Assembly: GCA_027324645.1 (NCBI GenBank)
Contig: DAHVSI010000137.1
Location: 1-33,177 of the forward strand
Reading direction: 5' to 3'
From: Castellaniella sp.
GTDB lineage: Bacteria > Pseudomonadota > Gammaproteobacteria > Burkholderiales > Burkholderiaceae_B
Length of the DNA: 33,177 nucleotides
In this document: one piece after another, positions 1 through 33,177 of the stretch
Layout: each line of letters begins with the position of its first letter
How positions within the stretch are numbered: position 1 is the stretch's first letter
Notes under the pieces: generated by a model
The model's input: only the letters and a program-made list of their open reading frames with translations
Told to the model about the DNA's origin: nothing
The model's database searches: none
Made by a program: the position numbers and the translations under genes

Positions 1-512
1 CGGGCAATGGCCACCCGCTGCTGCTGCCCACCCGATAGCTGGCCTGGGTACTTGTCGGCCTGGTTGCCTATATTGACACGATCCAACAAGGCACGGGCTT
101 CTTTATCGGCGGTTGCCATGTCTTTGCCACGCACCTTGCGTGGAGCGAGGGTGACGTTTTCGATAACCCGTCGGTGAGGATACAGGTTGAACTGCTGAAA
201 CACCATGCCCACTTTTTTTCGCATGGCCCGTAGCGATGACTTGGCACGGCCATCAGGCAGCAGCGCGTGCTCCAGGACTTGCAGGGAACCCTGTTGAAAT
301 TCTTCCAGACCGTTGATGCAACGGATAAGCGTAGACTTGCCTGATCCGCTGGCACCAATAACAACCACGACCTCGCCAAAACTGATAGAGAGGTCGACAT
401 CTTTTAGCACATGCAAGGAGCCGAAGTGTTTATTCAGCCCCCGCATGGTGATGGCGGATTGCGCGGCACTGTCCGCCTGGGCTGGTGAAGAAGAAGATTC
501 GGAAGACGACAT
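1..512 (-). CDS. Polar amino-acid ABC transporter ATP-binding protein (GlnQ-like), C-terminus cut by window edge
   Basis: This is the cytoplasmic ATPase that powers the amino-acid importer encoded with it. About 170 N-terminal residues are visible. After a Ser-rich leader come the Walker A motif GASGSGKST, the Q-loop region VFQQFNLYPH and the ABC signature LSGGQQQRVAIA; Walker B and the H-loop lie beyond position 1. The ATG at 512 is nine bases after the permease stop codon, and an AAGGG ribosome site overlaps that stop, which suggests translational coupling. Family knowledge: polar amino-acid ATPases of the GlnQ/HisP group are about 240-260 residues, so roughly a third is missing. The gene is the last visible cistron of a binding protein-permease-ATPase operon. 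The substrate is inferred only from the partner binding protein. Confidence 0.93.
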   Translation of the reverse strand, partial: MSSSESSSSPAQADSAAQSAITMRGLNKHFGSLHVLKDVDLSISFGEVVVVIGASGSGKSTLIRCINGLEEFQQGSLQVLEHALLPDGRAKSSLRAMRKKVGMVFQQFNLYPHRRVIENVTLAPRKVRGKDMATADKEARALLDRVNIGNQADKYPGQLSGGQQQRVAIA

Positions 513-521
513 GACTGACCC

Positions 522-1190
522 TTAGCGCTGCCCAACCAGCCGGCGGCGCTCGTAAGTACGCAACACCATGGACAGGGTAAGCGTGATGCACAGATAGATA
601 ATGGCAACCAGCAAGTAGGTTTCAAGTGCATTGAAGGTGGACGAAATATAGATTTGCCCTTGCCGGACCAGCTCGCCCACCCCAATCACAGAAAACAGCG
701 AGGTATCTTTGAGGCTGATGATGCACTGATTACCTACAGGAGGAATCATGCGGCGCAAAGCTTGCGGCCAGACAATCTGAAAAAATGTCTGGGCGCTGGA
801 CAGCCCTGTGGACAGGCCAGCCTCGGTCTGCCCCTTGTCAATGGAGGACACACTGCCGCGCACAATTTCTGAAAAATACGAACTGGAGTTGGCCGCAATG
901 GCCGCGAAGCCTGCTGTAAGGGAACCGATGGGATGCCCCAGTATTTGTGGCAGGCCATAAAAGATAAACAGCACCTGCACGAGTACGGGCGTGCCACGAA
1001 AGATTTCTACGTAAATCATGGTTGGCCAGCGCAACCAGGGGCTTTTTGCCAGACTCATGAGCCCCAGCGGCAGGGCGATGACAAAACCAATGGAAATGCC
1101 AACAACTGAGATCAGCAGCGTTAGCGGCACACCCGGGAGCACGACAGGCAGAGCTTCCCACAGGGCATACCAGTTGAAATCGATTGTCAC
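522..1190 (-). CDS. Polar amino-acid ABC transporter permease (GlnP/HisM family)
   Basis: This is the inner-membrane permease of the importer. It carries several hydrophobic segments and the binding-protein-dependent transport 'EAA' region (around GQTEAGLSTGLSSAQTFFQIV) that docks on the ATPase. I chose the GTG at 1190, which gives 222 residues beginning VTIDFNWYALWEALP. This matches the usual GlnP N-terminus (an FDW-type start followed directly by the first membrane helix) and the usual length near 220. The reading frame is open to 1298 (258 residues), but that extension would translate through two GC-rich hairpins at 1233-1276, so I think it is untranslated. The ribosome site for 1190 is weak (GGGATGG). 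The gene lies between the binding-protein and ATPase genes. Confidence 0.9.
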   Translation of the reverse strand: MTIDFNWYALWEALPVVLPGVPLTLLISVVGISIGFVIALPLGLMSLAKSPWLRWPTMIYVEIFRGTPVLVQVLFIFYGLPQILGHPIGSLTAGFAAIAANSSSYFSEIVRGSVSSIDKGQTEAGLSTGLSSAQTFFQIVWPQALRRMIPPVGNQCIISLKDTSLFSVIGVGELVRQGQIYISSTFNALETYLLVAIIYLCITLTLSMVLRTYERRRLVGQR

Positions 1191-1232
1191 GTTAAAGCCA
1201 TCCCATACAAGCAGCCTGATGATGTAGAACCA

Positions 1233-1276
1233 CCCGGCAATAGCCGGGGCAGCCATACCGGTGGAATAACCCGGTA
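1233..1276 (-). other. Paired stem-loops between binding-protein and permease genes
   Basis: Two perfect inverted repeats lie in the intercistronic RNA: CCCGGC-aata-GCCGGG (1233-1248), and TACCGG with CCGGTA around a nine-base loop (1256-1276). No T-run follows on the minus strand, so this is not a simple intrinsic terminator. In other periplasmic importers such hairpins protect the upstream message and keep the binding protein more abundant than the membrane parts; applying that role here is inference. Confidence 0.5.
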
Positions 1277-1341
1277 CAGCAACCCCGCGTTGACGCAAGC
1301 TCCCGGTCTATAGGCACTATAAACCTGGAAGATTAGGCATG

Positions 1342-2136
1342 TTAGCTGCCTACACGCTCCATGATTTCATCGGATGGCTCTTCACCAAACCACTTTTCGT
1401 AGATTTCGGCGTAAGTCCCGTCTTCTTTCATTTCGCGGATGGCTTCGTCGGATTTTTCAATCCATTCGCTGTCCTGAGGAAACACAAAGCCGGTATCGAC
1501 CGGATTGTAGGTGGGCCCTACCAGCTCTACCTTGCTGCCGTGGCGCTGCGTCGTGAAGTACTGCATGTTGGGCTCGTCATAGAAAGCCGCATTGACCTCA
1601 CCGGAAATCACGGCCATGTACATGTCGGACGTTTCAGGAAACGGCACGACATCGGCTTCGGGGACGTGCTCTTCAAGATAGTCAAAGTCGGTGGAACCGA
1701 TTTTTGTAGAGACTTTTTTGCCTGCCAGGTCATCAAGGGTTTCGATGTCTTCGTTACCCTTAAGGACCATCAGGCGCATGCCGTGGTGGTAGTAAGGCGT
1801 GGAAAAAGACACGACTTTCTTGCGCTTGTCGGTGATATCGATAGACGCTACCGCGATATCGATTTGGTGCGCCTGAATGCCCGGAATAATGCCTGGGAAA
1901 GCAATGGGATCAAGCTCGTACTCGAACCCTGCACGCTTGGAGATTTCTTCGAGCATGTCCATATCGAAGCCCACGTATTCCCCTGAGTCTTCGTCACGGA
2001 ATTCAAACGGTGGGAAGCTGGTATCGGTAGAGGCACGCAGCACGTCTGATGACTGTGCGCCGGCCGTAGACAGCGCCACCAGGGGTGTCACAGCAATGGC
2101 AGTGGCCGCAAGCAATCGGGCAAGGTGTTTATTCAT
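1342..2136 (-). CDS. Periplasmic polar amino-acid-binding protein (GlnH-like)
   Basis: This is the solute receptor of the importer, 264 residues. A Sec signal peptide covers about residues 1-28 (charged start MNKHLAR, hydrophobic core, AGAQS cleavage region). The mature part is a bacterial extracellular solute-binding family 3 protein. It carries PPFEF near its start, GFDMDMLEEI, FPGIIPGIQ, ITDKRK (containing the Arg that in GlnH grips the ligand carboxylate), the YDEPN stretch matching the GlnH ligand-binding loop, and the C-terminal GTYAEIYEKWFG. The overall pattern is closest to glutamine receptors, but related polar amino acids cannot be excluded. The ATG at 2136 has an AGGAGA ribosome site seven bases upstream, and a promoter is visible at 2178-2207. 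It is the first gene of the operon. Confidence 0.92.
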   Translation of the reverse strand: MNKHLARLLAATAIAVTPLVALSTAGAQSSDVLRASTDTSFPPFEFRDEDSGEYVGFDMDMLEEISKRAGFEYELDPIAFPGIIPGIQAHQIDIAVASIDITDKRKKVVSFSTPYYHHGMRLMVLKGNEDIETLDDLAGKKVSTKIGSTDFDYLEEHVPEADVVPFPETSDMYMAVISGEVNAAFYDEPNMQYFTTQRHGSKVELVGPTYNPVDTGFVFPQDSEWIEKSDEAIREMKEDGTYAEIYEKWFGEEPSDEIMERVGS

Positions 2137-2177
2137 TATGATGTCTCCTATTGATCTATTGTCGTTACCACCGTCCC

Positions 2178-2207
2178 ATTACATTACATGACATGCAGCA
2201 GGGTCAA
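2178..2207 (-). promoter_or_regulatory. Candidate sigma70 promoter of the amino-acid importer operon
   Basis: On the minus strand TTGACC (2202-2207) is followed after 18 bases by TGTAAT (2178-2183). Each box matches five of six consensus positions. The site lies about 40 bases upstream of the binding-protein start and 15 bases or more beyond the ychF stop codon. No operator is obvious. Confidence 0.5.
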
Positions 2208-2221
2208 GTAAGGCTGTCGGG

Positions 2222-3313
2222 TCAGACGTTGAACAAAAAGTTCAGCACATCGCCGTCTTGTACAACATAATCCTTGCCCTCGGCACGCATTTTTCCAGCT
2301 TCTTTGGCCCCTTGCTCGCCTTGGCAGGCGATGAAATCGTCATAGGCAATGGTTTGCGCCCGGATGAAGCCACGCTCGAAGTCAGTATGAATCACACCGG
2401 CTGCCTGAGGCGCCGTATCCCCAACCTGTATGGTCCACGCGCGCACCTCTTTGACGCCTGCAGTGAAGTACGTTTGCAAGCCCAGCAGTTCATAACCAGC
2501 GCGTATCACCCGGTCCAGGCCTGGCTCGTCCATGCCCAGATCAGTCAAAAAGTCCGCCTTGTCGGCATCGTCAAGATCGGCAATTTCTGCCTCAATGGCG
2601 GCACAAACGGCAACAACGGGGGCATTTTCTGTGCCGGCGTGTTCATTGACGGCATCCAGCCAGGGGTTGTCTTCAAACCCGCCTTCTTTCACGTTAGCGA
2701 TATAAAGAGTGGGTTTGGCAGTAATAAAAGCAAATGACCGGATCAGCGCCTGTTCTTCGTCGTCCAGGCCCAGTGCGCGGACAGGTCTGGCCTGATCCAG
2801 GTGGGGGACGATTTTTTCCAGCAAAGCCACCATGCGGCGGGCCTCTTTGTCACCGGCCCGGGCAACTTTCTGATTACGCTGCAACGCCCGTTCAGCTACC
2901 CCCAGATCAGCCAGAGCCAGTTCGGTATTAATCACTTCAATATCAGCCACCGGATCCACCTTGCCGGAGACGTGCACGATATTGTCATCCGCAAAACACC
3001 GCACGACGTGCACAATAGCGTCGGTTTCACGGATGTTGGCCAGAAACTGGTTACCCAGGCCCTCTCCCTTGGAGGCACCAGCGACCAGCCCTGCAATATC
3101 CACAAACTCCACCACGGCCGGCAGAACGCGTTCCGGCTTCACGATGGCCGCCAACGCATCCAGTCGGGGGTCGGGAACTTCGACGACACCCACATTGGGC
3201 TCGATGGTGCAAAAAGGGTAGTTTTCGGCTGAGATCCCTGCCTTGGTCAGGGCATTGAAAAGCGTGGATTTTCCAACGTTGGGCAAGCCAACGATGCCGC
3301 ATTGCAAAGACAT
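2222..3313 (-). CDS. ychF: Redox-responsive ATPase/GTPase YchF (Obg-family)
   Basis: YchF is a universally conserved ribosome-associated P-loop NTPase of the Obg family, linked to translation and oxidative-stress control. The protein is 363 residues, the family's exact usual length, when started at the ATG at 3313 ([17 protein letters not shown]). The frame is open farther upstream, but that part is only the antiparallel-frame shadow of the next gene. G1 is at residues 9-17. The usual NKxD specificity motif is replaced by NVKE, which in this family gives a preference for ATP over GTP. A coiled-coil region ([19 protein letters not shown]) and a C-terminal TGS domain ([17 protein letters not shown] onward) complete the architecture. 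It follows the membrane protease gene by two bases and is probably co-transcribed with pth. Confidence 0.97.
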
Positions 3314-3315
3314 GT

Positions 3316-4086
3316 TTATCCTTGAGCAAAATGAACGATGAACCAGACCAGCAAAAGCGGGCCCCCATTGAATAATGCATGAAGCCGGATGGCCGCACCA
3401 ATCCCGTAACGCATGCGCATCCAGCCCAATACCAGGCCGGTGAGCCATTGTGGCAACACAAGCAGGGGCAGCAGCCAGGCCGGCGTTTGTTGTAAGTTGA
3501 AGTTGTGCAAATGTACTGCGGCAAAAGCCAAGCTGCTGGCGTGAAACGCCCAGCCAAATAACGTCAGGTAAGAGCGACGCCACTGTGCAGCTCGTGCAGA
3601 TACGGCAACAGACTGCCCCGCAGCCTGCCGGCCATGGGCTGACCAGTACATCAGCAACAACAGGGCCAGCAGCAATAATTGGGCCGTTAGCGTAGGCCCC
3701 GATAGCATGACGATCACGGCGACGGGCAACACCCAAACTGCCTGGCCAATGCGCCGCAAGCTGTAACGAAACACCAATTCCTCGACAATGGGCGCCCACA
3801 GCAACGCCTGTAGCCAAGGAATGTTATGGATGTCCAGACGATGCTCGGCCCCGCCGGCAGTCGCTGCTGCGACAGCAATAGGACCTAGAAATACAAGATT
3901 GACCGCCCACAAAAACAGCGCCCACTGAAACAGGCGCATGGCACCGGGCCCTGCCATCCAGTCGGCCACGGCTCCACGCATAGGCGTGTGTATGCGCAGG
4001 CGCGCCCGTGGCGCCACACCGGGGCGCCGAACGAATGAGATGAAGTCGCGTAGCTGGCGCCGAAATGTGAACGTCGATACGTGCAC
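3316..4086 (-). CDS. CPBP-family intramembrane metalloprotease homologue
   Basis: This is a polytopic membrane protein of the CPBP (CAAX protease/bacteriocin-processing, Abi) family. With the GTG at 4086 it is 256 residues. All three family signatures are present: EELVFR (E102, E103, R107), FAAVH (F188, H192) and HALFN (H236, N240). These carry the catalytic glutamates, histidines and asparagine of Rce1-type proteases, so the site looks intact. Five to seven hydrophobic segments surround them. The GTG lies directly after the pth stop, with GAGGG about eleven bases upstream; the frame is open to 4167, and an ATG at 3981 would also be possible. Its place between pth and ychF, two bases from the latter, implies co-transcription. 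The natural substrate is unknown; proposed roles in the family include peptide maturation and immunity. Confidence 0.82.
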
Positions 4087-4087
4087 G

Positions 4088-4681
4088 TTAGCGATTTCCC
4101 TCGTGCAGGCGGCGCATGGCTGCCTCAAAGTCGCCACGCAACAAGTCTGGCAACGCATCGCGGCCACGCTGAATCACGGACTCGATACCCGTCAGTTCAT
4201 CCCGCCGTGGCGGGTGCAACACGTATGAGGCAACCGGCTGTTCCAGACCCGCCTGTCTGGGATGGCCGATGCCAATGCGCAGCCGCCAGTACCCGCCGCC
4301 CCCCAGGGCAGACTGGATATCGCGCAAACCATTATGGCCGGCATGGCCGCCACCCAGCTTGAGCTTGGCTTGTCCGGGCTGCAGATCAAGCTCGTCATGC
4401 AAGACAAGCACTTGCTCAGGCGTAAACTTGTAAAAGCGCATCAGGGCGCCTGCCGCCTGACCTGACCGGTTCATGAACGTCGTGGGTTTGGCCAGAATGA
4501 CCACACCTTCAGGCGAACGTGCTTTGGCTACCGACGCGAAAAAAGGCTTCTGCTCGGCAAATGATGCCTGCAGGTCGTCCGCGAAATGATCTGCCAGCCA
4601 GAAGCCGGCATTGTGGCGGGTCGCCTCGTATTGCGGACCGGGATTACCCAGTCCGATGATCAAGCGTATGGGCGCGTGCAT
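4088..4681 (-). CDS. pth: Peptidyl-tRNA hydrolase
   Basis: Pth cleaves the ester bond of peptidyl-tRNAs dropped by ribosomes and so recycles tRNA; it is essential in most bacteria. The 197-residue product starts [22 protein letters not shown], a nearly invariant N-terminus, and includes the catalytic His (H23 in RHNAGF), the substrate-positioning asparagines (N13 and FMNRSGQ), HDELDL and [10 protein letters not shown]. The length matches the family. The ATG at 4681 has AGGA ten bases upstream. Unusually, a strong terminator ends only about 20 bases before this start, leaving no room for a separate promoter downstream of it. The next gene begins right at the pth stop codon, so the order is pth-CPBP protein-ychF. 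Confidence 0.97.
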
Positions 4682-4700
4682 GATTGGGTGTCCTGATTAC

Positions 4701-4748
4701 AAAAAAGCATCCCAGAGCCGGCGTCTGGCCAGAACCCTGGGATGCTTT
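4701..4748 (-). terminator. Intrinsic terminator between rplY and pth
   Basis: The perfect 12-base arms AAAGCATCCCAG (4704-4715) and CTGGGATGCTTT (4737-4748) enclose a 21-base loop. On the minus strand the stem is followed by a run of U (complement of 4701-4706). It ends the rplY transcript but lies just 20 bases upstream of the pth start codon, so it may work as an attenuator. Confidence 0.88.
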
Positions 4749-4812
4749 GCAAGATCAGCAAGCTGACCGGCTGGACCGTGGCCCAGCGTGGTCTGCCAGG
4801 CTGCGTGGCAGG

Positions 4813-5454
4813 TTACTCCTGGCTATCTTCGCTGGTGTCTTCGTCACCGCTCTCGTCTTCTGCGACGTCTTCGTCCTCGTCCTCATCGGCGCCGGCACCA
4901 CGCTGGGCAAGCGCTGCAGCCAGAACAGGATCTTCTTCTGTGCCGGCATAGGTAACGCCTTCTGGTAGCGTGATATCGCTGAGGTAGACGTTGCCGCTGT
5001 CATCCAGCTCGCCCAACTCGACTTCAATGGAGGTAGGCAGATCGGCGGGCAGACAGGTAATGTCGAGCTCGGTGGTGACATGCGTAATCACTTGCTGATG
5101 CAGCTTGACTGCCGGAGATTCTTCGGCATTGACAAAGTTTAGCGGCACCAGTGTAGTGATGGGGTCGGAGGCCCGCACACGCTGAAAATCAACGTGCTGC
5201 ACGAAAGGCTTGTAGGGGTGCCATTGCACGGCACGCACCAGCACTTGTTGCTTTTTACCATCCAGATGCATATCCAGAATGGAGGCGTGGAAATCGGGGT
5301 TACGCAGTGAGTGAAAAATTTCGTTGTGGTCGAGCTCGATGCTGACAGCATCTTTGCCTGCACCATACACAATGGCTGGTACACGGCCTGCGCGGCGCAG
5401 GCGGCGGCTCGCACTCGTACCCTTATTGCTGCGCAAAATGGCGTTGACGTTCAT
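4813..5454 (-). CDS. rplY: 50S ribosomal protein L25 (CTC/TL5 form)
   Basis: L25 binds the 5S rRNA in the large ribosomal subunit. The protein has 213 residues, the long general-stress (CTC/TL5) form: an N-terminal L25 beta-barrel (residues about 5-95; GTSASRRLRRAGRVPAIVYG, SFHASIL-type region, VQWHPYKPFVQHVDFQRV), then a C-terminal beta domain to about residue 180, and finally a very acidic tail rich in Asp, Glu and Ser that is typical of the family. The ATG at 5454 has a GGAGT ribosome site. It lies downstream of prs in the same direction, an order usual in proteobacteria, and a clear terminator follows it at 4701-4748. Confidence 0.96.
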   Translation of the reverse strand: MNVNAILRSNKGTSASRRLRRAGRVPAIVYGAGKDAVSIELDHNEIFHSLRNPDFHASILDMHLDGKKQQVLVRAVQWHPYKPFVQHVDFQRVRASDPITTLVPLNFVNAEESPAVKLHQQVITHVTTELDITCLPADLPTSIEVELGELDDSGNVYLSDITLPEGVTYAGTEEDPVLAAALAQRGAGADEDEDEDVAEDESGDEDTSEDSQE

Positions 5455-5566
5455 GGATGACTCCAGTGTTAATCAAAAGGGGCGGTTGCCCCGGAAACAA
5501 GCAGCCGTAGCTGCGTACAACGCGCTGTCGGCCGCGACCAGCCGCCAGCGCATGATAATGAGGGTG

Positions 5567-6517
5567 TCAGTCGGCAAACAGCGAACTGACGGATTCGGCG
5601 TTGGAAATCCGCAAGATAGTTTCGCCCAGCAGCGAAGCGCAGGGCAACTGGCGGATTTTATCGCAGGCGCGGGCCTCTTCTGACAGCGGGATGCTGTCGG
5701 TAACCACCAACTCGTCAAGTTCGGATTCGGCAACCCGCTGCACCGCGCCACCAGACAAAACCGGGTGGGTACAGTAGGCATACACCATGACAGCGCCCCG
5801 CGCTTTAAGCGCGGAAGCAGCCTTGCACAATGTGCCGGCGGTGTCCACCATGTCGTCCATGATAATGCAGGTCCGGCCGTCGACCTCGCCAATGATGTTC
5901 ATGATCTCGGACACATTGGCACGTGGCCGGCGCTTGTCGATAATGGCCAGGTCGGCTTCGAGCTGCTTGGCCAGCGCTCGGGCACGGACCACGCCCCCTA
6001 TATCGGGGGACACCACCACGAGATCTGAATAGTTTTGACGCCAGATATCGCCAAGCAGAATGGGCCCCGCGTAGATGTTGTCCACCGGGATATCGAAAAA
6101 GCCCTGAATTTGGTCTGCGTGCAGGTCCATGGTAAGCACGCGATCCACCCCCACTACCTGCAACAGATTGGCCACGACCTTGGCCGAAATAGCCACACGC
6201 GCTGAGCGTGGCCGACGATCCTGGCGAGCGTAACCAAAGTAGGGAATGGCGGCTGTGATTTTGCCTGCAGAGGCCCGGCGCAGTGCATCGACCATCACCA
6301 TGATTTCCATGAGGTTGTCATTAGTGGGAGCACAAGTGGGCTGCAGCACGAAAACGTCCTTGCCGCGGACATTTTCGTTGATCTCGACCATGACTTCGCC
6401 GTCCGAGAACCGGCCGACCATCATTTTACCGAGCGACATGTCAAGATGATTAGCCACGTCAACCGCCAAACGAGAGTTGGCGGTGCCGGTGAAGATCATG
6501 AATCGGTCCTGGGACAT
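5567..6517 (-). CDS. prs: Ribose-phosphate pyrophosphokinase (PRPP synthetase)
   Basis: Prs transfers pyrophosphate from ATP to ribose 5-phosphate, making PRPP for purine, pyrimidine, histidine, tryptophan and NAD synthesis. Motifs run in the expected order: [14 protein letters not shown], the long block [30 protein letters not shown] (ATP loop), [11 protein letters not shown] (metal site) and the PRPP loop [13 protein letters not shown]. From the ATG at 6517 it is 316 residues. A second ATG at 6499 ([10 protein letters not shown]) has a better ribosome site (AGGA seven bases upstream) and would give 310 residues; the 6517 start has no recognisable Shine-Dalgarno. The TTG at 6544 is less likely. 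The upstream leader carries a terminator-like hairpin, so prs probably has its own promoter or depends on read-through. Confidence 0.97.
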
Positions 6518-6540
6518 GATGTTGCCGTATGCTGGTAGCG

Positions 6541-6597
6541 TCAAAAAGAATAAAGCTGTTGACCTGCCCCACCGATACAGAGCGATTCAACAGCTTT
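6541..6597 (-). terminator. Terminator-like hairpin between tRNA-Gln and prs
   Basis: Perfect 10-base arms AAAGCTGTTG (6552-6561) and CAACAGCTTT (6588-6597) enclose a 26-base loop. On the minus strand they are followed by a U-rich stretch (complement of 6541-6551, broken by one C). It would end the ispE-tRNA transcript or attenuate entry into prs, whose start lies about 24 bases farther on. Confidence 0.65.
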
Positions 6598-6643
6598 GGC
6601 AAGATACCGCATACCCGCTGACCTGATCTGCACCTGACAAAGG

Positions 6644-6720
6644 TGGCTGGGGAAGAAGGATTCGAACCTTCGCATGCCGGAATCAAAATCCGGTGCCTTA
6701 ACCAACTTGGCTATTCCCCA
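6644..6720 (-). tRNA. tRNA-Gln (anticodon UUG), CCA encoded
   Basis: The minus strand folds into a complete cloverleaf. The acceptor arms TGGGGAA and TTCCCCA pair fully, the anticodon stem CCGGA/TCCGG closes a seven-base loop TTTTGAT whose bases 34-36 are TTG, and the T arm contains GGTTCGAATCC. A discriminator G and a genomically encoded CCA (complement of 6644-6646) close the 77-base gene. The mature 5' end is separated from the ispE stop codon by a single base, so the tRNA must be cut out of the same primary transcript by RNase P. This ispE-tRNA-Gln-prs order is familiar from Bordetella relatives. Confidence 0.97.
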
Positions 6721-6721
6721 T

Positions 6722-7663
6722 TCAACTGTGTATCCAGTACTTGAGCGGATGTTCATCCAGACCCTGCGATGTCAGTACCTGGTTGACCATTTGCCCTGCC
6801 ACGCTTTCGCGTGACTGTATTTTAACCAAAATTTTTTGTTTGAGTACATCAGCTTCTGAAGCTGTAGCGCACTGCACAAAAAAACAGGAACCAGACCCGG
6901 TCATTCGGCTGCTGATGCCCTGCTCATGAAGCCAGGCAGCAGTTTGCGATAGATCGGGATGGCTAGCGCACGCTGCCGGCTGCAAGTCATTACGGCCAAA
7001 CCAGGCCGATGGGCTGCCAGAAACCTGCTGCTCCTGCCATTTGGTAAAGTCCGTAATTGTGATGGGTTTCGTGTTGCGTGTCAAGTCAGGCCGGGAAAAA
7101 ATCTGCCCCGTGCTGACAGTTGCCTGCGGCAAAACCAGCACATAGCTTGCTGCCGGCAGCCTTATGCTTTCCAGCAGATCGCCCGTGCCTTGGGCAAAGG
7201 CAGAATCGCCATGAATAAACACCGGCACATCGGCCCCTAGCTGCGCAGCCAGCGCCAACAAGGCGGGCCTGTCCAGCCCCGTTTGCCACAACCGGTTAAG
7301 GGCGATCAGCGCGGTTGCGGCGTCACTGGATCCACCGCCCAATCCCGCTCCCGCAGGGATGTTTTTTGTGTACTGTATTTGTGCACCAAACCGGGTGCCC
7401 GTGGCTTGCTGCAGCAAACCCGCTGCCTGCACCACCAGGTCTTGTCCGGGCGTCAACCATGCAGGGACCGCCCCCTCACGCTCGATGCGGCCATCGCTGC
7501 GGCGCTCGAAGTTGAACACATCTGCCAAATCAATAAAGCGGAATACGGTCTGCAATAGATGGTAGCCATCGGCCCGCCGGCCAACCACATGCAGAAACAG
7601 GTTCAACTTTGCTGGTGCCGGCACATCGTACAGGCTTGTCACGATGCGGGGTGCAGGGTTCAT
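6722..7663 (-). CDS. ispE: 4-diphosphocytidyl-2-C-methyl-D-erythritol kinase
   Basis: IspE phosphorylates CDP-methylerythritol in the MEP route to isoprenoid precursors. The 313-residue protein is a GHMP-family kinase. It has the N-terminal substrate motif PAPAKLNLFLHVVGRRADGYH (residues about 15-35, including the catalytic Lys), the ATP-binding glycine loop PAGAGLGGGSSDAAT near residue 110 and the third GHMP motif TGSGSCFF near residue 255. Its ATG at 7663 overlaps the lolB stop in an ATGA arrangement, so the two are translationally coupled. The stop codon is followed after one base by tRNA-Gln. The C-terminus is slightly longer than in E. coli, as is common in Alcaligenaceae. Confidence 0.96.
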   Translation of the reverse strand: MNPAPRIVTSLYDVPAPAKLNLFLHVVGRRADGYHLLQTVFRFIDLADVFNFERRSDGRIEREGAVPAWLTPGQDLVVQAAGLLQQATGTRFGAQIQYTKNIPAGAGLGGGSSDAATALIALNRLWQTGLDRPALLALAAQLGADVPVFIHGDSAFAQGTGDLLESIRLPAASYVLVLPQATVSTGQIFSRPDLTRNTKPITITDFTKWQEQQVSGSPSAWFGRNDLQPAACASHPDLSQTAAWLHEQGISSRMTGSGSCFFVQCATASEADVLKQKILVKIQSRESVAGQMVNQVLTSQGLDEHPLKYWIHS

Positions 7664-8274
7664 GATGCAGATTTTGAGACGACAAGGCGCACCCGTATAC
7701 GGCGCTGGGCTTCGGTCCGGGTGAGCTGCAGCAGGCCCGGCACCTTGTCATCGTAGCGTGACAAGGCTACACGCCAGTCGTCCTGGACAAAGTCAACAGG
7801 GCGCCCTTGGTCGTCTTTATTCATCTTGGTTACAGGCGCGTCACCTGTTTCGCCGCGCAACCAGTCCCGCAACCCGGCTACGGGGATGGGACTGCCCAGA
7901 ACCCGTTCGGCCAGAGCATCCGGGCTGTTGGCGACTTCACGCGTACCATTGCTGTGCTGCAGGACGGCGCCATCGTCCGTGACGGTGATACGCGCCAGTG
8001 TGCTGCCAACCGGGTTGGTCAAATCCAGTATGAGCTGGCTGCGATTGTCCTGCCAGGCAAATCCGCCCTGCACTGCCTCGGGCTGATCTGTACCGTCATG
8101 AACCGTTGCTGCAAACCGGCCTGTGCGCCGAAAGGCATCGGCATCGGCAACATCGGAATGCTGAGGTGTTGCGCAACCCACAACCAGCAAAGCAAATACC
8201 GCTGCGGCAGGCGCCCGCCACGAACTGACCATCCTTGTGACAGCTGTGACAGACTGGCGCCACCGCCTCATCAT
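7660..8274 (-). CDS. lolB: Outer-membrane lipoprotein LolB
   Basis: LolB receives lipoproteins from the periplasmic carrier LolA and inserts them into the outer membrane. The 204-residue precursor has a long N-terminal leader and a lipobox (LVVGC, Cys near residue 34) preceding the mature domain. The mature part includes FRRTGRFAATV, a typical GGFAWQD segment, a Leu/Pro loop in VAGLRDWLRG and a long basic C-terminus; the lipobox, the size and the ispE-lolB order together support the name more than any single motif. The start at 8274 overlaps the TPR gene stop by four bases (ATGA). A later ATG (MVSSW) could also be the start and would still leave a full signal peptide. Confidence 0.9.
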   Translation of the reverse strand: MMRRWRQSVTAVTRMVSSWRAPAAAVFALLVVGCATPQHSDVADADAFRRTGRFAATVHDGTDQPEAVQGGFAWQDNRSQLILDLTNPVGSTLARITVTDDGAVLQHSNGTREVANSPDALAERVLGSPIPVAGLRDWLRGETGDAPVTKMNKDDQGRPVDFVQDDWRVALSRYDDKVPGLLQLTRTEAQRRIRVRLVVSKSAS

Positions 8275-10067
8275 GGCAGCGTTACCTCCAACCGTTCTAG
8301 CGTCTCGGTGAGCGTGGGGTTATCCGGCTCCTGCTCAAGGCCTTCCTGCCAGATGCGACGGGCTTCATCGCGGTCCTTGCGCATCCAATGCACTTCACCA
8401 AGGTGTGCGGCCACTTCGGCAGACGGCATCTTGCGATAGGAGCGCTCCAGATATTCGGCCGCAGTATCCAGTTCGCCCACACGATAAAAATACCAGCCCA
8501 CACTATCCAGAATATAAGGATTGTCCGGTTCCAGATCCAAGGCGCGATCCAGCAGTGCCTCAGCCTCTTCCAGACGCTGGTCGTGATTGGCAAGCGTATA
8601 GCCCAGCGCGTTATAGGCATTGGCATTTTCCGGGTCCAGCTCAATCACTTCACGTAGCAGGGACTCGAGCTTGTCGAGGCGACCCTGGCGCTCGTACATC
8701 ATGGCCAGATCATATTTGATCTCGATCATGTCGGGCAGCGCTTCGTTGGCGTCAACCAGAACCTCAATGGCCTCGTCGGACCGCCCGGCATCCCGATAGA
8801 TGGCGGCCTGCGTCAGGGCAATGACCGACTCTTCACGCTGGTTGGAAGGTTCTGCCTCACGCAACGTTTTGCGGGCTGCCTGCAGGTCTTTCATGCGGCC
8901 CTGCAAAACAGCTTTGTGCACCCGTGCCTGAAACGCCAAGGCCGGGTCGTCTATCTGGTCCAGCTGTTCCAGGGCTTTTTCATAATTTTCCTGTTCTTCT
9001 GCAATGCGTACCAGCAGCAAGCGGGCATCCGACGCATCGGCACGGGCATTGGTTTGATCATCACGCAGCGATTGTCTGCGTTGCGTCTGGACACTGATGT
9101 ATTCATCAAGCAAGGCCTCGGCCTTGTCATGTTCGCCTGCCCGGGCCAGCACCTCGGCCTCGGTGTACAACAGGTCAAAGTCTTCGGGCGAATGCTCGCG
9201 CATGCTGGCAAGCAGGTCCAGCGCCTCGCTGAACTCTTGCCTGTCGACCAGACGGCTGATCAACATCAGCCGAAGTTTACGGGCATCCGGGTGCTCACCA
9301 AGCCAGTCGCGAGTCTGCTTGATGGCGCGGTCGGCATTGACCTCAAGACCGTATTCCAGAACGCGGTAGGCAGCCATATCAAGATTGGGGTCGAGCCTGA
9401 GCGCGTGGCGGGCTTCACTATACGCCCGTTCAGCATCCTGTGCGCCCCAGGCAGCATCCGCCAGCGCCATGCGCGCCATGGCCCGGTCCCGATGCGCCGA
9501 GCCAATGGCCTGATCAAGCACCTTGAACGCGGTTTTCTTGTCCTGCAACTTGCTGACAATCGTTGACGCCTGCAAAATGGCTTGATCGGTATCGTCTGCA
9601 TCATCGATGCGTTCTGCCAACGCCGCTGCCAGGCCTTCGGTTTCACCGTCCGAAGCAGCCAGCGCCAGGGATGATGCCTGTGCTTCGGCATTGTCGGGCT
9701 CAAGCTGGGCCCAAAGCTGGGCGGCTTCGCTGGTCAGTTCCATGTTGCGCCCGGCCATGGCTGCCTGAAACGCACGCTGTGCCAATCGTGGATCTAGCGT
9801 GGAGCGCGTCAGGCCAATGAATACTTCCGCAGCCCGGTCAAAGTCTCCACGGTGGCCTGACAATTCGGCCACCAGCAACTGGAACAGGACGTCGCGGGTA
9901 AGCGTGACAGCAGGGAGGTCGCCCTGGCGCAGACGTATCCGTTGGGTATCGTGATCGTCATCAGACGCCTGAGCCGGAGGCGTGGGCGACTGGGCAATGG
10001 ACGATACCGGGCATAGCGACAAGAAGCCTGCCAACGCAACCGCAAACAGTGAGTTCAAACGTTTCAT
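8271..10067 (-). CDS. Large exported tetratricopeptide-repeat protein
   Basis: This 598-residue protein begins with a Sec signal peptide (MKRLNSLFAVALAGFL..., cleavage near SIAQS), followed by helical TPR-like repeats through most of the chain. The clearest repeats are near the C-terminus (ENANAYNALGYTLANHDQRLEEAEALLDRALDLEPDNPYILDSVGWYFYRVGELDTAAEYLERSYR in short form, residues about 480-545), with AL-Y-LG and AL..P spacing typical of TPRs. The rest is rich in Glu, Asp, Ala and Leu. It should be a periplasmic or membrane-associated scaffold. Its four-base overlap with lolB and conserved linkage to lolB-ispE suggest an envelope role, but no partner is known from the sequence. It starts the minus-strand block and is divergent from mutM. 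Confidence 0.9.
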   Translation of the reverse strand: MKRLNSLFAVALAGFLSLCPVSSIAQSPTPPAQASDDDHDTQRIRLRQGDLPAVTLTRDVLFQLLVAELSGHRGDFDRAAEVFIGLTRSTLDPRLAQRAFQAAMAGRNMELTSEAAQLWAQLEPDNAEAQASSLALAASDGETEGLAAALAERIDDADDTDQAILQASTIVSKLQDKKTAFKVLDQAIGSAHRDRAMARMALADAAWGAQDAERAYSEARHALRLDPNLDMAAYRVLEYGLEVNADRAIKQTRDWLGEHPDARKLRLMLISRLVDRQEFSEALDLLASMREHSPEDFDLLYTEAEVLARAGEHDKAEALLDEYISVQTQRRQSLRDDQTNARADASDARLLLVRIAEEQENYEKALEQLDQIDDPALAFQARVHKAVLQGRMKDLQAARKTLREAEPSNQREESVIALTQAAIYRDAGRSDEAIEVLVDANEALPDMIEIKYDLAMMYERQGRLDKLESLLREVIELDPENANAYNALGYTLANHDQRLEEAEALLDRALDLEPDNPYILDSVGWYFYRVGELDTAAEYLERSYRKMPSAEVAAHLGEVHWMRKDRDEARRIWQEGLEQEPDNPTLTETLERLEVTLP

Positions 10068-10172
10068 TCAGAAAAACCGGTGCCATCCGTACCCGACAAT
10101 GGGCCAGCAGTGGCAAAATCAGACATCAGCATGTAAGACACTAAATGTTAGCACCCTGCAGGAACCAAGATT

Positions 10173-11003
10173 ATGCCGGAATTACCCGAAGTTGAAACAA
10201 CCCGTCGCGGACTGGACGCTGTCATGACTGGCCAGGTGGTACGCCAATTCATCGTACACAATGGCTCGCTGCGTTGGCCTGTGCCACCTGACATGCCGGA
10301 ACAAGTCAATGGTCAGCGACTGGTAGCCTGCAAGCGGCGGGCCAAATACCTGTTGCTGCAGTTCAACCACGGCACGCAAATTGTGCACCTGGGCATGTCC
10401 GGCTCTTTACGTCGCGCCCCGTTAGACGAACCCCGGCGCGCCCATGATCATATTGAATGGCTGCTGGACGATGCCCGCTACTTATTACATGACCCGCGTC
10501 GTTTTGGTGCAGTCCTGTGGCATTGTGCCGCACAGGGGCCCGTTGACACCACGCATCCGCTATTGAGTGCACTAGGCAAGGAACCCTTTGATCCAACTCT
10601 GACGGCAGCCTGGCTAAAGGCACAGTTGGCCGGTAAACGCCAGGCGATCAAGCAGGCCCTGATGGACAGCCGCATCATTGTGGGCGTGGGCAATATCTAC
10701 GCGTCAGAAGCGCTATTTCGCGCACGCATCAACCCACGCATCGCTGCAGGCAAACTGTCCGAACAGCGCTGTGAGCGGCTGATCCAGACCATTCGTTCGA
10801 CGCTTGACGATGCCTTGACATCGGGCGGCAGCACCCTGCGCGACTACCTCAATGCCACTGGTGAGCCCGGTGCCTATTTTCAGCTGCATGCTGCTGTCTA
10901 CGACCGCGAAAACCAGCCCTGTCGCCAATGCAGCACACCCATCCGTCGTTTAGTACAAGGTCAACGTGCCACCTATTACTGCACACGTTGCCAACGCAAC
11001 TAA
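10173..11003 (+). CDS. mutM: Bifunctional DNA-formamidopyrimidine glycosylase / AP lyase
   Basis: MutM (Fpg) excises 8-oxoguanine and formamidopyrimidines and cuts the abasic site by beta,delta-elimination. The 276-residue protein has the invariant start MPELPEVETTRRGL, where Pro2 is the nucleophile and Glu3 the acid, the basic loop KRRAKYLLL (Lys near 57), GVGNIYASEALFRARI (helix-two-turn-helix DNA binding) and a C-terminal four-cysteine zinc finger (CRQCSTP...YYCTRCQ). All catalytic parts are present. AGGA lies nine bases before the ATG. It is transcribed away from the TPR gene; the 105-base gap must hold both promoters, which I could not place with confidence. Confidence 0.97.
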   Translation: MPELPEVETTRRGLDAVMTGQVVRQFIVHNGSLRWPVPPDMPEQVNGQRLVACKRRAKYLLLQFNHGTQIVHLGMSGSLRRAPLDEPRRAHDHIEWLLDDARYLLHDPRRFGAVLWHCAAQGPVDTTHPLLSALGKEPFDPTLTAAWLKAQLAGKRQAIKQALMDSRIIVGVGNIYASEALFRARINPRIAAGKLSEQRCERLIQTIRSTLDDALTSGGSTLRDYLNATGEPGAYFQLHAAVYDRENQPCRQCSTPIRRLVQGQRATYYCTRCQRN

Positions 11004-11007
11004 CAGT

Positions 11008-11026
11008 CATTCGTATATAGCGAATG
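11008..11026. promoter_or_regulatory. Operator-like palindrome upstream of the homogentisate operon
   Basis: CATTCG (11008-11013) and CGAATG (11021-11026) are perfect 6-base arms around seven bases. The site ends two bases before the -35 box at 11029. TTCG...CGAA half-sites resemble operators of IclR-family regulators, and the homogentisate regulator HmgR of Pseudomonas putida belongs to that family; assigning this site to such a protein is inference. Confidence 0.5.
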
Positions 11027-11028
11027 CA

Positions 11029-11057
11029 TTGCATCATGACTAACAAGCAGGTATATT
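11029..11057 (+). promoter_or_regulatory. Sigma70 promoter of the MBL-mhaAB-hmgA-fahA operon
   Basis: TTGCAT (11029-11034), a 17-base spacer and TATATT (11052-11057) make a strong candidate promoter. Transcription should start near 11064, about 24 bases before the first gene, which has AAAGGA nine bases upstream of its ATG. Confidence 0.65.
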
Positions 11058-11087
11058 TTTATTTATTCACTTAAAGGAAAACCCATC

Positions 11088-12047
11088 ATGACCAAACAGT
11101 TCGCATCCCATGGCGACATGGAAGACAAAGCCGTATCGTTTGAAGAACTCTCTGATAATGCGTACGCCTATACCGCGGAAGGTGACCCTAATACCGGCGT
11201 GATCATTGGCGACGACGCCGTCATGGTCATTGATACACAGGCAACGCCCGTGATGGCACAGGGGGTCATTGACCGTATTCGCGAAGTCACCGACAAGCCC
11301 ATCAAGTACATCTTGCTGTCGCACTACCATGCGGTACGTGTGTTTGGCGCATCGGCGTATGACGCCCAGGAAATTATTGCCAGCCGCGACACCTACGACC
11401 TGATCGTTGAACGTGGCGAACAAGACAAGGCCAGCGAAATTGGCCGCTTCCCGCGCCTGTTCCGCAATGTTGAATCCATCCCTGAAGGCCTGACCTGGCC
11501 GACCATGACATTTGACGGTTACATGACGGTCGACCTGGGCAACCTTGAGGTGCACCTGCTGCAAGTTGGCCGTGGCCACACCAAGGGGGACACCATTGCA
11601 TGGTTGCCCGACCAGCGTATTCTGTTCGCCGGCGATCTGGTCGAATACCTGTCCACGCCTTACGCCGGCGACGCCTATATCCGCGAATGGCCCATCACGC
11701 TAGACATGTTGGCCGAATTCGACGCGCAAAAAATGGTGCCCGGCCGCGGCCCTGCACTAAAAAGTGAAGAAGAGGTACACAAGGCTCTGGCGGGCACACG
11801 GTCTTTCCTGACGGACCTGTACAGCTCCGTGAATAATGGGGTTGCCGAAGGCAAAGATCTGCAGGCCATTTATCGCGAAACCTATGATTTCATGAAACCC
11901 CGCTATTCAGACTGGGTCATTTTTGACCATTGCATGCCGTTTGATGTCTCGCGCGCCTACGACGAAGCCAACGGCCATGAAGACCCTCAAATCTGGACGG
12001 CCGAGCGCGACATCGAGATGTGGAAGCAGCTGGAAGGCAAAAAATAA
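11088..12047 (+). CDS. Metallo-beta-lactamase-fold protein with altered metal site
   Basis: This 319-residue protein has the MBL fold: GVIIGDDAVMVIDTQ (strand and first Asp, D49), then the signature region SHYHAVRV, VGRGHTKGD and FAGDLVE. The usual HxHxDH is here H79-Y-H81-A-V83-R84, so the Asp and last His (metal site 2) are replaced. H79, H81, H164 and D183 remain, and a PGRGP loop replaces the usual Gly-His-Gly. At most one metal is expected to bind. No signal peptide is seen, so it should be cytosolic. It is the first gene of an operon for 3-hydroxyphenylacetate/homogentisate breakdown, and similar variant proteins accompany hmgA in Alcaligenaceae as far as I recall. A hydrolase for a lactone or thioester of the pathway is possible, but the function is unknown. 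Confidence 0.85.
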   Translation: MTKQFASHGDMEDKAVSFEELSDNAYAYTAEGDPNTGVIIGDDAVMVIDTQATPVMAQGVIDRIREVTDKPIKYILLSHYHAVRVFGASAYDAQEIIASRDTYDLIVERGEQDKASEIGRFPRLFRNVESIPEGLTWPTMTFDGYMTVDLGNLEVHLLQVGRGHTKGDTIAWLPDQRILFAGDLVEYLSTPYAGDAYIREWPITLDMLAEFDAQKMVPGRGPALKSEEEVHKALAGTRSFLTDLYSSVNNGVAEGKDLQAIYRETYDFMKPRYSDWVIFDHCMPFDVSRAYDEANGHEDPQIWTAERDIEMWKQLEGKK

Positions 12048-12096
12048 GCCCGCTACGCACCACGGCCCGGGTCCATACCCCACACAGGAGACAAGC

Positions 12097-13809
12097 GTGG
12101 CAGACAAGGACTATCAGAAACTGGAACTGCCGTACCGGTCAGTGCATGACTGCAACCCGGCGCCCACCCCGTTCGTGGTGATTGGCGCCGGCCCTGTGGG
12201 CATGACCCTGGCCCTTGACTTGGCATACCACGGCCATCGCGTGATTCTGATTGACGATGACAACAAGCTGTCAACGGGATCACGCGCCATCTGCTTTTCA
12301 AAAAGGGCCCTCGATATCTGGGACCGGCTGGGCGTCGGCCAGCGCATGGTCGACAAGGGCGTGTCCTGGAACATTGGTCGCGTCTTTTTCCACGACGAAG
12401 AAGTCTGGCGCTTTGATCTGCTGCCCGAGCCCGATCACAGGCGTCCCGCATTCATCAATCTCCAGCAATATTATTGCGAAGGCTATCTGTACGATGCGAT
12501 TCAAGACAACGAACGCATCGACGTGCGATGGCGCCACAAGGCCCTGGCTGTCGACCAGACCAATGATGGGGTCATCCTGGAGGTCGACACACCTGATGGA
12601 ACTTACTCACTGCATGCGTCATGGGTGATTGCCTGTGACGGTGCACGCTCGCCTGTGCGGGCCATGTTGGGCCAGGAAAGCCATGGACAGGTCTTCCAGG
12701 ACCGCTTCCTGATTGCCGACGTCCATATGGCCGCAGACTTTCCATCAGAACGCTGGTTCTGGTTTGACCCGCCCTTTCATCCGGATCAATCGGTGCTCCT
12801 GCATCGCCAGCCAGACAATATCTGGCGCATTGACTTCCAGCTTGGCTGGGATGCCGACCCGGTGCACGAGGCCAAGCCAGAAAACGTCATACCGCGCGTC
12901 CAGGCTCTGTTAGGCCCGGAGGCGGAGTTCTCGCTTGAATGGGTCAGCATTTATACGTTTTGCTGTGAACGCATGGATACCTTCCGTCATGGACGGGTGC
13001 TTTTTGCAGGAGATGCCGCTTACCGGGTGTCACCGTTTGGGGCGCGCGGAGCCAACAGCGGTATCCAGGATGCCGATAACCTGGCGTGGAAGCTTGATTT
13101 GGTCACACGCGGGCTGGCACCCGTTAGCTTGGTTGATACCTACTGCGAAGAACGCGCCGTCGCTGCCGATGAGAACCTGCAGCATTCCACCCGTTCCACA
13201 GACTTCATTACGCCAAAAAGTGCCATCAGCCGGCTGTTTCGCGACATGACCCTGTCCCTGGCCAAAGAGACGCCCTTTGCACGCAACCTGGTCAACAGCG
13301 GCCGACTGTCTACCCCAACCCATTATCCAGACTCCAGCCTGACAACGCCCGACACAGACGAGTTCGAGCCTACGCTGCCCCTGGGCGGCGATGCCCCCGA
13401 CGGCCCCATTATCCATGGCCGCATGCACGAGGCAGCCCAGGCTCAGTGGTGGCTGGCGCAACTGCAAGGGCGCTTCAGCCTGACTATATTCTGTCTTGAG
13501 GCACCACCTACTGCAGATCAACTGCAGACGTGGGCTGCTCTGCAAGACCAGCTACCTTTATTGCAGGTTGTGCTGGTCCTGGCGCCTGATGTTTACGCCA
13601 ACACCCTACCGCCGGGCAATCTATCCGCCGTTGCGGATACCAAAGGTTTGCTTACCCATCGGTATGACGCACGTGACGGCACCTGTTACCTAATCCGTCC
13701 CGACCACCACATTGCGGCACGCTGGCGCGAGTTTGATGCCTCACGCGTACGTGCTGCGCTGCAGCGGGCCACTAAAAACAGCCCTACCACGGACTCCTGC
13801 CATGGCTGA
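12097..13809 (+). CDS. mhaA: FAD-dependent aromatic hydroxylase, probable 3-hydroxyphenylacetate 6-hydroxylase flavoprotein
   Basis: This is a group A flavoprotein monooxygenase (PheA/TfdB/MhpA family) of 570 residues. The GTG start at 12097 has AGGAG six bases upstream; the frame is open farther left only as an overlap with the MBL gene. The dinucleotide motif GAGPVG is at residues 30-35, the DG-type motif (CDGARSPVR) is near residue 185, and the flavin-ribityl GD motif (GRVLFAGDAAYRVSPFGARG) is near residue 303. A thioredoxin-like C-terminal domain follows. Context decides the substrate: it overlaps a small partner gene and precedes hmgA and fahA, exactly the arrangement expected for MhaA, which in Pseudomonas putida turns 3-hydroxyphenylacetate into homogentisate with the coupling protein MhaB. 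Related hydroxylases for 3-hydroxybenzoate or 3-hydroxyphenylpropionate would also fit the fold. Confidence 0.8.
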   Translation: MADKDYQKLELPYRSVHDCNPAPTPFVVIGAGPVGMTLALDLAYHGHRVILIDDDNKLSTGSRAICFSKRALDIWDRLGVGQRMVDKGVSWNIGRVFFHDEEVWRFDLLPEPDHRRPAFINLQQYYCEGYLYDAIQDNERIDVRWRHKALAVDQTNDGVILEVDTPDGTYSLHASWVIACDGARSPVRAMLGQESHGQVFQDRFLIADVHMAADFPSERWFWFDPPFHPDQSVLLHRQPDNIWRIDFQLGWDADPVHEAKPENVIPRVQALLGPEAEFSLEWVSIYTFCCERMDTFRHGRVLFAGDAAYRVSPFGARGANSGIQDADNLAWKLDLVTRGLAPVSLVDTYCEERAVAADENLQHSTRSTDFITPKSAISRLFRDMTLSLAKETPFARNLVNSGRLSTPTHYPDSSLTTPDTDEFEPTLPLGGDAPDGPIIHGRMHEAAQAQWWLAQLQGRFSLTIFCLEAPPTADQLQTWAALQDQLPLLQVVLVLAPDVYANTLPPGNLSAVADTKGLLTHRYDARDGTCYLIRPDHHIAARWREFDASRVRAALQRATKNSPTTDSCHG

Positions 13810-14011
13810 CCTGATCACCCACACCAACATACCCGGGCCCGATGATTTCTATGAGCACCTGATCCGGGCCCACGACGACCTGAGCGAAGACCAGAGCCAT
13901 GCGATGAACGCTGCGCTGGTCTTGTTGCTAGCCAATCATATTGGGGACATGGACGTGATTGATCAGGCACTGGAGCGTGCCCGGCACACTGTTTTGCATT
14001 CAACCACTTGA
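13802..14011 (+). CDS. mhaB: Small DUF2783-like partner of the hydroxylase (MhaB-like coupling protein)
   Basis: This is a 69-residue acidic helical protein ([21 protein letters not shown]...). The ATG at 13802 overlaps the last eight bases of the hydroxylase gene, which implies translational coupling and roughly matched amounts. The visible pattern [19 protein letters not shown] followed by [14 protein letters not shown] is what I know from DUF2783 proteins next to homogentisate genes. In Pseudomonas putida the small MhaB protein couples NADH use by MhaA to substrate hydroxylation. I infer the same job from size, position and neighbours, not from a catalytic motif; none is present. Confidence 0.72.
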
Positions 14012-14031
14012 TTCTGACAAGGACAATCACC

Positions 14032-15333
14032 ATGACCACACTGCGTTATCAAACCGGATTTGGCAACGCTTTTGAGAGCGAAGCGTTACCCGGCGCCCTG
14101 CCCGTTGGGCGCAATTCGCCCCAGGTTTGCCCTTACGGGTTATATGCCGAGCAACTCTCGGGCACCGCCTTTACGGTTGCACGAGCACAAAACAGGCGCT
14201 CATGGCTGTACCGAATACGTCCTGCCGCCCACCAGGGCAGCTTTGAAGCCATGACGCATTTGTCCCGCTGGCATCAGGCCTTTGGCACCGGCCCCGTCAC
14301 CCCCAACCGCCTACGCTGGGACCCGCTGCCCATGCCAGAACAACCCACCAATTTTTTACAAGGTGTGGTGACCTGGGCGGGAGCGGGCCATAGTGACCAG
14401 CAGTCGGGTATTGCCATCAGCCTGTATGCCGCCAACCAGTCTATGCAGAAGCAAGCGTTTTACAACGCGGATGCCGAAATGCTGTTTGTTCCGCAGCAGG
14501 GGCGCCTGATGCTGACGACCGAGCTGGGCAAGCTTGAAGTCACCCCCTGTGAAATTGCAGTCATCCCCCGCGGTGTACGGTTTCGTGTGGAGCTGCCCGA
14601 CCAGCAGGCTCGCGGCTATCTGCTGGAAAACTTTGGTACCCCCATGCAGCTGCCGGAATTGGGGCCTATCGGCTCTAACGGCCTGGCCAATGCTCGGGAT
14701 TTTCACTATCCAGTCGCCTGGTACGAAGACCTGGACGAGCCCCACGAGCTGATTGCCAAGTTCACAGGTGGCTTCTGGTCCACGCAACTGGATCATTCGC
14801 CGTTTGACGTAGTGGCCTGGCATGGCACACACGCCCCGTACAAATATGACCTGCGTCGCCACAACACCATTGGCTCAATCAGCTACGACCATCCAGACCC
14901 CTGTATTTTTTCTGTCCTGACCTCCCCTTCGGGTACACCCGGCGCGGCCAATCTGGACCTGGCCATTTTTCCACCCCGGATACTGGCCATGGAAAACACC
15001 TTCCGCCCGCCCTGGTTCCACCGTAATATTGCCGGTGAGTTCATGGGCCTGATCGAAGGCGCCTATGACGCCAAAGCCGGCGGCTTTGTGCCGGGGGGCA
15101 GCAGCCTGCACAACTGCATGTCACCGCATGGTCCTGACAAAAGCAGTTTCGACAAGGCCTCTGCCGCCGACCTGAGCCAGCCCGACTACATTCGCGACAC
15201 AATGGCCTTCATGTTTGAAAGCCGCTGGGTCATTCGGCCCACCGAAGCCGCCCTGTCGTCCAGTACACTGCAGGATGACTACGACCAGGTCTGGACCGGG
15301 CTGGAAAAGCATTTTGACGCCTCGCGTCCATGA
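14032..15333 (+). CDS. hmgA: Homogentisate 1,2-dioxygenase
   Basis: HmgA opens the ring of homogentisate to maleylacetoacetate using Fe(II) and O2. The 433-residue protein (ATG at 14032, AAGGA nine bases upstream) begins [19 protein letters not shown], characteristic of the family. The three iron ligands are all visible: H330 in WFHRN, E336 in GEFMG and H366 in SPHGPD, with the same 6- and 30-residue spacing as in the human enzyme. The frame extends upstream to 14008, but that start lacks a ribosome site. It is the central step of tyrosine, phenylalanine and 3-hydroxyphenylacetate breakdown, here fed by the hydroxylase pair just upstream. Confidence 0.97.
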
Positions 15334-15372
15334 TCCCGTTTCTTCCATTTTGTTTTAAGGTCTGCACCACTC

Positions 15373-16692
15373 ATGTCTTTTCTGAACGAAACGCACGATC
15401 CCTCACTGGAAAGCTGGGTTGCCTCGGCCAACGTGGCCGATAATGGCTTCCCCATCCAAAACCTGCCGTTTGCCACATTTCGCGTGGCCGGCACCAACGA
15501 GGCCTTCCGCCCGGGCGTCGCGATCGGCAGTCAGATCCTAGATCTGGCCGCGCTGGCCACCTATCAGCCCTGGGAGGGCAAGGCGGGCGAAGCTTTGGCC
15601 GCCTGCCAGTCGGACACCCTGAATCCGCTCATGGCACTAACCCAGGCGCACTGGTCGGCCCTTAGGCTGGCACTGTCGCGCGCGCTGCGTCCCGGCTCGG
15701 ACCTGCAGGCCACGCTTGAGCCCCTGCTGATCAGCCAGGCTGGTGCCGAATATGCGCTGCCCGCAACCATTGGTGACTACACAGATTTTTATATCTCACT
15801 GCACCATGCCACCAAAGTGGGCCAGCAATTCCGCCCCGACAATCCTTTGCTGCCCAACTACAAATGGGTGCCCATTGGCTACCATGGACGCGCCTCCAGC
15901 ATTGGCGTATCGGGGCAAACCTTTCCGCGTCCTGTCGGCCAAAAGCGCCCGGCAGCCGATGCCGCCACGCCAGGCTTTGGCCCATGCGAGCGACTGGATT
16001 ATGAGCTGGAGCTGGGCGTATTTGTTGGCCAAGGCAACAAACAGGGGCAACCCATTACTATTGATCAGGCCGAGTCCCACGTGTTTGGCCTATGCATCCT
16101 TAACGACTGGTCGGCCCGCGACCTGCAGGCCTGGGAATACCAGCCACTGGGGCCGTTTCTAGCCAAAAACTTTGCAACTACCATTTCACCCTGGGTGGTC
16201 ACACTGGAAGCACTCGCACCGTTCCGGGAGCCCTTTGAGCGCCCGGCGGACGACCCGCAGCCCCTGCCCTATCTGTCCGACGACACCAATCGCCGGCAGG
16301 GCGCACTCAATATTCAGCTTGACGTACAACTTTCCACAGCCAAGTCACGCGCCAGCGACACCGAGCCCACGGTTCTGTCCAGCAGTAACTTCCGGGACGC
16401 TTATTGGAATATTGCCCAGCTTGTCACGCACCACACCGTCACCGGTTGCAATTTGCAGCCGGGGGATCTGTTTGGCACGGGCACCTTGTCGGGTCCCGAC
16501 AAGGGGGAAGAAGGCTCGCTGCTGGAGCTCACTCAAGCGGGCAAACAGCCATTGACCCTGAACAACGGAGAAAAGCGGGGCTTTCTGGAAGATGACGATG
16601 AAATCATCATGCGCGCCTGGTGCGCCAAGGAAGGCTACCCTCGTATCAGTCTGGGCAGCTGTGCAGGCAGGGTGTTGCCCGCTGCTGTTTAA
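15373..16692 (+). CDS. fahA: Fumarylacetoacetase
   Basis: FahA hydrolyses fumarylacetoacetate to fumarate and acetoacetate, the last step of the homogentisate route. The 439-residue protein has the N-terminal SH3-like domain (residues about 15-115) and the C-terminal beta-roll catalytic domain with DYTDFY, HHATKVGQQFR (catalytic His and Arg), YHGRASS, YELELGVF (metal-binding glutamates), NDWSARDLQAWEYQPLGPFLAKNF-type loop in part, and the C-terminal GSLLEL region. The start at 15373 has AAGG twelve bases upstream. Its stop codon overlaps that of the convergent acetate kinase gene. The isomerase joining the HmgA and FahA steps is missing here and is presumably encoded elsewhere. Confidence 0.96.
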   Translation: MSFLNETHDPSLESWVASANVADNGFPIQNLPFATFRVAGTNEAFRPGVAIGSQILDLAALATYQPWEGKAGEALAACQSDTLNPLMALTQAHWSALRLALSRALRPGSDLQATLEPLLISQAGAEYALPATIGDYTDFYISLHHATKVGQQFRPDNPLLPNYKWVPIGYHGRASSIGVSGQTFPRPVGQKRPAADAATPGFGPCERLDYELELGVFVGQGNKQGQPITIDQAESHVFGLCILNDWSARDLQAWEYQPLGPFLAKNFATTISPWVVTLEALAPFREPFERPADDPQPLPYLSDDTNRRQGALNIQLDVQLSTAKSRASDTEPTVLSSSNFRDAYWNIAQLVTHHTVTGCNLQPGDLFGTGTLSGPDKGEEGSLLELTQAGKQPLTLNNGEKRGFLEDDDEIIMRAWCAKEGYPRISLGSCAGRVLPAAV

Positions 16693-17897
16693 GTCTGCAA
16701 TAGCCGGCAGGCGTGGTGCGCTACCACCCATTCTTCATTGGTGGGCTCAACCCCGACCACCACGTTGCTGTCGGCACCAGAAATAATGGAGGCATTGACC
16801 TGGTTGGCTGAGTCATCCAGGTCAATGCCCAGAAATGCCAGCTCCCGACAAATGCGTTGGCGCATAAAGGCGCTGTGCTCGCCCACCCCGGCCGTAAAAA
16901 CCAGCATATCCAAGCCACCCAGGATGGCTACCAACGCACCCACTTCGCGCACCACACGGCGCACATACAAGTCCAGTGCCAGCCGCGCGCGCTCGCCTGT
17001 TTCACCGGTATCATTTTCGTGCGTCACGATCACCCGCGGCTCAGACGAAATGCCCGACACCCCCAGCAGACCCGAGCGATGGTAAAGTACCTGTGCCACC
17101 TCTTCGAGTGACAGCTTTTCAATCTCCATCAGATACAACACCGCCCCGGGGTCCAGGGCGCCGGTACGTGTCCCCATCATCAGACCATCCAGTGCAGAAA
17201 ACCCCATCGTGGTTGCCACGCTTTGCAAACCCTGCATGGCGCACAGGCTGGCGCCGCTGCCCAAATGCGCCACAATTGTCCGACCCTGTGCAGCCTTGCC
17301 ATGGCGTTCGGCCAGTGCAGTGGCCATGTATTCATACGACAGGCCATGAAAGCCATAACGCCGTATGCCACGCTGCCACGCATCAAAAGGCAGGGGCAAC
17401 ATCTGTTCGATTTGCTCGATGGTGTGATGAAAGCAGGTATCAAAGCAGGCAATTTGGGGTAGATCGGGCCGCTCCGCCAGCAGAATCTCCATTGCCTCCA
17501 GCGCAAAAGGCTGATGCAGTGGCGCCAGGGGAATATAACTTTTCAGGTCCGCCAGTACCTCCTGGTCTACACGAACAGGCGAAAAATACTTGCTGCCACC
17601 GTGCACCACGCGGTGCCCCACTGCACTGAGCTTGCGCGAACCCAGTCGCTCCAGCACACGCTGACGAATTAACGCCAGGCCACTGCGATACGGATGGGTA
17701 TTGTCAAGCTGAACGCGGTAAGGCTCAATGCCCGTTTCACCAAAGTCGGGCGCTGGCCCGCCAATGCCCTGCACTTTACCGTTCCACAATGGTTTGCGAG
17801 GCAGTGGCTGGGCTGAGGCGTCAAAGACGGCGAATTTGATACTGGATGAGCCGCAATTCAGCACTAGGACAAAATGTTCATTCACAGCATGGTTCAT
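16689..17897 (-). CDS. ackA: Acetate kinase
   Basis: AckA interconverts acetyl phosphate plus ADP and acetate plus ATP. The 402-residue protein shows the ASKHA-fold motifs: NCGSSSIKF (N14 and the phosphate loop), HRVVHGG (substrate Arg), CFDTCFHHTI (catalytic Asp), AHLGSGASLCAM (catalytic His), TRTGALDPG (transition-state Arg) and the C-terminal PTNEEWVVA with the metal-binding Glu. Length is normal. It lies 45 bases downstream of the MaoC-phosphotransacylase fusion gene, so substrate-level phosphorylation from acetyl (or another acyl) phosphate is the likely joint product. Propionate kinase activity cannot be excluded. Confidence 0.95.
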   Translation of the reverse strand: MNHAVNEHFVLVLNCGSSSIKFAVFDASAQPLPRKPLWNGKVQGIGGPAPDFGETGIEPYRVQLDNTHPYRSGLALIRQRVLERLGSRKLSAVGHRVVHGGSKYFSPVRVDQEVLADLKSYIPLAPLHQPFALEAMEILLAERPDLPQIACFDTCFHHTIEQIEQMLPLPFDAWQRGIRRYGFHGLSYEYMATALAERHGKAAQGRTIVAHLGSGASLCAMQGLQSVATTMGFSALDGLMMGTRTGALDPGAVLYLMEIEKLSLEEVAQVLYHRSGLLGVSGISSEPRVIVTHENDTGETGERARLALDLYVRRVVREVGALVAILGGLDMLVFTAGVGEHSAFMRQRICRELAFLGIDLDDSANQVNASIISGADSNVVVGVEPTNEEWVVAHHACRLLQT

Positions 17898-17942
17898 AAG
17901 CTCTCGTCTTTGTATTCAGCCGGGCCAGGCAACTTGATTCCT

Positions 17943-19361
17943 TCAGGGTGGCGCTGTTCTGTAGTGATGAGCCAGCATCAGGGCAATGGCGCAGGAAGCC
18001 GTGCGACAGGCATGTGAATCGGCCCGGCTGGTCAGGACGATAGGTACTTTGGCACCCAGGACAATCCCTGCACTGCTGGCATCACCCAGGTACATGAGCT
18101 GTTTGGCCAGCATATTGCCGCTTTCCAGGTCCGGGACCATGAGAATATCGGCCTGCCCCGCCACCGGCGACACAATCCCTTTCGTATGGGCAGCCGCAAT
18201 CGAGACGGCGTTATCAAAGGCCAGCGGCCCGTCCAGCATACCTGCGCTAATCTGGCCCCGATCGGCCATTTTGCACAAGGCCGCCGCATCAAGCGTTGCC
18301 GGCATGGTGGGGTTAATGGTTTCTACCGCAGCCAGAATGGCCACTTTAGGCTCGGCCACCCCAATGACCTGGGCCAAGTCAATCGCGTTCTGGATAATGT
18401 CTGCTTTTTGCGCCAGGGTCGGCCGCAGATTGATGGCCGCATCAGTGACGATGAATGGCCGGGGATAGCGGGGCGTTTGCAGCAAAAAACAGTGGCTGAT
18501 GCGCCGCTTGGTTCGCAGCGCCGACCCATTACCGACCACGGCAGCCATCAATTCATCGGTATGCAGGCTGCCTTTGACCAGTGCTTCCACCTTGCCCTGG
18601 CCGGCCAGTTCCACCGCGCGGGCGGCAGCGGCATGGCTGTGCGGGACGTCGTCAATCTGTATGCCTGACAGGTCCAGCGCATGCTCTTGTGCTAGCGCTT
18701 CCAGCCTTGGGCGCGGCCCAACCAGCACCGGCTCCATCAAACCGGCCTGGCGTGCATGCACCGCAGCGCTCAGGCTGGCTTGGTCACAGGGGTGGACTAC
18801 GGCCGCTGGAATGGCCTGCAAAGGCGCGACAGCAGTAAGCAAATGCTGCAAGCTGCTGTCACCCGCTGCATCAAGACGCATATCGGGCAGCGCTACGCGG
18901 GCGCGCTCAACAGGCTGAGTAGGTGCCAGCACCCGAGCCTGGCCACTGACAACGACGGTACCTGCCTGATTGATGCAGGTGCAGTCCAGCGTAAGCGTTT
19001 TGGTTGCTTCGTCGCGCTCAGTGACCGTGACCTGAACAGTGAGGCGATCATCTATCTTGACCGGTGCCTGAAAACGCAGACTTTGACTCAGATAGACCGT
19101 GCCCGGGCCGGGCAGGCGGGTGCCCAGCACTGCAGAAATCAGCGAGCCGGTCCACATGCCATGACCCACAACACCTTCAAACCGCGTGGTGGCGGCATAC
19201 TCATGGTCAATATGCTGCGGATTAAAGTCCCCCGTCTGCAGTGCAAACAGCTGGATGTCTTCAAACGTCAGAGTGCGTTCGATGGCAGCGCTGTCACCGA
19301 TGGCAATCTCATCAAAGACCCGGTTGCGCAGCAGGCCTGGATCAGGGTTTTGTTTGGTCAT
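17943..19361 (-). CDS. Bifunctional MaoC-like enoyl-CoA hydratase / phosphate acetyl(butyryl)transferase
   Basis: A 472-residue fusion. Residues about 15-145 form a hot-dog MaoC domain with the hydratase-2 motif TGDFNPQHIDHEYA, keeping the catalytic Asp and His. Residues about 175-465 form a PTA/PTB phosphotransacylase domain (GPRPRLEALA, VKGSLHTDELM, ISAGMLDGPLAFDNAVS, SPVAGQADILMVPDLESGNMLAKQLMYLG). The second domain converts acyl-CoA and phosphate into acyl phosphate, feeding the acetate kinase encoded 45 bases downstream. The hydratase half may act on (R)-3-hydroxyacyl/enoyl-CoA. This fusion with ackA is known in Bordetella relatives. Whether the true substrate is acetyl- or a longer acyl-CoA is open. 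Confidence 0.92.
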   Translation of the reverse strand: MTKQNPDPGLLRNRVFDEIAIGDSAAIERTLTFEDIQLFALQTGDFNPQHIDHEYAATTRFEGVVGHGMWTGSLISAVLGTRLPGPGTVYLSQSLRFQAPVKIDDRLTVQVTVTERDEATKTLTLDCTCINQAGTVVVSGQARVLAPTQPVERARVALPDMRLDAAGDSSLQHLLTAVAPLQAIPAAVVHPCDQASLSAAVHARQAGLMEPVLVGPRPRLEALAQEHALDLSGIQIDDVPHSHAAAARAVELAGQGKVEALVKGSLHTDELMAAVVGNGSALRTKRRISHCFLLQTPRYPRPFIVTDAAINLRPTLAQKADIIQNAIDLAQVIGVAEPKVAILAAVETINPTMPATLDAAALCKMADRGQISAGMLDGPLAFDNAVSIAAAHTKGIVSPVAGQADILMVPDLESGNMLAKQLMYLGDASSAGIVLGAKVPIVLTSRADSHACRTASCAIALMLAHHYRTAPP

Positions 19362-19422
19362 TGTCAGGTTAAAACGGATCTGAGGAAGAATGGCAAGCTA
19401 CGTCATGAACGGCAGAGTTCCG

Positions 19423-20832
19423 TCAGACCACCTTGCCGGGATTCATGATGCCGGCGGGGTCCAGCGCCTGACGAATAGTACGCATCAGGCTGAGTTCGAC
19501 CGGATCTTTGTAATCGGGCAAAATGCCGCGCTTGAGCTGGCCCACACCATGTTCCGCACTGATCGAGCCGTCGTGGCGTTTGACGCTGTCATAAATAAGG
19601 CCACTGATTGCATCCTGCTGGTCCAGTATTTGGTTGGGTGTCCAGTTAGGGCCCTGCGCGACGTTGTAATGCAAGTTCCCGTCGCCAAGATGCCCAAAAA
19701 TCACATGGATAATACCGGGGAAGGCGTCCTGGAGCGCCTGATTGGTCGTCTCGACAAATTCAGCCATGCGCGATACGGGCACAGAAATATCATGCTTAAT
19801 CGCCGCACCAAACTCGCGCTCGGCCAAAGGAATGCTTTCACGCAAGTGCCACAGGGCATGGCTTTGCGACAGGCTTTCGGCAATGACGGCATCATCAACC
19901 AGCCCGGCCTCAATGGCTTCGCCCAGCACCGCCTCAAAGCGCTCACGGGCGTGTTCCTCGCTTTCGCTGTCGGAGAGTTCAAGCAGCGCATACCAGGGCC
20001 GTTCTGCCGACTCGCCCTCGAAGGGGATACGCTGATCGGGATAGCTCGTGGCAACGGCTTGCAGACAATTACCCGCCATGAGCTCAAACCCTGTCAGGGC
20101 GGGCCCAAACCCCTGGCGGGCCCGGTTGAGCACGGCCGTTGCATCTTGAATACTGCCCAGCGCCAGCAAGGCAGTGCATTGCGCCACAGGTTGCGGATAC
20201 AGCTTGAGCGTGGCGGCGGTAATGATGCCCAGCGTGCCCTCGCTGCCAATAAACAGGTTGCGCAGGTCGTAACCTGTGTTGTCCTTGCGCAGGCCACGCA
20301 AGCCATGCCAGATTTCGCCCTGGGCAGTAACTACTTCGAGCCCCAGGGTCAGGTCGCGTGCGTTGCCATAACGCAGCACCTGAGTGCCACCGGCGTTGGT
20401 GGCCAGGTTGCCGCCAATCGTGCAGCTGCCTTCGGCTGCCAGGCTAAGCGGGAACAGGCGTCCCGCCTCGCGTGCGGCCTCTTGGACGGTCTGCAGAATG
20501 CAGCCAGCCTCGACCACCATGGTGTCGTTATCCAGGTCAATATGCCGGATGCTGTCCAGACGCGACAGTGACAACACGATCGCATTGCCCTGCTGGTCGG
20601 GCGTGGCACCGCCACACAAGCCCGTGCTGCCCCCCTGAGGCACGATGGGCACACCCTTGGCCAGGCACCACCGGACCACACTGGCGACCTCTTGGGTTGA
20701 GCCTGGGCGCACAACAGCCAGCGCCTTGCCAGAGAACCGCTCGCGCCAGTCTGTCAGGGCAGCCTGTGCCTGGTCATCGGTTAATACATGTTGCTGTCCA
20801 ACCAGTTGGCCCAGCTCCTGCAGATGGCTCAT
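19423..20832 (-). CDS. FAD-linked 2-hydroxyacid dehydrogenase (GlcD / D-lactate / D-2-hydroxyglutarate type)
   Basis: A 469-residue flavoprotein of the vanillyl-alcohol oxidase superfamily. It has the PCMH FAD-binding domain (residues about 35-215) with VPQGGSTGLCGGATP, EGSCTIGGNLATNAGG and GSEGTLGIIT, then the FAD-oxidase C-terminal domain with the metal-binding HLGDGNLHYN and EHGVG near the end. The ATG at 20832 has AAAGGA five bases upstream; the open frame reaches 20895 without a better signal. It oxidises a D-2-hydroxy acid and passes electrons to quinone or an electron carrier. Lactate, glycolate and 2-hydroxyglutarate are all possible. It sits 61 bases before the MaoC-PTA gene, so the three genes may form one oxidation-to-ATP unit. 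Confidence 0.88.
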   Translation of the reverse strand: MSHLQELGQLVGQQHVLTDDQAQAALTDWRERFSGKALAVVRPGSTQEVASVVRWCLAKGVPIVPQGGSTGLCGGATPDQQGNAIVLSLSRLDSIRHIDLDNDTMVVEAGCILQTVQEAAREAGRLFPLSLAAEGSCTIGGNLATNAGGTQVLRYGNARDLTLGLEVVTAQGEIWHGLRGLRKDNTGYDLRNLFIGSEGTLGIITAATLKLYPQPVAQCTALLALGSIQDATAVLNRARQGFGPALTGFELMAGNCLQAVATSYPDQRIPFEGESAERPWYALLELSDSESEEHARERFEAVLGEAIEAGLVDDAVIAESLSQSHALWHLRESIPLAEREFGAAIKHDISVPVSRMAEFVETTNQALQDAFPGIIHVIFGHLGDGNLHYNVAQGPNWTPNQILDQQDAISGLIYDSVKRHDGSISAEHGVGQLKRGILPDYKDPVELSLMRTIRQALDPAGIMNPGKVV

Positions 20833-20973
20833 GGTATTCCTTTGAATGCGTATCAGACTTTGTTGAAAGCGGCGGCAGCCCGCCTGTGCAACCATTTATT
20901 TTAGCGCGGGACATGTCAAGCCTGAAAATCAAGCATAATCATGTGAGCCTGTTGTAATCAATCGGACCATCAC

Positions 20974-22365
20974 ATGACTGCAACCATCCCTTTGCCCCCC
21001 TCGGTTTTCAAGGCGTACGACATACGCGGTACCCTACCCGATCAGCTGAATGCGGCCTTTGCCAGACAGCTTGGCATCGCGCTGGCCCAGCAGGCCCGCG
21101 CAGCCCACCTGGAAACCATTGTTGTAGGCTACGATGGCCGCCTCAGCAGCCCGGAACTAGCAGACGCATTGCAGGACGGCATCCGGCTTGGGGGCGTCAA
21201 TACCGTCGACCTGGGCATGGTGCCCACCCCGGTGGTTTATTACGCCACACATGTGCTGGAAACTGGCTCGGGCGTAGCCATCACCGGAAGCCATAACCCA
21301 CCCGACTATAACGGCTTCAAAATCATGCTGGGCGGCAAAACCCTGTACGGCACTGACATCCAGGCGCTGCGCGAGATCATGGCCGCACCGCAGCCGCTTG
21401 AGCACATCGCACCCGGCACGACATCGCGTCAATCGTTGCTGGATCACTACGTCCAGCGCATCAGCGAAGACGTCACACTGGCCAGGCCGCTGCGTGTGGC
21501 CATCGACTGCGGCAATGGGGTGGCAGGCGTGGTGGCCGAACAGCTGTTTACATCCTTGGGATGCGAAGTGGTCCCCCTATATTGCGAGGTAGACGGCCAG
21601 TTTCCCAACCACCACCCCGATCCGGCGGTACCCGATAACCTTCAAGATCTGATCCAGTCTGTGCGCAACGACAGCTGCGACCTGGGCCTGGCCTTTGACG
21701 GCGATGGTGATCGCCTGGGAGTGGTCACCCGCCAGGGCGACATTATCTGGCCGGATCGCCAGCTTATTCTGTACGCGCAGGATGTCCTGACGCGTCAGCC
21801 ACACGCCACAATCATCTATGATGTCAAGTGCAGCCGCCACGTAGGACAGGCTATTCAGGCTGCAGGCGGACAGCCGCTAATGTGGCAAACCGGCCACTCG
21901 CTGATCAAGGCCAAAATGGCCGAAACCGGAGCGGCACTGGGCGGGGAAATGAGCGGCCATACATTTTTTGCCGAACGCTGGTATGGTTTTGATGACGGCT
22001 TGTACGCGGGAGCCCGCTTGCTTGAAATCCTGTCCCGCCACGATGACCCCTCTGCCGTGCTGCGTGCACTACCACAAGACCTGTCAACGCCAGAACTTAA
22101 ATTGCCCATGCAGGAAGGCGAACCGGCCCGGCTTATTGCACAGCTGCAGCAGCATGGACACTTTCCTACGGCGGACAGCCTGGTGACCATTGACGGTGTA
22201 CGGGCCCAGTATGCTGATGGCTTCGGACTGGCCCGGGCCTCCAACACCACTCCGGTGGTTGTACTGCGCTTTGAGGGCGAAACCGCCCAGGCACTGGAAC
22301 GCATACAAGAAGAGTTTCGCCAGGCATTGCACGCCGTCGTGCCAGACGCCACCTTGCCGTTCTGA
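20974..22365 (+). CDS. Phosphomannomutase/phosphoglucomutase (AlgC/ManB type)
   Basis: This enzyme moves phosphate between C6 and C1 of mannose or glucose phosphates, supplying GDP-mannose and UDP-glucose precursors. The 463-residue protein has the four-domain alpha-D-phosphohexomutase plan: FKAYDIRG at the start, the phosphoserine loop TGSHNPPDYNGFK near residue 108, the metal loop AFDGDGDRLG near residue 245, the sugar-recognition GEMSGH near residue 325 and the phosphate-binding RASNTTPVVVLRFEGE near the end. The length equals AlgC. It is 620 bases or more from the nearest polysaccharide gene and on the other strand, yet its product class fits the glycan locus that follows. Confidence 0.93.
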   Translation: MTATIPLPPSVFKAYDIRGTLPDQLNAAFARQLGIALAQQARAAHLETIVVGYDGRLSSPELADALQDGIRLGGVNTVDLGMVPTPVVYYATHVLETGSGVAITGSHNPPDYNGFKIMLGGKTLYGTDIQALREIMAAPQPLEHIAPGTTSRQSLLDHYVQRISEDVTLARPLRVAIDCGNGVAGVVAEQLFTSLGCEVVPLYCEVDGQFPNHHPDPAVPDNLQDLIQSVRNDSCDLGLAFDGDGDRLGVVTRQGDIIWPDRQLILYAQDVLTRQPHATIIYDVKCSRHVGQAIQAAGGQPLMWQTGHSLIKAKMAETGAALGGEMSGHTFFAERWYGFDDGLYAGARLLEILSRHDDPSAVLRALPQDLSTPELKLPMQEGEPARLIAQLQQHGHFPTADSLVTIDGVRAQYADGFGLARASNTTPVVVLRFEGETAQALERIQEEFRQALHAVVPDATLPF

Positions 22366-22433
22366 CGTGTTGGTCGTGCCTGCTCACCTGCCATCCGTAT
22401 TCAATCCACCCTATCCAACAGGAGTTTCCATTC

Positions 22434-23639
22434 ATGAACGCCCGCAGTAGTCCATTGAGCGGTATTCGCGTGCTCGACCTTTCCCGTGTCCTGGCCGGTC
22501 CCTGGTGCACCCAGAATCTGGCTGACCTGGGTGCAGACGTCATCAAGGTTGAACGCCCGGGCGCTGGCGACGACACCCGGCGCTGGGGGCCGCCATTCCT
22601 AAAAGATACCGACGGCCACGATTCCCAGGAAGCTGCCTATTACCTGAGCACCAACCGTAACAAACGGTCGATTACCATCGACATTGCTACACAGGAGGGC
22701 GCTGAACTGGTGCGGCGCATGGCTGCCAAGTGCGATGTGCTGGTAGAAAACTTCAAGGTGGGCGGGCTTAAAAAGTATGGCCTGGATTACGACAGCATCC
22801 AGGCCGTTAACCCTGCACTGATTTATTGCTCCATCACCGGCTTTGGACAAACCGGCCCACTGGCGCCCTTGGCTGGTTACGACTTCATGATCCAGGGTAT
22901 GGGGGGCCTCATGAGCATCACGGGCGAGCGCGACGGCCAGCCCGGAGGCGGCCCCCAAAAAGCCGGGGTAGCGGTATCTGATGTGATGACTGGCATGTAC
23001 GCCACAGTAGCCATTCTTGGCGCCCTGCACGAGCGGCACCGCAGCGGCCTGGGCCAGCACATTGACATGGCTCTGCTGGACAGCCATGTTGCCATGCTGG
23101 CCAACCAGAACTTGAACTACATGACCACAGGCCAGCCGCCAGCCCGAGCTGGAAACGCTCACCAGAACATCGTGCCTTACAAGGTGTTTGCGGCCAGTGA
23201 CGGCCACCTGATTGTGGCCGTAGGCAACGACACCCAGTTTCGCGCATACTGCGAGGTCATCGGTCGGCCCGATCTGGCCGATCATCCCGACTACTGCACG
23301 AACTCCCAGCGCCTTGCCCACCGCGAGACACTCATCAGTCTGCTAGAACACATCATGCTGCAACGGCCGCGTGATGAGTGGATCAGCGCCTTGCAACAAG
23401 CCAGCGTGCCCAGTGGCCCCATCAATAATCTGGATCAGGTTTTTGACAACCAACAGGTCAAGCACCGTCAGGTATGGCAAAACCTGCCGCACCCCCTGGC
23501 CGGCGAAGTCCCTACCGTTGCCAGTCCGATGCGTTTTTCCGATACACCCGTGCAATATCGCATGCCGCCTCCACTACTTGGCGAACACACGGACGAAATC
23601 CTGCGTGAGCTGGGCCTGGCCGACGACAGCCCGGATTAG
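22434..23639 (+). CDS. CaiB/BaiF-family CoA-transferase (class III)
   Basis: A 401-residue class III CoA-transferase, which moves CoA between carboxylic acids without a ping-pong release of the acid. It shows GIRVLDLSRVLAGPWCTQNLADLGADVIKVE at the N-terminus in part, NRNKRSITID, ENFKVGGLKKYGLDY, SITGFGQTGP and the catalytic Asp (D183 in VSDVMTGMY). AGGAG lies nine bases before the ATG. It follows the phosphohexomutase gene after 68 bases, but I see no metabolic link between them, and the acid it uses is not evident; the many annotated relatives cover carnitine, formyl, succinyl and mesaconyl donors. Its stop codon overlaps that of the convergent glycosyltransferase gene. Confidence 0.92.
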   Translation: MNARSSPLSGIRVLDLSRVLAGPWCTQNLADLGADVIKVERPGAGDDTRRWGPPFLKDTDGHDSQEAAYYLSTNRNKRSITIDIATQEGAELVRRMAAKCDVLVENFKVGGLKKYGLDYDSIQAVNPALIYCSITGFGQTGPLAPLAGYDFMIQGMGGLMSITGERDGQPGGGPQKAGVAVSDVMTGMYATVAILGALHERHRSGLGQHIDMALLDSHVAMLANQNLNYMTTGQPPARAGNAHQNIVPYKVFAASDGHLIVAVGNDTQFRAYCEVIGRPDLADHPDYCTNSQRLAHRETLISLLEHIMLQRPRDEWISALQQASVPSGPINNLDQVFDNQQVKHRQVWQNLPHPLAGEVPTVASPMRFSDTPVQYRMPPPLLGEHTDEILRELGLADDSPD

Positions 23640-25948
23640 ACTGACAAATCGCGATAAATAGCCAGTTGCTGACTCACAATATGGGTCAGCCCAAACTCGC
23701 GTTCGGCCAGCGCGCGGCCGGCACGCCCCATGGCCTGCCGTTTATCTGAGTCTTGCGCCAGCGCTTGCACCGCTTCTGCGAGTGCCCCGGCATCACGCAC
23801 AGGCACCAGCAGACCCGTGACATCCGCAACGATGCTGTCACGACAACCCGGTACGTTGGTTGTCACGATGGCCCGGCCACAGGCAGCGGCCTCAATAAGG
23901 GACTTGGGCAGGCCCTCTCGGTAAGAAGGCAGCACGGCAATGTGCGCCGTCTGGTATAGCTCTGCCACATCGTCACACTCGCCCACCCACTCGATCAGGC
24001 CTTCATCATGCCAAGCTTGTACCGTATCCGCTGACAAGCTGCTGGGGTTGCCAGGATCGGGGCTGCCGGCCAGACGCCAGCGAATGGGTGCCCCGGCATC
24101 ATGCGTGATGCGGGCAGCCTCGACAAACTCGCGTATCCCCTTGTCTTCCAGCAGCCGGGCCACACAGACTGCAACGCACGGCTGCGGCGCGGGTTCCGGT
24201 ACGGGAGAAAAATGCGACAGATCCACCCCTGACCCACGCACCATCACTGGCTGCTCGGGGCGGACCACGTTAAGGCGCACCAGCGTGTCGCGATCATCCT
24301 CGTTTTGAAAAATAATCCGGCTATGCGGATGCTTCAATGCACTGCGGTACAGAATTGTCACGGCCGTCCTGACCACATCGAAGCGCCGATTGGCCGTAAA
24401 CACGTATCCCAGACCAGAAATGGCCGCCACATACGCAGGGACCCGGGCCAGTCTGGCTGCGATGCCGCTGTATAAAACCGGCTTGATTGTGACGGCATGC
24501 ACGATGTCTGGCTGCAAATGGCGAAACAGGCGCCACAGGCCAATAATGGAGACAAGCTCGGTAAACGGATTGCGCCCGCTGCGCGACAACCGAATGGCAT
24601 GGTGGCTGAACCCGTGCCGCACAATCTCATGGACCGCGGCGTCCGGCATGGTGGCAATCTGAACGTCGTACCCTGCATCGCGCGCAGCCACAGCCAACGG
24701 CAGCCTGTGCGACAAAAAGAACGCCGGGTTGTTAACGACAATGAGCAAGCGTGTTTGACGGTCTACTTGCAAATGGGGTGCCGGATAGGCCGTGGCCACC
24801 CAGGTCCACACATCGTCCCAATGACGGACCATGGCCTTCAGACTGTATAGGTCATGAACACGCTTGCGAGCCTGGAACTGCAAACGCTGGCCCTCAGGAG
24901 TACCAACCAGCGCAACGGCCTGACTGATTCCTTGCGCCAGCGCCGTTGCGTTGCGGGGCGCCACAACAATGCCATGTTCGCCAACGATGCGTGCCGCATC
25001 CCCCACATCCGTCACCACATTGAGCACGCCTGCCGCCATTGCTTCAGCCACAACGTTAGGGAACCCTTCCGCACGGCTGGACAGCACATGCATATCAAAG
25101 CCCTGCATCAGCGACGGTACGTCATCACGCCTGCCCATCAGAATGACATGGTCCCGCAGGCCAGCGTCGTCGAGCAACTGCACAAGCTCACTGTTCTGGG
25201 TCGTCATGCCCGTGCCGACCAGGGCAAGCCGGCATGAAGGGTGGTCCGGCATGACCTTGGCCATGGCCGCAATAAGGTTGCGATGATCCTTGAGTGGGTT
25301 CCAGCGGGCCACACAGCCGATTATGGTGGTGTCGTCACAGACGTCCCACTCTTTGCGAACGGCCTGGCGCATGTCGTTGTCGGGCTGCCAGGCGGACATG
25401 TCATAGCCGTTGGGCACAACCGTCAGCCGATCATCCTTATATCCCCACGCCCGGTGGATGGTTGCAGCCTGCTCGGCACACGCCACTATGCGCCCCGGCA
25501 GCCATCCCGACACACGAGCGCAAATCCAGGCACACCAGCGTGAGGACCGGCTGCTCAATGCCAAATCGGCACCAGAGTTACGTATCCCCCAGGACACCGC
25601 ACGAATACCCGCCAGGCGCGCCACAATGCCGGCAAGCAGGTCCGCATGGTACATCCACGTCTGGACGACATCGGGCCGATGCGTCCGGAACAATCGAAAC
25701 AGGCGCCACAGGCCCTTCAGGGCTGACCACGGCCCCTTCATGGACAGCGTATGCACAGGTATGCCCGCCTCGCGCAGCAAAGGACCAAAATAGTCCGCCC
25801 CGCCCAGACTGATCACACGATGCTCATGCCGCTGCGACGGGGCAGTAATCAGACGATACAGCACTGTTTCGGCGCCGCCCTGCCCTAATCCGGAGATGAC
25901 ATGGACAACATGCAGCTTGCGGCGGGCCGTTTGTTCAGGACTGCTCAT
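23636..25948 (-). CDS. Double glycosyltransferase: two fused GT4 modules
   Basis: A 770-residue protein with two complete GT-B/GT4 halves. Module 1 (residues about 10-375) starts HVVHVISGLGQGGAETVLYR and has the donor-binding E-x7-E motif in SSRAEGFPNVVAEAMAAG. Module 2 (about 395-770) starts LLIVVNNPAFFLSHRLPLA, resembles PglA/WbpT-like amino-sugar transferases (HAVTIKPVLYSGIAARLA, ISGLGYVF) and has PSYREGLPKSLIEAAACG. Both E-x7-E glutamates are present, so both may be active. The start at 25948 has AGGGG six bases upstream; 25987 in the same frame lacks it. The gene overlaps the preceding GT gene by 14 bases and ends the operon. It probably adds two consecutive sugars; which ones is not readable. 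Confidence 0.9.
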   Translation of the reverse strand: MSSPEQTARRKLHVVHVISGLGQGGAETVLYRLITAPSQRHEHRVISLGGADYFGPLLREAGIPVHTLSMKGPWSALKGLWRLFRLFRTHRPDVVQTWMYHADLLAGIVARLAGIRAVSWGIRNSGADLALSSRSSRWCAWICARVSGWLPGRIVACAEQAATIHRAWGYKDDRLTVVPNGYDMSAWQPDNDMRQAVRKEWDVCDDTTIIGCVARWNPLKDHRNLIAAMAKVMPDHPSCRLALVGTGMTTQNSELVQLLDDAGLRDHVILMGRRDDVPSLMQGFDMHVLSSRAEGFPNVVAEAMAAGVLNVVTDVGDAARIVGEHGIVVAPRNATALAQGISQAVALVGTPEGQRLQFQARKRVHDLYSLKAMVRHWDDVWTWVATAYPAPHLQVDRQTRLLIVVNNPAFFLSHRLPLAVAARDAGYDVQIATMPDAAVHEIVRHGFSHHAIRLSRSGRNPFTELVSIIGLWRLFRHLQPDIVHAVTIKPVLYSGIAARLARVPAYVAAISGLGYVFTANRRFDVVRTAVTILYRSALKHPHSRIIFQNEDDRDTLVRLNVVRPEQPVMVRGSGVDLSHFSPVPEPAPQPCVAVCVARLLEDKGIREFVEAARITHDAGAPIRWRLAGSPDPGNPSSLSADTVQAWHDEGLIEWVGECDDVAELYQTAHIAVLPSYREGLPKSLIEAAACGRAIVTTNVPGCRDSIVADVTGLLVPVRDAGALAEAVQALAQDSDKRQAMGRAGRALAEREFGLTHIVSQQLAIYRDLSV

Positions 25949-27062
25949 AGGCGGCCCCTGTCGCGGTGACGCTGGCAAATACGTCATCCCATGTATTCAG
26001 CACAACCGGTAATGCATAGCGTTCGCGAACAGACTGTGCGGCCTGCCGCCCCAGCTGTTCACGCCATTCACTATCGCCCATGAGCTGGCCAAGCGCACGG
26101 GACAGACCGGTAACGGAATTCAGCCCAACCAGCAATCCATCACGACCCTGCCGGGTCATCTCGGCAGGGCCACTGGGACAATCCATGACCACACACGGCA
26201 AGCCAATGCCCATGGCCTCCAGCAACACATTAGGAAACCCTTCCACCCGTGACGTCATGGCAAACAGACTTCCCTCACGCAGCGCCTCCCAGGGGCGCTG
26301 TGTCTTGCCCTTTAGCAGAACACGACCGGACAAGGCCAGTTCGTTGACCTGCCGGGTCAATGTGTCGTGCAAGGGGCCGTCACCCCAAATGACAAGATCC
26401 CACTCCTGGTGCGACGCCGCCACCGCCGCAAAAGCCTGTATAAGCTGATCAAACTGTTTGGATTCAACCAGGCGCCCCATCGCCACAATATGGGGCCGGG
26501 CAGCACCATGGGGGGCGCGCGATGCGAACGGCAAGTCCGTTGGCAACGGATTGGGAACAACATGCAATGCCCGCATGGCCGGCACCATTTGTTCAAAGCC
26601 GGGTACACTGTCTGCGCTTTGCACCACCACGGCGGCAGCACGTCCGTACAGCCTGCGGCGAAGCTGCCTCAATACCCACCCGGCACTGCTGCTATGCACC
26701 GGATTGGTCCGCTCCGACACCACAACAGGGACATCCAGTCCTCCGCAGGCAATCAGAACATTCACATTGACGTTGGTAAGAAACGAAAGCACCACATCGG
26801 GCGCTATACGTTTTACCAGGCTGCGCATGGCCAGCCATTTTGCCAGCGGCGGACACAGCCGGTGCCATAAAGGCTGCTGTGACTGACCCAGCCAGACAAT
26901 GCGAACATCGCGATCCAAGGGGTAGAAACTTTTACGAGACGCCATATGCGTGACGACAAGCGTCACCCTATCGCCCCGCCTGGCCCACGCATTGGCCAGG
27001 GTGCACGCCACGCGTTCCGCACCGCCTGCATTCAGGGAACTGACAAAGAAAACAAGATTCAT
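25935..27062 (-). CDS. GT4-family glycosyltransferase
   Basis: A 375-residue GT-B glycosyltransferase of family 4. The N-terminal acceptor domain carries SLNAGGAERVACTLANAWARRG, and the C-terminal nucleotide-sugar domain has MGRLVESKQFDQLI followed by the E-x7-E motif in TSRVEGFPNVLLEAMG near residue 270. The ATG at 27062 overlaps the preceding stop codon (ATGA) and has AGGGG eight bases upstream; the longer frame to 27080 is less likely. It belongs in the cytoplasm or at the inner membrane face, adding a sugar to an undecaprenyl-linked chain. Donor and linkage cannot be inferred. Confidence 0.92.
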   Translation of the reverse strand: MNLVFFVSSLNAGGAERVACTLANAWARRGDRVTLVVTHMASRKSFYPLDRDVRIVWLGQSQQPLWHRLCPPLAKWLAMRSLVKRIAPDVVLSFLTNVNVNVLIACGGLDVPVVVSERTNPVHSSSAGWVLRQLRRRLYGRAAAVVVQSADSVPGFEQMVPAMRALHVVPNPLPTDLPFASRAPHGAARPHIVAMGRLVESKQFDQLIQAFAAVAASHQEWDLVIWGDGPLHDTLTRQVNELALSGRVLLKGKTQRPWEALREGSLFAMTSRVEGFPNVLLEAMGIGLPCVVMDCPSGPAEMTRQGRDGLLVGLNSVTGLSRALGQLMGDSEWREQLGRQAAQSVRERYALPVVLNTWDDVFASVTATGAAYEQS

Positions 27063-28183
27063 CTCAGTAACCCCTGCCATAAATGCATGATGCGAGCCAC
27101 TGAAAACCGGTCACGAACATCCACTGCACGACGCGACAGCGCGGCCCGGCGCTCGGGATGCGCCATCAGGTCGGAAAGATGGGCTGCAAGCGCATCGATG
27201 TCGTCAGGAGGATTCACCAGCACCCCGTCCACCTCATGCCGAATAATTTCACGGGGGCCGGTGTCGCAATCAACCGCAACCGCGGCCAGGCCACTGGCCA
27301 TGGCTTCCAGCAGCGTGTTCGACAGGCCCTCGGCACGCGAGCTTAATGCGTACAGGTCGGAGGCCTGATACCAGTCCCCTATGTTTCCCACGCGACCAGA
27401 GAACTGGATACGGGCTTCCAGACCTGCTTCACGCGCCTGCTCTTCCAGCGCCTCACGCTCGGGCCCCTCGCCCAATATTGTCATGTCCCACCGCGGAAAC
27501 CGCTCAGCGATGGACGCAAAGGCCGTGATAAGACGATCAAACCCTTTGACGGGGTGCAAGCGCCCTACCGCCAGCAATCGATACCGTCCTGGTGTTTCGG
27601 GCACCGGTACGACCGGATCCGATGGATGCAATGGCCAGCGGACGGCATTGGGAATAACGTGCACAGTCGAGCCGGGAATATGCTCTCGCAACCAGTCTGC
27701 CGTACCGTGCGTCAGCGCCACAACGGCATGGGCACGGGGATAGGTACGGCGCCGCAGCGTTTGCCACATACGGGGCAAGCGCTGTGCCGGGGGGTGCGTG
27801 TGCTCGCTGGCCAGCACGCGGCACGGCAGGCCACGTGTTGCCAGGACGGCCAGCACGGACGATGTCGTCATCATGCCCAGCACGACAGTGGGCTGCAAGC
27901 GCTTTAGCATGCGACGCAAGCGCAGAATACGGCGCACATTGGACAGGGCCGCCTGAACCGCACCGCCGCTGTCGCCAGCAGTACGCATGGACAACCGCTG
28001 TACACGTGAATCCAGCGAATACACATCCGAATCGGCATCGGTCTGGGTGACGACGGTTACACGGTGCCCTTTGGAAACATACCAGGCGCTGATATCCGAC
28101 ACCACCCGTTCCGCGCCGCCGCCGCGCAAGGAATGAATGACAATGACCAGGTGTTCAGGTGCTTCAGGGTGCTGCACTGCCAT
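27059..28183 (-). CDS. GT4-family glycosyltransferase
   Basis: A 374-residue family 4 glycosyltransferase, the first GT after the sugar-nucleotide genes. It shows HSLRGGGAERVVSDISAWYVSKGH at the N-terminus in part, VGRLHPVKGFDRLI in the donor domain and the E-x7-E motif in SSRAEGLSNTLLEAMASG near residue 285. It resembles the next GT (same GGGAERV and GR.... motifs), suggesting old duplication. It starts six bases after the epimerase gene and ends in a four-base overlap with the following GT gene. It likely extends the lipid-linked glycan; the specific sugar is not evident. Confidence 0.92.
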   Translation of the reverse strand: MAVQHPEAPEHLVIVIHSLRGGGAERVVSDISAWYVSKGHRVTVVTQTDADSDVYSLDSRVQRLSMRTAGDSGGAVQAALSNVRRILRLRRMLKRLQPTVVLGMMTTSSVLAVLATRGLPCRVLASEHTHPPAQRLPRMWQTLRRRTYPRAHAVVALTHGTADWLREHIPGSTVHVIPNAVRWPLHPSDPVVPVPETPGRYRLLAVGRLHPVKGFDRLITAFASIAERFPRWDMTILGEGPEREALEEQAREAGLEARIQFSGRVGNIGDWYQASDLYALSSRAEGLSNTLLEAMASGLAAVAVDCDTGPREIIRHEVDGVLVNPPDDIDALAAHLSDLMAHPERRAALSRRAVDVRDRFSVARIMHLWQGLLR

Positions 28184-28189
28184 GCACGA

Positions 28190-29221
28190 TCAGCGCAAAA
28201 ACTGCGTATACCAAGGCATGGCTACCTCTAGCCCTTCGACAATGTCGTGTAAAGGCTCATAACCCAGCAGCTCTTGTGCTTTACCGATGTCCGCCTGTGA
28301 GTGGCGCACATCCCCTGGTCGGAAATCTGCATACGTAGGCGCTTGCTCATACTTAATGCCCTGGCGGGAAAGTGAGCCAGCCAAGTGGCCAAACAGGTCT
28401 TCAAGCGATGTGCGGGCGTTACAGGCCACGTTATACACCTGGTTGACCCCATCCGGCTGCGCCAGGGCCGCCAGAATATTGGCCTGCACGACGTTTTCAA
28501 TAAAGCAGAAATCGCGGCTAGTTTGCCCGTCGCCATTGATAATGACGGGTTCGTTGCGGATCATGGCTGCGATCCACTTGGGAATGACTGCCGCGTACGC
28601 ACCTTCCGGGTCCTGCCGCTTACCAAACACATTGAAATAACGTAGCCCCACGCTGCCCAGATCATAGGACCGGGCGAACACGTCTGCGTACAGCTCATTG
28701 ACATACTTGGTGACGGCATACGGCGACAAAGGCCGCCCGATCTGGTCCTCAACCTTGGGTAACGCTTCATGGTCACCGTAGGTGGAGCTAGACGCGGCGT
28801 ACACAAAGGATGCCGGCTTAGGTTGCGCCTGCTTGGCAGCCACCAGCATGTTCAGGAACCCGGTAATATTGACTTCGTTCGTGGTCTGCGGATCGGCCAG
28901 CGAACGCGGTACGGACCCCAGGGCCGCCTGATGCAGAACATGATCAACACCTTGCATCACGGCTTCACAGGTCTGGGCATCGCGGATATCCCCTTCGTGG
29001 AAAGTAAACCGTGCCCACTGTTCTTCACTAACTGCAGCCTTGATCTCGTCCAGATTATGACGATAGCCAGTCGCAAAGTTATCCAGCCCCACAACTTGCT
29101 GATCAAGTAACAACAATGTCTCGACCAGGTTGGAGCCAATGAAGCCCGCGCAGCCGGTAACCAGCCATGTGGCTGGCTTGTTGCGCAACTGTTCAAGAAC
29201 ATCCTGATAGCGTGTGGTCAT
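28190..29221 (-). CDS. tviC: UDP-N-acetylglucosamine 4-epimerase (WbpP/TviC-like)
   Basis: A 343-residue short-chain dehydrogenase/reductase-fold epimerase. The NAD motif [11 protein letters not shown] is at residues about 22-32, [12 protein letters not shown] follows, the catalytic Ser/Thr region is AASSSTYGD and the catalytic YxxxK is [17 protein letters not shown] near the C-terminus is typical of sugar-nucleotide epimerases. The stretch [11 protein letters not shown] and the overall pattern match WbpP of Pseudomonas aeruginosa O6 and TviC of Salmonella Vi antigen, which turn UDP-GlcNAc or UDP-GlcNAcA into the galacto form. Pairing with the dehydrogenase 63 bases upstream supports UDP-GalNAcA as product. 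UDP-glucose 4-epimerase is a weaker alternative. Confidence 0.87.
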
Positions 29222-29284
29222 AATAGCGTTTTCCTGTGTTGAATATAGAGACTGGCCTCAGGCAGCCCTGGGCCAGGACGCAGG

Positions 29285-30586
29285 TCAGAGACGCAAGTCG
29301 ACCTCTGTCGCGTCAAAAATATATTTGAGGTCGTACAGCACGTGCTGCGGCTTGCCATAGCAACGTACTGCTGCTGCACCCATGTTTTTGAACTGATCGT
29401 GACCAACGGCCAGCACAATACCGTCATAAGCGGCATCGTCAGGCTGCTGGACCATGGTGACGCCGTATTCACGGCTGGCCTCATCAGGGTCGACCCACGG
29501 ATCGTACACATCAGCCTGGATGTTGTATTCCTGCAGCTCATGAATCATGTCAATCACACGTGTATTGCGCAAGTCAGGGCAGTTTTCCTTAAAAGACAGC
29601 CCCATGATCAATACCCGTGCCCCCTGTACCTGTATGCACTCCTTGACCATGGCCTTGATGAGTTGTGACACGACGTACGCACCCATGCCGTCGTTAAGGC
29701 GGCGGCCGGCAAGAATGATCTCCGGGTGGTAACCGATGGATTGTGCTTTGTGCGTAAGGTAATAGGGGTCCACACCAATACAGTGACCACCTACCAGCCC
29801 GGGCCGGAACGGCAGAAAATTCCATTTGGTCTCGGCTGCCTCAAGCACGGCCTGCGTATCAATACCCAGACGGTTGAAAATCAAAGCCAACTCGTTGATC
29901 AGGGCAATATTGACGTCACGCTGGGTGTTTTCAATGACTTTGGCGGCTTCCGCCACGCGAATCGACGGCGCCTTGTGCGTACCGGCAGTAATGATCTGGG
30001 CGTATAACGCGTCGACCAAATCCGCTACTTCGGGTGTAGAGCCGGATGTCACCTTGCAGATCATATTGACGCGACGCTGTTTGTCGCCGGGGTTAATACG
30101 CTCCGGACTGTAACCGGCAAAAAAGTCTTCATTAAACCGTAGGCCAGACACGGATTCGAGCACAGGCACGCAGTCATTTTCCGTGGCACCGGGGTAAACC
30201 GTGGATTCGTAAATAACGATGTCGCCGCGCTTGAGGACCTTGCCAATGGTTTCGCTCGCCCGAATCAGCGGGCGGATGTCTGGCGTTTTATAGCTATCGA
30301 TAGGTGTGGGCACCGTAACAATGAACACGTTACATGCCGCCATATCAGCCGTATCGCTGGTGTAGCTCAGGCCAGATGCTGCCGTCAGCTCTTCGGGCGT
30401 GACCTCCATGGTCCGGTCGCGACCGTTGCGCAATTCTTCGACGCGTTCAGCATTGATGTCAAAACCCGTGACAGAACGGTATTTGCCAAATTCAACGGCC
30501 AGCGGCAAGCCAACGTAACCCAGGCCGACCACGGCCACATTCAAGTTCTCGATCTGCAAAGCGGATCTCCCATGATTGTCTGGCAT
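29285..30586 (-). CDS. tviB: UDP-N-acetylhexosamine 6-dehydrogenase (TviB/WbpO-like)
   Basis: This enzyme oxidises the C6 alcohol of a UDP-N-acetylhexosamine to a carboxylate with two NAD. From the ATG at 30586 it is 433 residues: [15 protein letters not shown] (NAD loop), [29 protein letters not shown], the central helix and the catalytic cysteine in [12 protein letters not shown], then [16 protein letters not shown] and a C-terminal NAD/UDP-sugar domain. The pattern is that of WbpO/TviB rather than UDP-glucose dehydrogenase. A GTG at 30631 would add 15 residues, but its extra stretch has no family counterpart. With the WbpP/TviC-like epimerase next to it, the expected product is UDP-GalNAcA. 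Confidence 0.9.
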
Positions 30587-30640
30587 CCAGAACGATGCCC
30601 CAGGGATAAATTGTAACGGCAGGACATGCACTCATGCATG

Positions 30641-31780
30641 TCAATCGGCACGCCCGCCATCTTCGCGTCCCAGGTGGGGCGGAGACAACCAGCCCGGACG
30701 TCGCCATGATACAAGACGACGATAGAGCCAGATATAGGCTGCAGCAAATACCAGCAGACTGGCGCTGAGTATCCAGGCACTGCCCCACCAGACGGTGGCG
30801 GGGACCAGACCGATAAGCGCCAATACCCACAGGTAGGGTGAAGTCATGGCGTTGCACAGTTCGGATTCGCCATCCGGCAGATCATGGCGCCAGGCCGCTC
30901 TGACCACACGGCGGAAAATGAGCTGATGCAAATGCAGTGCATCGGGCTGGTCCACAGGCGTACCTCGGATGACGCGGCGACGCCAGATAGAAAACAATGT
31001 CTCGAAGACCGGGTAGAACAGCACGGCCAAGGCGTAGACGGGCGAAACACCCGGATTGCGTACAACTAACTGCACGGCGAGCTGCGCCAGCATGAAGCCC
31101 AGAAAATACGCCCCCCCATCCCCAAGGAAGACACGCCCATAAGGAAAATTCCAGATAAGGAAACCAAGGGTGGCACACACCAGGGAGACCGCAATAAGAA
31201 AAATGGGCTGGTCCCCTACTTGCCAGGCAACCAGCGCAATAGAGGTGGCCATGAGGGTGGCGACCATGCCGGCCAGACCGTTCATGCCATCAACAATATT
31301 TAACGCATGAGTGCAGCCCCCGACGGCAACCATGCTGAAAACCAGGGACACTGGCCAGAAACCCAGCATCCAGTCGGCCCAGGGCATGCCCACGCGGGTC
31401 AGGCCGCCTAATAGCCACCAGGCGATGGCCGCAGAAATGAATGCGGCAATCAGCCGCTTGTCGGCACCAATGTCTTTGGTGATGTCTTCAAGCAGCCCGG
31501 CGGCAAACACCGGCAGGGCCGAAATAAACAATACCGGCCACAACCAGGTAAGCGTGAAATCACGCGGGCCTACGACCAGCAGTCCGGCCAGACTGCCGGC
31601 CACTACTGCCAGTCCGCCAACGCGCGGTGCTGCGCGGCTGTGCATGGCCTGAGGCTTGGACATATCGGTATCGCCAGTCACTTTGCTGTGCCATCGTTCG
31701 GAGACGACAATCAAGCCGCCCACCATAAAGGCCACGATTCCAATATAAAGCCAGCTGAAAGGCTCTGATAATTCAGGCAC
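30641..31780 (-). CDS. WecA/WbpL-like undecaprenyl-phosphate sugar-1-phosphate transferase
   Basis: A 379-residue polytopic inner-membrane protein of the MraY/WecA family that places the first sugar 1-phosphate on undecaprenyl phosphate. About ten hydrophobic segments alternate with the cytosolic motifs: PRVGGLAVV near residue 53, GLLEDITKDIG (metal-binding Asp), NIVDGMNGLAG near residue 163, FLGDGGAYFLG near 221 and the HIHR-like region HLHQLIFRR near 283. A GTG start at 31780 has AGGAG ten bases upstream. It is the first gene of the glycan operon, so this protein sets the first sugar (likely a HexNAc). The region in front contains a terminator at 31898-31930, so an extra promoter or read-through is needed. 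Confidence 0.92.
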   Translation of the reverse strand: MPELSEPFSWLYIGIVAFMVGGLIVVSERWHSKVTGDTDMSKPQAMHSRAAPRVGGLAVVAGSLAGLLVVGPRDFTLTWLWPVLFISALPVFAAGLLEDITKDIGADKRLIAAFISAAIAWWLLGGLTRVGMPWADWMLGFWPVSLVFSMVAVGGCTHALNIVDGMNGLAGMVATLMATSIALVAWQVGDQPIFLIAVSLVCATLGFLIWNFPYGRVFLGDGGAYFLGFMLAQLAVQLVVRNPGVSPVYALAVLFYPVFETLFSIWRRRVIRGTPVDQPDALHLHQLIFRRVVRAAWRHDLPDGESELCNAMTSPYLWVLALIGLVPATVWWGSAWILSASLLVFAAAYIWLYRRLVSWRRPGWLSPPHLGREDGGRAD

Positions 31781-31897
31781 TACGATAGAACTCCTGTTGG
31801 GTTGGGTCTAGACGCCCTATTATGACGAAAATTTGTAACAGCATTTAGACAGCCAGGGCTAAAGTTGCAACAATCAATGAGCCCAGCCGATTTTTCT

Positions 31898-31930
31898 AAA
31901 AAAAAAGCCCGAGATCCTAAGATCTCGGGC
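31898..31930 (-). terminator. Strong intrinsic terminator of the predicted small RNA
   Basis: GCCCGAGATC (31907-31916) and GATCTCGGGC (31921-31930) form a perfect ten-base stem with a four-base loop, followed on the minus strand by nine U (complement of 31898-31906). There is no T-run on the plus strand. It is the 3' end of RNA made from the promoters at 32052-32080 and/or 32168-32197. Confidence 0.93.
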
Positions 31931-32045
31931 CAAATCCACCAAAGGAGGAGGGTGGAGGAGACAACCTTGGCATGCCGGGCTACGAGGTTTACTAACCGAG
32001 CCCAAGGCTGCGTTGACTTGTTAGGCAACCTTTTTGGCATCCATT
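31898..32045 (-). ncRNA. Predicted structured small RNA with a CUCCUCC hairpin loop
   Basis: I see a promoter-to-terminator unit of about 148 bases with no good protein frame. From 5' to 3' it contains a stem region (GGTT/AACC at 31986-31997 inside GGGCT/AGCCC at 31977-32003, with CCTTGG/CCAAGG outside it), a hairpin TCCACC-loop-GGTGGA (31935-31956), and the terminator at 31907-31930. The middle hairpin holds CTCCTCCTTT in its loop, complementary to a strong ribosome-binding site; a second CTCCTCC lies just before it. It could instead be an untranslated leader of the glycan operon. A tiny frame (MDAKKVA) at its 5' end has no ribosome site and is probably not meaningful. Basis: seen structure; role inferred. 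Confidence 0.6.
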
Positions 32046-32051
32046 AACTAA

Positions 32052-32080
32052 AGTATACCTTTCTTTTTTGTGCAATGCAA
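32052..32080 (-). promoter_or_regulatory. Sigma70 promoter of the predicted small RNA (proximal)
   Basis: On the minus strand TTGCAT (32075-32080), a 17-base spacer and TATACT (32052-32057) predict a start near 32045. It is a strong candidate site, and a palindrome overlaps its -35 box. Confidence 0.65.
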
Positions 32081-32096
32081 GATAACTGCTATCTTG
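32078..32096. promoter_or_regulatory. Operator-like palindrome overlapping a -35 box
   Basis: CAAGATA (32078-32084), five bases and TATCTTG (32090-32096) are perfect arms. The left arm covers three bases of the -35 box at 32075-32080. A dimeric regulator bound here should control the small-RNA promoter; its identity is unknown. Confidence 0.5.
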
Positions 32097-32167
32097 AACT
32101 GCTGAAAGGCTGTGCTGAAAACGTCCTGAAGAACAGTAAAAAGCACATATCGACCTCAGTTGCTATA

Positions 32168-32197
32168 AGTATAAACCCTTGGAATAAACTATGTCAA
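32168..32197 (-). promoter_or_regulatory. Second sigma70 promoter, adjoining the coq7 stop codon
   Basis: On the minus strand TTGACA (32192-32197, full match) and TATACT (32168-32173) are 18 bases apart. The -35 box begins at the base right after the coq7 TGA. A start near 32161 would make a longer RNA of about 264 bases up to the terminator at 31898. Confidence 0.6.
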
Positions 32198-32911
32198 TCA
32201 CCAGCGGTAAGCTGTCGCGGTCATGATCCGCGACATACCCCGCATGGCCATGCGTACGGGCAGAGGCAACTTGCTTGCTCCATGGTCCTCGGCTGTCGTG
32301 CGGTGCTCGATTTCATCATCGCGCATTTGCCCAACAATGGCTCTGGAACGGGCGTCAGCAGCTGGAAGGCGCTCAAGATGACCATCCAGGTGCTCTTCTA
32401 CCTGGCGCTCGGTTTCGGCCATGAAGCCCAAATTTGATGCTGTACCGGCACGACTGGCAAGTACGCCCAGAGAAAAGGAACCGGCATACCAAAGCGGATT
32501 GAACACGCTGGGGCGACTGGATAACTCATCAAGACGCTCGTGACACCAGACTAAATGGTCAACCTCTTCCACTGCCGCTTCCAGAAAGACATTACGAATT
32601 GCTGCATCGCGACAAAACAGGGCCTGCCCCCGGTACAAAGCCTGTGCACAGATTTCACCAACGTGATTGACGCGCATCAGTCCGGCAGCATGCCTGGACT
32701 GCGCCTCGGATAATGGCTCGTGGGCCGCAGACGCTGGGGCATCTTGCGCTGCATTGGCTGGGTTGGGACGCGAGGCGGGTATGGTTCCGCCAAGGACCTG
32801 CAGGGCGTGGCCGACTTCGGCCAGCAATGCATCGAGCCGGGATGTGCGGCGCAGGCTGCCAGGGCCGGAGTGTTGCTGTGGGGCGGAAGCAAAGGTGTCA
32901 GTGGTTGTCAT
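32198..32911 (-). CDS. coq7: Ubiquinone biosynthesis di-iron hydroxylase Coq7
   Basis: Coq7 (2-polyprenyl-3-methyl-6-methoxy-1,4-benzoquinone monooxygenase) adds the C6 hydroxyl in ubiquinone synthesis, the step done by UbiF in E. coli. The 237-residue protein (ATG at 32911, [13 protein letters not shown]) has an extended N-terminus and then the ferritin-like di-iron core: [27 protein letters not shown] (ExxH), [15 protein letters not shown] and [10 protein letters not shown] (second ExxH). All expected Glu and His ligands are seen. The frame is open to 33058, but the extra part overlaps the upstream membrane protein gene in another frame. A gap of 20 bases from that gene suggests co-transcription. 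A clear promoter for what follows begins right after its stop. Confidence 0.95.
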
Positions 32912-32931
32912 GCCGGTTTCTATTCCTGTAA

Positions 32932-33177
32932 TCAGTGTGACGCCAGGCCTGCATTGACACGCGCTTGCTGCGTCCGTGCTGCATGCAGGCGTACTTCGTG
33001 TATGGCCCAGATCGAGGGCAACACAATAGCCAGTATAACCAGCCCCCTGCCGGCCCACACCTGATCATCAAGCAAATAGAAATTGCATAAGCGTGCCGTG
33101 CTTTCCTGATACAGCATGCCCGCAATAGCGCTGGTCCAGCAAAAGCCTCCCACAAAAAACAGGCGGATGACGGCATG
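32932..33177 (-). CDS. Membrane protein of unknown function, N-terminus beyond the window
   Basis: The last 81 residues of a protein are seen; the frame is open to the window edge. Two likely membrane segments appear ([20 protein letters not shown] and [18 protein letters not shown]), with a short loop between that carries charged residues and ends [10 protein letters not shown]. The short C-terminal tail is basic ([19 protein letters not shown]). I do not recognise the family. It ends 20 bases before coq7 in the same direction, so the two are probably co-transcribed. The competing frame ending at 32898 overlaps the coq7 start and has little hydrophobic order, so I reject it. Confidence 0.7.

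Follow-up and report, generated by a model that had tools for sequence, protein, structure and literature searches.

A probable S17 ortholog in Castellaniella sp. with a putative PhaR operator at its promoter

The small RNA S17 of Bordetella pertussis is encoded next to coq7 on one side and a glycosyltransferase gene on the other, and the available portions of its description (PMC11722255) report a 190-nt transcript, S17L, which starts 7 bp after the -10 hexamer and from which RNase E cuts a stable, Hfq-bound RNA of 67 nt, S17S, with T as its first base. The same portions put the number of candidate targets at 91 in the Results and at 92 in the abstract, with 70 of the 91 matching single-stranded regions near the start, and report 32 transporter-related genes or operons. 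Repression at a ribosome-binding site was demonstrated, for BP2158 by way of compensatory mutations at Site 1; of four more candidates, two fell about two-fold and the other two did not respond.

Burkholderia cenocepacia has RNAs of the same Rfam family, RF02278: the double-hairpin RNAs ncS03, ncS05, ncS27 (bdhR1) and ncS62. In the excerpted reports (PMC4603805, PMC5688073), ncS03, ncS05 and ncS27 rise 8.0-fold, 6.9-fold and 4.3-fold in glucose medium; the same three rise by 2.6 to 3.9-fold when starved and by 2.9 to 9.7-fold in biofilm, and the authors describe the regulator of double-hairpin sRNA accumulation as yet unknown. A review of sRNAs of the Bcc, likewise available in part, assigns NcS27 a role upon nutrient deprivation.

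Two further groups of RNAs bear on the locus described here. The alphaproteobacterial ar14/cuckoo and CcsR RNAs carry anti-Shine-Dalgarno motifs in hairpin loops, and the CcsR RNAs are processed by RNase E. MmgR (RF00519) of Sinorhizobium meliloti is an alphaproteobacterial RNA which, according to the accessible parts of PMC12542648, acts on PHB accumulation and has a promoter bound by PhaR/AniA. PhaR is a PHB-sensing repressor which is sequestered by PHB granules. Its operator is given as YTKNTGCRNYGCANMAR in Ralstonia eutropha (PMC12849132) and as TG[N]TGC[N]3GCAA in Herbaspirillum (PMC3206438), each in the part of the paper at hand, and the S. meliloti phaP2 operator, which is bound efficiently, contains the 12 letters TTGCATTGCACA (PMC12542648, in part).

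The small RNA gene between coq7 and a glycosyltransferase gene

We analysed a stretch of 33,177 nt from Castellaniella sp., referred to as a whole as the window. Its minus strand carries the following features, given in the direction of transcription:

32198..33058 (-): coq7 (COQ7, PF03232 by Pfam), the upstream neighbour
32067..32083 (-): putative PhaR-type operator overlapping the -35, with TTGCATTGCACAA at 32068-32080; 15/17 positions of YTKNTGCRNYGCANMAR
32075..32080 (-): -35 hexamer TTGCAT, identical to the -35 of the mapped S17 promoter
32074-32058 (-): spacer of 17 nt between -35 and -10
32052..32057 (-): -10 hexamer TATACT, read in the sequence
32045 (-): predicted start, an A, 7 nt downstream of the -10
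31898..32045 (-): predicted primary transcript of 148 nt, the S17L counterpart, from promoter spacing and terminator
31898..31964 (-): predicted processed RNA of 67 nt, the S17S counterpart, from the T at 31964 and the RF02278 match
31954..31963 (-): Site 1, UGUCUCCUCC, anti-Shine-Dalgarno seed, single-stranded except for its last bases, which are in a stem; identical in 43/43 loci
31960-31954 (-): second CTCCTCC, read in the sequence
31935..31956 (-): hairpin TCCACC/GGTGGA, whose loop CTCCTCCTTT is Site 2, at 31941-31950
31907..31930 (-): intrinsic terminator stem-loop of 10 pairs
31898..31906 (-): nine-U tract, nine T in the DNA
30641..31780 (-): Glycos_transf_4 gene (PF00953 by Pfam), the downstream neighbour

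The original prediction, made from the letters, had described a TTGCAT-N17-TATACT promoter, a compact run of stem-loops, a hairpin TCCACC/GGTGGA whose loop displays CTCCTCCTTT, a second CTCCTCC next to it, and a ten-base terminator with nine U. All of these are present on the minus strand, the promoter at 32080-32052 and the terminator with its nine T at 31930-31898. The 148-nt RNA folds at -59.5 kcal/mol (z -4.37) and its last 66 nt at -29.3 kcal/mol (z -5.28), with 0/200 shuffles equally good in either case. The hairpin loop has CCUCCUUU in common with the 3' end of 16S rRNA.

The proposed Rfam search returned RF02278 (Betaproteobacteria toxic sRNA) at 31899-31963 on the minus strand, scoring 66.3 bits where 50 is the cut-off and covering all of the model (1-64 of 64). 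On this sequence evidence the feature is an RNA that is already known: the ortholog of Bordetella S17 and a member of RF02278. Genes with PF03232 and PF00953 flank it, the 27-nt conserved seed stands at the start of the predicted processed form, and the sigma70-type promoter has TTGCAT and a 17-nt spacer. As far as the excerpted S17 description goes, S17 shares the coq7/glycosyltransferase site, the TTGCAT -35, the 17-nt spacer, the CU-rich 27-nt seed, the nine-T terminator and the processed length of 67 nt (predicted here); the precursors differ, at a predicted 148 nt in the window and 190 nt for S17. If the RNA behaves as S17 does, its main band would be expected at ~67 nt, and the 148-nt RNA would be an unstable precursor. 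The named Bordetella loci contain 25 nt of the 27-nt seed region, and Bordetella hinzii (L145) has TTGCAT-17-TACTAT, the hexamers mapped for S17.

Three other elements were seen in the window. TTGACA-18-TATACT at 32197-32168 (-), matching 11/12 consensus positions and lying directly at the coq7 end, could give rise to a longer transcript that takes in the sRNA. A frame of 86 codons that opens with MPKR (31780-32040, minus strand) passes through the sRNA. A tRNA gene at 6647-6720 (-) is the only other Rfam match in the window above the gathering score. A plasmid location was rejected, the window being without a match in the plasmid collection.

The RF02278 model matches 139/151 genomes of the family and 41/43 genera, with a single match in 123/139; six of the 12 misses are genomes of 0.7-0.8 Mb from one genus. 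In the order, 128/200 genomes have a match at E <= 0.001 and 75/200 one above the cut-off. In the class the figures are 67/229 and 3/229, all three of the latter in the Burkholderiales order, and control genomes gave 0/14. The window's own genome (assembly 86% complete) has one copy, compared with four in B. cenocepacia, whose ncS03, ncS05, ncS27 and ncS62 are otherwise alike in RF02278 membership, two hairpins and CU-rich unpaired stretches, according to the excerpted reports. Neisseria NmsRb (RF02877) has a hairpin, CU-rich stretches and a terminator in the same order, and its model matches 31901-32007 with 40.9 bits, below its gathering score of 52; it differs in having tandem siblings and, in the source as available in part, TCA-cycle targets.

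Pairs of RF02278 copies separated by 377 to 580 bases, suggestive of tandem duplication, are found on G043 C14, G073 C4, G095 C2 and G115 C2 (two-copy loci L019, L029, L324, L325, L334 and L335), and genus g35 has 3 to 5 matches in each of six genomes.

Conservation was assessed in a one-per-genus set of 43 loci from 41 genera (40 other genera, the window's own genome and two congeners). Synteny is common, with coq7 upstream in 38/43 loci and a glycosyltransferase downstream in 30/43. The seed, 31963-31937, is nearly invariant: 26/27 positions are identical in 43/43 loci, and the remaining one in 42/43. That the loop should be conserved among relatives is likewise borne out across the family, where the 27-nt seed is exact in 133/139 genomes; the six variants differ in the loop or loop edge, one of them (G134) also in the first base. 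A further set of at least 120 named loci was selected by an exact 25-nt pattern and is uninformative on seed variation or frequency. L094, a contig of a Klebsiella pneumoniae-titled MAG with coq7 upstream of the sRNA seed, is probably from a misassigned bin.

The suggested covariation check, in an alignment of 20 sequences picked by us from the one-per-genus loci, supports the terminator and leaves the anti-Shine-Dalgarno hairpin without a signal. Six of ten terminator pairs are changed on both sides, a number reached by 28/500 shuffles, and the observed count of doubly changed cells in the terminator is reached by 0/500. The six pairs of the anti-Shine-Dalgarno hairpin are invariant in these sequences and give no covariation evidence, as expected if loop and stem sequence both pair with mRNA.

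An operator-like promoter box lost together with PhaR

Upstream of the RNA, 41/43 loci have TTGC[AG]N-N16-18-TANNNT at a distance of 30-165 nt, and in 41/41 of these a GCA half-site outside the -35 hexamer continues it. The TTGC part of the -35 was demanded by the promoter search, and the GCA half-site alone is independent there. Together they form TGCRNYGCA, which is found upstream in 43/43 loci where first-order shuffles predict 0.8; the longer box TGCRNYGCANMAR is found in 37/43 (0.12 expected), and a -10 follows the box at 16-18 nt in 42/43. In the window, TGCRNYGCA at 32067-32083 overlaps the -35, this stretch agrees at 15/17 positions with the R. eutropha consensus, and TTGCATTGCACA of the S. 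meliloti phaP2 operator is also present in the window box. Two other patterns proved not to be general: the palindrome AGGGT-N0-5-ACCY occurs in 3/43 loci (0.1 expected), and CCTAGGGTT-N-CCCTAGG in 0/43 loci and 1/139 genomes. At L009, the palindrome CCTAGGGTTTGCCCTAGG lies upstream of the sRNA near a second promoter-like site, a pattern found in 0/43 one-per-genus loci.

Elsewhere in the window's own genome, TTGCRNYGCAMNA has 29 matches and its reversed form 9. A mechanical test placed three box sites outside ORFs over 120 aa; they precede the window sRNA, a phasin gene (PF09361) and an rseP-like gene, the last named by eye. The box at this rseP-looking gene (L229, contig C129) is 31 nt upstream. 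Phasin loci from 16 genomes have the box in 15/17 cases, mostly twice or more, where 0.92 would be expected. The box was also sought within 300 nt in the 111 named loci listed that have at least 200 nt upstream: coq7-linked ones contain it in 68/69 (correctly spaced -10 in 61) and coq7-unlinked ones in 30/42 (22). It is absent at L062 (Ralstonia), L131 (Cupriavidus) and, unlike in the window, at two Burkholderia loci (L075 and L124).

The genome of the window encodes PhaR (PF07879, 105.2 bits, G000:C214), as do 137/151 genomes of the family. The sRNA and PhaR largely occur together: 136 genomes have both, 11 neither, 3 only the sRNA and 1 only PhaR, this last (G141) being 84% complete. The box was assessed at 137 of the 139 sRNA loci, leaving out G129, with 23 nt upstream, and the seed variant G134, where most of a box is seen by eye. 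It lies within 300 nt upstream in 133/134 PhaR-encoding genomes, and in 130 of these a -10 follows at the right spacing; by chance, a box would be expected within 300 nt in about 5 of 137. A narrower range of 25-170 nt gives it in 124/134, and widening to 300 nt recovered nine of the ten misses. The one PhaR-encoding exception, G124, has a box with one mismatch.

In the genomes which have the sRNA and lack PhaR (G057, G106 and G118, of three genera), the exact box is found in 0/3. The hypergeometric probability for box against PhaR is 1e-5, with relatedness ignored. G106 and G118 (the latter assembly 91% complete) keep TTGC and have lost the GCA half, while their seven PhaR-encoding congeners (three and four) have both. 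G057 has a one-mismatch relic of the box near -250, and its phasin gene is kept without a box. The operator-like box at the sRNA promoter and its joint loss with PhaR are what is new here at the sequence level, the RNA itself being known: our literature search found, among the papers listed, no printed link between PhaR and the RF02278/S17 RNA, the S17 preprint (PMC11722255) contains no word beginning PhaR, phasin, PHB or polyhydroxy, and PhaR is absent from the text of the Burkholderia sRNA paper and of the Bcc sRNA review.

A different regulator may bind the box, or the box may be a preferred -35 context, with PhaR uninvolved in either case. We regard this as unlikely, although it is the alternative with the most in its favour. 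The operator at the window locus is putative, TGCRNYGCA is found within 500 nt upstream of phaR itself in 0/11 genomes examined, and the S17 authors speculate, in the excerpts of PMC11722255, that an unnamed repressor tied to the Bvg mode acts on the S17 promoter. The distribution of the box speaks against another regulator: the exact box is missing from all three PhaR-less genomes and from 1/134 of those encoding PhaR, phasin loci carry an identical box, and its core is common to the published PhaR sites. A mere -35 preference would leave the GCA half-site to be explained, which lies beyond the hexamer and is present in 41/41 loci without having been demanded by the search.

Candidate targets and other accounts of the RNA

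Candidate targets were sought in nine family genomes as GGAGGAGAC, which is complementary to Site 1, followed by N1-9-ATG. After removal of the antisense strand of the sRNA we examined 41 distinct ORFs of at least 100 aa, four genomes being represented by the first 30 of 63 matches. Among the matches listed, periplasmic solute-binding proteins (TctC, DctP and ABC types) account for 23/41 of these ORFs and MFS transporters for 2/41. An independent Pfam count gives 22/40 scanned; the 23rd solute-binding protein (L431) comes from the TctC profile only, which was built from the target proteins themselves. By this profile, 15/40 target ORFs are of the TctC type, compared with 1/44 control ORFs with a GGAGG leader, which are largely from regions near coq7. 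In four genomes GGAGGAGAC had 23 matches and a permuted 9-mer 12, an uneven excess (14 vs 4 in one genome, 9 vs 8 in the other three); 3 of the 12 are ORFs of at least 100 aa, and none is a receptor by eye. The own genome has a single target ORF, an SBP_bac_8 receptor (L361), and 10/200 shuffled seeds pair equally well with it. As far as sequence matches can tell, solute-receptor targets agree with the transporter-related genes or operons reported for S17.

The name of RF02278 suggests a quite different function, that of a toxin which slows growth by sequestering Shine-Dalgarno sequences globally. The name was given for the E. coli toxicity of cloned Burkholderia members, and ncS27 overexpression attenuates growth (PMC4603805, PMC5688073, in part). 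S17S overexpression, by contrast, left exponential growth of E. coli unimpaired and had a modest adverse effect on its entry into stationary phase, and a strain deleted for S17 could be constructed and cultured (excerpts of PMC11722255). No antitoxin partner was noticed in our analysis. We consider toxicity as the function very improbable. Nor do we find a leader-encoded small protein at all probable. A frame of 32 residues in the leader is mentioned in the S17 description (PMC11722255, in part), and an ATG, often opening an MSKR-like sequence, lies within 22 nt of the predicted start in 37/42 assessed loci. We rejected this reading since the start is conserved while frame and stop are not: from the first ATG the frames extend over 1 to 139 codons, and many run through the seed.

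The original prediction had suggested that the RNA may be an equivalent, in Alcaligenaceae, of the cuckoo/CcsR stress RNAs; in one form of this reading, a sigma factor of heat shock or general stress would drive it. What did emerge, as RF02278/S17, is a small RNA gene that has a promoter, a terminator and an anti-Shine-Dalgarno loop of its own; the kinship and the stress trigger did not, and we hold them to be highly improbable. Both kinds of RNA have CU-rich anti-Shine-Dalgarno loops, and the ar14 model (RF02344) does match weakly, but its 19.4 bits are far under the cut-off of 58.8. The ar14/cuckoo RNAs carry CCUCCUCCC in the loop of each of three hairpins, whereas the window seed has CUCCUCCACC and CCCUCCUCCUUU and lacks exact CCUCCUCCC. 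CcsR1-4 share an operon with ccaF1 under an RpoH promoter, unlike the one copy in the coq7/glycosyltransferase gap, with its sigma70-type promoter and a single match in 123/139 genomes. Membership was rejected on these three grounds.

Least credible of all is that the element does no more than end or attenuate the coq7 transcript, or serve as leader to the glycan operon that follows: it does lie between two same-strand genes and could be fed by the second promoter at 32197-32168, but we rejected this since it has its own conserved promoter, S17 is a separate transcript (PMC11722255, in part), and the seed also occurs with no coq7 detected upstream in 51/120 named loci listed, 19 of the 51 having <1500 nt of upstream sequence.

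A proposed brake on solute uptake during carbon storage

The explanation which we favour, and consider probable as a whole, is that the window encodes an S17 ortholog which is processed, blocks ribosome-binding sites with Hfq, is repressed by PhaR and is released by PHB. The sigma70 promoter would make the 148-nt precursor, which RNase E would trim to a stable RNA of 67 nt with two hairpins. The two CU-rich stretches of this RNA, at its 5' end and in its first loop, would then base-pair with Shine-Dalgarno regions, chiefly those of periplasmic solute receptor and catabolic genes, and block translation together with Hfq. PhaR bound over the -35 would hold transcription of the sRNA down; in carbon surplus, PHB granules would titrate PhaR off the -35, and the RNA so released would brake further solute uptake. 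Processing, Hfq binding and repression at the ribosome-binding site were shown for S17 by others, and we infer by analogy that they are the same in Castellaniella sp.; PhaR presumably occupies the sRNA promoter, and PHB is presumably the signal.

Such a PhaR-controlled RNA has a precedent in MmgR (PMC12542648, in part), whose promoter is bound by PhaR/AniA; in the window the operator is putative. MmgR is not the same RNA, its covariance model reaching 17.0 bits against a cut-off of 41, and it differs in being alphaproteobacterial and in acting on PHB accumulation. A PhaR operator would tie the RNA to carbon storage, which fits the higher levels of ncS03, ncS05 and ncS27 in glucose medium. However, the induction of the Burkholderia relatives by starvation and in biofilm means that carbon surplus is at most part of the explanation there, and the role of NcS27 in nutrient deprivation, with the rise on starvation, is a poor fit with carbon surplus alone.

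For the family, we think it likely that the S17/RF02278 RNA of Alcaligenaceae and some other Burkholderiales is a riboregulator of the PhaR regulon, gated by PHB granules, which turns off solute uptake at ribosome-binding sites during carbon storage, a betaproteobacterial counterpart to the rhizobial PhaR-MmgR pair, with an operator that is lost where PhaR is. The conserved, putative PhaR operator would directly answer the question of the regulator raised by the S17 and the Burkholderia authors. If true, a small RNA would be under PhaR control in each of two classes of proteobacteria.
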